From NCBI GenBank assembly GCA_016870455.1, contig VGBN01000002.1, positions 1-59,146 on the forward strand: a stretch of DNA of 59,146 nt. The letters are read 5' to 3'. Shown here in pieces: positions 1 through 59,146 of the stretch. The notes under the pieces were generated by a model. That model worked only from the letters and a program-made list of their open reading frames with translations. It was not told the origin of the DNA and searched no databases. A program made the translations under genes and the position numbers. Source of the stretch: Actinomycetota bacterium. Its GTDB lineage: Bacteria > Actinomycetota > Actinomycetes > Nanopelagicales > Nanopelagicaceae. Positions within the stretch are counted from its first letter, which is position 1, and each line of letters begins with the position of its first letter.

Positions 1-2
1 TA

Positions 3-404
3 GATGAAAAGGGTCGATTGATCTTGCCCGCCAGATTTAGAGATGAGTTAGCAGAGGGTCTGGTCATCACTAAGGGACAAGAGCGTTGTCTTTATGTATT
101 TACCGCAGCTGAGTTCTCATTAATAACTGAAAGATTGCGGCAAGCACCAGTTACCCAGAAAAACTCCCGTGATTATTTAAGAGTGATGTTTGCTGGCGCT
201 CATGATGAGGTGCCAGATAATCAGGGTCGAGTAACAATTCCAGCTGGACTTAGAACATATGCATCCTTAGAAAAAAATTGTGTGGTAATCGGTGCAAATA
301 CCCGGCTTGAAATTTGGGATGCAACTGCCTGGAGCAAGTATTTAACTGATCGAGAGAAAACCTTTGCTGATGTTTCAGAGGAGGTATTACCTGGATTGTT
401 TTAA
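3..404 (+). CDS. mraZ: MraZ transcriptional regulator, 5' truncated by window edge
   Basis: MraZ is a DNA-binding regulator of the division and cell wall (dcw) operon, built from two SpoVT/AbrB-like halves. The frame is open from base 3 and begins inside the N-terminal signature ([12 protein letters not shown]), so the start codon and roughly ten residues lie upstream; 133 codons remain against a usual length near 143. The second half repeats the signature as DNQGRVTIP. The dcw promoter and MraZ operator repeats would be upstream and are not visible. A structured gap of 180 bases separates it from rsmH. Confidence 0.95.
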
Positions 405-423
405 ATCCAATCAAATATCTATT

Positions 424-511
424 TAGGCCACCGCCACTTAAAAATATTCGCGGCGCCACTTCCCCGGTGCCGCGCGTTGTTAAAGAAGATCCGTCAAGTG
501 GCGGTGACCTA
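424..511 (+). ncRNA. Structured leader upstream of rsmH, resembling the actinobacterial mraW RNA motif
   Basis: Two nested inverted repeats are visible. The outer stem pairs 424-439 with 496-511 (15 of 16 positions, mismatch at 428/507). Inside it, 449-457 pairs with 466-474 (nine pairs, one G-U), leaving the loop ACUUCCCC at 458-465. The position before rsmH (mraW) and a CUUCCCC loop fit what I remember of the mraW RNA motif of Actinobacteria, a candidate cis-regulatory RNA. The loop CTTCCCC (459-465) is the exact reverse complement of GGGGAAG (569-575), which overlaps the rsmH Shine-Dalgarno. The Rfam identity is from memory and not checked. Confidence 0.6.
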
Positions 512-568
512 AGTAGATAAGTGAGCAGTTAAGTACGGATGTACAAAAAAGATAAAGAAAGTGAAAGC

Positions 569-578
569 GGGGAAGGAG
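569..578 (+). promoter_or_regulatory. rsmH ribosome-binding site, complementary to the upstream hairpin loop
   Basis: GGGGAAGGAG contains the Shine-Dalgarno AAGGAG (573-578), six bases before the ATG at 585. This supports ATG 585 over the in-frame GTG at 561. Bases 568-575 (CGGGGAAG) can form eight pairs with CTTCCCCG at 459-466, so the folded leader could cover the ribosome site. Confidence 0.65.
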
Positions 579-584
579 AAAAAA

Positions 585-1538
585 ATGAGTGCAGATGTAG
601 CGCACATACCAGTGGCACTAGATCAATGCCTTGATTTGTTATCACCCTCGCTAATTAATAAACCAAAACCTTATTTAATCGATGCCACCTTGGGGTTGGC
701 AGGCCATGCCAAGGCAGCCCTAGAGCGGTTTGAAAATTTGCATCTGATTGGAATAGATCAAGATAGCTCAGCCCTAAAAATTGCCCAAGAAAATCTAGCT
801 AAGTATTCCAACCAGATTACATTGCTGCACACCACCTTTGATCAGATTGAGCTAGCCCTTGTCCAGGCCTCAGTTTCTAAAGTTGATGGCATTTTGTTTG
901 ATCTTGGAGTCTCATCTATGCAACTTGATCAAATTGATCGTGGTTTTGCTTACTCCCAAGAGGCTCCACTAGATATGCGGATGAATCAAAGTGCACCACT
1001 AACGGCGGCCAAAGTGGTTAATACCTACTCACATGGCGCGTTAGCCAAGATTATTCAAAATTATGGTGAAGAAAGATTTGCTAGCAAAATTGCCGAAAAC
1101 ATTGTAAAAGCAAGATCAAAAGGAGAGTTAAAAACCACCAAGGAGTTAGCGCAGATAGTCAAAGACTCAATCCCGGCACCAGCTAGGAGAAGTGGTGGCA
1201 ATCCAGCCAAACGAACCTTTCAGGCAATACGGATTGAGGTAAATCAGGAGTTGGCAATCCTGGAGCGTGCAATCCCGGCAGCACTTAATGCCTTAGCCCC
1301 TAATGGCCGTCTGGTGGTGATGAGTTACCAATCACTTGAGGATCGCATCGTTAAACAATTTTTTACTCAAGCGACAAAATCAATGACCCCGCAAGCTCTA
1401 CCGGTAGAACTACCTAATTCAGCGCCAGCTTACCGATTGTTGTTTAGCGGCAGCGCAGTTGCAGATGCCTCTGAGCAAGAGAGCAATCCGCGCTCGCAAT
1501 CAATGCGGTTACGAGCTATTGAACGGTTGGGTGAGTAA
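585..1538 (+). CDS. rsmH: 16S rRNA (cytosine(1402)-N(4))-methyltransferase RsmH
   Basis: RsmH (old name MraW) uses S-adenosylmethionine to methylate N4 of C1402 in the decoding centre of 16S rRNA. The 317-residue product has the SAM-binding motif at residues 31-41 (LIDATLGLAGH), the family block FDLGVSSMQLDQ near 104-115 and a basic segment SGGNPAKRTFQAIRI in the C-terminal half. The start at ATG 585 is chosen because AAGGAG lies six bases upstream; a GTG at 561 would place the ribosome site inside the gene. The stop overlaps the ftsL start by one base (TAATG), so the genes are translationally linked. Confidence 0.95.
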   Translation: MSADVAHIPVALDQCLDLLSPSLINKPKPYLIDATLGLAGHAKAALERFENLHLIGIDQDSSALKIAQENLAKYSNQITLLHTTFDQIELALVQASVSKVDGILFDLGVSSMQLDQIDRGFAYSQEAPLDMRMNQSAPLTAAKVVNTYSHGALAKIIQNYGEERFASKIAENIVKARSKGELKTTKELAQIVKDSIPAPARRSGGNPAKRTFQAIRIEVNQELAILERAIPAALNALAPNGRLVVMSYQSLEDRIVKQFFTQATKSMTPQALPVELPNSAPAYRLLFSGSAVADASEQESNPRSQSMRLRAIERLGE

Positions 1539-1921
1539 TGGCGATTTTTGATTTAGCTCCAGCCTTTAGAAACTCGCGAGAGTTGGTGCGAACTCAAACA
1601 AATAAAGCGGTACTAAGACTTGTGCCGGAGGCAAAAACTGGCCAAGTAGCGGGAAGTAAAAGCTTTGCTACATTTTTAACAGCAATTTTTATTGCCAGTT
1701 TAATTGGTTTACTAATGATTAATACCTTACTGGCTCGAGATGCATTTTTACTTGGGCAGCTAAAACAGGAGGCACAAATACTCACCGACCAACGTGAGGC
1801 AATCTTGCAAGAACTTGCAGCTAAATCCTCCCCAGATAGGTTGGCTGAACAGGCAACTCAACTAGGTATGGTGGCATCGACAAACCCAAGATTTCTTGAT
1901 CTGTCAGCGGGTAGGCCATGA
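1538..1921 (+). CDS. ftsL: FtsL-like divisome membrane protein
   Basis: This small bitopic protein sits where ftsL lies in dcw clusters, between rsmH and ftsI. The 127 residues show a basic cytoplasmic tail, one transmembrane helix at about 44-65 and a following heptad-like stretch (about 67-95) expected to form a coiled coil with the FtsB/DivIC partner outside the membrane. FtsL links FtsQ to the FtsW-FtsI synthase in the divisome. FtsL sequences diverge greatly, so the call rests on topology, size and position. It overlaps both neighbours: TAATG at the 5' end and ATGA with ftsI at the 3' end. Confidence 0.8.
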   Translation: MAIFDLAPAFRNSRELVRTQTNKAVLRLVPEAKTGQVAGSKSFATFLTAIFIASLIGLLMINTLLARDAFLLGQLKQEAQILTDQREAILQELAAKSSPDRLAEQATQLGMVASTNPRFLDLSAGRP

Positions 1922-3726
1922 ATCATCAACAAATAGTTCAAGATCGTATCCGAAAAATTGTCGCCATTGCCTTGGTGATCTTGATGTTGTTTGGACTTCG
2001 CTTGATTGAGATTCAAGCAGTTAGAGCAAATGGTTATGTTGAAAAAGCAAATAATGAGTTAAGTAAATCCGCCACCCTACTTGCACCTCGCGGAACCATT
2101 TATGATATTGATGGGATTGAATTAGCAAGAAGCATCTCTGCAATAAATATTGCAGTTGATCAAACTGTGGTTAATGACCCGGTGGCAGCAGCCAAGGTGG
2201 TTGCCCCAATTTTGGATATGACCCCGGCTGAATTGCTGCCAAATCTGCAGGGCGATCGCAGATATGTTTTGATTGCCAAAAATCTCTCGCCCCAAAAGTG
2301 GCGTCAGGTCTTTGATGCAATTAGCCAGTACAACGAAAATGCACTAAAAGAGGTTGGCGGATTAAGCAAGCGAATTGGCGGCTTTGCGCCAGAGCGAAGT
2401 TACATAAGAGATTATCCAAGTGGAAAATTAACCTCATCGCTGGTGGGAATAGTTAATGATCAAGGTGTTGGCGCATCTGGAATTGAGAGCAGTTTAAATA
2501 GCGTGCTAGCTGGCGTTAATGGAAAGTATGTCTATGCAAATGGTCGCGGAAATATAATTCCTGGCTCTGAACGAGTCAGCGTCGAGGCGAAAAGTGGCAC
2601 CGGAGTTCGTCTAACAATTGATCGTGATGTGCAGTGGGTGGCCCAGAATGCGATTAATCAAGCGGTGGCATCCTCACGTGCTGCCTCGGGGACAGTGATA
2701 GTGATGGATCCAAAAACTGGTGCGATACTGGCACAAGCTAGTGCACCAACCTTTGATCCAAATTTGTCTGGATCAATCACCTTAGAAAAACTTAGAAATC
2801 CTGCAGTCCAAGAGGTATATGAACCAGGTTCAACTGGAAAGGTAATGACAGTTGCCGCTGCGCTACAAGAGGGATTAGTTACACCAGAGACAGTTTTCAC
2901 CATACCTTACAAAATGAAGGTCGCCGATGAGTACTTTCACGATCATGAAAAGCATCCAACCCAACGATTAACAACTACTGGATTATTGGCGGTCTCAAGT
3001 AACACCGGATCCATTCAAATTGGTCAAAAACTTGGCAAGGCAAATTTGTATGAGTATCTGCGAAAGTTTGGTATTGGAGAATCTACCAACTCTAAATTAC
3101 CTGGTGAATCTGCCGGAATCTTGCACCCAGTTAAAAACTGGTCTGGTACGTCATTGCCAACCATCTCATTTGGCCAAGGTTATTCAGTGACTGCTCTGCA
3201 AGCGACCTCAGTTTTTGCCACAATCGCAAATGATGGCCTTAGGGTTACACCATCAATTTTGGCTGGTGTAGTTGATGAGAGCGGTAAGTACACGCCGGTG
3301 CAACCTAACAAATCAGTCAGAGTGCTGAGTCCAGAAACTGCTGCAACTTTGCGTTCCATGATGGAGAGTGTGGTCTCAAGCAGCGGTACTGCCCCATCTG
3401 CTGCAATTGATGGATATCGAATTGCGGGCAAGACTGGTACCGCAAATAGATATAACACTGCTTGTAAATGCTACAGCGGATACACCGCATCATTTATTGG
3501 TTTTGCACCTGCTGATCAACCAAAGTATGTAATTAACGTAACCATTCAAGATCCGAAGGGAATGCACTGGGGAGGTGTGTTAGCTGGACCAGTATTTAAA
3601 AAGGTAATGAGTTTTGTGCTCCAAAGTAAAGCCGTTGCGCCAACTACAGCTCCTAAGACCACCTTTAATTTAACTGAAGCGGCACTAAAATCAGCTAGTA
3701 AAAATACTGATAAGAGCGGTGCTTAG
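1918..3726 (+). CDS. ftsI: Septal peptidoglycan transpeptidase FtsI (PBP3)
   Basis: FtsI is the class B penicillin-binding protein that cross-links septal peptidoglycan. The 602-residue product has an N-terminal anchor at about 13-33, a dimerisation domain beginning with an APRGTIYD-type block, and the full transpeptidase triad: S305-T-G-K308 (nucleophile Ser305), S360-S-N362 and K505-T-G507. No PASTA repeats are seen. It starts by ATGA overlap with ftsL and ends two bases before murE. Two cysteines in CKCYSG just after the KTG motif are a small oddity. Confidence 0.96.
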   Translation: MNHQQIVQDRIRKIVAIALVILMLFGLRLIEIQAVRANGYVEKANNELSKSATLLAPRGTIYDIDGIELARSISAINIAVDQTVVNDPVAAAKVVAPILDMTPAELLPNLQGDRRYVLIAKNLSPQKWRQVFDAISQYNENALKEVGGLSKRIGGFAPERSYIRDYPSGKLTSSLVGIVNDQGVGASGIESSLNSVLAGVNGKYVYANGRGNIIPGSERVSVEAKSGTGVRLTIDRDVQWVAQNAINQAVASSRAASGTVIVMDPKTGAILAQASAPTFDPNLSGSITLEKLRNPAVQEVYEPGSTGKVMTVAAALQEGLVTPETVFTIPYKMKVADEYFHDHEKHPTQRLTTTGLLAVSSNTGSIQIGQKLGKANLYEYLRKFGIGESTNSKLPGESAGILHPVKNWSGTSLPTISFGQGYSVTALQATSVFATIANDGLRVTPSILAGVVDESGKYTPVQPNKSVRVLSPETAATLRSMMESVVSSSGTAPSAAIDGYRIAGKTGTANRYNTACKCYSGYTASFIGFAPADQPKYVINVTIQDPKGMHWGGVLAGPVFKKVMSFVLQSKAVAPTTAPKTTFNLTEAALKSASKNTDKSGA

Positions 3727-3728
3727 TT

Positions 3729-5198
3729 ATGGGATTTCGACCTAACACAGTTAACAAGAAATCTTTGACTGAGTTTAATCCAAAGATATTCAATAAATCT
3801 GTAGAGATTACTGGGGTCTCAATAAATGCTCAAAAAGTAATACCTGGGGATTTATTTATTGCATTTGCTGGCGCGAAAACCCATGGCATTAAGTACTTAG
3901 ATCAAGCAATAAAAAATGGCGCAGTGGCTGTATTAAGCGATCAGGAAGTTCAAGCAGATATTCCACTTTTTACTCATCCAGAGCCAAGAGTATTGGTGGG
4001 TCCAATTTCAGCCTGGCTATATTCACAACCTTTTAATTCCTTAACTGCCCTAGGAATCACTGGAACTAATGGGAAAACAACTACTGTTAATTTAATAAAT
4101 CAAATGTGGCAGTTTAACTCCATAAAATCTGGATTAATTGGCACTCTTGGAGTTGAAGTCTTAGATAAGAAAATTTCATTATCACGTACGACGCCAGAGG
4201 CAGATGAGCTACAGGCAATAGTGGCCACTATGGTTGAAGAAAAAGTTACTCATTTAGTGATGGAGGTAAGCAGTCATGCAATTGATCAAGGTCGTATCAT
4301 GGGTGCTAACTATCAGGTTGCAGGTTTTTCTAATCTGACCCAAGATCATTTGGATTACCACAAAACGATGGAACAGTACTTTTTGGCAAAGGCAAAACTT
4401 TTCACCAAAGATTATGCTCAGGTTGCGGTGATTAATATTGATGACCAGTACGGAAAAAGGCTAGCTAAGCAAATAGATCTACCAGTAATGACTGTATCTC
4501 GTACAAAGCCAGCTGCTACTTGGTACTTATCAGATGCTCAGTTAACTTCAAGTGGATATAAAATAAAAATTAACTCTTCAAGTGGTGAGATTATCCAAGC
4601 AAGCTTTGCCTTACTTGGTGATTACAATCTTGACAATTTGTTGATGGCGGTGGCGATGGTAAGTGCTGCAGGTATGCCGGCAGACCAAATCTCAACTGCA
4701 ATTGAGAAATTGCACAGTGTGCCGGGCCGGTTGGAAACAGTTGATGTGGGTCAAAGCTTTAGAGCGCTGGTTGATTACGCCCATACCCCTGATGCGGTTG
4801 AGCGAGCAATTACTACAGTAAGAAAATCAACCACAGGCAGATTAATTGGAATATTAGGGTGTGGTGGAGATCGAGATAGTAGTAAACGATCCCTGATGGG
4901 TAAGGCTTTGTTAGCAGGCTCTGATTTTGCAATTTTTACCAGCGATAATCCACGAAGTGAGTCAGCAGGTGAAATTTTGCAGCAGATGACAGCGGGATTG
5001 TTGATAAATGAAAGAGGAGTTATTGAGCCTGATCGAAAATTAGCAATTGATTGTGCAGTCAAAAATGCCAAACCAGAGGATGTCATTTTACTTATGGGTA
5101 AAGGTCATGAGAGTGGCCAAGAGGTAAATGGAGTTATCACACCATTTGATGATCGATCTGAGTTGGCCGAGTCAATCAAACGATTGGCGATTAAATGA
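3729..5198 (+). CDS. murE: UDP-MurNAc-L-Ala-D-Glu:meso-diaminopimelate ligase MurE
   Basis: MurE adds the third stem-peptide residue to the UDP-MurNAc dipeptide in the cytoplasm. The ATP-binding loop is at 109-118 (GITGTNGKTT). The C-terminal D406-N-P-R409 motif is the usual sign of meso-diaminopimelate rather than lysine specificity, so the cell wall is probably of the mDAP type. The length of 489 residues is normal. The start two bases after ftsI leaves no room for an independent promoter. The stop overlaps murF by four bases (ATGA). Confidence 0.96.
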   Translation: MGFRPNTVNKKSLTEFNPKIFNKSVEITGVSINAQKVIPGDLFIAFAGAKTHGIKYLDQAIKNGAVAVLSDQEVQADIPLFTHPEPRVLVGPISAWLYSQPFNSLTALGITGTNGKTTTVNLINQMWQFNSIKSGLIGTLGVEVLDKKISLSRTTPEADELQAIVATMVEEKVTHLVMEVSSHAIDQGRIMGANYQVAGFSNLTQDHLDYHKTMEQYFLAKAKLFTKDYAQVAVINIDDQYGKRLAKQIDLPVMTVSRTKPAATWYLSDAQLTSSGYKIKINSSSGEIIQASFALLGDYNLDNLLMAVAMVSAAGMPADQISTAIEKLHSVPGRLETVDVGQSFRALVDYAHTPDAVERAITTVRKSTTGRLIGILGCGGDRDSSKRSLMGKALLAGSDFAIFTSDNPRSESAGEILQQMTAGLLINERGVIEPDRKLAIDCAVKNAKPEDVILLMGKGHESGQEVNGVITPFDDRSELAESIKRLAIK

Positions 5199-6574
5199 TT
5201 AAAATCCTGGCCGAAGAGTTTGCAGAGGTAGTCTCAGGCTCACTAAATGGTATTGATCCAAAACAGATAATTGATCAAACGCCAGTAATTAACTCAAAAG
5301 ATGTGGGCCCAGATAATTTTTTTGCCGCTTTTGTGGGTTCAAAGGTAGATGGTCATGATTATGTGATGGAGGCGATTTCCCTCGGTGCTAAGTTTGCCCT
5401 AGTTAGTAAGCCGGTATCAACTGCACATATTTTAGTTGCAGATGTTGGCCAAGCATTAATTGATTTGGCAACCTACCTTAGAGATAGCCTGACTGAGCTT
5501 AAAATTGTTGGAATCACCGGCTCGCAAGGAAAAACCACCACCAAAGAATTTTTGAAATCTATTTTATCCCTAGCTGGTCAAACTGTTGCTACCGCTGGAA
5601 ACTTCAACACCGATATTGGAGTGCCCTTATCACTTCTTAAATGTGATCAATCCACAAAGTATTGTGTATTGGAGATGGGCGCACGTCATATTGGCGACAT
5701 CGCAAGATTGACCAAGGTTGCTAAACCTAATGTAGGGGTAGTTTTAGTAGTTGGCACCGCCCATCTTGGTGAGTTTGGATCTGTTGAGGCGATTGCTAAA
5801 ACTAAATCTGAGCTGATAAAAAGTTTGCCACCAAAATCAACTGCAATTTTAGGAACCTATGATCAGTACACACCCAAGATGGCCGACTTACTTGATTTGA
5901 GAAAAATCTTGTTTGGACCAAATCAAGCAGTACGTGCAGCTGATATTGAAATTCATGGTGGGTATGCACACTTTGATTTAGTGACCCCAGGTGGCAGAAC
6001 TGCAGTTAGTTTGCAGGTTTTAGGTGAACATCAAATTCCAAATGCGCTAGCAGCAGCTGCTGCCGCACATGCCCTAGGTATATCTAATGAGATGATCGCA
6101 GAGGGTTTGATTACCGCAACCTTGGCTAGTAAATGGCGCATGCAGATTGAAGAGATTAATGGTGTGCACCTGATTCATGATTACTACAATGCAAATCCAG
6201 AGAGCATGAAAGCTGCGATTAGAACTTTGAGTTTATTGAGCCAGGAAAGTGGTGGATCTAGTTGGGCAATACTTGGGAAAATGCATGAGCTAGGGGAGCT
6301 TGAGATAGAGGGGCATAAAGGAGTTACAACCTTTTCGCGGCAGATCGGTATTGATCACCTAGTTTCAGTTACTACCACGCTCTACCAAGATGGCCAAAAT
6401 CAAAATTCTGATCAAAATATGCAGCAACATAACTGCTTAAATGCCGAGGCTGTTTTAAAGTTAGTGAACAATGTTTCAGCGGGGGATGTGATTTTATTGA
6501 AGGCCTCACGTTCGGAAAGATTTGAAGAGTTGGCAAATTTGATTAAAGACAAATTGAATGGGGTGAGCCAATGA
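5195..6574 (+). CDS. murF: UDP-MurNAc-tripeptide:D-Ala-D-Ala ligase MurF
   Basis: MurF adds the D-Ala-D-Ala dipeptide to complete the UDP-MurNAc pentapeptide. The Mur-ligase loop is [10 protein letters not shown] at 106-115, and the central domain has the conserved [11 protein letters not shown] block. It is 459 residues and full length. It begins with ATGA overlap with murE and ends with ATGA overlap with mraY, so it lies inside one polycistron. A Gln/Asn-rich patch ([14 protein letters not shown]) near residue 400 looks like a low-complexity insertion in the C-terminal domain. Confidence 0.96.
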
Positions 6575-7629
6575 GAGGAATATTGCTAGCTGGTGCAATT
6601 TCTGCCTTATTTGCTTTTCTGGCGACCCCAGCCTTGATCAAGATTTTGATGAAAAAAGGATACGGTCAGATTATTCGAGATGATGGGCCAACAACCCACC
6701 ATGTAAAACGTGGCACACCTACCATGGGTGGCCTTTCATTAATTGCCTCAGCACTGGTTGGTTATTTTATGAGCCACCTTATTACGGGAGTGCCACCAAC
6801 AACCTCTGCACTTCTAGTCATTGCACTAGTTATCGGACTTGGTTTTGTTGGCTTTTTAGATGATTGGCTCAAAGTAGCAAAACAAAGATCTATGGGTTTG
6901 AGTGCCAAGCAGAAACTTTTTGGCCAAGCGGTGGTGGCTGGATCATTTGCCTATGCTGGATTGCAGTTTCCCGATAAAAATGGATTAACTCCAATCTCAT
7001 TAAACCTCTCAACTGTAAGAGATACATCAATTAAATTGGGAGTAGTTTTAGTAATTATTTGGGTAATTTTGATGGTGCTAAGCACAAGTAATGGTGTCAA
7101 TTTAACTGATGGATTGGATGGATTAGCCACTGGTGCAGCTGTTATGGTCTTTACATCCTTTATTTTGATTGGTGTTTGGGAATTTGGACAAAGTTGTGAA
7201 GTTGCTCCTGGCTTAAAGTGTTATCAGGTTAGAGATCCATTAGATCTTGCAGTTCTTGCCACGGCACTTGCTGGTGCTTGTGGTGGTTTTTTGTGGTGGA
7301 ACGCATCACCTGCCAAGATATTTATGGGCGATGTTGGATCCTTAGCTTTAGGCGGTGCGCTAGCTGGTATTGCAATCACATTGAGGACTCAGTTACTACT
7401 AGTAATGCTTGGATTTATTTTTGTGCTAATAACCGCCTCAGTCATCTTGCAGGTGGCATACTTCAAAATTTCAGGTGGAAAACGCATCTTTAAAATGGCC
7501 CCGTTGCAACACCACTTTGAGTTAATGGGTTGGGGTGAGGTGACGATTGTTATTAGGTTCTGGATTATCGCAAGCTTAGGTGTAGCAGCTGGCTTGGGTC
7601 TGTTTTACGCCCAATGGGTTGCATCCTAA
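6571..7629 (+). CDS. mraY: Phospho-MurNAc-pentapeptide transferase MraY
   Basis: MraY is the polytopic enzyme that moves phospho-MurNAc-pentapeptide from UDP to undecaprenyl phosphate, making lipid I at the inner face of the membrane. The 352 residues contain about ten hydrophobic helices and the catalytic motifs DDWLKV (near 95) and [10 protein letters not shown] (near 177), plus the C-terminal [12 protein letters not shown] block. It overlaps murF by four bases. The cluster supplies both the soluble (murE, F, D, C) and membrane (mraY, murG) steps of lipid II synthesis. Confidence 0.97.
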
Positions 7630-7630
7630 T

Positions 7631-8986
7631 ATGAGTTTTGTATCTGAATTAGCTGGAAAAAAGTGTTTAGTAGTTGGCGCTGGCGTCACAGGTTGCGCAG
7701 TAGAAAAAGTCCTTAAGAAATTTGGTGCGATACCAATTTTATTTGATGAAAAGGTTAAGCCTGGCTCAGATGTAATTAATCAGATTCCAGATCTGATTGA
7801 CATGGCAGTGATCTCACCTGGTTGGCGTATGGATCACCCAGTAATAAACAAATTAAGGCAGAAAAAGATATCTATAATCGGTGAGGTTGATTTTGCATGG
7901 CAGGTTAAGCAGGTGCTTGCACCAAAGCAGGTTTGGGTGGGCTTGACCGGCACAAATGGAAAAACCACCACAATTCAAATGGTTGAATCTATTTTTAAGA
8001 GTGCACAAATAAATGGTGCTGTCTGCGGCAATGTTGGTCGCACCGTAATAGAGGCGGTCGTGCATGATAAGCCATATGATTATTTGGCATTAGAGCTTTC
8101 ATCTTTTCAAATCCAATGGAGTGATCTACCTAAGTATGAATCAGTTGCTTTGTTAAATATTGCCGAAGATCATATAGATTGGCATGGAAGTTTTGACAGT
8201 TATGCAGCGGCGAAACTTAAGTTGTTAGAGCAAGGCAAAAAATTGATAGTCAATAAATCGGACAAAGAGCTATCTAAGCGAGTTAGTAGAGACTCAATTA
8301 CCTGGTTTTCGCTAGGTACCCCACTGCCTGGCGAACTTGGTGTGGTTGAAAACCTATTGGTTGATCGGGCATTTTCAGCATCTGACACTGAGGCTGGAGA
8401 AATTGCGGAACTCATAGATATCTCTCCAACAGTTCCCCACAATGTTTTAAATGCTCTTGCCGCAGCAGCACTTTCACTATCGATTGGTATCAACTACTTG
8501 GCAGTCAAGGCAGGGCTAAAGAGTTTTGAAACAGATCATCATCGAATGGAGTTAGTACTTTCCAAGAATGAGATCAGCTGGGTAGATGACTCAAAGGCGA
8601 CCAACCCGCATGCAGCTATTGCATCCCTGCACTCTTACTTCAACATAATTTGGATAGCTGGTGGACTTGCTAAAGGTGCCAGCATGGATGAATTGGTTTT
8701 TAATACAGCCGATCGAATCAAATCAGTTATATTGATTGGCCAAGATAGAGAGATGATTGCTCAAGCAGTTTTAAAGCATTCACCTAAGACAAAGATTTTC
8801 CGAATTGATTTAAAAAGTGACGGCAACCAATTGATGCTTGATGTAGTAAAGCAGGCGGTTGAGATTGCCAAGGCAGGAGATACAGTTTTGTTAGCGCCAG
8901 CTTGTGCATCGATGGATCAATTTGAATCCTACGCAGATCGTGGCCAGGCTTTTGCCAACGCAGTTAGGGCAGTGGTGCAAGCTTGA
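7631..8986 (+). CDS. murD: UDP-MurNAc-L-alanine:D-glutamate ligase MurD
   Basis: MurD adds D-glutamate to UDP-MurNAc-L-Ala. The product has an N-terminal Rossmann domain (VVGAGVTG), the ATP loop GLTGTNGKTTT and a C-terminal DDSKATNPHA block. I place the start at ATG 7631, one base after the mraY stop, giving 451 residues. A TTG at 7619 would add four residues overlapping mraY. No clear Shine-Dalgarno is visible at either, so translational coupling to mraY is likely. The stop TGA overlaps the ftsW TTG. Confidence 0.95.
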   Translation: MSFVSELAGKKCLVVGAGVTGCAVEKVLKKFGAIPILFDEKVKPGSDVINQIPDLIDMAVISPGWRMDHPVINKLRQKKISIIGEVDFAWQVKQVLAPKQVWVGLTGTNGKTTTIQMVESIFKSAQINGAVCGNVGRTVIEAVVHDKPYDYLALELSSFQIQWSDLPKYESVALLNIAEDHIDWHGSFDSYAAAKLKLLEQGKKLIVNKSDKELSKRVSRDSITWFSLGTPLPGELGVVENLLVDRAFSASDTEAGEIAELIDISPTVPHNVLNALAAAALSLSIGINYLAVKAGLKSFETDHHRMELVLSKNEISWVDDSKATNPHAAIASLHSYFNIIWIAGGLAKGASMDELVFNTADRIKSVILIGQDREMIAQAVLKHSPKTKIFRIDLKSDGNQLMLDVVKQAVEIAKAGDTVLLAPACASMDQFESYADRGQAFANAVRAVVQA

Positions 8987-10167
8987 GTAATTCATCAATT
9001 ACTAACAGAGGATCTGGTTTATTAATTAGGCCAGAGCTTCCCTATTACCTAATTATCTGGAGCACAGTATTTTTATCTGGCCTAGGGCTCATCATGGTCT
9101 TATCTGCCTCAACAGTTATATCTTTAGAGGAGAATGGGAATGCCTACACAATATTTATTCGGCAATTAACCTTTCTTGTCATTGGCTCTTTTGCCTTCTT
9201 TTGGGCATTTCGAGTTCATGGAAGTGTCTGGCCAAAGATAGCTAGATATGCACTGAGCATTTCGATCATAATTTTACTTCTTCCATTTATACCAGGGCTT
9301 GGTAAAAACATAAGTGGAAACCGAAGTTGGATTGAGATTGCAGGCTTTACGCTCCAACCATCGGAGTTTGCTAAGTTGCTTTTGATTCTTTGGTGCGCTC
9401 TGCAGCTTAGAAAAATTGGTGATGTGGCCGCACTTGGTTCAACTGGCAAGATGTTGCTGCCAGGCTTGTTTTTAGTTGAAATTCTTATAATTTTAGAGCG
9501 AGACCTAGGAACAGCGTTATTGGTTTTAATAATCTTTATTGGAATACTTTTTATCTCCGGTGCACCACTTAAGTATTTCATTGGAGTGGGAATAGGCTCA
9601 GTAATAGTGGGCGGGGCTTTTGTTTTAAGCAGCACCTATCGAATGAATAGATTTGTTGCTTTATTTGATCCTTTTGATGAGCGAGTTTATAAATTTGCCG
9701 GCTGGCAACCAGCGCACAGCATCATGGGTCTTGCAAGTGGTGGAGTTTGGGGAAGTGGTTTAGGAGCTAGTAAACAAAAGTGGTCTAATTTAGCTGCTGC
9801 CCATACTGATTTTATCTTCTCAGTAATTGGCGAGGAGTTAGGGCTTCTGGGAACACTGATGGTCCTAGCACTGTATGCCGCTTTGATTTACTCAATTTTA
9901 AGAGTTGCGCTAAGAACTAAGGATAATTTCTCTAGATACGCCTGTGCTGGAATAGCTTGTTGGTTTATTGCTCAGATTGCAGTCAATATAGGTTCGGTGA
10001 CCTCACTACTACCGGTTATTGGCGTTACTTTGCCACTTATCTCCTATGGCGGATCTTCACTATTGGCTAATTTGATTGCACTTGGCTTTGTATTAGGTGT
10101 TGCTCGGCGAACACCAGAGGTTTCAGAGGGCATAAAGCAAAGTCGGATGCGAAAATTAAGCCAGTGA
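8983..10167 (+). CDS. ftsW: Septal peptidoglycan glycosyltransferase FtsW (SEDS family)
   Basis: FtsW polymerises lipid II in the septum together with FtsI. The 394-residue protein has about ten membrane helices and SEDS signatures, including GNRSWIEIAGFTLQPSEFAK (near 105-125) and GVTLPLISYGGSS near the C-terminus. The best start is TTG 8983, which overlaps the murD stop as TTGA. Its position between murD and murG is typical. A short basic cytoplasmic tail ends the protein. FtsW rather than RodA is chosen because of the dcw context. Confidence 0.95.
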   Translation: MSNSSITNRGSGLLIRPELPYYLIIWSTVFLSGLGLIMVLSASTVISLEENGNAYTIFIRQLTFLVIGSFAFFWAFRVHGSVWPKIARYALSISIIILLLPFIPGLGKNISGNRSWIEIAGFTLQPSEFAKLLLILWCALQLRKIGDVAALGSTGKMLLPGLFLVEILIILERDLGTALLVLIIFIGILFISGAPLKYFIGVGIGSVIVGGAFVLSSTYRMNRFVALFDPFDERVYKFAGWQPAHSIMGLASGGVWGSGLGASKQKWSNLAAAHTDFIFSVIGEELGLLGTLMVLALYAALIYSILRVALRTKDNFSRYACAGIACWFIAQIAVNIGSVTSLLPVIGVTLPLISYGGSSLLANLIALGFVLGVARRTPEVSEGIKQSRMRKLSQ

Positions 10168-11255
10168 GTACAAAAATATTGTTTGCTGGTGGCGGCACTG
10201 CTGGTCATGTTGAGCCAGCATTAGCGGTAGCTACCTGGTTGAAAAACGCTAAGCCCACCTGGAGTTTAACCTTTGTTGGCACAAAGAGCGGCTTAGAGAA
10301 TCAGCTTGTACCAAAAGCAGGTTTTGATCTCATTCATATTCCTAAAGTTTTGATGCCACGTCAATTTACTCCAATAACTTTGATTTGGCCTTTTCAGATA
10401 ATTATTGCCACCTTTAAAGCTATAAAAATATGTCGAGATGCTGATTTAGTTATCGGATTTGGCGGGTACGCCTGTCCACCTATCTATCTAGCCGCAGCGC
10501 TGCTACGCAAACCAATATTTATTCATGAAGCAAATGCCATCCCGGGCTGGGCAAATCGACTGGGAGCAGTTTTTTCCGATCAGATATTTATTGCATTTCC
10601 ACGGACCTTAAAAAAATTAGGTAGGTGGCGAACGGCTGAGCTCAGTGGTATGCCAATCAAAGCGGAGATTATTGCTGCTGCCCACCTTTCAGCTGATGAA
10701 TCATTAAAAATTAGAAATGCTCAATTAGAAAAGTGGAATTTATCTATATCCAAGCCAACAATTCTGGTATTTGGGGGATCGCAAGGGTCTAGACATATCA
10801 ATGAGGCGATCTTGCAATCCCTATCGGTATTTACAGAGAAAGGTTTGCAGGTAGTCCACTCAGTTGGTCGCAGCAATGCCTTACCGACCTCTACTGAGAA
10901 TTATCTGCCACTTTCTTATATAGATGATATGTCATCGGCATACCATGCAGCAGACTTGGTAATTGCTAGAAGTGGGGCTCTGACCTGCGCTGAGTTGGCT
11001 GCGGTAGGAAAGTTTGCAATTTTGATTCCACTTCCAATTGGTAACGGTGAGCAATCTGCCAATGCATTTGATCTGCAATCTGCTGGGGCTGCTGAGTTAG
11101 TAGCTGATGACAAATTCAACGCAGATTGGCTGATTAGTAATTGGGATGAAATATGGTCAAAAGCCAGAAATTACAAACCTGTTAGTAGGGATCAATTTTC
11201 GGCAAGTGAGGTAATTGGTAGCGCAATTATCAAGCAGATTGATGGTAATAAATGA
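10164..11255 (+). CDS. murG: UDP-GlcNAc:lipid I N-acetylglucosaminyltransferase MurG
   Basis: MurG is the membrane-associated GT28 enzyme that adds GlcNAc to lipid I, giving lipid II. The N-terminal GGGTAGHVEPALAVA loop is the lipid-phosphate site, and the C-terminal half has FGGSQGSRHIN and the sugar-nucleotide block ARSGALTCAELAA. The 363-residue length is usual. It starts at GTG 10164, overlapping the ftsW stop as GTGA, and ends by ATGA overlap with murC. Confidence 0.96.
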   Translation: MSTKILFAGGGTAGHVEPALAVATWLKNAKPTWSLTFVGTKSGLENQLVPKAGFDLIHIPKVLMPRQFTPITLIWPFQIIIATFKAIKICRDADLVIGFGGYACPPIYLAAALLRKPIFIHEANAIPGWANRLGAVFSDQIFIAFPRTLKKLGRWRTAELSGMPIKAEIIAAAHLSADESLKIRNAQLEKWNLSISKPTILVFGGSQGSRHINEAILQSLSVFTEKGLQVVHSVGRSNALPTSTENYLPLSYIDDMSSAYHAADLVIARSGALTCAELAAVGKFAILIPLPIGNGEQSANAFDLQSAGAAELVADDKFNADWLISNWDEIWSKARNYKPVSRDQFSASEVIGSAIIKQIDGNK

Positions 11256-12655
11256 GCGATCATATTGATTACTCAATAGCCCAGTTGGCTAAGTTAAACA
11301 TTCACTTCATTGGTGTAGGTGGAGCTGGAATGAGTGGAATTGCTCGAATCATGTTGGCAAAAGGCTTTTCAATCTCAGGCTCTGATAAGGCTGATTCAGC
11401 GATGCTTACCTCACTTTCTGCCTTAGGTGCCAAAATTTTTATCGGCCATGCAGCTGAAAATTTAGGAAGTGCCCAGATAGTTATTGTTTCCTCTGCCATT
11501 AGTGAGAGCAATTCCGAGTTAATTGCTGCCAAGGCGAAAGGTCTACCAGTAATTGCTAGGGCTAGAGCTTTGGCATGGCTGATGTCAGAATCAACCTCAG
11601 TGGCGGTTGCTGGCACTCATGGCAAAACCACAACAACTGCGATGCTAACGGTGGCGCTACAAACCGCTGGCTTGGACCCATCATTTGCAATTGGTGGCAC
11701 TATTAACACTGCAGGCACCAATGCACATAGTGGAAGTGGCTCAATATTTGTCGCAGAAGCAGATGAATCTGACGGCTCATTTTTAGCTTATCGGCCAACT
11801 GGTGCAATTATTACCAACATTGAGCTAGATCATGTGGACCACTTTGCAAATGAAGATGAAGTTTTTGCCGTATTTGAACAATTCGTAGGCTCAATCAAGC
11901 AGGGTGGCTTTCTAGTGGCATGCGGAGATGATGCCGGCGTAAATCGTTTACTAAAGCAAATTAAAAGAGATGATTTAACAATTCACCTTTACGGCAAAGG
12001 TGCAAACAATGATTTTAAGGTAGATAAACTTCACCTAGCACCCAAAAGTTCATCGGCGGTGGTTTCTAGTACGGGTCGTCGAATCGGTGAATTGAAATTA
12101 GCGGTTGCAGGAGAGCACAATTTGTTAAACGCTCTAGCTGCTTTTGCCGCTGCCACTGCTCTAGGAGCAGCAGAGACCAAGCTGTTTGATGGGTTAAGTA
12201 GCTTTACAGGTACAAAACGTAGATTTGAATTAAAGGGCGAAGTAGATGGCGTAAAGGTGGTTGATGATTATGGCCATCACCCAACAGAAATAAAGGTCAC
12301 ATTAACAACTGCTCGAAATTTGGCCCAAGCAGGCAGGGTGCTTGTGATCTTTCAACCACATAGATACTCCAGAACGGCGGCATTTGCCCAACAGTTCTCA
12401 ACCTCTTTGCAGTTGGCAGATTTCACATTTTTACTTGAGGTATATGCAGCAAGTGAAAAACCGTTGCCTGGAATCTCCTCTCTGTTGATCTCCAAGCAGA
12501 TGAGTTCAACTAAGGTGAAATTTGAACCCTCCATGGTTGAGGTAGTTAATGAGGTTTCAGTGATGGCAAAACCGGGGGATGTAATCCTTACCCTAGGAGC
12601 TGGTGATGTAAGTTCACTGGGTGAGCCAATTTTGCAAGCTTTGGCAAATCGTTAA
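11252..12655 (+). CDS. murC: UDP-MurNAc:L-alanine ligase MurC
   Basis: MurC commits UDP-MurNAc to stem-peptide synthesis by adding L-alanine. The sequence has the N-terminal IHFIGVGGAGMSGIA nucleotide fold, the ATP loop GTHGKTTTTAM near 123-133, and VVDDYGHHPTEI and FQPHRYSRT blocks of the third domain. It is 467 residues. The start overlaps murG by ATGA. Its TAA stop forms the first three bases of a TAACCT box five bases before the ftsQ start. Confidence 0.96.
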   Translation: MSDHIDYSIAQLAKLNIHFIGVGGAGMSGIARIMLAKGFSISGSDKADSAMLTSLSALGAKIFIGHAAENLGSAQIVIVSSAISESNSELIAAKAKGLPVIARARALAWLMSESTSVAVAGTHGKTTTTAMLTVALQTAGLDPSFAIGGTINTAGTNAHSGSGSIFVAEADESDGSFLAYRPTGAIITNIELDHVDHFANEDEVFAVFEQFVGSIKQGGFLVACGDDAGVNRLLKQIKRDDLTIHLYGKGANNDFKVDKLHLAPKSSSAVVSSTGRRIGELKLAVAGEHNLLNALAAFAAATALGAAETKLFDGLSSFTGTKRRFELKGEVDGVKVVDDYGHHPTEIKVTLTTARNLAQAGRVLVIFQPHRYSRTAAFAQQFSTSLQLADFTFLLEVYAASEKPLPGISSLLISKQMSSTKVKFEPSMVEVVNEVSVMAKPGDVILTLGAGDVSSLGEPILQALANR

Positions 12656-12658
12656 CCT
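12653..12658 (+). promoter_or_regulatory. Putative -10 box (TAACCT) for a leaderless ftsQ transcript
   Basis: TAACCT fits the actinobacterial TANNNT consensus and ends five bases before the ftsQ ATG at 12664. Its first three bases are the murC stop codon. ftsQ has no Shine-Dalgarno, which fits a leaderless start. Single-site evidence is weak; the same arrangement recurs in the window. Confidence 0.35.
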
Positions 12659-12663
12659 AATTT

Positions 12664-13395
12664 ATGTCAGAGGGATTTAAAAAAAGATACAAACGAGCAG
12701 TTGTTACATTAGCACTCTTGATCTGCACTGCTGGTTTGGCTTACTTGCTTGGCTGGTCATCAGCTTTGACAGTTAAAGAGGTCAAAATCGAGGGAAGTCC
12801 TGAAAAATCTTTGCTCTTAGCCAAGTTAAATTCTCAATCAATCGCTCCTACAGTGGGTCAGCAACTAGCTAGGGTAAATCTGCGATCCATCGAACGGGTT
12901 TTATCTCAATCAGATTGGATTGCAAATGTGGAGGTTTCTCGAGATTGGATTAAGGGAGGAATCAAGATCCAGATAATGGAGCGGAGTGCAATTGCCAGAG
13001 CACTTATTGAGCAAAACAAGATTGTCAACTTTGATGCGCAAGGTGTTTTATTCACCCCAACCTCAGATAATCAAAAAAAATATCAAGACCAACTTCCCCT
13101 GATATCTAGCGCCAATAACTCAAAAACCGATCTTGCAAATGTGGCGATGTTGCTGCGCCAGATGCCGGCTGATTTAGCCTATCTAATTGAAAATCTAGAC
13201 CAAATATCGATCACTAGTAGTGGCCTGATTTTAATGAACACCACAATTGATGCCCGGCCACTTCGCATAAATTGGGGCATGATTGATCAAATAGATCAAA
13301 AATTTGAAGTATTGGCAGCGCTTCTAGAATTGCCGGAAAATAAGGATATTTCGCAGGTTGATTTATCTCAGCCCAATGCCCCCATCGTGAAATAG
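12664..13395 (+). CDS. ftsQ: FtsQ/DivIB divisome protein with POTRA domain
   Basis: FtsQ is a bitopic protein that helps assemble the FtsQLB complex. The 243 residues have a basic N-terminus, one membrane helix at about 13-31, then a POTRA domain beginning VKEVKIEGSPE and an FtsQ-type block (WIANVEVSRDW). It ends with a beta-rich C-terminal domain, as in other actinobacterial FtsQ proteins. It lies between murC and ftsZ with no ftsA, as usual for Actinobacteria. It is the last gene before a 188-base gap that probably contains the ftsZ promoter. Confidence 0.92.
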   Translation: MSEGFKKRYKRAVVTLALLICTAGLAYLLGWSSALTVKEVKIEGSPEKSLLLAKLNSQSIAPTVGQQLARVNLRSIERVLSQSDWIANVEVSRDWIKGGIKIQIMERSAIARALIEQNKIVNFDAQGVLFTPTSDNQKKYQDQLPLISSANNSKTDLANVAMLLRQMPADLAYLIENLDQISITSSGLILMNTTIDARPLRINWGMIDQIDQKFEVLAALLELPENKDISQVDLSQPNAPIVK

Positions 13396-13460
13396 CTGTA
13401 TTTACCAAGCAATTTAATTGATTGATTTATTGGATGTTTTTCTAGAAATTTGACCAGAAT

Positions 13461-13540
13461 ATTTACCGTAGTAAATGTCGTGTCGGTGTTTGATTGCACT
13501 GCCAGTAGTGCCTAGTTTTACACAATCAGAAACGTATAAC
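13461..13540 (+). promoter_or_regulatory. ftsZ promoter region with two short palindromes
   Basis: The ftsQ-ftsZ gap holds a perfect 6-bp inverted repeat, ATTTAC-CGTA-GTAAAT (13461-13476), and a second, GCACT...AGTGC (13496-13511). TATAAC at 13535-13540 is a plausible -10 that would give a leader of about 35-40 bases before GTG 13584; no convincing -35 is seen at the standard distance. The first palindrome has the look of an operator. Promoter placement is inference. Confidence 0.35.
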
Positions 13541-13583
13541 CTTAACTCTCAAGTTGAGATTTAGGGCTAGGGAAGAGGCAAAA

Positions 13584-14723
13584 GTGGCGACACCGCAGAA
13601 TTACCTTGCTGTTATCAAAGTAGTTGGTATCGGCGGCGGCGGTGTAAATGCTGTTAACCGAATGATCGATGTCGGATTAAAAGGTGTGGAGTTCATTGCA
13701 ATAAATACTGACGCACAAGCATTGCTGATGTCAGATGCAGATGTGAAATTAGATATTGGTAGAAAGTTAACAAGAGGTTTAGGCGCAGGTGCTGCACCAG
13801 AGATTGGTCGCCAAGCAGCCTTAGATCATATTGATGAGATTGAAGAAGTATTACGTGGTGCAGATATGGTGTTTGTAACTGCTGGCGAAGGTGGCGGCAC
13901 TGGTACCGGTGGTGCTCCAATAGTTGCCAAGGTTGCTAAAGATTTGGGTGCTCTCACAGTTGGTGTTGTTACTAAACCATTTACATTTGAAGGAAAGCGC
14001 AGAACTGCACAAGCAGATGAAGGTATCGAAAATTTGCGAGGTGAGGTTGATACCTTAATCGTAATTCCTAATGATCGATTGTTGGCAATATCAGATCGCT
14101 CAATCTCGGCACTTGAAGCTTTTAAAACTGCCGACCAAGTTTTGTTATCAGGAGTTCAGGGAATTACCGATTTGATAACAACTCCTGGTCTGATAAATCT
14201 AGATTTTGCAGATGTTAAAAGTGTCATGGACGGTGCTGGATCGGCGCTGATGGGAATTGGCTCTGCGCGAGGTGAGGCTCGCTCTATTCGAGCAGCTGAG
14301 TTGGCGATATCTAGTCCATTGTTAGAGGCCTCAATTGATGGTGCTCACGGAGTCTTGTTATCAATTGCAGGTGGATCAGATCTTGGTTTATTTGAAATCT
14401 CCGAGGCGGCTGAATTGGTGGCAAAGTCAGCCCACCCTGATGCCAACATTATTTATGGAACTGTAATTGATGATGCCTTAGGTGATGAGGTTCGAGTAAC
14501 TGTGATTGCAGCTGGCTTTGAGGGTGGCCAACCAAAGCGGGTTGTGACACCAGTGATTGATGCCGCTGCCTTAAATGGTGAGGCAGATCCAATTGCAGCT
14601 AATGATCCATTAGCGGTTGCACTTGATTTAAATGTTGGGCAGTCAGAGCGTCCTCGCAAGCGCATTACATTTGAAGACCTAGTTGCAGAAGATGAGATCG
14701 ATATACCTGATTTCATGCGGTAG
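13584..14723 (+). CDS. ftsZ: Cell division GTPase FtsZ
   Basis: FtsZ is the tubulin-like GTPase that forms the Z-ring. The start is GTG 13584, preceded by GGAAGAGG (13571-13578) and giving the typical N-terminus [20 protein letters not shown]; the longer open frame from 13554 lacks support. The tubulin signature GGGTGTG is at 103-109, and the T7 loop block [11 protein letters not shown] is present. The C-terminus ends DIPDFMR, the conserved tail peptide that binds partners such as SepF. It has 379 residues. The neighbours pgeF-yggS-sepF-yggT follow the actinobacterial order. Confidence 0.97.
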
Positions 14724-14731
14724 TAGCCAAA

Positions 14732-15334
14732 GTGGCTCGACTGCTTTTTACCTCTAGGAATTTTGGCTCGCTAGCAGACCCAAGCCCCCATCAAAATCTT
14801 GCGCAATTAACAAAGTTGATTGGTAAGCCAATCCAGATAATGAATCAGGTTCATGGCAACCAGGTTGTTGTAGTTAATGAGCCAACTCAGGTGCCAGAAG
14901 CTGATGGATTAGTTACTGCCAATAAGGATCTGGCCTTGGCTGTTCGGGTTGCAGATTGCCTACCCCTATTGATGTACTCTGAAAATGTTGTCGCCGCAGT
15001 TCATGTTGGTCGAAAGGGATTGGTAAATAAAGTGTCGAGATACGCTTTTGATCAGATGAAAGCACTCGGGGCAGGACAAATTAGGGCAGTGGTTGGTCCA
15101 CATATTTGCGCAAGCTGTTATGAGGTTGGACCAGAGTTGTATGCACAAATTTCCAAATCTAATCCAGCAACAGCTGTGAAAGTAAATTATTTAGATCTGT
15201 ATGCAGGATTGGTCGAACAATTGCCCGAGGTTGGTTTAAGTAATCTGCATCTTTGCACCAAGGAGTTACCTGATTACTTTTCACACCGCGCCAGCGGAGA
15301 ACTCGGCCGGCAGGTGGGGGTGATTAGCCTTTGA
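14732..15334 (+). CDS. pgeF: Peptidoglycan editing factor PgeF (YfiH, laccase-like domain)
   Basis: YfiH/PgeF proteins hydrolyse mis-incorporated peptidoglycan precursors such as UDP-MurNAc-L-Ser; earlier they were labelled polyphenol oxidases. The 200-residue sequence shows the metal-site elements: QVHGNQV, RVADCLPLL, AAVHVGRKG and GPHICASCYEVG. The start is GTG 14732, eight bases after the ftsZ stop. It is slightly shorter than the usual 230-250 residues. It overlaps yggS by four bases (TTGA). Confidence 0.88.
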   Translation: MARLLFTSRNFGSLADPSPHQNLAQLTKLIGKPIQIMNQVHGNQVVVVNEPTQVPEADGLVTANKDLALAVRVADCLPLLMYSENVVAAVHVGRKGLVNKVSRYAFDQMKALGAGQIRAVVGPHICASCYEVGPELYAQISKSNPATAVKVNYLDLYAGLVEQLPEVGLSNLHLCTKELPDYFSHRASGELGRQVGVISL

Positions 15335-16017
15335 ATCGAATCGATGAGATATCTAAAAACCTATCTGATGTAAGAGAGAAAATCTCATCAGCTGCTATTA
15401 AAGCAGGTCGAGCGCCGGCTGAAATTACCTTGATTGCAGTTACTAAAACATTTCCAACTTTAGATTTACAGATTCTTTATGAATTAGGTTTAAGAGAGTT
15501 TGGTGAAAACCGTGACCAAGAGGCAGCTAAGAAGGTAGAGCTGTTGCCGTCCGATATCACCTGGCATTTTCAGGGGGGAATTCAAAGCAATAAGTTGAAA
15601 TCAATATGTAGTTGGGCATCAGTGATTCACTCTGTGGATCGGTACCGCTATGCCCAAAAAATATCTGAGTGCTCTAACGAAAAAGAGATGAAAATTTTTA
15701 TTCAAGTATCACTAGATGAACCAGTTGAATCTCGAGGTGGAGTAGACCCAAAAAAATTAATCGATCTTGCTGAGCAAATTTCGCTGCTGCCAAACATTTC
15801 AATAATGGGATTAATGGCTGTGGCCCCGGTGGACCAACCGCCAGAGCCTGCCCTTGCTCGTTTACAGCAGATAGATCAAGATTTTAAATCCCGTTTTAAA
15901 GAGGCCAAATATCTCTCAGCTGGCATGAGTGGCGACTATGAAACAGCGATTTCATATGGAGCGACACATCTAAGAATTGGCAGTTCAATACTCGGTAATC
16001 GATCCCTGATCAAATAG
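15331..16017 (+). CDS. yggS: PLP homeostasis protein, YggS/ProSC family
   Basis: This is a small single-domain fold III PLP protein that holds pyridoxal phosphate on a lysine in the block ITLIAVTKTFP (near residue 37). Family members control vitamin B6 levels and amino acid balance and are not known to be enzymes. Other family blocks are FGENRDQEA, WHFQGGIQSNK and GMSGDYETAI. It has 228 residues and starts at TTG 15331 by TTGA overlap with pgeF. Its TAG stop doubles as the first half of a TAGATT box in front of sepF. Confidence 0.92.
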   Translation: MNRIDEISKNLSDVREKISSAAIKAGRAPAEITLIAVTKTFPTLDLQILYELGLREFGENRDQEAAKKVELLPSDITWHFQGGIQSNKLKSICSWASVIHSVDRYRYAQKISECSNEKEMKIFIQVSLDEPVESRGGVDPKKLIDLAEQISLLPNISIMGLMAVAPVDQPPEPALARLQQIDQDFKSRFKEAKYLSAGMSGDYETAISYGATHLRIGSSILGNRSLIK

Positions 16018-16020
16018 ATT
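16015..16020 (+). promoter_or_regulatory. Putative -10 box (TAGATT) for a leaderless sepF transcript
   Basis: TAGATT lies exactly six bases before the sepF ATG at 16027, and its first three bases are the yggS stop codon. There is no Shine-Dalgarno before sepF. Confidence 0.45.
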
Positions 16021-16026
16021 TGAGCC

Positions 16027-16479
16027 ATGGCTAGTGCATTTAAGCGGGTTGCCGGTTACCTCGGTCTGATGGATGAGGAAGAGATTGACCATGGCAACAA
16101 CCAGACCACAGAGCGTGCACCTCGTTTAGTTAGATCAACCTCTAAGGTTGGTGCAAAATCAAATGTTGAGCTTTTACCTCACACTGACAGTAATAAGACC
16201 ATGGATCACATTATTTCTTTGACGCCACGAACATATAGCGAGGCAAGATTAATTGGTGAACATTACCGCCAGGGTAAGCCAGTGATCATGAACCTAAGTG
16301 ACATGGAGGAGAGTGAACGTAAGAGGTTAGTTGATTTTGCATCTGGATTGGTTTTTGGACATCATGGCAGTATCGAACGTGTAACTCCAAAGGTGTTTTT
16401 ACTTACCCCGCCAAATGTTTCGGTAAGTGTTGAGGATAAGAATTCAGCAGCGCAGGCAAGTTTTTTTAATCAAAGCTAA
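16027..16479 (+). CDS. sepF: Cell division protein SepF
   Basis: SepF anchors FtsZ to the membrane in bacteria lacking FtsA. The 150 residues begin with an amphipathic N-terminal helix (ASAFKRVAGYLGLMD), then an acidic linker and a SepF core from about residue 60 with the blocks ITPRTYSEA-like SLTPRTYSEA, GKPVIMNLSDM and RLVDFASGLVFG. The last segment (near 110-150) carries the GSIERVTPKVFLLTP strand. Placement after ftsZ-pgeF-yggS and before yggT is standard. Confidence 0.94.
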   Translation: MASAFKRVAGYLGLMDEEEIDHGNNQTTERAPRLVRSTSKVGAKSNVELLPHTDSNKTMDHIISLTPRTYSEARLIGEHYRQGKPVIMNLSDMEESERKRLVDFASGLVFGHHGSIERVTPKVFLLTPPNVSVSVEDKNSAAQASFFNQS

Positions 16480-16494
16480 CCAGCGTTTTAACTT

Positions 16495-16779
16495 ATGTCT
16501 TCCATACAAAATGCAATTTATTGGTTATTAAATCTTTTTTTAATTGCACTCATTGGTCGTTTAATTCTTGATTACATTCGAATATTTAAGCCTGATTTTA
16601 GACCAAGAGGTGTGGTGTTGGCGTTAGCAGAGTTGATCTACTCTGTAACTGATAAACCTCTTAGTTATGTTCGGCAATTTGTTCCACCCTTAAGGCTTGG
16701 CGGTATTGCGTTAGATCTATCTTTCATAGTGGTGTTTTTTGTTGTGCAGTTGTTAATGCGACTAGTTGTCGTACTTTAG
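16495..16779 (+). CDS. YggT family membrane protein
   Basis: YggT proteins are small membrane proteins of uncertain function, linked to osmotic tolerance or division because of their genomic position. The 94 residues have two hydrophobic segments (about 5-28 and 70-94) around a conserved RFVPPLRLGGIALDLS-like loop (QFVPPLRLGGIALDLS). The stop overlaps the ileS stop of the other strand by two bases, so no terminator fits between them. In relatives divIVA follows here; none is present in this window. Confidence 0.85.
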   Translation: MSSIQNAIYWLLNLFLIALIGRLILDYIRIFKPDFRPRGVVLALAELIYSVTDKPLSYVRQFVPPLRLGGIALDLSFIVVFFVVQLLMRLVVVL

Positions 16780-19700
16780 TTTTTCTGCAAATTAAGCCAG
16801 AGTCCTAAATCATTATCAAATTTACCCTCATTACTAATCCGATTAAACTTTGTAGCTAAAACTTCAGTACCAATCTCAGCTATAGCTGAAGTAATTGCCG
16901 AAGCTGTTTGGTCTGTGGCATTCCAATTAACCGTTATGCGATCACTCACATCTAAGCCAATTCGCTTGCGCTCCTCCTGAATTGCCCGAATCACCTCTCG
17001 AACTAAACCTGACTGAATCAATTCTGGCGTCAAGGTCAGATCAAGTGCCAAACTTTCACTACCATGAGCGGCAACTGACCAGCCACTCCTTGGTGTCTCA
17101 GTAATCACAAGATCTTCAATATCAATCTCAGCCGAATCACCTGAACTTATTTTTACAGGTAACTTTATAGTTTTATGTTTACGAAGCTCTTTAACAAGCT
17201 GTCCGTGATTTGTGGTTGAAATTGCCTTGGCGATAGCCTGAACATCTGCTCCGAATTTGTTACCTAAGCTTCTAAAATTTGCCTTTACTGAAACATCAAC
17301 CAAATCCCCTTGGGCTAGGGCAATTCCATCAAGCTTTAGGATGTTGAGCTCTTCGGATATGTGATCTTTGATCTCCTGAGAGATCTCATCCCAACCTGGA
17401 GCTGATACTAAGGCGCGAGATAGTGGCTGGCGGATCTTAACTCCAGATTCAGCACGAGCTGATCTACCCAACTCAACCAATCGACGCGAAAGTGCAACTG
17501 CCCTAGATAGTTGGTCATCTATTAAATTCTTATTTGCATCTGGGAAGGATGCCAAGTGAACAGAGTCAACTTGGTCAGCTTCAGCCACTTTTATAAGTGA
17601 TTGCCAAACATGCTCGGAAATAAAAGGAACCATCGGAGCCAGCAATAGGGTTAAATTCTTCAGGCAAAAATAGAGGGTATTTAATGCAACTGGGTCGCCA
17701 TCCCAAAATCTTCGCCTTGATCTTCTCACATACCAATTAGAAAGATCATCTATAAAAGAGGAGAGCAGTAATCCTGCCTGTTGAGAGTCAAAATCTTCTA
17801 ATGCAGCATCTACACCGAGAATTAGATTACTTAACTCTGAAATTATCCACTTATCCATGAGGGTTAAATCCTTAGGCAAGTTTGAAACTGAAAATTCAGC
17901 CGCATTTGCGTAGAGGGTGAAGAAGGAGATGGTGTTCCAATAAGTAAGTAAAGTTTTCCTTACTACATCGGAAATGGCATCGTGGCCAACTCGCCTTGCA
18001 CTCCATGGAGAACCTGCTGCCAACATATACCAACGAACCGCATCGGCACCATGCTGATTCATCAATGGCATTGGCTCTACAACATTTCCTAGATGCTTGC
18101 TCATTTTGCGACCATCTTTATCAAGAATATGACCAAGGCATAAAACTGTTTTGTATGGCGACTGATCAAAAACTAATGTACCTATTGTCATCAAGGTGTA
18201 AAACCAACCCCTGGTTTGATCGATCGCCTCACAAATAAAGTCTGCAGGGTGTGCAGCCTTAAACTTTTCTACCGAGCCAGCTTGATGAGGATATCCCCAC
18301 TGGGCAAATGGCATCGCACCCGAGTCATACCAACAATCAATAACTTCAGGAGTTCGGCTCATCATCTTTGAACATTTAGCACATGGGAAGTTAATCTCAT
18401 CAACAAATGGTCTGTGCGGATCTAATTTACTCATTTGTTGCCCTGACAGTTCACCTAATTCAGCAAGTGAGCCAACACAAATTTCATGCTTATTTTCACA
18501 TCTCCAGATTGGAAGTGGCGTTCCCCAGTAACGACTTCGGGATACCGCCCAATCGATATTGTTATTTAACCAATCGCCAAATCTGCCAGTTTTAATTGTC
18601 TCTGGGTACCAGTTTGTATTTGCATTCTCGCGCAGCAACTCTTTTTTGATTGCAGTCGTTCTTATATACCAAGATGGTTGTGCGTAATACATCAATGCGG
18701 TGTGGCAGCGCCAGCAGTGCGGGTACGAGTGCTCAAACTGTGAGTTCTTAAACATTAAATTGCGACTCTTTAAATCTTTAATCAATGCTTTATCTGCGTC
18801 CTTGAAAAAAACTCCACCAACTAGTGCTACATCCTTTTGAAAATGGCCATCAGGGTTAATCGGATTAACCACTGGCAAGTTGTACTTGCGACATATCTCT
18901 AAATCATCAGCACCAAATGCTGGGGATTGGTGGACCAAGCCAGTGCCATCTTCCACCGTTACATAATCCGCAAGCACTACAAAATGTGCATCATTAATTT
19001 CAACAAAATTAAATGGACGGCTGTACTTAGTACCTTCTAGATCTTTGCCGGAAAAAGTGGCAATTACCTTTTGATCTTCCCCTAGTACCGCGGCTAACTC
19101 TTGCGCAACTACCAATCTCTCAGGTTTGTCGTCAACTTTAATTTCAATAACCTGATACTCAACCTTTGGATTCACAGCTACTGCGGTGTTGGAGACTAAG
19201 GTCCATGGCGTAGTAGTCCAGACCAACAAACTTGCTTTAAGTTCAGCTAACTTGCCAGAGGTTGCAGGAAACCTTACATAAACAGATGGATCCTTGATAG
19301 TTTCATAACCTTGAGCTAATTCATGGTCTGATAATCCAGTTCCACATCTTGGACAGTAAGGTGCGACCCGATGATCCTGGACGAGTAAACCCTTTTTCCA
19401 AATTTGTTGAAGTGACCACCAAACGCTTTCAATGTATTCCGGTGACATAGTCCAATATGCTTGATCAAAATCAACCCAGAAACCCATTCGACGTGTCATA
19501 TCGGTAAACTCATTAACATGTCGTTGAACCGATTCACGACACTTTTCATTAAAGGCGGAGACACCAAACTTTTCAATATCGGCTTTGCCGGAAAAACCTA
19601 ACTCTTTCTCGACGGCAATCTCTACGGGCAGACCATGACAATCCCAGCCTGCGTTTCGAATTACCTGCTTACCTTTCATGGTTTGAAATCGAGGGTATAA

Positions 19701-19919
19701 ATCTTTGAAAACTCGGGCCTCAATGTGATGAGTACCAGGTTTTCCATTTGCAGTGGGTGGTCCTTCATAAAAACTCCATCGTGGAGCACCATTTCGGTTT
19801 TGCACTGATTTTTCAAAAATCTGATTTTGCGTCCAAAAATCAAGAATGCCCATTTCAACGGCAGGCAAATCAATCTGCGCAGATAAGCTTTGTATCCGGC
19901 GCTTCTTGTTCATATCCAC
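16776..19919 (-). CDS. ileS: Isoleucyl-tRNA synthetase (type 2-like, altered HIGH motif)
   Basis: IleRS charges tRNA-Ile and edits mischarged valine. The 1047-residue protein has the class I fold, the CP1 editing domain, the KMSKH loop at 605-609 (DKDGRKMSKHLGN), an anticodon-binding domain from about 690 and two cysteine pairs (CPRCG, CAKC). The HIGH signature is replaced by G62-T-H-H65 in the block ANGKPGTHHIEA. Such GxHH variants are known in IleRS2 enzymes with very strong mupirocin resistance. The start is GTG 19919, five bases after TAGAAT; ATG 19913 two codons in is possible. The gene is inverted relative to its usual neighbours. Confidence 0.97.
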   Translation of the reverse strand: MDMNKKRRIQSLSAQIDLPAVEMGILDFWTQNQIFEKSVQNRNGAPRWSFYEGPPTANGKPGTHHIEARVFKDLYPRFQTMKGKQVIRNAGWDCHGLPVEIAVEKELGFSGKADIEKFGVSAFNEKCRESVQRHVNEFTDMTRRMGFWVDFDQAYWTMSPEYIESVWWSLQQIWKKGLLVQDHRVAPYCPRCGTGLSDHELAQGYETIKDPSVYVRFPATSGKLAELKASLLVWTTTPWTLVSNTAVAVNPKVEYQVIEIKVDDKPERLVVAQELAAVLGEDQKVIATFSGKDLEGTKYSRPFNFVEINDAHFVVLADYVTVEDGTGLVHQSPAFGADDLEICRKYNLPVVNPINPDGHFQKDVALVGGVFFKDADKALIKDLKSRNLMFKNSQFEHSYPHCWRCHTALMYYAQPSWYIRTTAIKKELLRENANTNWYPETIKTGRFGDWLNNNIDWAVSRSRYWGTPLPIWRCENKHEICVGSLAELGELSGQQMSKLDPHRPFVDEINFPCAKCSKMMSRTPEVIDCWYDSGAMPFAQWGYPHQAGSVEKFKAAHPADFICEAIDQTRGWFYTLMTIGTLVFDQSPYKTVLCLGHILDKDGRKMSKHLGNVVEPMPLMNQHGADAVRWYMLAAGSPWSARRVGHDAISDVVRKTLLTYWNTISFFTLYANAAEFSVSNLPKDLTLMDKWIISELSNLILGVDAALEDFDSQQAGLLLSSFIDDLSNWYVRRSRRRFWDGDPVALNTLYFCLKNLTLLLAPMVPFISEHVWQSLIKVAEADQVDSVHLASFPDANKNLIDDQLSRAVALSRRLVELGRSARAESGVKIRQPLSRALVSAPGWDEISQEIKDHISEELNILKLDGIALAQGDLVDVSVKANFRSLGNKFGADVQAIAKAISTTNHGQLVKELRKHKTIKLPVKISSGDSAEIDIEDLVITETPRSGWSVAAHGSESLALDLTLTPELIQSGLVREVIRAIQEERKRIGLDVSDRITVNWNATDQTASAITSAIAEIGTEVLATKFNRISNEGKFDNDLGLWLNLQKN

Positions 19920-19924
19920 CCCGC

Positions 19925-19930
19925 ATTCTA
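19925..19930 (-). promoter_or_regulatory. Putative -10 box (TAGAAT) for ileS
   Basis: On the minus strand TAGAAT ends five bases before GTG 19919. This would give a leaderless or near-leaderless mRNA. If ATG 19913 is the true start, the leader is about six bases with GGGGTGG close by. Confidence 0.4.
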
Positions 19931-20020
19931 ACGTGGGAGCAATCCCTTTCTTTGGCTGACCATGGCCAATGGGGGTGGCGGTTGGTAATTAATTGAGCCA
20001 AGCCATAACCTTTCCCCTCC

Positions 20021-20026
20021 AGGAGG
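20021..20026 (+). promoter_or_regulatory. Strong Shine-Dalgarno (AGGAGG) within a palindrome
   Basis: AGGAGG is four bases before GTG 20031 and fixes that start. It forms half of the perfect palindrome CCTCC-A-GGAGG (20016-20026), so the ribosome site could pair with another copy of the message or serve as a protein site. CATAACCT just upstream (20004-20011) is a possible -10. Confidence 0.55.
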
Positions 20027-20030
20027 TATC

Positions 20031-20801
20031 GTGGCTATCAAGAAAAAATCAAAAAAAACACCAAGCAAGAGTGTTAAATCACCATCTAAAAAGGTTTTAA
20101 AGAAAGTAGCAAAAAAGCCGGTAGCTAAAAAAAGTGCATCGAAAAAGGCTGCAAAACGATCACCAAATATTGTTAAGCCCTCTTTAGCTAAGAAATCTAA
20201 TTTTAAAAAAGCTCCAGGTAAGCCCTTTCCAGCCAAGCTACAAACCTCTACCTCTGGTTCTTCTACAACAATTTCAGTTACCTCAACAATGCCAAATGCA
20301 AATGCGCAACCAGCGGTTGAAGAGCGTCGCCTTGTTATGTTGCCGCCACCAAAGCCGGTATTAAAATCTAAGAAAGCAGCGGCGCTGAAACCCATTAAAA
20401 GTGCTCCTGCACCCTTGATAGTGCAATCAGGTGAAAATGCTTGGACCGCAGCGGAATTAAAAAGTATTAAATCTGAACTGTCCAAGGATTTACTGCGACT
20501 TAGACGGGAATTGGAAATTGCCGAAGCTGAGATGGAGGACTTGGTAGAAGCTGCAGGTGTTGGCGCAGGTGATGATCAGGCAGATGCGGGGGCTAAGACC
20601 TTTGAACGAGAACATGAAATGTCGTTGGTGTATAACGCTAGAGATATGGTTCAACAAACTGAACGCGCATTAGAGCGAATAGAGAATAAAACTTATGGCA
20701 AGTGTGAAGAGTGTGGAAATTTCGTTGGCAAAGCCAGATTACAAGTATTCCCACGGGCAACACTGTGCATGGTTTGTAAGCAAAAGGAGGAGCGACGCTG
20801 A
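20031..20801 (+). CDS. TraR/DksA-type zinc-finger protein with lysine-rich histone-like tail
   Basis: The C-terminal part (about 140-256) is a TraR/DksA module: a coiled-coil helical pair and a zinc finger C-E-E-C...C-M-V-C in the block YGKCEECGNFVGKARL. DksA relatives bind RNA polymerase in its secondary channel. The first 70 residues are almost all Lys, Ala, Ser and Pro in KKxAKK-like repeats, like histone H1 tails and the tails of actinobacterial HU, so DNA or RNA binding is likely. A Pro-rich linker (VMLPPPKPVLKS) joins them. GTG 20031 is set by AGGAGG. It ends by CTGA overlap with the probable lspA start. Confidence 0.85.
   Translation: MAIKKKSKKTPSKSVKSPSKKVLKKVAKKPVAKKSASKKAAKRSPNIVKPSLAKKSNFKKAPGKPFPAKLQTSTSGSSTTISVTSTMPNANAQPAVEERRLVMLPPPKPVLKSKKAAALKPIKSAPAPLIVQSGENAWTAAELKSIKSELSKDLLRLRRELEIAEAEMEDLVEAAGVGAGDDQADAGAKTFEREHEMSLVYNARDMVQQTERALERIENKTYGKCEECGNFVGKARLQVFPRATLCMVCKQKEERR
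20785..20790 (+). promoter_or_regulatory. Shine-Dalgarno (AGGAGG) supporting a CTG start for lspA
   Basis: A perfect AGGAGG sits seven bases before CTG 20798, an ideal spacing. The first ordinary start codon in the frame, TTG 20822, is 31 bases away and has no ribosome site of its own. Confidence 0.6.
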
Positions 20802-21283
20802 ATTTAACTCAGCGAAGGTGGTTGGCCTCAGTCGCCTTCCTAGTGTTTGCCCTGGATTATCTAACCAAGACATTGGCGATTGAATACTTATCAAGTCAGT
20901 CAAAACAGATACTTGGAAGTTTCTTACAGCTGAAATTAGTTTATAACTCTGGCGCAGCTTTTAGCCTTGCCAGCAGTGGCACTATTTTTTTATCGACCTT
21001 CGCAATGATTGTTGCGGCAGCAATTTTTTACTACGCAAGAAAAGTAACTTCTACTGGCTGGGCAGGTGCATTGGGGTTGGCACTTGGCGGTATTTTTGGA
21101 AACTTATCTGACCGAATCTTTAGAAGTCCAGGGGCGTTGCAAGGAAAAGTAGTTGATTGGATTCAACTGCCAAACTGGCCAGTGTTTAATATTGCCGATA
21201 TGGCAGTGGTTAGTTCAGCGATATTTATTACCTACCTAAGTTGGAAAAATATACCGTTTAGCAAAAATGAGGGCTCTAAATGA
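20798..21283 (+). CDS. lspA: Prolipoprotein signal peptidase LspA
   Basis: LspA is the aspartic membrane protease that removes the signal peptide of prolipoproteins after Lgt has added diacylglycerol. It has four hydrophobic helices and the two catalytic aspartates in GNLSDRIF and VFNIADMAVV, plus the NSGAAFSL block. With the CTG start at 20798 the N-terminus becomes (M)NLTQRRWLASVAFLVFALD, a normal basic-then-hydrophobic beginning, and the protein has 161 residues. Starting at TTG 20822 would remove the basic flank. It overlaps the upstream gene by four bases and rluD by four bases. Confidence 0.92.
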   Translation: MNLTQRRWLASVAFLVFALDYLTKTLAIEYLSSQSKQILGSFLQLKLVYNSGAAFSLASSGTIFLSTFAMIVAAAIFYYARKVTSTGWAGALGLALGGIFGNLSDRIFRSPGALQGKVVDWIQLPNWPVFNIADMAVVSSAIFITYLSWKNIPFSKNEGSK

Positions 21284-22218
21284 GTGAGCGGCAGCTGCGC
21301 ACCATCTCAATTCCAGAGGGGTTGAATCAAGAACGTGTTGATGCTGCACTCTCACGCTTATTAGGTCTTTCTCGCAACGTGATCGTTGGTCTAATCGAGT
21401 CTGGCGAAGTAACAATTGATGGCAAAGCAGTGGGCAAATCTGATCGGGTCAATTCCGATGATCAGTTAGAGATTTTACTTCCCGCAACTAAAAAAGAAGG
21501 TGAGCTAGTAGCCACACCAATTGACGGATTAGATGTTGTTTATGATGATGAGTACCTAATAGTTATTAATAAGCCAGTTGGGATTGCAGCACACCCAAGT
21601 CCTGGCTGGCAAGGTGCAACTGTGGTCGGTGCTATTTTTGCAGCCGGCTACCAACTTGCCACATCAGGTGCAGCTGAACGTCAAGGTGTGGTTCATCGTC
21701 TGGATGTAGGAACCTCAGGATTAATGGTGGTTGCTAAAAATGAAATTGCATATAGCAACTTAAAGGACCAATTCAGAAATAGAACTGTTGCCAAGGTTTA
21801 TCATGCTTTAGCACAAGGGCATTTAGATCCAACAGTTGGCACAATTGATGCGCCAATAGATCGTCACCCAAGGGAGGATTATCGATTTGCAGTGGTGGCA
21901 AATGGAAAGCCAAGTATTACTCATTACAAAACATTAGAGGTTTTTCCAGCTGTAACATTGCTAGAGATTGAGTTAGAAACTGGACGAACACATCAGATCA
22001 GGGTTCATCTATCTGCGCTGCACCACCCCTTGGTGGGAGATCTGACCTACGGCTCAGATCCTGCATTGGCAAAACGATTAGAGATCTCCCGACCTTGGTT
22101 ACATGCCAAGCAACTTGCTTTTAATCACCCAGCCGATAGTCGACGACTTGCCTTCTCCTGCGAATACCCAGCCGACCTGACACGCTCATTAGAGGTACTT
22201 TCAGATATTTCCCGCTAG
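21280..22218 (+). CDS. RluD-family 23S rRNA pseudouridine synthase
   Basis: Members convert uridines of helix 69 or nearby 23S rRNA sites to pseudouridine. The 312 residues begin with an S4 RNA-binding domain (about 15-80: RVDAALSRLLGLSR...SGEVTIDGKAV), then the catalytic block HRLDVGTSGLMVVAK with the nucleophilic Asp, and ETGRTHQIRVH. Which uridines are modified cannot be read from sequence. It lies between lspA and dnaE as in other Actinobacteria and starts by ATGA overlap with lspA. Confidence 0.93.
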   Translation: MSERQLRTISIPEGLNQERVDAALSRLLGLSRNVIVGLIESGEVTIDGKAVGKSDRVNSDDQLEILLPATKKEGELVATPIDGLDVVYDDEYLIVINKPVGIAAHPSPGWQGATVVGAIFAAGYQLATSGAAERQGVVHRLDVGTSGLMVVAKNEIAYSNLKDQFRNRTVAKVYHALAQGHLDPTVGTIDAPIDRHPREDYRFAVVANGKPSITHYKTLEVFPAVTLLEIELETGRTHQIRVHLSALHHPLVGDLTYGSDPALAKRLEISRPWLHAKQLAFNHPADSRRLAFSCEYPADLTRSLEVLSDISR

Positions 22219-22234
22219 AGATATCGCACAGTAG

Positions 22235-22240
22235 TAATCT
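22235..22240 (+). promoter_or_regulatory. Possible -10 box (TAATCT) before dnaE
   Basis: TAATCT ends eight bases before ATG 22249 and no Shine-Dalgarno is present. Spacing is slightly longer than in the other leaderless candidates, so this is a weaker case. Confidence 0.25.
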
Positions 22241-22248
22241 CGCCACCC

Positions 22249-25200
22249 ATGCCTAATCCAATCGGAGCCCAAGAAACAGCCGAGAATTTTGTGCATCTTC
22301 ATGTGCACACTGAATACTCGATGCTAGATGGCGCTGCCAAAATATCAGAGTTAGTTTCAGAAGCTGCCAAACAAAATATGCCAGCAATTGCAATTACTGA
22401 TCATGGCAATGTATTTGGCGCATTTGAATTCCATAAGTTGGCAAAGGCGGCTGGGGTTAAACCAATAATTGGAATTGAAGCTTATGTTGCACCAGAGTCA
22501 AGATTTGATAAGCGCCGGGTTAAATGGGCTGAAGGTGGCGAGGATGATGTTTCAGGAGGTGGCGCATACACCCACATGACCTTGTTAGCGGAAAACAATC
22601 AAGGCTTATCCAATCTATTTAAACTCTCATCGCTAGCTTCGTTAGAAGGTTTTTACTACAAGCCACGTATGGATCAAGAGTTGCTAGCTAAATACTCAAA
22701 AGGAATCATTGCAACTACAGGTTGTCCTGCCGGTGAGATCCAAACTCGATTGCGAATGGGCGGATACAAAGAGGCGTTAAATGCAGCAGCGAAGATGCGA
22801 GATATCTTCGGTGCTGAAAATTACTTTCTAGAGGTGATGGACCACTCAATTGATATTGAAAAACGCGTACTAACAGATCTAATCAAACTCGGCAAGGAAT
22901 TGAAACTGCCTTTGTTGGCAACAAATGATTTGCACTACACCAATTACAAGGATGCAGCTGCGCATGAAGTGATGCTCTGCATTCAATCTGGGTCCACATT
23001 AGCTGACCCAAAACGATTTAAATTTGAAAACTCTGAGTTTTACTTGAAATCAGCCAGCCAAATGCGTAAATTATTTAAAGACTTACCTGAGGCCTGCGAT
23101 AACACACTCTTGATAGCGCAACGTTGCAATACCACGATGCGCGAAGGAGAAAACTTACTTCCACAATTTCGGGTACCCGCCGGCGAGAGCGAAGATAGCT
23201 GGTTGATTAAAGAGGCCAACAAGGGTTTATCTGAAAGATTAAATGGCCAGATCAGTGCTAGTTATCAAGAACGGTTGAACTTTGAATTAGATGTAATGAT
23301 CAAGATGGGATTTCCTGGCTACTTCTTGGTTGTTGCAGATCTTTGCAACCACGCACGAAAAGTTGGAATACGCGTAGGTCCAGGTAGAGGATCAGCCGCT
23401 GGCTCGTTAGTCTCATATGCATTAGGAATTACCGGATTAGATCCAATTGAGTTTGGATTGTTGTTTGAGAGATTTTTAAATCCAGAGCGAATATCAATGC
23501 CTGATATTGATTTGGATTTTGATGAACGAAGGCGTTCAGAGATGATCGCATACGCCACCGATAAATATGGCGATGATCGAGTTGCCCAGATAATCACTTA
23601 TGGAACTATTAAATCCAAGCAAGCTATAAAAGATTCAACCAGAGTATTGGGCTTTCCTTATGCACTAGGTGAACGATTAACCAAATCGCTTCCTCCTTCA
23701 GTTATGGGTAAAGATATTTCGCTTAGCGGAATATTTAATATGGATGATGACAGATATGCCGAGGCATCTGAGTTTCGAAACATTTATGAATCAGATCCAG
23801 ATTCAAAACGAATTGTAGATACTGCACTGGGAATAGAGGGACTCAAACGGCAATGGGGAGTGCATGCAGCCGGAGTGATTTTAAGCAGAGAACCATTACT
23901 TGATGTTATTCCGATCCATCGCCGTGAATCGGATGGGGCAATTATTACCCAGTTTGATATGGGTGCTTGTGAAGCAACTGGATTACTTAAGATGGATTTT
24001 CTTGGACTTAGAAATTTATCAGTCCTTGATGATTGCTTAATAAATATTGAAAAAAATTTAGGCAAAACAATAGTGCTAGAAACGCTTCCATTAAAAGATC
24101 AAAAGACCTTTGAACTATTATCAAAAGGCGACACGTTAGGGGTGTTTCAATTAGATAGTGCACCAATTAGATCACTTCTAAGATCTATGGCACCTGATAG
24201 TTTTGAGGACATTGCCGCGGTTATAGCGTTGTATCGACCAGGTCCTATGGGTGAAGACTCTCATAATAAATATGCCGATTACAAAAATGGCCGGAAGATT
24301 CCAATTGCGATTCATCCTGAATTAGATAAACCTTTAAATGAGATTTTGAAGGATACCTATGGACTGATTGTCTACCAAGAACAGGTGCTTGCCATAGCAC
24401 GTAAGGTCGCAGGATTCACATTGGGTAGAGCAGATTTATTGCGTAAAGCAATGGGTAAAAAAGACAAGAAGATTCTTGATAAAGAAAGAGTTCATTTTGA
24501 AGATGGCATGAAATCCAATGGTTTTTCAGAGGATGCTATTGAAAAACTTTGGCAAACACTTATCCCATTCTCTGATTATGCGTTCAACAGAGCTCACAGT
24601 GCAGGGTATGGCTTGCTTTCTTTTTGGACTGCTTACTTAAAAGCAAATTTTCCAACCGAGTACATGGCAGCGCTACTAACTAGTGTTCGCGATGATAAAG
24701 ATAAGAGTGCGTCGTATCTAAATGAATGTCGCCGCATGGGGATCAAAGTTTTGCCACCCGATGTAAATGAATCAGATTCTGGTTATACCCCGCGAGGTCG
24801 TGATATTCGCTATGGCCTGACTGCAATCAGGAATGTTGGTGAAAATGTTGTCGCCTCGATAATTGAAACTCGCAAAAATAAGGGTAAGTATCTAAGTTTT
24901 GGAGATTTTTTAGTAAAAGTTGATTCCTCTGTCTGTAATAAAAAAACCATCGAATCCTTGATCAAAGCAGGCGCTTTTGATTCTTTAAGCCATACACGGC
25001 GCGGCCTAATGATGGTCTACTTGGAGGCGTTAGATGCAGTTACTGAGAGCAAGCGCGCCGAGGCAATCGGCCAGTTTGACCTCTTCGGCGCCGATACATC
25101 TAGCTCAAGTATTAGTGGTATCGATCTTGATATTCCAAAAAGTGAGTGGGAAAAAATGATGTTGCTCAGTTATGAGCGAGAGATGCTGGGTTTGTACGTT

Positions 25201-25776
25201 TCAGATCATCCTCTTCTGGGCGTAGAACATGTTTTGAAATCTGTTGCGGATTTCTCAATTAGCCAATTATCTGAGGCTCCTCATGATCAAATAGTAAATA
25301 TTGGTGGATTGATTACCCAGATTCAGCGAAAGGTTTCAAAGCAAGGAACACCATGGGCGATTGTGACCGTGGAAGATTTAGAAGGAGCAGTTGATGTCTT
25401 GTTCTTCTCCAACTCCTATGCCACGCACGGAGTAAATTTATTGGAGGATCGAATTGTGGCAATTCGTGGTCGCGTTGATAAACGAGAAGAGCCACCTCGA
25501 ATCTCAGCTTTAGATCTGACTTTGCCAGATCTAAAGCAAGTTCCAACCGGCCCGTTGATTATTTCAATGCAAGCTTCTCGATGCACACCTCCCATAATTG
25601 ATCGCATGAGTGAAATCTTAAAATCACATCCAGGAGGACGAGAGGTTCACTTACGCCTAATCGATGGTGAGAAAAAAACTATTCTCAAATTAGATGAAGC
25701 TTTAAAAGTTACATCCTCACCAAGTTTAAGTGCCGATCTTAAGACTGTATTAGGCCCAGATTGTTTAGTAGTTTAA
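22249..25776 (+). CDS. dnaE: DNA polymerase III alpha subunit DnaE (DnaE1 type)
   Basis: This is the replicative polymerase subunit. The 1175 residues carry an N-terminal PHP domain (HLHVHTEYSMLDGA near 17-30), the palm with catalytic aspartates in P418-D-I-D-L-D423, the thumb and fingers, a tandem helix-hairpin-helix region and an OB fold near 990-1070. The intact PHP histidines suggest that proofreading may reside here, as known for actinobacterial DnaE1. No intein is seen. The sequence directly downstream is a priA remnant rather than the usual his operon. Confidence 0.97.
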   Translation: MPNPIGAQETAENFVHLHVHTEYSMLDGAAKISELVSEAAKQNMPAIAITDHGNVFGAFEFHKLAKAAGVKPIIGIEAYVAPESRFDKRRVKWAEGGEDDVSGGGAYTHMTLLAENNQGLSNLFKLSSLASLEGFYYKPRMDQELLAKYSKGIIATTGCPAGEIQTRLRMGGYKEALNAAAKMRDIFGAENYFLEVMDHSIDIEKRVLTDLIKLGKELKLPLLATNDLHYTNYKDAAAHEVMLCIQSGSTLADPKRFKFENSEFYLKSASQMRKLFKDLPEACDNTLLIAQRCNTTMREGENLLPQFRVPAGESEDSWLIKEANKGLSERLNGQISASYQERLNFELDVMIKMGFPGYFLVVADLCNHARKVGIRVGPGRGSAAGSLVSYALGITGLDPIEFGLLFERFLNPERISMPDIDLDFDERRRSEMIAYATDKYGDDRVAQIITYGTIKSKQAIKDSTRVLGFPYALGERLTKSLPPSVMGKDISLSGIFNMDDDRYAEASEFRNIYESDPDSKRIVDTALGIEGLKRQWGVHAAGVILSREPLLDVIPIHRRESDGAIITQFDMGACEATGLLKMDFLGLRNLSVLDDCLINIEKNLGKTIVLETLPLKDQKTFELLSKGDTLGVFQLDSAPIRSLLRSMAPDSFEDIAAVIALYRPGPMGEDSHNKYADYKNGRKIPIAIHPELDKPLNEILKDTYGLIVYQEQVLAIARKVAGFTLGRADLLRKAMGKKDKKILDKERVHFEDGMKSNGFSEDAIEKLWQTLIPFSDYAFNRAHSAGYGLLSFWTAYLKANFPTEYMAALLTSVRDDKDKSASYLNECRRMGIKVLPPDVNESDSGYTPRGRDIRYGLTAIRNVGENVVASIIETRKNKGKYLSFGDFLVKVDSSVCNKKTIESLIKAGAFDSLSHTRRGLMMVYLEALDAVTESKRAEAIGQFDLFGADTSSSSISGIDLDIPKSEWEKMMLLSYEREMLGLYVSDHPLLGVEHVLKSVADFSISQLSEAPHDQIVNIGGLITQIQRKVSKQGTPWAIVTVEDLEGAVDVLFFSNSYATHGVNLLEDRIVAIRGRVDKREEPPRISALDLTLPDLKQVPTGPLIISMQASRCTPPIIDRMSEILKSHPGGREVHLRLIDGEKKTILKLDEALKVTSSPSLSADLKTVLGPDCLVV

Positions 25777-25780
25777 GTGT

Positions 25781-26157
25781 TTTATAAAGCCAAGTGAGTT
25801 TCTGCCAGCTGTCGATATAAAAGCTGGCCAAGTTATCCAAAGTGGCTCAGGTGGGGAAAACTATTCCGGTACCCCAAAGCAGGTGATTGATTCATTTATC
25901 GCATCAGGGTGTAAGTGGATTCATCTAGTGGATTTAGATGCTGCTTATTCAAATGGTGAAAATTATGAGCTAATAAATCACTTAATCTCCAACATTAAGG
26001 TGGATGTGCAGTTATCTGGTGGTATAGCAAATCAGGTCAGCTTAGAAAAAGCTTTAGCTAGCTTCGTCAGATGGGCATTAATGGTGTGGTCGTGGGCAAA
26101 GCGTTATATACCGGTGCTCTTGACCTAACTTCAGCCTTACGCGCCTGTTATAAATAA
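25781..26157 (+). pseudogene. priA: priA (HisA/TrpF) remnant with internal deletion and frameshift
   Basis: PriA is the actinobacterial isomerase serving both histidine and tryptophan synthesis. In one frame, from about 25790, PSEFLPAVDIKAGQVIQ, WIHLVDLDAAYSNG and VDVQLSGGIANQVSLEKALAS match the first 90 or so residues of HisA/PriA. The frame then shifts near 26068, and another frame gives MGINGVVVGKALYTGALDL and stops at 26155-26157, matching the C-terminus. About 125 codons remain of roughly 240, so about one half of the barrel is missing. No start codon fits the N-terminus. This fills the only gap over 300 bases (25777-26196); a 39-base stretch to trpE follows. Confidence 0.85.
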
Positions 26158-26184
26158 GCTGCACCAGGTCGGGATTGTTTACGG

Positions 26185-26190
26185 CAGAAT
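26185..26190 (+). promoter_or_regulatory. Possible -10 box (CAGAAT) for trpE
   Basis: CAGAAT ends six bases before GTG 26197. It is one base off TAGAAT, found at the same distance before polA and the MFS gene. No leader peptide with Trp codons and no attenuator stem are visible upstream. Confidence 0.3.
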
Positions 26191-26196
26191 AGGCGA

Positions 26197-27696
26197 GTGA
26201 ATAAGGTTGGTATAACCCTTGAGAAATTCCGTGAGTATGCTCGTGATTTTAATGTTATCCCTGTCGCCAGGAAAATAATTGATAAGAATCAAACTCCACT
26301 ATCTATTTACCACAAACTAACCGAACATCGAACAGGCACATTTCTTTTAGAGTCTGCTGAATCCGGTATATGGGCTCGTTACTCTTTTATCGGTGTAAAC
26401 AGTCAAGCCACATTAACTGAAGCTAATGGGGTAGCCACTTGGATTGGAGTTATGCCAGCGGGTGCCCCAACAGGAATAGACCCACTTGAGGCACTAAAGA
26501 TCTCGACGGCACATTTAAAGTCACCAAAAATTGATGGACTGCCTCCACTTACTGGTGGCCTGGTTGGTTATTTAAGTTATGAGATTGTTCGCCGACTTGA
26601 AAAACTATCTAATCATTCTAAAAGTGATGTTTTAATTCCAGAGATTGCAATGATGCTCACATCAGATCTTGCAGTTTATGATCACCATCTGGGTGAGATA
26701 ACCTTGATAGCTAACGCAATCAACTGGGATGGCAGCTCTGAGCGGGTTGACCTCGCCTATGAAACTGCTTTAAAACGCCTAGATGCGATGGAAAGTGATT
26801 TAACAAAGCCTGATCAGGATCATTTCCCAATCCAACAAAATTCAGTATCACCTGAGTTTACTCGCAACACTACGGATGAAGGATATATATCAAAAGTTAA
26901 ATTAATCAAAGAAGAGATCAAGTCTGGCGAAGCCTTCCAAGTAGTTTTATCTCAGCGCTTTTCAATGCCCGCAGTTGCTACACCTTTTGATTTGTATCGC
27001 GTATTGCGTGATCAAAACCCGAGCCCATATATGTACCTCTTTCGGTTTAATGAAGGACTCTCAATTGTCGGCTCCAGCCCAGAGGCTTTGGTTAAAGTAA
27101 ATGGTGAAGATGTAATAATTCACCCTATTGCTGGAACTAGGGCCCGTGGTAAAGATGAATTACAGGATAAATTGATTGCAGATGAACTGCTCAGAGATCC
27201 TAAGGAAAGAGCTGAGCATTTAATGTTGGTTGATCTAGGTAGAAATGATCTTGGCAGAGTGTGTAAACCAGGAACAGTTGAGGTGACTCAATTTATGCAG
27301 ATTGAAAAATACTCGCATGTTATGCATATAGTCTCCACTGTAGTTGGAAAACTAAAGGCTAAATCAACTGCGATAGAGGCTTTGTTCTCAGTCTTTCCAG
27401 CTGGCACTTTATCAGGAGCGCCTAAACCAAGAGCTATGCAAATAATTGAGGATAATGAACCAACCCGACGAGGTGTTTATGGTGGAACCATTGGATATTT
27501 AGATTTCACGGGGAATATTGATACCTGCATTTCGATCAGAACTGCTGTAATCAAGGATGATGTTGCATATGTGCAAGCGGGTGCCGGCATTGTTGCTGAT
27601 TCAGATCCAGAATCTGAAAATCAAGAGTGTGTTAATAAAGCTGCAGCGGTGCTAGGTGCGATCGCAACTGCAAATGCCATGGTTGGCTCAAAGTGA
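26197..27696 (+). CDS. trpE: Anthranilate synthase component I TrpE
   Basis: TrpE makes anthranilate from chorismate with ammonia supplied by the TrpG glutaminase, which is not in this window. The 499 residues include the N-terminal domain with an LLES block (TFLLESAES, the usual tryptophan feedback site) and the chorismate-binding domain with blocks [38 protein letters not shown] and [10 protein letters not shown]. The start is GTG 26197. It opens a trpE-small ORF-trpC-trpB-trpA run lacking trpD and trpF. Its stop overlaps the small membrane ORF by GTGA. Confidence 0.96.
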
Positions 27697-27848
27697 AGGG
27701 TTCTATACTTGCCAGCTTACTAGTAGTCGTGGTTGCAGGATTCTTAATAATTCGTTTGAGCAAGAAGAATGTAATGAGTAAGTATGAAAAAAATCCAAAG
27801 AATAAATGGAATTCTTTGTCCCAAGGGATAGATCCCACTGATGAGTGA
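27693..27848 (+). CDS. 51-residue membrane protein, likely reduced Trp-region membrane protein
   Basis: A small gene fills the trpE-trpC gap: GTG 27693 overlaps the trpE stop (GTGA) and its stop overlaps trpC. The product has one membrane helix (about 5-23), then basic residues and a tail ending W-N-S-L-S-Q-G-I-D-P-T. From memory, the Trp-region conserved membrane protein found here in Actinobacteria is about 190 residues with several helices and ends in a similar W-x-x-L-x-x-G-x-D-P-T motif. This may be a shortened version keeping the last helix and tail. Function is unknown. Confidence 0.65.
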   Translation: MKGSILASLLVVVVAGFLIIRLSKKNVMSKYEKNPKNKWNSLSQGIDPTDE

Positions 27849-28620
27849 GTCAAATGTTCTAACTTCGATAATTGAAGGTGTGCTTGAGGATGTTGAAAAG
27901 AGAGCAAGGCCGATAAAGCAATTGCAAGATCAACTACAAGATGCACCTGTTTTAAGAGGGGCGTATCAGTCTTTGAGCAAACCTGGCATGAGATTAATTG
28001 CCGAGGTCAAACGAGCCTCCCCTAGCAAGGGGGAGTTAGCTGTAATAGAAGATCCACAATCTCTTTCTGCCAAGTACCAAGAGGGTGGTGCAGATCTAAT
28101 TAGTGTTTTAACTGAGGAGCGCAGATTTAAAGGCAGTATTGCTGATCTAATCTCAGTTCGATCAACAATAAAGTTACCGGTGCTTCGCAAGGATTTCATT
28201 GTGACTGAGTTCCAGATTTATGAATCTAGAATTTTAGGTGCTGATTTGATTTTGTTAATAGTTGCTGGACTTTCCAAATCACAACTTGAGGATTTTTATC
28301 AACTCTCTATCGAGCTAGGAATGGATGCTCTAGTCGAGGTACATGATTTGCAAGAGGCAGAAAAAGCATTAGCGATTAATGCAAGAATTATTGGCGTGAA
28401 TTCAAGAAATCTAAAAACTTTAGAGGTAAGTGATCAAGTATTTCAGAGAATACTTCCCCAGTTGCCAAAGAGTGTGATCAAGGTTGCTGAATCAGGAATT
28501 AGCAGTCGAGCTCAGGTTGAATTGGTTGAACAATTAGGCGCAAATGCGGTATTAATTGGAGAGAGTTTAGTTAGAGCGGGTAATCCAGTTCATACGATTA
28601 AAGAACTTCTAAGTCGCTAA
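27841..28620 (+). CDS. trpC: Indole-3-glycerol phosphate synthase TrpC
   Basis: TrpC closes the ring of CdRP to indole-3-glycerol phosphate. The 259-residue TIM barrel has the expected blocks: IAEVKRASPSKG (catalytic Lys), LRKDFIVTEFQIYE, GADLILLIVAGL, GVNSRNLKTLEV and VAESGISSRAQV. It starts at ATG 27841 inside the end of the small membrane ORF. It needs CdRP from TrpF or PriA; the PriA copy just upstream is broken, so the substrate must come from an enzyme encoded elsewhere, or the pathway is incomplete. Confidence 0.96.
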   Translation: MSESNVLTSIIEGVLEDVEKRARPIKQLQDQLQDAPVLRGAYQSLSKPGMRLIAEVKRASPSKGELAVIEDPQSLSAKYQEGGADLISVLTEERRFKGSIADLISVRSTIKLPVLRKDFIVTEFQIYESRILGADLILLIVAGLSKSQLEDFYQLSIELGMDALVEVHDLQEAEKALAINARIIGVNSRNLKTLEVSDQVFQRILPQLPKSVIKVAESGISSRAQVELVEQLGANAVLIGESLVRAGNPVHTIKELLSR

Positions 28621-28628
28621 CTTCCTAA

Positions 28629-28634
28629 TAAACT
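28629..28634 (+). promoter_or_regulatory. Putative -10 box (TAAACT) for a leaderless trpB transcript
   Basis: TAAACT ends six bases before ATG 28641 in the 20-base trpC-trpB gap. No Shine-Dalgarno precedes trpB. The same hexamer is found before the tRNA at 40915 and the thioesterase gene. Confidence 0.45.
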
Positions 28635-28640
28635 AACCTC

Positions 28641-29858
28641 ATGGCATCTGACAAAAAACTAGAAAACTTGGATCCAACCCTAGTTGGACACTTTGGTCCT
28701 TACGGTGGGCGATTTGTGCCGGAGGCTTTGATAGCAGCATTAGATGAATTGTCAGCCGCTCATGCATCGGCTCAGGCTGATCCGAAATTTCAGGCCGAGC
28801 TTGCTGAACTACATAAGAGCTACACAGGCCGACCAAGTATTTTGACAGAGGCTACAAGATTTTCTGAGTATGCAGGTGGAGCTCGCATATTTTTAAAGCG
28901 TGAGGATTTAAACCACACAGGTAGCCACAAAATTAATAATGTTTTGGGTCAAGCGTTGTTAACCAAAAGAATGGGTAAGAAGAGAATCATTGCAGAGACT
29001 GGTGCTGGGCAGCATGGCGTTGCATCAGCTACTGCCGCAGCATTGTTTGGACTTGAGTGCGTCGTTTATATGGGCGAGGCGGATACAAAACGCCAGGCCT
29101 TAAATGTTGCCAGAATGAAATTACTAGGTGCAACAGTTGTTCCGGTCACTCAAGGATCTAAAACCTTAAAGGATGCAATTAATGAGGCAATGCGGGATTG
29201 GGTCACAAATGTTGCAACAACTCATTACCTGCTTGGCACAGTTGCAGGCCCGCACCCATTTCCCACGATGGTGAGAGATTTTCAAAGAATCATTGGTGTT
29301 GAGGCTAAAGAACAGATTATTTCCTTGACGGGAAAGTTACCCGACGCAGTTCTTGCATGTGTGGGTGGTGGTTCAAATGCAATTGGAATTTTCCATCCAT
29401 TTATTGAGGATAAATCAGTGCGCTTGATTGGTTTAGAAGCAGGTGGCAAGGGGTTAGAGACTGGCCTGCATGCATCAACAATCTCTGGTGGAAAACCTGG
29501 TGTGTTGCATGGAACTCGTTCATATGTATTACAGGATTCCGATGGTCAAACAATTGAATCTCATTCAATCTCTGCTGGTTTGGATTATCCAGGTGTTGGA
29601 CCTGAGCATGCATACTTAAATGATATTGGTCGAGCTGAATACCGTTCAATTACTGATGATCAGGCTATGTATGCCTTTTCCTTGTTGTGTAAATCAGAGG
29701 GGATCATCCCTGCCATCGAGACGGCGCATGCACTGGCAGGTGCATTGGAAATCGGCAATGAGTTAGGAAGAGACTCAATAATTTTAATTAATTTGTCAGG
29801 TCGTGGCGACAAAGATGTTCAAACAGCAGCTGAATACTTTGGGCTGCCAAGTAAATGA
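28641..29858 (+). CDS. trpB: Tryptophan synthase beta subunit TrpB
   Basis: TrpB condenses indole and serine using PLP. The sequence has the PLP lysine in HTGSHKINN, the substrate loop ETGAGQHG, the phosphate loop [10 protein letters not shown] and the C-terminal block [12 protein letters not shown]. The 405-residue length is normal. It is the only gene of the trp run with a real gap upstream, and this gap contains a candidate promoter. The stop overlaps trpA by ATGA, as expected for subunits of one complex with a tunnel for indole. Confidence 0.97.
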
Positions 29859-30658
29859 GTAATTTGTTAAGGCAGATGTTTGATAAGGCAAGAATTGAAA
29901 ATCGAGCAGCGCTAATCGGTTATCTACCAGCTGGCTTTCCTAATCAAGGTGACTCGATAAAAATCATCAAAAATATGGTTGCCGGTGGTGTTGATGCGAT
30001 CGAAGTTGGTTTCCCATACTCAGATCCAGTAATGGATGGTCCAGTCATCCAGGCAGCATCTGAGCAGGCAATAAAAAATGGAGCAGGAGTGAAACAGGTC
30101 TTTGAGTTACTTCAAGCCACTGCTCAATTAGATGTACCTGCTATGGTGATGAGTTATTGGAGCCCAATTGAAAAATATGGTTGCGCAAATTTTGCACAGA
30201 TGGTTTCAAAGATGGGTGGAAGTGGCGTGATCACACCAGATCTAACACTTGAAGAATCAAGTGATTGGAGGCAAGAATCACAGAAAAACTCCATCGACAA
30301 CATCTACGTAGTTGCCCCTAGTACAACAGATGAACGGTTGAAGAAGGTATGTGAAAACTGTTCAGGATTTGTCTATGCAGCAAGTTTGATGGGAGTTACC
30401 GGCGCACGTGATGCAGTCTCAGGAAACGCTAAGTCATTAGTTGAACGGATTAGAAAGATAACCACCACTCCGGTTGCGGTAGGTTTAGGAGTATCAAATA
30501 AAGGGCAAGCTAAAGAGGTGGCACAGTATGCAGATGGAGTTATTGTGGGATCGGCTTTTATAAAAATAATTCAAGAGCATGGGTCGGGTCGAAAAGGGTT
30601 AAAACAAATTAAGCAATTGGCAAATGCTTTATCAGAGGGGGTTCGGGATGCTAGATAA
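29855..30658 (+). CDS. trpA: Tryptophan synthase alpha subunit TrpA
   Basis: TrpA cleaves indole-3-glycerol phosphate and passes indole to TrpB. The 267-residue barrel shows [19 protein letters not shown] with a conserved Glu and Asp, the [12 protein letters not shown] block, [12 protein letters not shown] and [13 protein letters not shown]. It overlaps trpB by ATGA and overlaps the start of the MauE-like gene by 11 bases. Confidence 0.96.
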
Positions 30659-31106
30659 ATTTAAGATGTATCAGCCCTGGATAACCTTGCTTGCAAGATT
30701 AGGACTTGGTGGAGTTCTATTGGTAGCTGGTGGTTTAAAAATTGGTAACCTACAAAAATCTGCCATGTCTGTCAGGGCATATGAGCTACTGCCAGTTGGG
30801 TTAGCTAATTTCTTAGGATACGTCCTACCTTGGATTGAAATTGGAATGGGATTACTACTTATTGTGGGAGTGTGGGTCTCAATACTTGGTTTGCTTGGAG
30901 CCCTGACGATGTTTGCCTTTGTTGTGGCTATTGCCCAAGCGTGGGCTCGAGGTCTGAGTATTGACTGTGGATGTTTTGGTGGTGGAGGACAGGTCGATCC
31001 AGAGGACACAAAATACCTTTCGAGCATACTAAGAGATATAGGTTTCATGTTATTAGGTGTTTACCTTTACTATTTCCCAAAGGGTAAATTAGGAATGGAA
31101 AAATAG
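30648..31106 (+). CDS. MauE/DoxX-like membrane protein
   Basis: This 152-residue protein has four hydrophobic helices and the motif DCGCFGGG between helices three and four, typical of MauE/DoxX proteins thought to pass electrons to periplasmic thioredoxin-like partners. ATG 30648 is preferred over the 30624 open start because GAGGGG (30635-30640) lies seven bases before it. It overlaps the end of trpA and is followed twelve bases later by a DsbA-like protein, the expected partner. Confidence 0.82.
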   Translation: MLDKFKMYQPWITLLARLGLGGVLLVAGGLKIGNLQKSAMSVRAYELLPVGLANFLGYVLPWIEIGMGLLLIVGVWVSILGLLGALTMFAFVVAIAQAWARGLSIDCGCFGGGGQVDPEDTKYLSSILRDIGFMLLGVYLYYFPKGKLGMEK

Positions 31107-31118
31107 GAGAAGTTAACA

Positions 31119-31796
31119 ATGGGATCAAGTAATTCAGGAGATAAAGGCACTCGTAATTTAGTGATTGGGATGATCTCCTTTATTGTGGTGGTTGGTGTTG
31201 TCTTCTCACTGATCAGCAACAGATCTACTTCGACCGCAGCAATTCCTGCCACCGTCTCTGAAGCCGATGGCTATGGCATTGTTTTGAATCCTGAAAAGAC
31301 TCCGGTAATTGATGTTTACCTTGATTATCAGTGTGGAGCCTGCAAGTATTTTGAAATTATTAATGGCGGGTATTTGAACGAGGTAATTGCCCAAAAGAAA
31401 GCCAAGGTAGTTTTTCACCCAATGACATTTCTAGGTCCTGAGTCAGTTCTGGCAGCAAATGCCGCAGCTTGTGCTGCTGATGAAAATGAGTTTGTAGATA
31501 TGAACCTGGCTTTGTATCAAAATCAAGCAGATCAACACAATACCGGAAAGTGGTCTAAGGAGTATCTAACTCAGTTAGGTAAATCTATCGGCATCACTTC
31601 ATCAAGTTTTGAATCTTGTGTGAGCGATGGCAAATATGTTCGTTGGACCAGTAATGTGGCGGCCGAATCGGCTAAGGCAGATGTGAACTCGACACCAACA
31701 ATATTTATTAATGGTAAAGAGTTAAACAGAGATAATGGCGAGTACGGCAATTTAGGTAAATTTAGAGCTGCGCTAGCCGCTGGCGGCGTTAACTAA
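31119..31796 (+). CDS. Membrane-anchored DsbA-like thioredoxin-fold protein
   Basis: The 225-residue protein has one N-terminal membrane anchor (about 13-33) and an outside thioredoxin domain of the DsbA type with the active site C72-G-A-C75 in VYLDYQCGACKYFE, and a cis-proline block NSTPTIFINGKEL near 190-203. A second cysteine pair (about C108 and C167) may form a structural bridge. A Shine-Dalgarno TAGGAGAAG is present upstream. With the MauE-like neighbour it probably forms a thiol oxidation system outside the membrane. Confidence 0.88.
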   Translation: MGSSNSGDKGTRNLVIGMISFIVVVGVVFSLISNRSTSTAAIPATVSEADGYGIVLNPEKTPVIDVYLDYQCGACKYFEIINGGYLNEVIAQKKAKVVFHPMTFLGPESVLAANAAACAADENEFVDMNLALYQNQADQHNTGKWSKEYLTQLGKSIGITSSSFESCVSDGKYVRWTSNVAAESAKADVNSTPTIFINGKELNRDNGEYGNLGKFRAALAAGGVN

Positions 31797-31810
31797 TTCG
31801 TAAGAGCTGA

Positions 31811-32644
31811 ATGCAGCTGTTAATCCCTAGCCCATCACAATCCACCATTTCGGCTGGGCCCTTAACGATTCATTTTTATGCATTGGGCATTCTCATTGGA
31901 ATTGCAGTAGCTATTTGGTTAGGCAGGGTTCGCTACGCCAAAGTTGGCGGAAATGCAGATGATGTATCAGAGGTGGCCATCTGGGCGGTGCCTTTTGGCA
32001 TAATTGGGGGTCGGATTTATCATGTGATCACCTCACCTGAGAAGTATTTTGGGAATGGCGCAAATCCAATTGATGCTCTTCGTATTTGGCAAGGCGGACT
32101 AGGAATTTGGGGTGCGATTTCACTTGGCGCATTTGGTGCATATTTATATTGTAGAACCCACAAAACCTCTTTAACCTACTCGCAACTATTAGATTGCTTA
32201 GCTCCAGGTGTTGTTCTAGCACAGGCAATTGGCCGAGTTGGTAATTACTTTAATCAGGAATTATTTGGAAGGCCTACCTCTCTGCCTTGGGGATTGGAGA
32301 TTGATGCTCCAAATAGACCTACTGGATATGAAACCTTTGAAACTTTCCATCCTACATTTTTGTATGAATTGATTTGGTGCCTGTTAGTCGCTTATCTACT
32401 AATCAAACTGCCAGGTTCCATCAAAAAATTAGTGACAAGGAAAGGTGACATATTCGCCCTTTATGTGCTGGCATACACTCTTGGAAGATCGTGGATAGAA
32501 ACACTTAGGATTGATGAGTCCAATCTAATCCTTGGGCTGCGCTTAAATGTTTGGGTGAGTTTAATCGTCATTGTTGCTTCAAGTGCATATCTGGTGAAAA
32601 GTAAGAACCGTGGCAATACCAAAGATCAGGCGGTTGCAAGTTAG
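31811..32644 (+). CDS. lgt: Prolipoprotein diacylglyceryl transferase Lgt
   Basis: Lgt adds diacylglycerol from phosphatidylglycerol to the lipobox cysteine of prolipoproteins, the step before LspA. The 277 residues make about seven helices and hold the signature AIGRVGNYFNQELFG (near 137-151), the early GPLTIHFYALG block with an essential His, and GGRIYHVI. It lies at the end of the trp region, as in other Actinobacteria. Its TAG stop is the first half of the TAGTAT box before the next gene. Confidence 0.96.
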   Translation: MQLLIPSPSQSTISAGPLTIHFYALGILIGIAVAIWLGRVRYAKVGGNADDVSEVAIWAVPFGIIGGRIYHVITSPEKYFGNGANPIDALRIWQGGLGIWGAISLGAFGAYLYCRTHKTSLTYSQLLDCLAPGVVLAQAIGRVGNYFNQELFGRPTSLPWGLEIDAPNRPTGYETFETFHPTFLYELIWCLLVAYLLIKLPGSIKKLVTRKGDIFALYVLAYTLGRSWIETLRIDESNLILGLRLNVWVSLIVIVASSAYLVKSKNRGNTKDQAVAS

Positions 32645-32647
32645 TAT
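32642..32647 (+). promoter_or_regulatory. Putative -10 box (TAGTAT) for a leaderless VIT-family transcript
   Basis: TAGTAT lies exactly six bases before ATG 32654, and its first three bases are the lgt stop codon. No Shine-Dalgarno is seen before the ATG. Confidence 0.45.
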
Positions 32648-32653
32648 TAACCC

Positions 32654-33358
32654 ATGGGTTTAGAAGAAATTCAGTTAAGAAATTTGGAGCACCGAGCTAA
32701 CCGAGCAGGTTGGCTGCGCGCAGCAGTCTTAGGGTCAAATGACGGATTGGTTTCAACTGCAAGTTTGATGATTGGCATTGCTGCTGCTAATAAAAGTGAT
32801 TTCTTAGTCACAGCAGGTCTTGCCGGCATAGCGGCGGGTGCAATGTCGATGGCAGTTGGCGAGTATGTTTCTGTTAAATCTCAAAATGATATTGAAAAGT
32901 CTGATCGGGAAATAGAGATTCAACAATTGAAGTTAGATCCTAAGGGTGAGTTTGAGGAACTAGTTGGTATATATGTTAAGCGTGGATTGTCAAAGGATTT
33001 AGCAACTCAAGTTGCCACTGCAATGCATAAACAAAATGCGCTGGAGGCGCATTTAAGAGATGAACTCGGACACTTTGATCATACAAGGGCCAGGCCAGTT
33101 CAGGCAGGTATTGCCTCTGCCATTGCTTTTGCTGCTGGCGGGACAGTGCCATTGTTAGGAGCACTTTTTTCATCTACTAATCAGGTGGCGTTGATATTGT
33201 TATTGACTGCAATTGGCTTAATCGCTGCTGGTTTTACATCTGCAAAGATTGCATCATCACCATTACCAAAGACGATGTTACGAATTTTTGCTGGCGGCTC
33301 GCTCGGTGTGATTATTACCGCAGGAATTGGGTGGCTAGTGGGTCTGACTGGGGTTTAA
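32654..33358 (+). CDS. VIT1/CCC1 family transporter (probable Fe/Mn exporter)
   Basis: The 234-residue protein matches the VIT1/CCC1 family: an N-terminal block [20 protein letters not shown], a second helix with [18 protein letters not shown], a soluble acidic helical middle with Glu residues for metal binding (about 82-140) and three C-terminal helices. Family members move Fe2+ or Mn2+ out of the cytoplasm. The metal cannot be told from sequence. The neighbours (lgt, gltB) do not give a clear functional link. Confidence 0.88.
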
Positions 33359-33440
33359 CAACCCTGATATCCTTTACCCACAGATTTACTTGAAGTTGGG
33401 CCACTGTCGTCCCGACCCTTATTGGGAGCGACTGATTTCA

Positions 33441-36400
33441 TTGGCAGCAGAAAATATTTTTACCGCTAATCCAGGTGTTCGTGGGTTATATGACCCTGCA
33501 AATGAACATGATGCATGTGGCGTGGCCATGGTTGCAACTCTAAAGAAGACTCCCACACATGAGATTGTTAGCAAAGCATTAACTGCACTGCGTAACTTAG
33601 AGCATCGGGGAGCATCTGGGGCAGAACCAGATAGTGGTGATGGGGCTGGAATTCTTATCCAATTACCAGACAAATTTTACCGATCTGTAGTTTCATTTGA
33701 GTTACCAAAAATTGGTAAGTATGCAACTGGAATCATGTTTGTTCAAAGAAATACCACACTCAACATTGAGAAAATATCCCAGATTGCCAGTGAAGAGGGA
33801 TTATCAATTCTTGGGTGGCGCGATCTGCCAACTGAATCTAGCTCCATCGGTAAAACAGCCCTCTCAGTTATGCCTGATTTCAAACAAATATTTCTAGTAG
33901 GAGCAAAAGGTGAGTCAGATATTGTTTTAGAGAGAATGGCATTTTGTTTTCGAAAACGAATTGAGCACAGTATGTCTATTTATGTTTGCTCACTTTCATC
34001 TAGAACCATTGTTTACAAAGGAATGTTGACTACTGGCCAACTTGATGAGTTTTTTCCGGATTTGACCAATCCACTTGTTGAATCGGCTATGGCTCTTGTT
34101 CACTCTAGATTTTCAACAAATACTTTTCCCTCTTGGCCGCTGGCACATCCATATCGGTATATCGCACATAACGGCGAAATTAATACTGTTAAGGGTAATC
34201 GCAATTGGATGAGAGCAAGAGAAACTTTACTTGAAAGCAAACTTATTCCAGGTGATTTGAAACGTTTGTTCCCAATCGTGGAAAGTTCTGGAAGCGATTC
34301 GGCCTCATTTGATGAAGTATTAGAACTTCTATATTTAGGTGGCAGAAGTTTGCCGCACTCAGTTTTGATGATGATTCCAGAGGCTTGGGAAAATCATCAA
34401 TCTATGTCAAAGGTGCGAACGGATTTCTATGCCTTCCATTCATCACTTATGGAGCCTTGGGATGGACCGGCATGCGTAACATTCACCGATGGTAAGCAAG
34501 TAGGAGCGGTGCTTGATAGAAATGGTTTAAGACCTTCTAGGTTTTGGGTTACCGATGATGGATTGGTGGTTTTAGCTAGCGAGGTTGGTGTTTTAGATTT
34601 TAAACCTGAGACCATTGTTAGAAAAGGCAGATTGCAGCCAGGCAAAATGTTTCTGGTTGATCTTGAGTCATCACGCATCATTGAAGATGATGAGATTAAA
34701 GATAGCTTAGCAAGCGCATTTCCTTATTCTGATTGGTTGCATGCAGGTTTAGTCCGTTTAAGTGATCTGCCAGCCCGTGAACATATTGTTTATCCACACT
34801 CATCGGTAGTGCGACGACAAAGAGCATTTGGTTACACCGAGGAAGAGTTGCGGCTAATCATTACCCCAATGGCAAAGAGTGGCACTGAGCCGTTGGGCTC
34901 AATGGGAACAGATACACCAATTGCTGCTCTCTCTGAAAAACCTCGATTGCTTTTTGATTACTTTGCTCAACTTTTTGCGCAGGTTACTAATCCGCCATTA
35001 GATGCAATCAGGGAGGAGCTAGTGACCTCACTAGGAGGTTCAATCGGTCCAGAGCACAACCTGCTCGATCCAGGACCTGCCTCCTGTCGCCAGATTTCGC
35101 TGCAATTTCCAGTAATCGATAATGATGAATTAGCAAAGATTATTCATGTCAACGCCGATGGTGATCAACCTGGTTTTGCAACTCATGTGGTGCGTGGTTT
35201 GTTTGCAATTTCAGGTGGTGGAAAATCCCTGGTTGCAAGAATTGATGAGATAAGAGCTGAGATCTCTGCTGCAATTGAAAATGGCGCTCGAATCATAGTT
35301 TTATCTGATCGAGATGGCGATGCTGAAAATGCCCCTATCCCATCATTACTTTTAACTTCGGCGGTTCACCATCACTTAATTAGGGAAAAAACTCGAACCA
35401 AAGTTGGTTTAGTTGTGGAAAGCGGTGAGGTTAGAGAGGTTCACCATGTAGCACTAATAATTGGATTTGGTGCGGCAGCTGTTAATCCATATCTTGCCAT
35501 GGAAAGTGCAGAGGATTTGGTTCGTCAGGGAGTACTCACAGGACTTACTCCAGAAAAGGCTGTGAGAAATTTAATTAAATCACTTGGAAAAGGCGTATTA
35601 AAAGTGATGTCTAAAATGGGTGTTTCCACCATCGCCTCTTACACCGGCGCGCAGTTATTCGAAGCAACTGGTTTATCTAAAGAGGTAATAGATGAGTATT
35701 TTGTTGGAACAACATCAAGATTAGGTGGGGTAGGGATAGAGATAATCGCACAGGAAACAATTAAACGTCATCACGTTGCATACCCACCTGGTGGAGAAAT
35801 TCCAGGAGCTAAGAAACTACAAATTGGTGGCGAGTATCAATGGCGCAGAGATGGTGAACCACACCTATTTGATCCAGAGACTGTCTTTACCTTGCAGCAT
35901 GCAACAAGATCAAAGAGATTTGATATTTTCAAACGCTATACCACTAGGGTCGATGAACAATCTCGTAGATTAATGACACTTCGGGGGTTATTTAAATTTA
36001 AAGAAAGTCATAGAAAGCCAATCCCAATTGAACAAGTTGAGCCAATAAGTGAGATCCTAAAGCGATTTGCAACTGGTGCAATGTCATACGGTTCTATATC
36101 GCAAGAAGCCCATGAAACTTTGGCAATAGCGATGAATCGCATTGGTGGTAAATCAAACACTGGTGAAGGTGGGGAAGACCCAAGTAGGAATACACCAGAT
36201 TCAAATGGAGATTTGAAACGCTCGGCAATTAAACAGGTTGCTAGCGGTAGGTTTGGCGTAACTAGTGAGTATTTAGTAAATGCTGATGATATTCAGATAA
36301 AAATGGCACAAGGTGCCAAACCAGGTGAGGGTGGTCAACTACCTGGTAACAAGGTGTACCCATGGATTGCAAAAGTGCGGTACTCAACCCCTGGAGTTGG

Positions 36401-37967
36401 ATTGATATCGCCACCACCCCATCACGATATTTACTCAATTGAGGATTTAGCGCAATTGATTCATGATTTAAAAAATGCGAATAATCAAGCGCGTATTCAT
36501 GTCAAATTAGTTGCCGAATTTGGAGTTGGAACAGTTGCAGCTGGAGTAAGCAAGGCACATGCTGATGTTGTTTTAATTTCAGGACATGATGGTGGAACTG
36601 GTGCATCACCTTTAACCTCATTAAAACATGCTGGGGCTCCCTGGGAGTTGGGATTAGCAGAGACGCAACAAACCTTAATTCTCAATGGTTTAAGAGATCG
36701 AATAGTTGTGCAAGTAGATGGTCAGATGAAGACTGGTCGAGATGTTGTTATTGCTGCATTACTTGGAGCAGAGGAGTTTGGATTTGCAACCGCACCATTG
36801 GTGGTATCAGGGTGTGTGATGATGCGAGTTTGCCATCTAGATACCTGTCCTGTGGGGGTCGCTACTCAGAACCCGGAGTTACGTAAGAAATTTAATGGAA
36901 AACCAGAGTTTGTGGAAACATTTTTTGAGTATATCGCCCAAGAGGTAAGAGAGATTTTGGCACAACTTGGTTTAGAAAAACTAGAGGATGCAATTGGACA
37001 GGTTGAGTTACTAGATACCAAAGCTGCTACAGATCACTGGAAGGCCAGTGGCTTGGATCTTTCACCAATTCTTGTGGCACCCACTGAGAATTCACCACGC
37101 AGGAATGTGGCTAAGCAAGATCATGGGCTGAATGAAGCACTTGATAACCAATTAATTTCTCTATCTAAAGCTGCAATGGATGAGAAAAAAAATATCCGGC
37201 TGGAGATGCCAATTAGAAATGTCAATAGAACCGTTGGCACCATGCTCGGAAGTGAGATAACTAGAAAATTTGGCGGCAGTGGTTTACCAGCAAATACAAT
37301 CGATATCACATTTCATGGATCTGCTGGACAGTCTTTCGGAGCCTTTATTCCATCAGGGCTAACATTGCGTCTATATGGTGATAGCAACGATTATGTTGCA
37401 AAAGGGTTATCTGGCGGTCGAGTAATTATTAGGCCAGATGAGCGGGCAAAATTTAAATCAAATCTAAATGTTATAGCTGGAAATGTAATTGGTTACGGTG
37501 CTACATCTGGTGAAATTATGATATCCGGAGTGGTGGGTGAGAGATTTTGTGTTCGGAATTCAGGGGCAAATGCAATTGTTGAGGGTGTTGGTGATCATGG
37601 ATGCGAATACATGACTGGCGGCACTGCGATTATTCTAGGTGGGGTTGGGCGAAATTTTGCTGCAGGCATGTCTGGCGGAATGGCTTTTGTCCTAGATTTA
37701 GATGAGTCCCAAGTTAACACTGAGATGGTTGATCTATTGAATCTGCCAGCTAAGGATGAGCCGTTTGTAAAAGCAAGTGTGTCAAATTTCTTTGTAGAAA
37801 CTGGGTCAATGGTTGCAAAAGATTTACTAGCAGACTGGGATAAAAGTAAATCCAGATTTACTTTGGTTATGCCAAGAGATTACGCGAGAGTGCTAGAAGT
37901 AATGGCAAAAGCCCAGCGAGAGGGGATGCCAATTGATAGTGCGGTAATGGAGGTGGTAAGTGGCTGA
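33441..37967 (+). CDS. gltB: Glutamate synthase (NADPH) large subunit GltB
   Basis: GltB transfers the amide nitrogen of glutamine to 2-oxoglutarate. Domains in order: class II glutaminase starting at the nucleophile Cys in [11 protein letters not shown], central domain, FMN-binding synthase domain with a 3Fe-4S motif ([13 protein letters not shown]), and the beta-helix GXGXG domain at the end. The frame is open from TTG 33390; I choose TTG 33441 because GGGAG (33424-33428) is upstream and it leaves a short propeptide before the Cys, but this start is uncertain. It overlaps gltD by eight bases. Confidence 0.95.
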
Positions 37968-39417
37968 TCCAAAAGGTTTTTTACAGACACCACGTCAGTT
38001 GCCAAAGCGCAGACCAGTTGATGTGAGAATTCAAGACTGGAAAGAGGTTTATCAAAATCAAGAGTTTTCAGATTTACAAAAGCAGGCTGGACGCTGCATG
38101 GATTGTGGAATTCCGTTTTGTCATCAAGGATGTCCATTGGGGAATTTAATTCCAGAGTGGAACGATTTGATCTGGCGTGGTGAAAAGCCTGAAGCAATTG
38201 ATCGATTACATGCAACAAATAACTTTCCAGAGTTCACCGGCAGATTGTGTCCTGCTCCATGTGAGACTGCATGTGTAGTTGCAATTAATGATGAAGCGGT
38301 AACTATCAAACAGGTTGAGTTAAGAACGATTGAAGAAGCATTTTTAGAAAAACGTATTGTGCCACTGATTCCTGATCGACTTTCAGGCAAAACTGTGGCG
38401 ATTATTGGCTCTGGTCCGGCAGGATTAGCGGCCGCACAACAGCTAACTCGGGCTGGGCATACAGTTGCAGTTTATGAAAGAGCGGAGAAAATTGGTGGAT
38501 TGCTTCGCTATGGAATTCCAGAGTTTAAAATGGAAAAATCAATTGTTGACCGCAGGCTCTATCAAATGGAGCAAGAAGGAACACGATTTAGAACTGGTGT
38601 TAATGTTGGCAAAGATATAACAGGCTCAACTCTAAGAAGCAGATATGATGCAGTTGTAATTGCAATTGGTGCTACAAATTGGCGAGATTTAACAATTCCA
38701 GGGCGGGAAGCAAAAGGTGTTTACCAAGCCATGGAGTATTTGCCATGGGGTAATCGACAAGCACTTGGTGAGTTAGATCAGACTCCAGCTATAAATGCTG
38801 CAGACAAAAATGTGGTGATTTTAGGTGGTGGTGATACGGGAGCAGATTGTTTAGGAACTGCAATACGACAGGGAGCTAAAACTGTAACCCAGCTTGAAAT
38901 TTTACCAAGACCAACACAGGAGCGACCTAGCGATCAACCTTGGCCAACCTACCCAATGATTTATCGGGTTAGTAGTGCTCACGAAGAGGCAGGTGAGCGC
39001 GTGTACTCCGTTTCGACTAAAGAGTTTGTAAAAGATAATTTGGGAAATCTCGTTGGATTGAAATTAGTCGAAACTTTATTGGTAGATGGAAAGTTTCAAG
39101 AGGTGCCAAATAGTGAAAAACAAATTCCTGCAGATCTAGTGCTTCTGGCCTTGGGTTTTACTGGTCCAGAAAAAAGTGATTTGTTAACCCAACTAGAAGT
39201 GCAATTGGATGAACGAGGTAATATCAAACGTGACCATAACTACGCGACTAGTTCTGAGGGAGTATTTGTTTGCGGCGATGCAGGTCGAGGACAATCGCTG
39301 ATAGTTTGGGCGATTGCAGAAGGACGTTCAGCAGCATCAGCTGTAGACCGCTACTTAACTGGAAACACGCAATTACCTTACCCGATTGAACCAACAGCTC
39401 GTCCGATGATGGTTTAA
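37960..39417 (+). CDS. gltD: Glutamate synthase small subunit GltD
   Basis: GltD passes electrons from NADPH via FAD and 4Fe-4S clusters to GltB. The N-terminus has the cluster cysteines in [19 protein letters not shown] and [10 protein letters not shown]. The FAD site is [15 protein letters not shown] and the NADPH site is [14 protein letters not shown]. The 485 residues are full length. The GTG start at 37960 lies within the end of gltB and is preceded by GGAGG. Its TAA stop begins the TAAGGT box before pyk. Confidence 0.96.
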
Positions 39418-39420
39418 GGT
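39415..39420 (+). promoter_or_regulatory. Putative -10 box (TAAGGT) for a leaderless pyk transcript
   Basis: TAAGGT ends seven bases before ATG 39428 and its first three bases are the gltD stop codon. The intervening TTTTACC has no ribosome site. Confidence 0.4.
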
Positions 39421-39427
39421 TTTTACC

Positions 39428-40870
39428 ATGCGACGAGCTAAAATAGTTTGCACTATCGGTCCTGCAGTTGAATCAGTTGAAAAGATTACTGAACTCATAG
39501 CAGCAGGAATGAATATGGCAAGACTTAATCTCTCTCATGGTAGCTATGAAGAGCACCAATTGCGGTTAGATAATGTTAGAAAAATTGCAAAAGATTCCGG
39601 TAAGGCGATTGCAATTCTTGTGGATCTACAAGGCCCCAAAATACGACTAGGCAGATTTAAAACTGGGCCGCATGATTTGGCTAAGGGTGAGCTATTCACA
39701 ATAACAACAGATGCGATCGAGGGCACAAGGGAAAGAGTAAGCACTACATACCTAGGATTAACTAAAGATTGTCGGGTTGGCGACAAGATAATGATTGACG
39801 ATGGCAGGGTAACTGTTCAAGTAGTTGAGGTTAATGGTAATGATGTTGTCACAAAGGTGATCCAGCCAGGTAGCGTCAGTAACAATAAAGGCTTGAATTT
39901 GCCTGGAGTTGCAGTTTCAGTTACAGCCCTATCTGAAAAGGATATTGCGGATTTGAAGTGGGGTCTGACAGCAGGTGCAGATTTTATTGCCCTTTCATTC
40001 GTAAGAAGTGCTGCTGATGTTAAGGATGTTCATCGAATTATGGATGAGATTGGCGTTCGAATTCCGGTGATTGCAAAAATCGAAAAACCGCAGGCGGTAG
40101 CAAATCTACAAGAGATTGTGGATGCCTTTGATGGCATTATGGTGGCAAGAGGGGACCTAGGTGTTGAGTTACCAATAGAGGATGTGCCGATGGTTCAAAA
40201 ACAATGCATCACAATGGCTAGAGAATCTGCAAAGCCAGTGATAGTTGCTACCCAAATGTTAGATTCGATGATAACCAACTCTCAACCAACTCGAGCTGAG
40301 GCTACAGATTGTGCAAATGCAGTTTTAGATGGAGCTGATGCGTTGATGTTGTCTGGCGAGACAAGTATTGGCGAGTTTCCAATTGAATCAGTAAAGATAA
40401 TGTCTCGAATTATTGAACGAACTGAAAAAATTGCATTAGATCAAATTCCTCCACTTAAGCACTCACCAGCAACAAAGGGAGGAGCAATTACCAAAGCAGC
40501 AACAGAGGTTGGCCTGACAGTTGGTGCCAAATTCTTAGTAGCTTTCACACAAAGTGGTGATTCAGCTCGACGAATGTCACGCCTTCGATCACCTATTCCT
40601 ATGCTCGCCCTCACACCCGAGAATGGAACATATAACCGTCTAGCTTTGTCATGGGGTGTTGAATCCATGTTGACCCCGGTGGTTAATCACACTGATGAAA
40701 TGGTGATGCAGGTAGATACAATTCTTATTAACTCAAAACGGGTAAATATTGGAGACCTAGTGTTAATCGTCGCCGGTTCACCACCAGGAATTCCTGGTTC
40801 AATAAATGCGATGAGAGTTCACAAGATTGGTGATGCTGTAGGTGGGGTTGCCCCTGCTTATCGAAAGTAA
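39428..40870 (+). CDS. pyk: Pyruvate kinase
   Basis: Pyruvate kinase makes pyruvate and ATP from phosphoenolpyruvate and ADP. The 480 residues show MRRAKIVCTIGPA at the start, the barrel motifs NLSHGSYEEH and DLQGPKIRLG, the signature IPVIAKIEKPQAV with the catalytic Lys, and MVARGDLGVELP. The C-terminal allosteric domain is complete. Its position before a tRNA and pdtaR matches the actinobacterial order I remember. The 44 bases after it hold the likely tRNA promoter. Confidence 0.96.
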   Translation: MRRAKIVCTIGPAVESVEKITELIAAGMNMARLNLSHGSYEEHQLRLDNVRKIAKDSGKAIAILVDLQGPKIRLGRFKTGPHDLAKGELFTITTDAIEGTRERVSTTYLGLTKDCRVGDKIMIDDGRVTVQVVEVNGNDVVTKVIQPGSVSNNKGLNLPGVAVSVTALSEKDIADLKWGLTAGADFIALSFVRSAADVKDVHRIMDEIGVRIPVIAKIEKPQAVANLQEIVDAFDGIMVARGDLGVELPIEDVPMVQKQCITMARESAKPVIVATQMLDSMITNSQPTRAEATDCANAVLDGADALMLSGETSIGEFPIESVKIMSRIIERTEKIALDQIPPLKHSPATKGGAITKAATEVGLTVGAKFLVAFTQSGDSARRMSRLRSPIPMLALTPENGTYNRLALSWGVESMLTPVVNHTDEMVMQVDTILINSKRVNIGDLVLIVAGSPPGIPGSINAMRVHKIGDAVGGVAPAYRK

Positions 40871-40871
40871 T

Positions 40872-40900
40872 TTAGTTTTCAAAGATATCAACGATAAACT
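40872..40900 (+). promoter_or_regulatory. Putative promoter of the tRNA-Leu/pdtaR unit
   Basis: TTAGTT (40872-40877), a 17-base spacer and TAAACT (40895-40900) form a plausible sigma-70-type promoter. Transcription would begin near 40907, about eight bases before the mature tRNA 5' end. Confidence 0.4.
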
Positions 40901-40914
40901 GCATCATCTAATTG

Positions 40915-40987
40915 GCCTCGGTACTCCAACGGTAGAGAGGACGGTCTCAAAAACCGTATAGTGTCGGTTCGAATCCGACTCGAGGCA
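40915..40987 (+). tRNA. tRNA-Leu (anticodon CAA) with a short, type I variable loop
   Basis: A full cloverleaf can be drawn: acceptor GCCTCGG (40915-40921) with TCGAGGC (40980-40986, one G-U), D stem CTC/GAG with loop CAACGGTAGA, anticodon stem ACGGT/ACCGT with loop CTCAAAA (anticodon CAA at 40948-40950), variable loop ATAGT of only five bases, T arm GTCGG-TTCGAAT-CCGAC and discriminator A at 40987. A14, A15-U48, G18G19 and A73 fit a functional Leu-type tRNA. Bacterial tRNA-Leu normally has a long variable arm, so this is atypical. CCA is not encoded. Confidence 0.85.
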
Positions 40988-40988
40988 C

Positions 40989-41576
40989 ATGAGCACACAG
41001 AAGAAGATCCGAATTGTTGTGGCTGAAGATGAAACCATTATTCGGCTTGATTTAGTAGAGATGTTAACAGAGGCTGGTTATGAGGTTGTTGCTCAGGCCG
41101 AAAATGGCGCAGTAGCAGTTGATTTAGCAAAGTTACACAAACCAGATTTAGTCATACTAGATGTGAAGATGCCAATAATGGATGGCATAACGGCAGCAGA
41201 GCAAATAATTAATATTGCACCAGTTTTGATGTTGACCGCATTTAGTCAGCGTGAGCTAGTAGAAAGAGCTCGAGATGCTGGCGTCATGGCTTATTTGGTC
41301 AAGCCATTCTTAATCTCAGACCTAGTACCCGCAATTGAAATTGCAATCAGTAGACATTCCCAAATGAAATCTTTGGAAGCAGAGGTTGCAGATTTGTATG
41401 ACCGACTTGAAACTCGAAAAATTATTGATAGAGCCAAGGGTATATTGATGAAGGCTATGAATTTATCTGAGCCAGAGAGTTTTACCTGGATTCAAAAAAC
41501 TGCGATGGATAGAAGGATTTCTATGAAACAGGTTGCACAGGCGGTTATATCTCCTGAATCTGCACCAGATAGGTAA
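40989..41576 (+). CDS. pdtaR: ANTAR-domain response regulator (PdtaR-like)
   Basis: PdtaR-type regulators have a receiver domain and an RNA-binding ANTAR domain that acts by antitermination or by contacting mRNA hairpins. The receiver has the acidic pair E13-D14, phosphoacceptor D58 in VILDVKMPIMDG and the Lys in AYLVKPF. The ANTAR part (about 130-190) has RAKGILMKAMNLSEPESFTWIQ. ATG 40989 lies one base after the tRNA discriminator, so its ribosome region would be the tRNA acceptor stem; a leaderless mRNA released by tRNA processing is likely. No partner histidine kinase is in the window. Confidence 0.93.
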   Translation: MSTQKKIRIVVAEDETIIRLDLVEMLTEAGYEVVAQAENGAVAVDLAKLHKPDLVILDVKMPIMDGITAAEQIINIAPVLMLTAFSQRELVERARDAGVMAYLVKPFLISDLVPAIEIAISRHSQMKSLEAEVADLYDRLETRKIIDRAKGILMKAMNLSEPESFTWIQKTAMDRRISMKQVAQAVISPESAPDR

Positions 41577-41981
41577 TTATCTCTCTGCAAGAATTAAACA
41601 GGTAATTCTCGCACTACATGTACGCTCACCCTTTTCATTAGTAATCTCAACCTCATAACAACACAGTGTTTTACCGAGCGTAACTGCTTTCGCCACAGCT
41701 GTTACTACCCCTGAGAGTGCAGACTTGTGATGAGTAGCGTTTATATCAACACCGACTATTTTTCTATTTGCTCCGGCGTGTAGTTGTGTACCTATTGAAC
41801 CTAAACTCTCAGCGAGTACCACATTCGCACCACCATGCAAGAGTCCAAGTGGTTGGGTGTTTCCTTCAACTGGCATTGTGCCAACTAACCTCTCTGGGGA
41901 GGCTTCAATAATCTCAATACCCATCTTCTTATCTAGGGCACCATATCCACGTTTGCGAATCACATCTAAATAGTCAGTCAT
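41577..41981 (-). CDS. Hotdog-fold thioesterase, PaaI/YdiI family
   Basis: The 134-residue protein has the hotdog thioesterase motif GLLHGGANVVLAES and DINATHHKSA, typical of PaaI/YdiI-like acyl-CoA thioesterases. The substrate is unknown; menaquinone-pathway DHNA-CoA or phenylacetyl-CoA are family possibilities. I choose ATG 41981 over a TTG at 42008 because TAAACT lies seven bases before that ATG and the TTG would sit under the polA promoter. Its stop abuts the pdtaR stop with no gap. It is transcribed away from polA. Confidence 0.85.
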   Translation of the reverse strand: MTDYLDVIRKRGYGALDKKMGIEIIEASPERLVGTMPVEGNTQPLGLLHGGANVVLAESLGSIGTQLHAGANRKIVGVDINATHHKSALSGVVTAVAKAVTLGKTLCCYEVEITNEKGERTCSARITCLILAER

Positions 41982-41988
41982 GTCGACA

Positions 41989-41994
41989 AGTTTA
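41989..41994 (-). promoter_or_regulatory. Putative -10 box (TAAACT) for a leaderless thioesterase transcript
   Basis: On the minus strand TAAACT ends seven bases before ATG 41981. With the polA box it makes a compact divergent pair in a 40-base gap. Confidence 0.4.
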
Positions 41995-42009
41995 ACCTGA
42001 GATGGCAAT

Positions 42010-42015
42010 TAGAAT
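42010..42015 (+). promoter_or_regulatory. Putative -10 box (TAGAAT) for a leaderless polA transcript
   Basis: TAGAAT ends exactly six bases before ATG 42022, so transcription would start at the ATG. No Shine-Dalgarno is present. The same box at the same distance precedes the MFS gene. Confidence 0.5.
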
Positions 42016-42021
42016 CCCAAT

Positions 42022-44595
42022 ATGCGTTCTAGTTCAAACCGGCTGCTGCTTATTGATGGACATTCAATGGCATATCGGGCCTTTCATGCCCTACCTGTTG
42101 ATAATTTCAAAACTAGCATGGGTCAACCCACAAACGTGATTTATGGATTCGCTTCCATGCTTATTAACTTGATTAAGGAGGAGCAGCCAACCCACCTTGC
42201 AGTAGCTTTTGATGTTTCGAGAAAAACATTTAGAACTGAAAAATTTCCTGAATATAAGGCCAATCGAGTTAGCACACCAGATGAGTTTCGATCTCAAATG
42301 TCATTGTTAAGTGAGATGATTGATTGCTTCGGTATTAAGCATTTTGAACAAGAAGGTTATGAAGCAGACGACATTATTGCTTCATTATCAAAGCAAGCTC
42401 AAGATAAAAAATTTGAAGTTTTTATATGCACTGGTGATAGAGACTCCTTTCAATTAGTCAATGAAAATGTAACTATTTTGTATCCAAAAAAAGGCGTTAC
42501 AGAGATGTCTCGTATGACACCGAGTGCTGTGTATGAAAAATACGGCCTAACACCAAAGCAATACCCTGACTTTGCTGCTTTAAGAGGAGACCCAAGTGAT
42601 AACTTGCCCTCAATTCCTGGCGTAGGTGAGAAAACTGCAACCAAATGGATAGCAGATTACGGAACACTTGAGCAGCTGATTGCTAATGCTGAGCAGATTC
42701 CGGGCAAAGTCGGACAATCATTGAGAGACAACCTTAAAACTGTGCAATTAAATCGCGAATTAACTAGTTTGTTAGATACTCTTCAAATCAATACGCAAAT
42801 AGAAGATTTAGCTTGGCCTGGTTTTGAATCAAAATTAATGGCTAACTTCTTTGAAAAGATGGAGATCAGGGCTTTAAAGGATCGTTTGAAGGCTCTTCCA
42901 CAAACAGATTCAGTTGAAGGACAAACCCATGAGATAACTGTTGCCAAAGTAACGCCTAGCGAACTTGATGAGATGCTCAAAGATCAGACCAAACCTATAG
43001 CTGTTTCTTTCAACCTAATCGATGAAGAATTACAAGGTTATGCAATTGCAACCTCAGCCAGTCAAATTTATTACGTTGAGGATTCAAGGGTTAGTAGTTG
43101 GATTTCCAATCCTAATCTTCCAAAGATTGTTCATTCGGCAAAGAGCTTGATTAAGAAATTTGAACTTAATGGTTTAGTTGCTGATGTCGAGCTTCTGGCT
43201 TACTTGGCAAATCCAGGAAGTAGAAATTTGGATTTAATTGATCTTGCCCAGCACAGGCTAGGTGTTACTAAGCTCAATGATCAACTTTTTTCACAATTTG
43301 ATCCACGATCTGCTGCTTGGATTTATTCATTGGAAGCAGAACTGACCAGTGAGATTAACTCCAAAAGCATGAAGGATCTGTATATTCAAATTGAGCAACC
43401 TACTTTGATCTTGCTTGCTGAAGTTGAGCGAGTGGGTATCGGGGTTGATAAACCAAAGTTGAGTCAACTGTCTACCAACTTTACAAAAATTGTCTCAGAT
43501 GAGACAAACCTGGCTTATCAGGTGGTAGGACATGAATTCAATGTCAGTTCGCCTAAGCAGCTTCAGGTAATTCTCTTTGATGAATTGAAACTGCCGAAAA
43601 CAAAGAAAATTAAGACTGGATACACCACTGATGCGGAGAGTTTGGAGTGGTTGTCCATCAAAACCAAACATCCATTACTTAAGCACCTGCTGCGGATTCG
43701 CGAAACCACAAAACTGCTCACCACAATTGATGGACTCCTTTCTGCGGTGGCAAGTGATGGACGAATTCACACTACTTTTCAGCAAACTGTTGCCGCAACT
43801 GGCAGATTGTCTTCAACTGAGCCGAACTTACAGAATATTCCAATTAGAACGGATGAGGGCAGAAAGATCCGAGATTGTTTTATTGCTCAGGAGCCATTTA
43901 ACAATTTGATTACAGCAGATTACAGCCAAATCGAAATGCGAATTATGGCCCACCTATCTGATGACGAAGCCTTGATCGCAGCTTTTGAATCAGGAGAGGA
44001 TCTTCATTCAACAGTAGCCTCTCAAGTTTTTGGCGTTAAATCTGATGCGGTAGATGCTGAGATGCGACGAACGATCAAGGCAATGTCATATGGGTTGGCC
44101 TACGGTTTATCCTCATTTGGTTTGGCTCAACAATTAGATATTGACCCGAATTCAGCAACTGAGTTGATGTCAAAATACTTCGAAAGATTTGGTGGAATTC
44201 GAGAGTATCTAAAAACAGTAGTTATAGAAGCTCGAGAAAAAGGTTACACCCAAACTATTTTGGGAAGAAGAAGATATCTGCCAGATCTAAATCATGAAAA
44301 CAGACAACGTCGTGAGATTGCTGAACGTGCAGCTCTTAATGCGCCAATTCAGGGAAGTGCTGCTGACATTATTAAAATCGCAATGTTAAAAGTTGATAAA
44401 AAGATTAAAGAACTCAACCTAAAATCTCGACTTTTACTACAAGTCCATGATGAATTAATCCTAGAGGTCTCACCTGGTGAACAAGAAAAATTATCAGCAA
44501 TAATCAAAGAACAAATGTCCTCGGCCTTTAAACTAAAGGTTCCACTTGATGTCAATATTGGAGTAGGTAGGAGTTGGGATTTAGCGGCTCACTAA
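42022..44595 (+). CDS. polA: DNA polymerase I
   Basis: PolA fills repair gaps and removes RNA primers. The 857 residues comprise a 5' nuclease domain (1-290; LLIDGHSMAYRAFHA, EADDIIA, GDRDSFQL, SIPGVGEKTA), a degenerate 3'-5' exonuclease-like domain (about 300-470) and the polymerase domain with ADYSQIEMRIMAHLS, the O-helix RRTIKAMSYGLAYG and QVHDELILEV. The usual exonuclease acidic motif is replaced by SFNLID, so proofreading is probably absent, as in other actinobacterial Pol I proteins. It ends one base before the MFS stop. Confidence 0.96.
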   Translation: MRSSSNRLLLIDGHSMAYRAFHALPVDNFKTSMGQPTNVIYGFASMLINLIKEEQPTHLAVAFDVSRKTFRTEKFPEYKANRVSTPDEFRSQMSLLSEMIDCFGIKHFEQEGYEADDIIASLSKQAQDKKFEVFICTGDRDSFQLVNENVTILYPKKGVTEMSRMTPSAVYEKYGLTPKQYPDFAALRGDPSDNLPSIPGVGEKTATKWIADYGTLEQLIANAEQIPGKVGQSLRDNLKTVQLNRELTSLLDTLQINTQIEDLAWPGFESKLMANFFEKMEIRALKDRLKALPQTDSVEGQTHEITVAKVTPSELDEMLKDQTKPIAVSFNLIDEELQGYAIATSASQIYYVEDSRVSSWISNPNLPKIVHSAKSLIKKFELNGLVADVELLAYLANPGSRNLDLIDLAQHRLGVTKLNDQLFSQFDPRSAAWIYSLEAELTSEINSKSMKDLYIQIEQPTLILLAEVERVGIGVDKPKLSQLSTNFTKIVSDETNLAYQVVGHEFNVSSPKQLQVILFDELKLPKTKKIKTGYTTDAESLEWLSIKTKHPLLKHLLRIRETTKLLTTIDGLLSAVASDGRIHTTFQQTVAATGRLSSTEPNLQNIPIRTDEGRKIRDCFIAQEPFNNLITADYSQIEMRIMAHLSDDEALIAAFESGEDLHSTVASQVFGVKSDAVDAEMRRTIKAMSYGLAYGLSSFGLAQQLDIDPNSATELMSKYFERFGGIREYLKTVVIEAREKGYTQTILGRRRYLPDLNHENRQRREIAERAALNAPIQGSAADIIKIAMLKVDKKIKELNLKSRLLLQVHDELILEVSPGEQEKLSAIIKEQMSSAFKLKVPLDVNIGVGRSWDLAAH

Positions 44596-44596
44596 C

Positions 44597-45823
44597 TTAT
44601 TTGTTCGTGTCTAGATTTGCCTCCATAGCTTCGGTGTCCTCCTGCTCCGTCGGAGTTCGATCTGCTGCTTTTAATAAGCCAGAGCCCATCCGAATTACTA
44701 TATAGCCGATGCCAACACATACAGTGGTAAGTGCCAGGCAGTATCTTGGTGAATAGTGTTCAGATATAAATCCACCAAGTGCTGTTCCGATAGCCGCAAA
44801 GGTTCCCTCAACTGTCCACAACCAGCCCAATGCAGCAACTGCAGTTCCCTTAGGTCTAACTGCCTCACTAATCTCCAAATAAAAAACTTGAGAACCACCT
44901 GCTACTAAACTCATGGCAGCGGTTACGATAATCATTGACCAATCAGGATATGTTAAGGCAAGTGGCAGTGAGAAGATAAACCAAAACAAATAGAGTTTAT
45001 TAAAGGCAGCCAATGAGGATGTATGTCGGGAGACCATTCCAGCAACTAGCCCACCGATCACAGTTCCAGCTGCCATAATTGCAAAGATGACTCCAGTGCG
45101 CTGCGGAATACTCTCTAAAGTGGTGAAAGCTGGAATAGCAATATCAAATGCTCCCCAACCTAAACCAATAAATACACCCTCAAGCATTAACAATCGCATA
45201 GCTGGGGTGCGCCAAACTGCTAGATCATTGGATGTTTTCTTTTCAGGCTTCCAACGCTTAAGTTGTGGCGAGAGTGAAAGGGCTGCACCACCAATAAAGA
45301 TTAATACGGAGCAGATTCGAAGTGCCACTTCAGGAGAGGAATTTAAAGCAAGTGTTGTAGCTAGTAATGGTCCAAACACACCAACTGAGTTCATAACCGC
45401 TGTATCAATTGCATAGGCACTTCTGATCTGATCTTGCGGCACAGTAACTTTCCAAAGTGGGCGGACGGAGAGATTGATTGGCGGTGCAGAAAGACCCAAA
45501 ATTCCTGCATAAACTACTAACTCAGTTTTTGATGTACCGGTAGAAAACAACAAAATTAAAAGTGCATAACCAGGAGCTAGTATGCGCAATGGAATCTTCA
45601 TTCCGAATTTGTCGATAATGGAGCCGCGTAAACCAGCGGTGGTTGCACCGGTTATGCCATTGATACCGGTTGCCAATCCAGCAGCGGCAATAGATCCGGT
45701 GGTCTGTTGAACTTTAAAAAAGATGCTAAGTGAGATCATTCCATAGGCTAAGCGGGCTGGAAATGAGCTAATTAGCAGATATTGCCCCGATCTATTGTTT
45801 AGGACCTGCGAATATCTGCTCAT
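44597..45823 (-). CDS. Major facilitator superfamily transporter
   Basis: The 408-residue protein has about 12 hydrophobic helices and the general MFS architecture, with loop motifs such as GLRGSIIDKFGMKIPLR between helices 2 and 3 (MFS motif A-like) and a soluble C-terminal tail rich in Glu. I do not recognise a substrate; weak similarity to drug-efflux MFS proteins is all that can be said. It is convergent with polA (one-base gap) and divergent from rpsA. ATG 45823 is six bases after TAGAAT. Confidence 0.8.
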   Translation of the reverse strand: MSRYSQVLNNRSGQYLLISSFPARLAYGMISLSIFFKVQQTTGSIAAAGLATGINGITGATTAGLRGSIIDKFGMKIPLRILAPGYALLILLFSTGTSKTELVVYAGILGLSAPPINLSVRPLWKVTVPQDQIRSAYAIDTAVMNSVGVFGPLLATTLALNSSPEVALRICSVLIFIGGAALSLSPQLKRWKPEKKTSNDLAVWRTPAMRLLMLEGVFIGLGWGAFDIAIPAFTTLESIPQRTGVIFAIMAAGTVIGGLVAGMVSRHTSSLAAFNKLYLFWFIFSLPLALTYPDWSMIIVTAAMSLVAGGSQVFYLEISEAVRPKGTAVAALGWLWTVEGTFAAIGTALGGFISEHYSPRYCLALTTVCVGIGYIVIRMGSGLLKAADRTPTEQEDTEAMEANLDTNK

Positions 45824-45829
45824 TTATCA

Positions 45830-45835
45830 ATTCTA
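45830..45835 (-). promoter_or_regulatory. Putative -10 box (TAGAAT) for a leaderless MFS transcript
   Basis: On the minus strand TAGAAT ends six bases before ATG 45823. The arrangement is the same as for polA, and no ribosome site is visible. Confidence 0.5.
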
Positions 45836-45847
45836 GACTGTTCCAGT

Positions 45848-45877
45848 TTGACCCTTATGACTAATCGAAAGTAACCT
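45848..45877 (+). promoter_or_regulatory. Putative rpsA promoter (TTGACC-18-TAACCT)
   Basis: TTGACC (45848-45853) and TAACCT (45872-45877) with an 18-base spacer precede rpsA by about 50 bases. A leader of about 45 bases would contain GGAG at 45913-45916, twelve bases before the ATG. The alternative TAAACC (45917-45922), six bases before the ATG, is a weaker leaderless candidate. Confidence 0.45.
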
Positions 45878-45928
45878 TACCCGTCCCTGCCCCTACTACT
45901 TGTAATACCCCTGGAGTAAACCCATCAA

Positions 45929-47263
45929 ATGACGCCGTCTCAAATTGCTGTAAATGACATAGGAAGTGCAGATGATTTTCTAGCTGCGATCGAAGGAACA
46001 ATCAAGAGTTTTAAGGACGGAGATTTAGTCTCAGGAGTAGTAGTTCAGATTGATCGTGAAGAAGTTTTATTGGACATTGGCTATAAGACCGAGGGTGTAA
46101 TTCCATCCCGCGAGTTATCAATTCGTCATGATGTCGATCCAAGTGAATTGGTCAAAGTCGGGGATCGCGTTGAAGCTTTAGTACTACAAAAAGAGGATAA
46201 AGAAGGTCGTCTAATCCTCTCCAAAAAGCGTGCGCAGTATGAGCAAGCATGGGGAGATGTTGAAGGTAAAAAAGAGCGCGATGAAGTGGTAACCGGAACT
46301 GTCATTGAGGTAGTTAAAGGTGGCTTGATTGTTGATATTGGATTACGTGGATTTCTTCCTGCCTCCCTTGTCGAGATGCGTCGTGTCAGAGATCTATCAC
46401 CGTATATCGGCCAACAAGTTGAGTGCCGAATTATTGAGTTGGATAAGAATCGAAATAATGTGGTTCTTTCTCGTAGAGCATTTCTTGAACAATCTCAATC
46501 AGCTTCTAGAACAACCTTCTTAAATCAGTTAACCAAGGGTCAGGTTCGAACTGGTTTGATCTCTTCTATTGTAAATTTTGGCGCATTTGTGGATCTAGGT
46601 GGCGTAGATGGTTTAGTACATGTTTCTGAGCTGTCATGGAAGCACATTGACCATCCATCTGAGGTAGTTGAGGTTGGCGATGAAGTCACTGTTGAGGTTT
46701 TAGAGGTTGATTTCGAGAGGGAACGTGTATCTCTATCTCTTAAAGCGACCCAAGAGGATCCGTGGCAAGCATTTGCTCGCACTCACACAATTAATCAGGT
46801 AGTGACAGGAGAGGTAACAAAACTAGTTCCATTTGGCGCATTTATTAAAGTGTTTGAGGGGATTGAAGGATTAGTGCACATCTCTGAATTGGCAGAAAGA
46901 CATGTTGAGATCCCAGAGCAGGTAGTTCAAGTCGGAGATAAGTTGTTTGTAAAAATTATTGATATTGATCTTGAGCGTCGACGAATATCACTTTCACTAA
47001 AGCAAGCAAATGAAGGGCAAGAGGTTGAGGTAGAGGCCTTTGATCCAACTCAATACGGAATGCCAGCACGATATGACTCAGATGGTAAATTCATTTATCC
47101 AGAGGGTCTTGATCCAGAAACCCAAGAGTGGAAACCAGGATATGAGAGCCAACGCGAGGAGTGGGAAAGACAGTATGCCGAAGCCCAGTCACGCTTCATG
47201 GCTCACAAGAAGCAAAAGGCAGAGGCAAAAGCAGCCGATGCAGAGGCTCCAGCCGCTGAGTAA
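45929..47263 (+). CDS. rpsA: Ribosomal protein S1
   Basis: S1 binds mRNA on the small subunit. The 444 residues contain four S1 OB-fold repeats (about 30-100, 117-182, 200-270, 287-357), for example GDLVSGVVVQIDREEVLLDIG and VRTGLISSIVNFGAFVDLGG. The C-terminus is acidic and Glu/Ala-rich with a Tyr-Gly-rich piece, as in other Actinobacteria; the six-repeat form of proteobacteria is not present. It is monocistronic: a promoter lies upstream and a strong intrinsic terminator follows at once. Confidence 0.96.
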   Translation: MTPSQIAVNDIGSADDFLAAIEGTIKSFKDGDLVSGVVVQIDREEVLLDIGYKTEGVIPSRELSIRHDVDPSELVKVGDRVEALVLQKEDKEGRLILSKKRAQYEQAWGDVEGKKERDEVVTGTVIEVVKGGLIVDIGLRGFLPASLVEMRRVRDLSPYIGQQVECRIIELDKNRNNVVLSRRAFLEQSQSASRTTFLNQLTKGQVRTGLISSIVNFGAFVDLGGVDGLVHVSELSWKHIDHPSEVVEVGDEVTVEVLEVDFERERVSLSLKATQEDPWQAFARTHTINQVVTGEVTKLVPFGAFIKVFEGIEGLVHISELAERHVEIPEQVVQVGDKLFVKIIDIDLERRRISLSLKQANEGQEVEVEAFDPTQYGMPARYDSDGKFIYPEGLDPETQEWKPGYESQREEWERQYAEAQSRFMAHKKQKAEAKAADAEAPAAE

Positions 47264-47277
47264 GCAATAATCAATTT

Positions 47278-47306
47278 TGGCCTCAGGAAACTGAGGCCAT
47301 TTTTTT
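47278..47306 (+). terminator. Intrinsic terminator after rpsA
   Basis: The stem TGGCCTCAG (47278-47286) pairs perfectly with CTGAGGCCA (47291-47299) around a GAAA loop, followed by seven T residues (47300-47306). It is 14 bases after the rpsA stop. It is the only textbook intrinsic terminator I found in the window. Confidence 0.95.
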
Positions 47307-47312
47307 ATTGTG

Positions 47313-47318
47313 TAGGGT
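47313..47318 (+). promoter_or_regulatory. Putative -10 box (TAGGGT) for a leaderless coaE transcript
   Basis: TAGGGT fits TANNNT and ends seven bases before ATG 47326. It lies seven bases after the rpsA terminator's T run, so coaE needs its own promoter about here. No ribosome site is visible. Confidence 0.4.
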
Positions 47319-47325
47319 TTCACTC

Positions 47326-47925
47326 ATGCTAATCGTGGCGTTAACTGGAGGAATTGGCTCAGGCAAATCTACCGTCGGTCAAATATTTGAAGATCTTGGC
47401 GCTGTAGTCACAGATTCTGATGTTTTGGCACGAAATGTAGTGGAGCGTGGCACACCCGGCTTCGATCAAATAGTCGCATCTTTTGGAGATGATGTCCTTA
47501 AGAATGGCGATTTAAATCGAGCCGCGTTAGCAGAGATGGTTTTTAAAGATCCGAGCAAACGTACCCAGCTAGAGCACATAACCCACCCTTTAATAAGAGC
47601 AGCTTTTGCGCAGATTGTTCAGAAATCTCCAAGTGATTCCATCATAATTAATCAGATACCACTACTTGTTGAATCCAAGCATGATTATAACTTTGACCAT
47701 GTTATTACAGTTTCGGTCAGTGAAGAGCTAAGAAGAGAGAGATTACTTAAGCGTGGTATGAGTCTGAGTCAGATAAACCAAAGAATGGCTACTCAATCTA
47801 CCGATGCCCAGCGAGAGGCGATCGCTGACACGGTTATAAGAAATGATAAGAGCCAAGCAGATTTACTTTCTGAGGTTGAAAAAGTCTGGGAGATCTTGCA
47901 GCAGAAAAACAAACAAAAAGAATGA
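47326..47925 (+). CDS. coaE: Dephospho-CoA kinase CoaE
   Basis: CoaE phosphorylates dephospho-CoA at the 3' ribose position, the last step of coenzyme A synthesis. The 199 residues start [18 protein letters not shown] with the Walker A loop at 8-15 and show the family blocks [13 protein letters not shown] and [13 protein letters not shown] 47326 is chosen because the frame upstream runs back into the terminator. It lacks the DUF/GrpB C-terminal fusion found in mycobacteria. It overlaps uvrB by four bases. Confidence 0.93.
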
Positions 47926-49991
47926 GACCCATCTCTGATTTAACGCGTCGGGTTGAGCCATTTAAAGTAATAAGCGATTATATCCCAGCGGGGGACCAAC
48001 CTACAGCCATTGCTGAATTGGTTTCTTGTTTGTCTAAAGGTGAGCAGGATGTGGTCCTATTAGGAGCTACCGGAACCGGAAAATCTGCCACAACCGCTTG
48101 GCTAATCGAACAGGTTCAAAGACCAACCTTAGTCATTGCACCAAACAAAACGCTTGCAGCCCAACTTGCTAATGAGTTTAAAGAGTTGCTTCCCAATAAT
48201 GCTGTCGAATACTTCGTGTCTTATTACGACTACTACCAGCCTGAGGCGTATGTTCCCCAAACTGACACATTCATTGAAAAAGATTCTTCCGTTAATGATG
48301 AGGTGGAACGATTAAGGCACTCAGCAACTAACTCTTTATTAACCAGAAGAGATGTAATAGTTGTTGCCACAGTTTCATGTATTTATGGACTTGGAACACC
48401 GCAGGAGTACGTGGATCGTATGGTCCGCCTCAGAGTGGGTGATTCTATTGATAGAAATCAACTGTTGCGTAAATTTGTGGACATTCAATACAAGCGTAAC
48501 GATCTAGCCTTTGAACGAGGAACTTTTCGCGTGCGGGGAGATACCATCGAGATCATTCCTATGTATGAGGAATTGGCACTGCGAATCGAAATGTTTGGTG
48601 ATGAGATTGAAAAAATTATGACTCTTCATCCACTCACCGGTGAAATTGTCAGAGACGAAAGTGAGATGTATGTATTCCCAGCAACTCACTACGCCGCTGG
48701 ACCTGAAACCATGGAACGGGCAATCAGACAAATAGAAGCTGAGCTAGATGATCGCGTTAAGGTATTTGAAAAATCCGGCAAACTGCTTGAAGCGCAGAGA
48801 ATTAAGATGCGCACCACATTTGATACAGAGATGATGAGGCAGTTGGGATTTTGCTCTGGAATAGAGAATTATTCAAGACATCTAGATGGCCGTGAACCAG
48901 GTTCAGCGCCAAATTGCTTACTGGATTATTTTCCTGAGGATTTTTTAGTGGTGATCGATGAATCGCATGTGACAGTTCCACAAATCGGTGCAATGCATGA
49001 AGGTGATGCTGCTAGGAAACGCACATTAGTTGAACATGGTTTTCGCCTACCTAGTGCGATGGATAACCGACCACTGAAATTCATCGAGTTTTTGGATAGA
49101 TGTGGGCAAAAAGTATATTTATCAGCCACACCCGGTAAATACGAATTAGATAAAACAAACCAGCAGGTGGTTGAACAAGTTATCCGACCAACGGGATTGG
49201 TAGATCCAAAGATTGTAGTAAAACCGATCAAGGGTCAGATTGATGATTTGATTAATGAGATAAAACTTAGAGCAGATCGCAACGAAAGAGTTTTAGTTAC
49301 GACTTTGACTAAGAAAATGTCAGAAGAACTCACTGATTACATGCTAGGGCTGGGCGTAAAAGTCAGATATTTACACTCTGAGGTTGATACCTTAAGACGA
49401 GTAGAGTTGCTAAGAGAACTTAGAACTGGCGAGTATGATGTTCTAGTTGGTATAAATCTCTTACGTGAAGGGTTGGATTTGCCTGAAGTATCACTTGTTG
49501 CAATTTTAGATGCTGATAAAGAAGGCTTTCTTAGGTCAACAACTTCATTGATACAAACTATCGGTCGAGCGGCACGAAATGTCTCGGGCGAGGTTCATAT
49601 GTATGCTGATAATCTAACTAAGTCAATGGCTAACGCTATTGATGAAACTAATCGGCGAAGAGCCAAACAGATTGCCTATAACACCGAACATGGTATTGAT
49701 CCAACACCGCTGCGGAAGAAAATTGCAGATATAACCGATTTAATAGCTAAAGAGGTGGACGACACAGATGATCTAACTGCAAAGAGTAAGAAGGCAGGTT
49801 TCACCAGCGGAATTCATATTAAGGGTGCTCAATCACTTCCTAGACAGGAGTTAATAGCTTTGATTGAGTCACTAACGGAGCAGATGAGATTGGCGGCAGC
49901 AGAGCTCAGTTTTGAATTAGCTGCAAGATTAAGAGATGAGATCAGAGAGTTAAAGCGAGAGTTAAAAGGTATGCAAGAGGCTGGTAGTTGA
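47922..49991 (+). CDS. uvrB: Excinuclease ABC subunit UvrB
   Basis: UvrB is the damage-verifying helicase-like subunit of nucleotide excision repair. The 689 residues include Walker [14 protein letters not shown], the beta-hairpin region [20 protein letters not shown], the DEAD-like [11 protein letters not shown], helicase motifs up to QTIGRAARN and a C-terminal UVR domain (about 640-685) for UvrC contact. It starts by ATGA overlap with coaE and ends by TGATG overlap with uvrA, so coaE-uvrB-uvrA form one unit. Confidence 0.97.
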
Positions 49992-52831
49992 TGAATGATC
50001 GCTTGATAGTACGTGGGGCAAGAGAGCACAACTTAAAAGATGTCTCACTTGATATGCCGAGAAATTCACTAATCGTATTTACTGGATTATCTGGATCGGG
50101 AAAGTCCTCTCTAGCATTTGACACTATCTTCGCAGAGGGCCAGAGAAGGTATGTTGAATCACTATCTGCTTATGCCCGACAGTTTCTGGGACAAATGGAT
50201 AAGCCTGATGTTGATTTCATAGAAGGCCTATCACCTGCTGTTTCAATCGATCAAAAATCCACTAACAGAAATCCAAGATCTACAGTAGGAACAATTACAG
50301 AAGTTTACGATTATTTAAGATTGCTGTTTGCTAGAGCTGGAAAGCCACACTGTCCAAAATGTGGCAAAGCCATTGCAAAACAAACTCCGCAAAATATTGT
50401 TGACCAAATCCTTCAAATGCAGGAAGGAACTAAGTTTCAGGTTTTAGCTCCCGTAATCCGATCTCGAAAAGGTGAGTTTCTAGATCTTTTCAAAGACTTC
50501 ACTACTCAGGGTTATTCCAGAGTAAGGGTTGATGGCAGTAATTATCAAATAATTGAGGTGCCTAAGCTTAAGAAGCAAGAAAAACACACCATAGAGGTTG
50601 TTGTTGACCGGTTAAGTGTAAAACCTGAGAGTAAATCAAGGATAACCGATTCAATAGAAACCGCTCTTAAATTAGCAAATGGCTTAGTGATTCTTGATTT
50701 CGTTGATGTTAAAGCTGGATCACCCGATAAAGAAAAATCATTTAGTGAGCATATGGCATGTCATGAGTGCGAGTTATCTTTTGAAGAGTTAGAGCCTCGT
50801 TCCTTTTCATTTAACTCACCATTTGGAGCTTGTCCTGAGTGCACAGGAATTGGTACCAAGTTAGAGGTGGATGAGGAGTTACTGATACCAGATGATTCGA
50901 TTTCAATTTACGAAGGTGCAATTGCGCCTTGGTCAGGGGGTCAATCGTCAGAGTATTTTCTGAGATTGCTTGAGGGCTTATCAGATGATCTCAAGTTCTC
51001 ACTTGATACGCCTTGGAAAAAGCTCTCTGAAAAGGCTAAAGATGCCATCTTAAATGGCTGGGATTATGAAGTGCATGTGAAGTATAAAAATCGCTATGGA
51101 AGAGTTAGAAATTACACAACTGGATTTGAAGGTGTCATACCTTTTATTCATAGACGGCATGCAGAGACTGATAGTGATTACAGTCGAGATAAATATGAAG
51201 CTTATATGCGCCAAACTCCATGTCCAGTTTGTAATGGGAGCAGATTAAAGCCTGAGGTGTTAGCAGTAACCCTTGGGGGCAAAAATATCTCCCAGGTGTG
51301 TGAGTACTCAATCGCCGATTGTGAAGTTTTCCTAAAGGAGATCTCATTATCAGCTCGAGAAAAAAAGATAGCTGAGCGAGTACTCAAAGAGGTCCATGCT
51401 CGCTTAGGTTTTTTATTAGATGTTGGTTTGGATTATTTGACTCTGGCACGACCTGCAGCAACCCTCTCAGGTGGTGAGGCGCAACGAATACGTCTGGCAA
51501 CACAAATTGGTTCTGGACTAACCGGAGTTTTGTATGTGTTGGATGAACCTAGTATTGGGTTGCATCAGCGAGATAATCGAAAGTTAATAGAAACATTAAC
51601 TAGGTTACGAGACCTCGGGAACACTCTAATTGTTGTTGAGCATGATGAAGAGACAATTAGAACTGCAGATTGGATCGTTGATATTGGCCCTGGGGCTGGT
51701 GAGCATGGTGGAAGAGTTGTCTGCTCAGGTAGTTATGAAGATTTAGTGGCCAACAAAAGCTCAATCACGGGAGCCTATCTGTCCGGTAGATCTGTAATCG
51801 CCACTCCTAAGAAACGACGTTTGATAGATCCGAAAAAATCACTAACGGTTAAAGCGGCAAAAGAGAACAATCTGCAGGATATTGATGTGACCTTTCCATT
51901 ATCTGCATTTGTTGCAGTCACCGGCGTAAGCGGTTCTGGAAAATCAACGTTAGTCAATGACATTTTGTACTCTGTTTTAGCAAACAAATTAAATGGTGCC
52001 AGGATTGTTCCTGGCCGACACAGAACCATTACAGGACTTGATCAATTAGATAAAGTTGTCCACGTCGATCAATCTCCGATTGGGCGAACCCCAAGATCCA
52101 ATCCAGCTACATATACGGGAGTCTTTGACAAGATAAGAGCTTTATTTGCTGAGACAAGTGAAGCAAAGGTGCGGGGTTATCAGCAAGGCAGATTCTCCTT
52201 CAATGTCAAAGGCGGACGCTGCGAGAATTGTTCCGGGGATGGAACTATAACTATTGAGATGAATTTCCTCCCCGATGTTTATGTTCCTTGCGAGGTATGT
52301 CATGGGGCCAGGTATAACCGAGAAACATTAGAGGTGCACTATAAAGGCAAAACCATCGCCCAAGTTTTAGATATGTCTATTGAAGAAGCAAATAAGTTTT
52401 TCGAATCTGTTCCTGCAATAGCTAGATTCTTGAACACCTTATGCAATGTAGGGCTTGGATATGTCAGATTAGGTCAATCTGCTCCAACTCTTTCAGGCGG
52501 GGAGGCGCAGCGTGTGAAGCTAGCAACTGAGTTACAAAGACGCTCTACCGGAAGAACTATTTATGTTTTAGATGAGCCAACTACAGGTTTACATTTTGAA
52601 GATGTGCGCAAGCTTCTTCTTGTTTTAAATCGATTAGTTGACACTGGAAATACGGTAATTGTAATTGAGCACAACCTTGACGTAATTAAGTGCGCAGATT
52701 GGGTAATTGATTTAGGACCAGAAGGCGGCTCTAATGGCGGACTGGTTGTGGCTGAAGGTCGACCAGAGGATATAGTGAAGAGTTCAAAGAGTTACACCGG
52801 AAAGTTTCTTGCCCCCATACTTAAGAAGTAA
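49991..52831 (+). CDS. uvrA: Excinuclease ABC subunit UvrA
   Basis: UvrA is the ABC-type ATPase that first recognises bulky lesions. The 946-residue protein has two nucleotide-binding halves: Walker [10 protein letters not shown] and GVSGSGKST, signature loops LSGGEAQRI and LSGGEAQRV, and zinc sites from CPKCG, CHEC...CPEC and CENC...CEVC. I choose ATG 49991, which shares its A with the uvrB TGA; a TTG at 49988 would add one residue. The uvrC start is three bases after the stop. Confidence 0.97.
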
Positions 52832-52834
52832 TCT

Positions 52835-54748
52835 ATGAGCGACCCGACTAGTTATCGACCTTCAAACCTTCCAACCGATCCAGGGGTGTATAGATTTTTT
52901 GATAAAGATGACAAAGTCATTTATGTTGGAAAAGCTAAGAACTTAAAAAACCGAATCAACTCATATTTTGGAAAAAATCTTCATATTAAAACTCGTAAAC
53001 TGGTAAGGACCGCTGTTCGCGTTGATTGGACGATAGTTAACTCTGAGGTTGAGGCCCTCCAATTAGAATTTACCTGGATCAAGCAGTACAACCCAGATTT
53101 CAATGTTCAATTCAAAGATGATAAGTCCTATCCATATTTAGCGATCGATTCGGAATCAAAATATCCAAGATTGTTCATATCACGATCAAAGAAAATACCT
53201 AGAGTAAAGTATTTCGGACCCTACTCTCACGCTTGGGCACTAAGAAGTACTTTTGAAACATTAATTAAGATTTATCCAGTCAGAACTTGTACCGAATCAA
53301 ATTTTCAATCTGCTAGGCGTAATAAACGTCAATGTCTACTTGGCGATATCGGAAGATGTGCTGCGCCATGCGTGGATTGGATAAGCGAAAAAGATCATAA
53401 AGCGTTAGCTAACAACTTAGTCACTTTTCTAGAGAAATCTCCTGAGGAGATATCCCTTAGAGTTGAAAAAGAGATGCAAGCCGCTTCCGAGGCGCAAGAG
53501 TTTGAGAAAGCTGCCAAATTGCGGGATCAATTAGAGGCGATAAATAAAGCTTTTGAATCCACAGACAGATTTTTAAATGAAAAACTTGATGCTGATGTAT
53601 TAGCGATCCATGAAGAGATCACCCATGCTGCCTTGTCCCAGTTCATAGTCTCTGCTGGTCGTATCACAGGTTCTAGATCCTGGATTATTGACCGGGCAAA
53701 TCTGCTAGAAGATGAATCCATAATTGCAGCAACTGTCGGAAAAATATATGCTGAGAATTCACCTCCTGCTGAAATCTTGGTAGACCAACTGCCACCTGAC
53801 TTCAAGCTGTTAGAGGAGTGGTTAACTTCAACACGAGGAAAAAATGTCTCAATTACCCAACCCTTGCGAGGAGAAAAGTTTGAGTTAGTACAAATGGTTA
53901 AGCGAAATGCCAATCAAGCACTGATTCAATATTTAAGTAAGCGTGCCAATGATGCAGCTGTAAGTGGAAGCGCACTTTCGCAGATAGCAGAACAACTCGA
54001 ATTAGCTGAATTGCCATTGAGAATTGAATGTTTCGATATTTCAAATATTCAAGGAACAAGCATGGTGGCCTCGATGGTTGTATTTGAGGATGGCCAACCG
54101 AAAAAAAAGGATTACAGAAGGTTTGCGATATCAGATGACTTAGAATTTGATGATACAAGGGCGATGCACCACGTAATCACGAGAAGATTCAAAAGATACC
54201 TAGAGGATAAAGAGATTGATGTTTCAGAGGCTGCGATTGCAGGGGGAGATAGACCAAGGTTTGCCTACCCTCCACAATTGGTTGTGGTTGATGGTGGTAA
54301 AGGTCAGGTAAATGCTGCAGCAAAAGCACTCTCTGAGTTGGGTATTACGGATGTGGCACTTTGCGGATTAGCCAAAAGGTTGGAAGAGGTGTGGTTACCT
54401 CACAATAGTGAACCAATTATTTTCCCTAGACATAGTGAGGCGTTGTACCTATTACAAAAGGTGAGGGATGAGGCTCACCGATTCGCAATTACTTTTCATA
54501 GGAGTAAGCGTTCAAAGATTATGCTGGAATCTCTTCTTGACGAGATAGCTGGCTTAGGGGAGGTGAGAAGGAATTCACTTCTTACTCAATTCGGTTCTGT
54601 AAGTGCATTGAGGGCAGCAACACCACAACAGATTGCAAGCGTTCCAGGTATTGGTGAAAAAATGGCGCAATCAATCTTTGAGCAACTGATCAGTCGTCAA
54701 TCTTCACTCAAAGTTGATGCTGAAACAGGTGAGATATTAGATGCTTGA
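52835..54748 (+). CDS. uvrC: Excinuclease ABC subunit UvrC
   Basis: UvrC makes both incisions in excision repair. The 637 residues have an N-terminal GIY-YIG nuclease (GVYRFFDKDDKVIYVGKAK, residues 18-36), a Cys-rich block (CLLGDIGRCAAPC), a UVR motif near 215, an RNase H-like domain with ECFDISNIQGT and VVDGGKGQVNAA, and tandem helix-hairpin-helix motifs at the end (FGSVSALRAA, VPGIGEKMA). AAGAAG before the ATG may serve as ribosome site. It follows uvrA closely. Confidence 0.96.
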   Translation: MSDPTSYRPSNLPTDPGVYRFFDKDDKVIYVGKAKNLKNRINSYFGKNLHIKTRKLVRTAVRVDWTIVNSEVEALQLEFTWIKQYNPDFNVQFKDDKSYPYLAIDSESKYPRLFISRSKKIPRVKYFGPYSHAWALRSTFETLIKIYPVRTCTESNFQSARRNKRQCLLGDIGRCAAPCVDWISEKDHKALANNLVTFLEKSPEEISLRVEKEMQAASEAQEFEKAAKLRDQLEAINKAFESTDRFLNEKLDADVLAIHEEITHAALSQFIVSAGRITGSRSWIIDRANLLEDESIIAATVGKIYAENSPPAEILVDQLPPDFKLLEEWLTSTRGKNVSITQPLRGEKFELVQMVKRNANQALIQYLSKRANDAAVSGSALSQIAEQLELAELPLRIECFDISNIQGTSMVASMVVFEDGQPKKKDYRRFAISDDLEFDDTRAMHHVITRRFKRYLEDKEIDVSEAAIAGGDRPRFAYPPQLVVVDGGKGQVNAAAKALSELGITDVALCGLAKRLEEVWLPHNSEPIIFPRHSEALYLLQKVRDEAHRFAITFHRSKRSKIMLESLLDEIAGLGEVRRNSLLTQFGSVSALRAATPQQIASVPGIGEKMAQSIFEQLISRQSSLKVDAETGEILDA

Positions 54749-54769
54749 CATGTATAGCAAGATATTGCC

Positions 54770-55648
54770 ATGAAAGGTGATACTGAAATTTTAGTAATTA
54801 CCGGCATGAGTGGTGCAGGTCGATCAACTGTGGCTCACACCTTAGAAGATTTGGGTTGGTATGTAGTTGACAATCTTCCTCCAGCTTTGCTTGGTAATTT
54901 AATCGATTTAGTAAATCAATCGGTAAAGAAAGTAGCAGTCGTAATCGATGTTCGTGGCCGAGCTTTTTTTAATGATTTAACTAGATCTTTGGCTGAATTG
55001 GCCGATCAAGGAGTGTCACGAAAAATTCTGTTTGTAGATGCTGCAGATGATGCATTAGTCAGACGGTTTGAATCAACTAGAAGGCCACATCCCTTGCAAG
55101 GTTCCGAACGTATTTTGGATGGAATTACCAACGAAAGGGAAAGATTGCGAGAGGTAAGGGAATCCTCTGACATCATTATTGATACATCAAATCTAAATAT
55201 TCATCAGCTAGAAAAAAAAGTAAGTGATTATTTTCATGAGGATTCAGAATCCGATTTACGAGTAAATATTCTATCTTTTGGGTATAAATACGGAATCCCA
55301 GTAGATGCAGATCTTGTTATGGATTGCAGGTTTATTGCCAATCCACACTGGATCCCAGAACTTCGACCGCTAACTGGTAAGGATCAAGCGGTGAGCGATG
55401 AGGTGTTAAAAAGCAATAACGTACAAGAGTTCTTATCAAGATATCAGGCTTTATTTGAAACTATGGCGATGGGTTTTATTTCTGAGGGAAGAAAATTTTT
55501 AACCCTAGCTATCGGCTGTACTGGTGGTAAACATCGGTCGGTAGCGATAACCGAAGAGTTGTTATCTAGGCTTTCAAACACAAAAGATCTATCGAAATTC
55601 AAAATTGAAACCCATGCAATTCATAGAGATTTAGGTCGAGAAATATAG
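54770..55648 (+). CDS. rapZ: RapZ/YvcJ family nucleotide-binding protein
   Basis: RapZ-type proteins bind nucleotides through a P-loop. In E. coli RapZ binds small RNAs that control GlmS, while in Gram-positives the role is less clear. The 292 residues have the P-loop GMSGAGRST (Arg in place of Lys, common in Actinobacteria), Walker B-like VAVVIDVRGRAFF and the C-terminal CTGGKHRSVAITEELL block. It is followed directly by yvcK and whiA, the widely conserved rapZ-yvcK-whiA trio of Gram-positive bacteria. Confidence 0.94.
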   Translation: MKGDTEILVITGMSGAGRSTVAHTLEDLGWYVVDNLPPALLGNLIDLVNQSVKKVAVVIDVRGRAFFNDLTRSLAELADQGVSRKILFVDAADDALVRRFESTRRPHPLQGSERILDGITNERERLREVRESSDIIIDTSNLNIHQLEKKVSDYFHEDSESDLRVNILSFGYKYGIPVDADLVMDCRFIANPHWIPELRPLTGKDQAVSDEVLKSNNVQEFLSRYQALFETMAMGFISEGRKFLTLAIGCTGGKHRSVAITEELLSRLSNTKDLSKFKIETHAIHRDLGREI

Positions 55649-56581
55649 ATGGTTTCCAATCCGAAGGTAGTGTGTTTAGGTGGAGGACATGGATTGGCTG
55701 CCACATTAGCAGCAATGCGCACTCTGACCGCAGAGGTCACAGCGGTAGTGACGGTGGCAGATAACGGTGGATCGTCGGGAAGATTAAGAGCAGAGTTCAA
55801 TTCATTGCCGCCCGGAGATTTAAGAATGGCACTAGCGGCATTATGTGCAGATGATGAGTGGGGACGTAGTTGGGCTGAGATCATGCAGTATCGCTTCACA
55901 AGTTCAGGACAGATGGACAATCATGCAGTAGGAAATTTGTTGTTAACTGCACTGTGGGATAGAGATCATGATCCAGTCAAAGGCTTAGAGCGGGTTGGGC
56001 AACTTCTCAAAGTTGTAGGCAGAGTTCTGCCAATGGCACTTGAACCTCTAGATATAGAAGGAAAGTTTACAAACAGGGATCAGATCAAGGTAGTTAGGGG
56101 ACAAATTGAGGTTGCTGCTGCGACCGGAAAGGTTAGTGATCTTCGATTAATACCTGACAAACCAAAAGCAACCCCACAAGTTTTATCGGCTTTAAATGAA
56201 GCTGATTGGATAACCATTGGTCCTGGATCCTGGCTATCAAGCGTGATGCCTCACTTTTTGTTAGCCCAACAGGCGGAGCAAATTTGTGGAAGTAAAGCTC
56301 GGAAGATAATGATTTTCAATCTTCCCGATAAGTCAACATCTGATGAGTATGCCGGGTTTTCGCTTGAGGCTCACCTACAACTGGTTTTAGATCATGTACC
56401 AAATCTCAATATTGATGTTGCTTTGATAGATAAATCTCTGGATGGTAAAGAAAGTGGCTTCGTTGATCTAGTGGCAAAATGTGGGGGAAAAGTTATGTCA
56501 TTTGACCTAGCAGATGCAAAGCAAAATTTCCACCATGATAGGGAAAAATTAAGTACTGCTTTTGCCCACATTTTTGGTTAA
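55649..56581 (+). CDS. yvcK: YvcK/CofD-like gluconeogenesis factor
   Basis: YvcK binds UDP-sugars and is needed for growth on gluconeogenic substrates and normal cell shape in some bacteria. The Rossmann-like start VVCLGGGHGLAATL, the block VADNGGSSGRLR and MDNHAVGNLLLTALWD are typical of the CofD-like family. The 310-residue length is usual. It starts immediately after the rapZ stop with no gap. Confidence 0.92.
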   Translation: MVSNPKVVCLGGGHGLAATLAAMRTLTAEVTAVVTVADNGGSSGRLRAEFNSLPPGDLRMALAALCADDEWGRSWAEIMQYRFTSSGQMDNHAVGNLLLTALWDRDHDPVKGLERVGQLLKVVGRVLPMALEPLDIEGKFTNRDQIKVVRGQIEVAAATGKVSDLRLIPDKPKATPQVLSALNEADWITIGPGSWLSSVMPHFLLAQQAEQICGSKARKIMIFNLPDKSTSDEYAGFSLEAHLQLVLDHVPNLNIDVALIDKSLDGKESGFVDLVAKCGGKVMSFDLADAKQNFHHDREKLSTAFAHIFG

Positions 56582-56622
56582 TACCTGCTTAGATAACCCC
56601 ATCGATATTTAGAGGAGCAGTC

Positions 56623-57600
56623 ATGGCAATGACAGAGGCAGTCAAGGATGAGTTAGGCAGGCTCTCAATAACTAAACCTTGTTGCCGCAAGTCAGAGGTT
56701 TCAGCCTTACTTAGATTTGCTGGTGGCTTACACATTGCAGCGGGCAAGATAATTATCGAGGTGGAGTTAGATACTGCGCAAAGTGCGCGCCGACTTAGAA
56801 AAGACATCTCTGAAATATTTGGACACGAAAGTGAATTGTCTGTTGTCTCTTCAAGCGGAATAAGAAAGGGTAGTCGCTACATCGTTAGGGTGTTAAGTGA
56901 TGGCGATGCGTTAGCGCGACAAACTGGATTAGTAGATGCAAATAATCGACCAATCAGAGGTTTGCCACCTCAAGTTGTCTCAGCCTCAATTTGTGATGCA
57001 GAGGCTGCCTGGCGGGGAGCATTTTTAGCTCACGGCTCATTAACGGAGCCAGGACGATCATCAGCATTAGAGATTACCTGTCCAGGTCCAGAGGCAGCAC
57101 TTGCATTGGTGGGTGCAGCTCGCAGATTAGGTATCACAGCAAAAGCTCGAGAGGTAAGAAGTGTTGATCGAGTGGTGATAAGAGATGGCGATGCAATTGG
57201 CGCACTTCTAACCAGAGTTGGTGCACATGAAACAGTTTTAGCTTGGGAGGAGCGCAGAATGCGCAGAGAGGTGCGCGCTACTGCAAATCGTCTAGCTAAT
57301 TTTGATGATGCAAATCTTCGACGTTCGGCGAGGGCTGCAGTCGCAGCTTCAGCTAGGGTGCAAAGAGCCATGGAGATATTAGGTTCAGATATTCCTGAAC
57401 ATCTGAAGGAGGCGGGTGAGTTAAGGGTGAATCACGGCCAGGCAAGTCTTGAAGAACTTGGATCGCTAGCATCACCGCCAATGACAAAGGATGCGATCGC
57501 AGGTCGGATTAGAAGATTACTTGCTATGGCAGACAAGCGAGCTCGCGAACTTGGAGTACCTGACACTGAGGCAAGTATTAGTCCAGACCTATTAAATTAA
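56623..57600 (+). CDS. whiA: Sporulation/division regulator WhiA
   Basis: WhiA is a DNA-binding protein with a LAGLIDADG-derived N-terminal domain and a C-terminal helix-turn-helix. In Streptomyces it controls sporulation septation, and in unicellular relatives division-linked genes. The 325 residues show the early block [11 protein letters not shown] and [15 protein letters not shown], the middle [14 protein letters not shown] and the HTH area near 280-310. AGAGGAG upstream of ATG 56623 is a good ribosome site. Whether it controls ftsZ here cannot be judged from sequence alone. Confidence 0.96.
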
Positions 57601-57618
57601 AGTTCATTTGTAAACTGC

Positions 57619-57651
57619 TAAGATAGGAAGATCCCACGGGGTTGTGGATCT
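57619..57651 (+). promoter_or_regulatory. Possible gap promoter and leader hairpin
   Basis: TAAGAT (57619-57624) is a possible -10. Just after it AGATCCCAC (57629-57637) pairs with GTGGATCT (57644-57651) with one bulged C and a six-base loop GGGGTT. No T run follows, so it looks like a 5' leader hairpin of gap or a weak whiA 3' end rather than an intrinsic terminator. Confidence 0.35.
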
Positions 57652-57664
57652 ATCTATTAAATAA

Positions 57665-58687
<1,023 letters not shown>

Positions 58688-58691
58688 TTTA

Positions 58692-59146
58692 ATGCAGATA
58701 AAAAATCTAAACCAGATTGAACTTAAAGGTAAGCGAATAGTTCTTCGATGCGACCTTAATGTTCCGATCAAAAATGGAGTAATTGAGGATGATGGAAGAA
58801 TCCGTGCCTCACTTAGCACGATCGATTTTTTACTCAAAAATAATTGCTCGATCGTTGTAATTGCTCACTTGGGTAGACCAAAAGGAGAGATCAAAGCAGA
58901 GTTATCACTACAGCCGGTGGCAAAGGCCCTGGGTAGATTACTTGGTAGAGAGGTCAGCTTTAATACCCAAATCAGGGGACTTAAATCAAAAACTGAATTA
59001 CTTAAACCTAGTGAAATTTTGATGTTGGAAAATATTCGTTTTGAAAAAAGTGAGACCAGCAAAGTGCCCTCTGAACGATTAGAACTTGCTAAAGAGTTAG
59101 CAAGTTATGGCCAGATATACGTGGGAGATGGCTTTGGTGCAGTACA
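58692..59146 (+). CDS. pgk: Phosphoglycerate kinase, 3' truncated by window edge
   Basis: PGK makes ATP and 3-phosphoglycerate from 1,3-bisphosphoglycerate. The visible 151 codons start MQIKNLNQIELKGKRIVLRCDLNVPI and contain the substrate block AHLGRPKG and LENIRFEKSE; the frame is still open at the window end. The usual length is about 390-400 residues. The start is four bases after the gap stop and no Shine-Dalgarno is visible, so it is probably coupled to gap. Confidence 0.95.
   Translation, partial: MQIKNLNQIELKGKRIVLRCDLNVPIKNGVIEDDGRIRASLSTIDFLLKNNCSIVVIAHLGRPKGEIKAELSLQPVAKALGRLLGREVSFNTQIRGLKSKTELLKPSEILMLENIRFEKSETSKVPSERLELAKELASYGQIYVGDGFGAV

Follow-up and report, generated by a model that had tools for sequence, protein, structure and literature searches.

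The invariant loop of an mraW-type RNA has conserved complements at the rsmH and mraZ ribosome sites in one actinobacterial family

What does the CUUCCCC loop of the mraW RNA, at the start of the dcw cluster, pair with, and what could such pairing do? The mraW RNA motif was described in 2010 (Weinberg 2010, PMC2864571), and its function was still unknown according to a 2017 paper (PMC5640933). No partner for the loop is reported in the literature that we searched, a search that reached few subscription journals. Here we analysed a window of 59,146 nucleotides, the whole stretch of DNA under study, from a 1.0 Mb, A+T-leaning (43% G+C) actinobacterial assembly. The 5' end of the window lies inside mraZ, followed by a 180-nt gap, rsmH (mraW), ftsL, ftsI and the remaining genes of the dcw cluster. 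All features below are on the + strand. The window starts at base 1 of its contig, and only the 3' 133 codons of mraZ are present (3-404, from the list of open reading frames; its N-terminus was recognised in related loci), the start and leader of mraZ lying beyond the contig edge. The rsmH coding sequence (585-1,538) was defined by its open reading frame and by tblastn alignment of its N-terminus in relatives. Its start was set at ATG 585; a longer frame from GTG 561 would include the Shine-Dalgarno (SD) sequence.

The gap contains a nested long hairpin (416-519 in the minimum free energy (MFE) fold), and relatives fold with the same architecture. In the outer stem, the 5' arm (416-439) pairs with the 3' arm (496-519) through 23 pairs, 416-427 with 508-519 and 429-439 with 496-506, interrupted by one mismatch (428/507). 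An earlier note on this DNA had described this stem as 16 bp with one mismatch; the stem and its mismatch stand, and the length was too short. The inner hairpin that the note had drawn (449-474) was reproduced by the fold, with nine pairs (449-457/466-474) closing an 8-nt loop (ACUUCCCC, 458-465). Across 144 relatives its pairs swap between G-C, G-U and A-U, between C-G and U-A, and between A-U and U-A, and the nested structure as a whole is kept in the genus and the family with pair-preserving changes, which bears out the expectation that the stems would be conserved. The MFE of segment 420-515 is -44.9 kcal/mol (z = -6.3), with none of 200 shuffled sequences equally stable, and the fold of 405-600 is also more stable than its shuffles (z = -5.1). 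A promoter or an intrinsic terminator at the element was considered and rejected, as a + strand scan gave none. On the 3' side of the large internal loop (about 488-495, GATCCGTC), UCCGUC is conserved in the family though drawn unpaired in the window. Three genomes of the window's genus (L079, L080 and L081) carry an additional hairpin of the GATCTAGCG...CGCCAGATC type between the inner hairpin and the 3' arm of the outer stem.

Among all Rfam families, mraW (RF01746) gave the sole match in the gap. The match is full length (model positions 1-107, window 409-530) and scores 30.9 bits, below the gathering score of 50, and its E value is 9.5e-4 when 3 kb is searched and 7.7e-5 over the whole genome. 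The element has the mraZ-rsmH location, the outer stem with its inner hairpin, the 107 aligned model positions and the CUUCCCC loop of the mraW RNA (PMC2864571), and it differs from that motif in its score, its A+U-richer stems and its longer internal loop. Judged by place and structure, it is best regarded as a divergent mraW-type RNA, homologous to the motif, and not as a formal Rfam member; the earlier assignment to mraW holds in this sense. In our sample of the order, no genome lies above the RF01746 cut-off; 130 of its 201 genomes give a match with E <= 0.1, and in the window's genus matches were obtained with laxer filters in 22 of 25 genomes. In the class, an RF01746-type element is present in 303/395 genomes (about three quarters), with scores of up to 80 bits.

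The loop heptamer CUUCCCC (459-465) is found in all 144 family genomes and in every motif locus that we read from some 30 further family labels in the class. In the window it is perfectly complementary over 7 bp to GGGGAAG (569-575) at the rsmH ribosome-binding site. The earlier note had proposed eight pairs (459-466/568-575, CUUCCCCG/CGGGGAAG); these are present in the sequence, but the pair 466-568 could form only if the closing pair of the hairpin opened, and most relatives do not keep its partner base. We therefore dropped the eighth pair and take 7 bp as the robust core. Because 569-575 shares three bases with the SD core AAGGAG (573-578), hindrance in the window would be steric in part; most relatives have GGGGGAG as the site, which holds the whole SD core. 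The predicted duplex energy at the window's SD is -13.0 kcal/mol with the assumed anti-SD and -12.8 kcal/mol with the loop.

Both heptamers occur in the window near chance frequency (CTTCCCC 7 times with 6.1 expected, GGGGRRG 16 times with 17.5 expected), so the test must be comparative. With G-U pairs allowed, all seven pairs can form within 25 nt before the rsmH start in 123 of the 144 family genomes with an rsmH start (135 distinct upstream sequences, gene starts script-called), and six pairs in 12 more. The same complement was found at 1 of 391 other gene starts, drawn from the window and from two complete genomes, G019 of the same genus and G013 of the same family. The complementarity claimed for the loop and the ribosome site is thus conserved far above background in the window's family. 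Among strong SDs only (anti-SD pairing <= -11 kcal/mol), the figures are 117/126 for rsmH vs 1/42 for background; SD strength alone is therefore no explanation. For ftsL, the next gene after rsmH, no 7/7 complement was found in 50 cases. After mono-nucleotide shuffling, 6.8% of the rsmH 25-mers give 7/7, and among 21 permutations the real loop has the top rank. The linker sequences diverge, with loop-to-site distances from 81 to 161 nt across the family. As the family genomes are phylogenetically related, p-values overstate independence and are indicative only. The variants of the rsmH site (GGGGGAG in 82, GGGGAAG in 30, GGGGAGG in 6 and GGGGGGG in 1) all pair with both U's of the loop. Because the loop is invariant in all genomes examined, two-sided covariation cannot be scored; the only changes are one-sided, A or G opposite the two U's, a pattern that is weak by itself since ribosome sites are purine-rich anyway.

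We found that rsmH, so far taken as the sole partner of the loop, is not alone. When family genomes were scanned for GGGGRRG up to 1500 nt to either side of the loop, only two peaks emerged, one at the rsmH ribosome-binding site and one at the mraZ start, 500-650 nt upstream. This second conserved loop partner, at the mraZ ribosome site, is what is new here. The outermost upstream matches precede the promoter-like region of mraZ, and the count was restricted to matches no more than 30 nt from the start codon of mraZ. On this count 42/49 genomes have the mraZ-site complement, 37/49 have both sites and 48/49 have at least one. The genus of L011-L013 is without the rsmH complement and keeps GGGGAGG at mraZ. 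In the window's genus the rsmH complement is the commoner of the two and the mraZ site is found at the base of another leader hairpin; in L070 and L078, the nearest relatives of the window, it reads GGGGGGU, a weaker 6-nt match.

Exact GGGGAAG is present in the mraZ leader of most other genera of the family and of genus g315, which carries another family label. In those leaders (e.g. L205, L213, L297-L301, L303, L304, L005 and L002) U/C-GGGGAAG forms a hairpin loop, whose stem shows compensatory changes such as GGUGACC/GGUUGCC, GGUGGUU/AAUCGCC and GCUCAGC/GUUGAGC. Over 24 distinct sequences the covariation of this stem is 0.425 vs 0.212 +- 0.029 when shuffled (0/500), and slid versions give at most 0.22; in some genomes of the family this stem is weak. 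Two hairpins with exactly complementary loops that flank mraZ suggest a kissing interaction across mraZ in the sister genera. Just upstream of mraZ (e.g. in L002 and L007), four GTGG-type repeats with a 10-bp period overlap promoter-like sequence (TTGAAA/TAAAGT) and are probably MraZ boxes. No tandem GTGG-type boxes were found at the rsmH site, where a single GGGGRRG stands without a repeat.

The structure, the invariant loop and the family-conserved complementarity at both sites are established by sequence comparison and folding. We propose, with a probability of about 0.5, that the loop acts in cis as an anti-Shine-Dalgarno that lowers rsmH initiation in the window's family, and that the mraZ site competes for the loop. 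The rigid double stem of the mraW-type RNA would display the CUUCCCC loop, which could form 7 bp with the GGGGRRG of the rsmH ribosome site, some 110 nt downstream, and reduce initiation there, or could instead pair with the matching site at the mraZ start about 500 nt upstream. The two sites would compete for one loop, and when one ribosome site is occupied the other would be freed. At the rsmH site the predicted duplex energies are balanced (median -11.8 with the loop and -12.3 with the anti-SD, the latter an estimate from one assumed standard 16S tail) and would therefore fit what a switch needs. The rsmH SD of Mycobacterium tuberculosis is reported as GGGGAGG too, and RNA is transcribed from the mraZ-rsmH gap there (PMC3526491). 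Pairing in the cell, repression and competition between the sites are what we infer from these data. That the loop toggles between the mraZ and rsmH ribosome sites of one transcript, through a loop-loop kiss at mraZ in the sister genera, as a ligand-free RNA switch, is a doubtful extension; if true, such a toggle would trade synthesis of the dcw repressor MraZ against that of the first dcw enzyme. The complementary partners suggest, in a form open to experiment, how the element might act on the genes that begin the cell-division cluster. Control of entry into the whole dcw operon, as the earlier note had proposed, would be a conjecture that goes beyond these data.

The nearest proven parallel is the icaR mRNA of Staphylococcus aureus (PMC3868564): a UCCCCUG motif in its 3'-UTR base-pairs with the transcript's own SD, prevents initiation and creates a cleavage site for RNase III. 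Both have a C-rich motif complementary to an SD region of the same transcript, presumably a single one here as well, with one gene between the two. Such a conserved motif, again with the shared transcript presumed, was found in the window's family only. Unlike icaR, where the motif lies in the 3'-UTR, it is here held in a closed hairpin loop inside an operon, facing two candidate ribosome sites. The UpsM leader/sRNA of Rhodobacter sphaeroides (PMC5089854) is likewise an RNA-level element at the start of the dcw cluster, but it is a terminator-bearing 5' leader that precedes mraZ, is confined to Rhodobacteraceae, and is not an mraZ-rsmH hairpin.

What stands against an anti-Shine-Dalgarno in cis is that the loop is equally invariant where rsmH is without a complement, as at all but 7 of 107 rsmH sites in other families and in genera such as that of L011-L013. 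Pairing with rsmH is no general trait of mraW RNAs; class-wide pairing was rejected, since other families keep CUUCCCC without the rsmH complement (7/107 vs 8/348 background, p = 0.056). The window element thus differs from most mraW RNAs in carrying a ribosome-site complement, and the passages of Weinberg 2010 on the motif (PMC2864571) name no loop partner. At mraZ, GGGGRRG is present at 21 of 94 sites in the class vs 8/348 ordinary genes (p = 1e-9). As the reason for the invariance of the loop, class-wide mraZ pairing was rejected as well, because the match is also found in 4/30 genomes of a motif-free control (p = 0.43 against 21/94) and is thus unspecific; this control was made up of 30 genomes from Actinomycetota of other classes, in none of which CUUCCCC follows mraZ. 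The sequence evidence makes pairing a well-supported property of the window's family, with a mraZ-only form in genus g315, and the invariance of the loop across the class is not explained by it.

This invariance would be explained if a conserved trans-acting factor bound CUUCCCC, for instance RsmH itself, a C-binding protein of the KH or another type, or a further RNA, the complementarity to ribosome sites in the family then being a secondary layer or a by-product. The loop is identical in all families examined, though most of their rsmH sites are without a complement, and the breadth of the element in the class points the same way. For the class, a loop-binding factor is a serious rival. As the account of the window's family it is possible but on the unlikely side, as it fails to explain why the complement occurs at exactly the two flanking ribosome sites and is absent at ftsL. 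A coincidence of composition, in which unusually G-rich SDs of rsmH and mraZ, or DNA boxes for the MraZ repressor, match the loop by chance, would agree with the G-rich mraZ ribosome sites of motif-free relatives (GGGRRG in 11/30), with the strong anti-SD pairing of rsmH (median -12.3 vs -7.3) and with the GTGG repeats just upstream of mraZ. We consider it improbable: equally strong SDs in these genomes show the pattern in only 1/42, a single copy without a GTGG repeat differs from the tandem boxes upstream of mraZ, and the mraZ copy sits in a covarying RNA hairpin in the sister genera.

The element does not have to serve as an rsmH leader in every lineage: in Corynebacterium diphtheriae the motif precedes the mapped rsmH start site (PMC5784534). 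In C. glutamicum a 5' end maps inside the 3' end of the motif (PMC3890552), and efficient division needs RNase III cleavage of the mraZ mRNA, as cited in a later paper (Maeda 2016, in PMC8247434). The start sites mapped in corynebacteria suggest mraZ, not rsmH, as the target of the element in some lineages. That it is a 3'-end or processing element of the mraZ mRNA, whose loop and mraZ leader close the mRNA, block mraZ and form an RNase III substrate while rsmH has its own promoter and its match is minor, would suit these corynebacterial data, the icaR precedent and the kissing hairpin of the mraZ leader in two lineages, but seems quite improbable here, as no promoter-like site was found between the element and rsmH on the + strand of the window (a scan that is weak evidence) and the rsmH complement is the more frequent of the two in the window's genus.

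In a rough single-gene RsmH tree, the Ca. Nanopelagicales relative groups apart from the window's family and family label f106 is heterogeneous and forms no clade; the mraZ kissing hairpin of f1 and genus g315 may be ancestral or convergent. By eye, many class loci of other families have UCCCC in the loop and GGGGA in the 3' arm of the outer stem, a match absent in the window's lineage. In genus g315 (L205, L213 and L297-L299), the rsmH start follows closely on the outer stem and no Shine-Dalgarno is visible. Other families (e.g. L050, L247, L210, L220, L244, L263, L310 and L312) have a small open reading frame between the element and rsmH; it has its own SD, and the short protein that it encodes contains a hydrophobic stretch. 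In many families (e.g. L052, L244, L245, L270 and L271) a conserved GAAGGGTCGAG, longer than an ordinary Shine-Dalgarno, abuts the start codon of rsmH or of the small open reading frame.

Follow-up and report, generated by a model that had tools for sequence, protein, structure and literature searches.

The closest described counterparts of the locus reported here are the SubTrpF proteins of Actinomycetaceae. In these inhabitants of human cavities, his genes are lost and priA is kept while genomes shrink; Trp139 and Arg83 (Trp145 and Arg85 in M. tuberculosis numbering, used below) are lost, and selection is relaxed, with dN/dS of 0.146 versus 0.064 (Juarez-Vazquez et al. 2017, PMC5404923). Arg19, Arg85 and Trp145 of PriA serve the histidine substrate (PMC13055916; PMC5404923). 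In SubTrpF2 of Ornithinimicrobiaceae, the changes are Arg19->Gln, Arg85->Ala and Trp145->Ser, and PriA coexists with HisA (PMC13055916). Among acI bacteria, the acI-A and acI-C strains of one study are predicted to make all 20 amino acids (Kang et al. 2017, PMC5301498). The acI-A7 strain IMCC19121 (L134) has a bifunctional-type PriA at the orthologous locus, beside dnaE and trpE. It differs from the proteins discussed below in three ways: it belongs to a full hisD-C-B-H-priA-hisF operon, it contains Arg85 and Trp145, and it passes the bifunctional model TIGR01919.

The stretch of DNA analysed, referred to as the window, is 59,146 nucleotides long (contig VGBN01000002.1). It belongs to a 1.01 Mb assembly (G000) of 58 contigs that is 82.6% complete. 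Its nearest genome is SCGC AAA027-J17 (G009), which is listed as acI-B1 (PMC5962901); since acI-B is 'Ca. Nanopelagicus' (PMC7527133), the genus of the window is taken as 'Ca. Nanopelagicus'. The window falls in a clade with 99/97 support together with G009, in which a solo priA is intact, and G019, in which priA and trpE-C-B-A are gone; this clade thus holds dead, intact and deleted states. The congeners G005 and G014 are complete genomes. As in the Actinomycetaceae, his genes are lost, priA is kept and genomes are shrinking. In contrast to the human-associated SubTrpF bacteria, the host is free-living freshwater acI-B; also unlike them, it includes a priA that has become a pseudogene next to trp genes that are still open.

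The priA remnant lies on the forward strand, within the window's longest internal stretch without an open reading frame of 100 amino acids (420 nt, 25777-26196). At 25784-26157, the beginning and end of a HisA/PriA gene have been brought together with a loss of about 334 nt (111 codons plus 1 nt), which alters the reading frame. Translated, the remnant reads as PriA residues 1-92 and then, in a second frame, as the last 31 residues. The front piece (25784-26059) comprises 92 codons without a stop and matches PF00977 at profile positions 3-96 of 228 (E 6e-16). The rear piece (26062-26157) consists of 31 codons plus TAA and shares 67.7% identity with residues 206-236 of the intact G009 protein; a spacer at 26158-26196 separates it from trpE. 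The gap, the join and the start site were placed by alignment with five intact neighbours (G009, G010, G014, G003 and G005). The join reads AG|CTT CGT CAG, at 26060-26062, and ATA at 25784-25786 stands in place of the ATG of the relatives. Loss of the start by a T insertion in GTGTTTT was considered and set aside; the residue alignment favours ATG->ATA at 25784. A complete two-fold HisA/PriA barrel with Asp11 and Asp175 is not encoded here: Asp11 is kept and the Asp175 region is deleted. The missing middle is absent from the rest of the assembly, where the best match has an E value of 0.09 (12.7 bits). The remnant is a pseudogene of the HisA/PriA family. A preliminary description of this DNA had recognised the joined N- and C-terminal pieces and the lack of a start codon, both of which are borne out by translation, Pfam and the alignment with intact relatives; its estimates of about 115 lost codons and a frame change near 26068 were close to the measured values.

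The remnant has a dN of 0.302 to G010, compared with 0.354 for the intact gene of G009. As it is no more diverged than an intact gene, the decay is recent; the inactivation of priA, if real, is young.

The genes on either side are intact and on the same strand. Upstream is dnaE for DNA polymerase III alpha (22249-25776; NCBIfam NF004226, 1508 bits), with 94% identity to G009 over the C-terminal 299 amino acids. Downstream are trpE for anthranilate synthase component I (26197-27696; NF010086, 740 bits against a cut-off of 693), trpC for indole-3-glycerol phosphate synthase (27841-28620; PF00218, E 1.9e-78, and NCBIfam TrpC models), which is without a TrpF domain, trpB for tryptophan synthase beta (28641-29858; TIGR00263, 616 bits) and trpA for tryptophan synthase alpha (29855-30658; TIGR00262, 245 bits). 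An intact trpD is found elsewhere in the genome (C9:23382-24368). Rfam shows no RNA elements at 25000-32000. From pairwise dN, the four trp genes combined give a branch for the window's genome about 2.4 times that of G009, and dnaE gives about 2.3 times; the trp genes are therefore not relaxed beyond the general rate. This absence of acceleration fits a recent loss of priA, but also continued use of the trp genes.

The preliminary description had placed hisD-C-B-H-priA-hisF between dnaE and trpE in relatives. This order is found in IMCC19121 (dnaE-hisD-hisC-hisB-hisH-priA-hisF-trpE), and priA-hisF-trpE recurs at more than 20 other acI loci, but it is not the arrangement in the window's own genus. 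There, 13 congeners, among them G009 and complete genomes lacking HisG and HisD, have dnaE, a solo priA and trpE in this order, though the contigs of G011 and G023 stop at priA. In six genomes, dnaE and trpE are direct neighbours and priA lies at another site. Two genomes without a priA match (G016 and G021) are not counted as losses, since both lack dnaE and have trp genes that begin at contig ends. HisG is present in two of 25 genomes of the genus and absent from the complete G005 and G014. HisD, sought in G001-G015 and in the window's genome, is found only in G001, G004, G006, G008 and G013, and thus not in G005, G009, G010, G014 or the window's genome.

The same description had read the remnant as the scar of a deleted his operon in a cell that may need histidine from outside. 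A search of the assembly (82.6% complete) finds no HisD, HisG, HisF or intact PriA, and histidine is probably needed from outside. The missing operon is thereby upheld, but it was already gone in the genus: congeners without his genes have a solo priA at the same site. The remnant therefore records a second loss, after that of the operon, and is not the operon's own deletion scar. The search also finds no second PriA or TrpF in the part of the genome that is assembled, though the missing part could contain either; two PriA copies are not seen in any congener. PF00697, the TrpF family, is found in two of 41 genomes, both outside the genus, and in none of the genus members searched. In G005, a second PF00977 match that was considered as PriA reads as a HisF-like protein instead.

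In four congeners (G004, G006, G012 and G013) his genes are located elsewhere, and dnaE, where present, lies directly beside trpE. These genomes nest among the solo-priA genomes on the dnaE tree; the his operon may have been moved or regained in them.

The solo PriAs show the residue losses known from SubTrpF. Arg85 and Trp145 are both absent in 16 of 16 PriAs from congeners in which neither HisF nor hisDCBH was found; both are kept in all four congeners with HisF or hisDCBH and in all five outgroup acI PriAs. Asp11, Asp130 and Asp175 are conserved throughout. Arg85 and Trp145 are lost in each of the 13 intact solo relatives; in the remnant, Arg85 is changed to Ala and Arg19 to Gln, and Trp145 is deleted. 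As in SubTrpF2, the G009 protein has Arg19->Gln, Arg85->Ala and Trp145->Ser, the first two of which are also those of the remnant. In contrast to SubTrpF2, Thr170 is kept, Thr105 aligns as Thr, and no HisA is found alongside. The HisA residues are missing at more than one locus, both between dnaE and trpE and at separate sites in G001, G008 and G020, a pattern suggestive of repeated loss. With the bifunctional model TIGR01919, which requires 306 bits, the G009 protein scores 199 and the outgroup enzyme 373.

Because synonymous sites are near saturation between species, dN/dS was taken from close pairs only. Values for solo priA are 0.157 (G010-G014), 0.128 (G011-G018) and 0.161 (G005-G023); those for operon priA in the outgroup are 0.055-0.066, and trpE gives 0.039 (G010-G014). 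Among intact genes in close pairs, purifying selection is weaker on solo than on operon PriA, which parallels the Actinomycetaceae (0.146 vs 0.064 there; 0.13-0.16 vs 0.055-0.066 here). The window's genome likewise has the SubTrpF combination of trp genes present with a histidine pathway absent from the assembly. As no member of the genus has a TrpF-family gene, PriA should serve tryptophan; residues and gene context together point to the solo PriAs acting as TrpF.

The remnant is probably a recently inactivated solo PriA whose sole remaining role in the lineage had been that of phosphoribosylanthranilate isomerase (TrpF). On this account, the older order was dnaE-hisD-C-B-H-priA-hisF-trpE. 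The acI-B genus lost its his genes; its priA lost the residues for the histidine substrate but survived for want of a separate trpF. Later, in the window's genome, this surviving gene was deprived of its start codon and of 334 nt from its middle, probably by an illegitimate deletion at short direct repeats. The step from PRA to CdRP has no enzyme in the assembly and the tryptophan pathway is presumably blocked there; the cell would need both tryptophan and histidine from outside, and the other trp genes would be lost later, following G002 and G019. If the lost activity is TrpF, tryptophan and not histidine is the newly affected pathway, and the lineage looks to be caught at the first step of losing tryptophan synthesis too.

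An assembly or strain-mixture artefact, with an erroneous consensus at this point hiding an intact solo priA in the population, is unlikely. In its favour are the incomplete assembly of 58 contigs and the intact solo priA usual in the clade; however, a single gene here carries two independent lesions (a start substitution and a deletion) between open dnaE and trpE-C-B-A genes, its middle is on no other contig, and two other congeners show independent losses at the same locus. It is a little less probable still that priA was lost while the trp genes are in use, with another enzyme performing the TrpF step or a late intermediate (e.g. indole) being taken up. The intact state of trpE, C, B, A and D would agree with this, as would their lack of acceleration compared with dnaE; selection would then be keeping an operon without its middle step. 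Recent loss of priA explains the same intact genes, though, no candidate isomerase was found, and G002 and G019 have lost the trp block altogether. The chance that the remnant is the his-operon deletion itself, with operon and priA lost in one history to leave a histidine auxotroph, is very slight. The outgroup order of dnaE, his operon and trpE is real and his genes are not found here, but the nearest relatives lack his genes and yet have an intact priA at exactly this site; moreover, the remnant already has Arg19->Gln and Arg85->Ala, like those relatives, and the tree contradicts a split of the window's lineage before his loss.

A further proposal of the preliminary description concerns only how the deletion arose and is compatible with inactivation of a solo PriA: homologous recombination between the two PriA half-barrels. 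The join does lie within 11 nt of the half-barrel register (334 nt deleted, register 345 nt). A margin of +/-12 nt spans about 9% of the spacings examined, however, which makes this a mild coincidence, and the deletion neither matches the register nor preserves the frame. In four relatives, the SGG-anchored half-barrel segments share just 18-28 of 66 nt, and a direct repeat of 3-7 nt would suffice for a deletion. Half-barrel recombination is accordingly very improbable, and the simplest guess is that a short direct repeat mediated the deletion.

Later steps of loss are seen in two congeners. In G002 (L039/L128, G002:C42), the front of priA is joined in frame to the tail of trpA; the intact trpA of the window thus corresponds at its tail to the other end of this deletion. 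The G002 front piece has Asp11->Gly and a further small internal deletion. At this locus, trpE, trpC, trpB and most of trpA are gone, and trpE and trpC are not found elsewhere in the genome. In G019 (L114/L138, G019:C7), about 200 nt separate dnaE from the MauE gene, whose usual place is after trpA, and priA and trpE-C-B-A are lost. No trpC match turns up in the G019 genome, and the only trpE match is a distant homologue; the trpD of G019 scores lower than those of congeners (250 vs about 350 bits). The dead priA of G002 is independent of that of the window, and the left breakpoints of the two are no more than a few codons apart.

Actinomycetaceae already provide examples of the process; what is new, as far as the searched literature shows, is the lineage and the intermediate state. 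Stepwise pathway loss through one shared enzyme is hereby extended from human-associated Actinomycetaceae to a very abundant freshwater group. A single genus contains every stage: his and trp genes present; his genes lost and PriA kept; PriA dead with trp genes intact; and the trp block deleted. The order of pathway loss is now directly testable, as is whether amino-acid dependence on neighbours starts at the shared enzyme.

Other isolated his genes occur in the genus. In G008 (L041) and G020 (L024), a lone histidinol dehydrogenase lies beside AA_permease_2, and hisG and hisF are not found in these genomes; the pair perhaps serves histidinol uptake and oxidation. In the complete genome G001 (L040, G001:C1), a solo priA has an inositol-monophosphatase-like gene before it, the same neighbour that the G006 his operon has; the HisA residues of this priA were lost independently, and an orphan hisD lies 48 kb away. 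G005 (L038, C1:1127820-1128065) contains an extra HisF-like fragment, perhaps of the WbuZ/HisF2 kind, away from his and trp genes.
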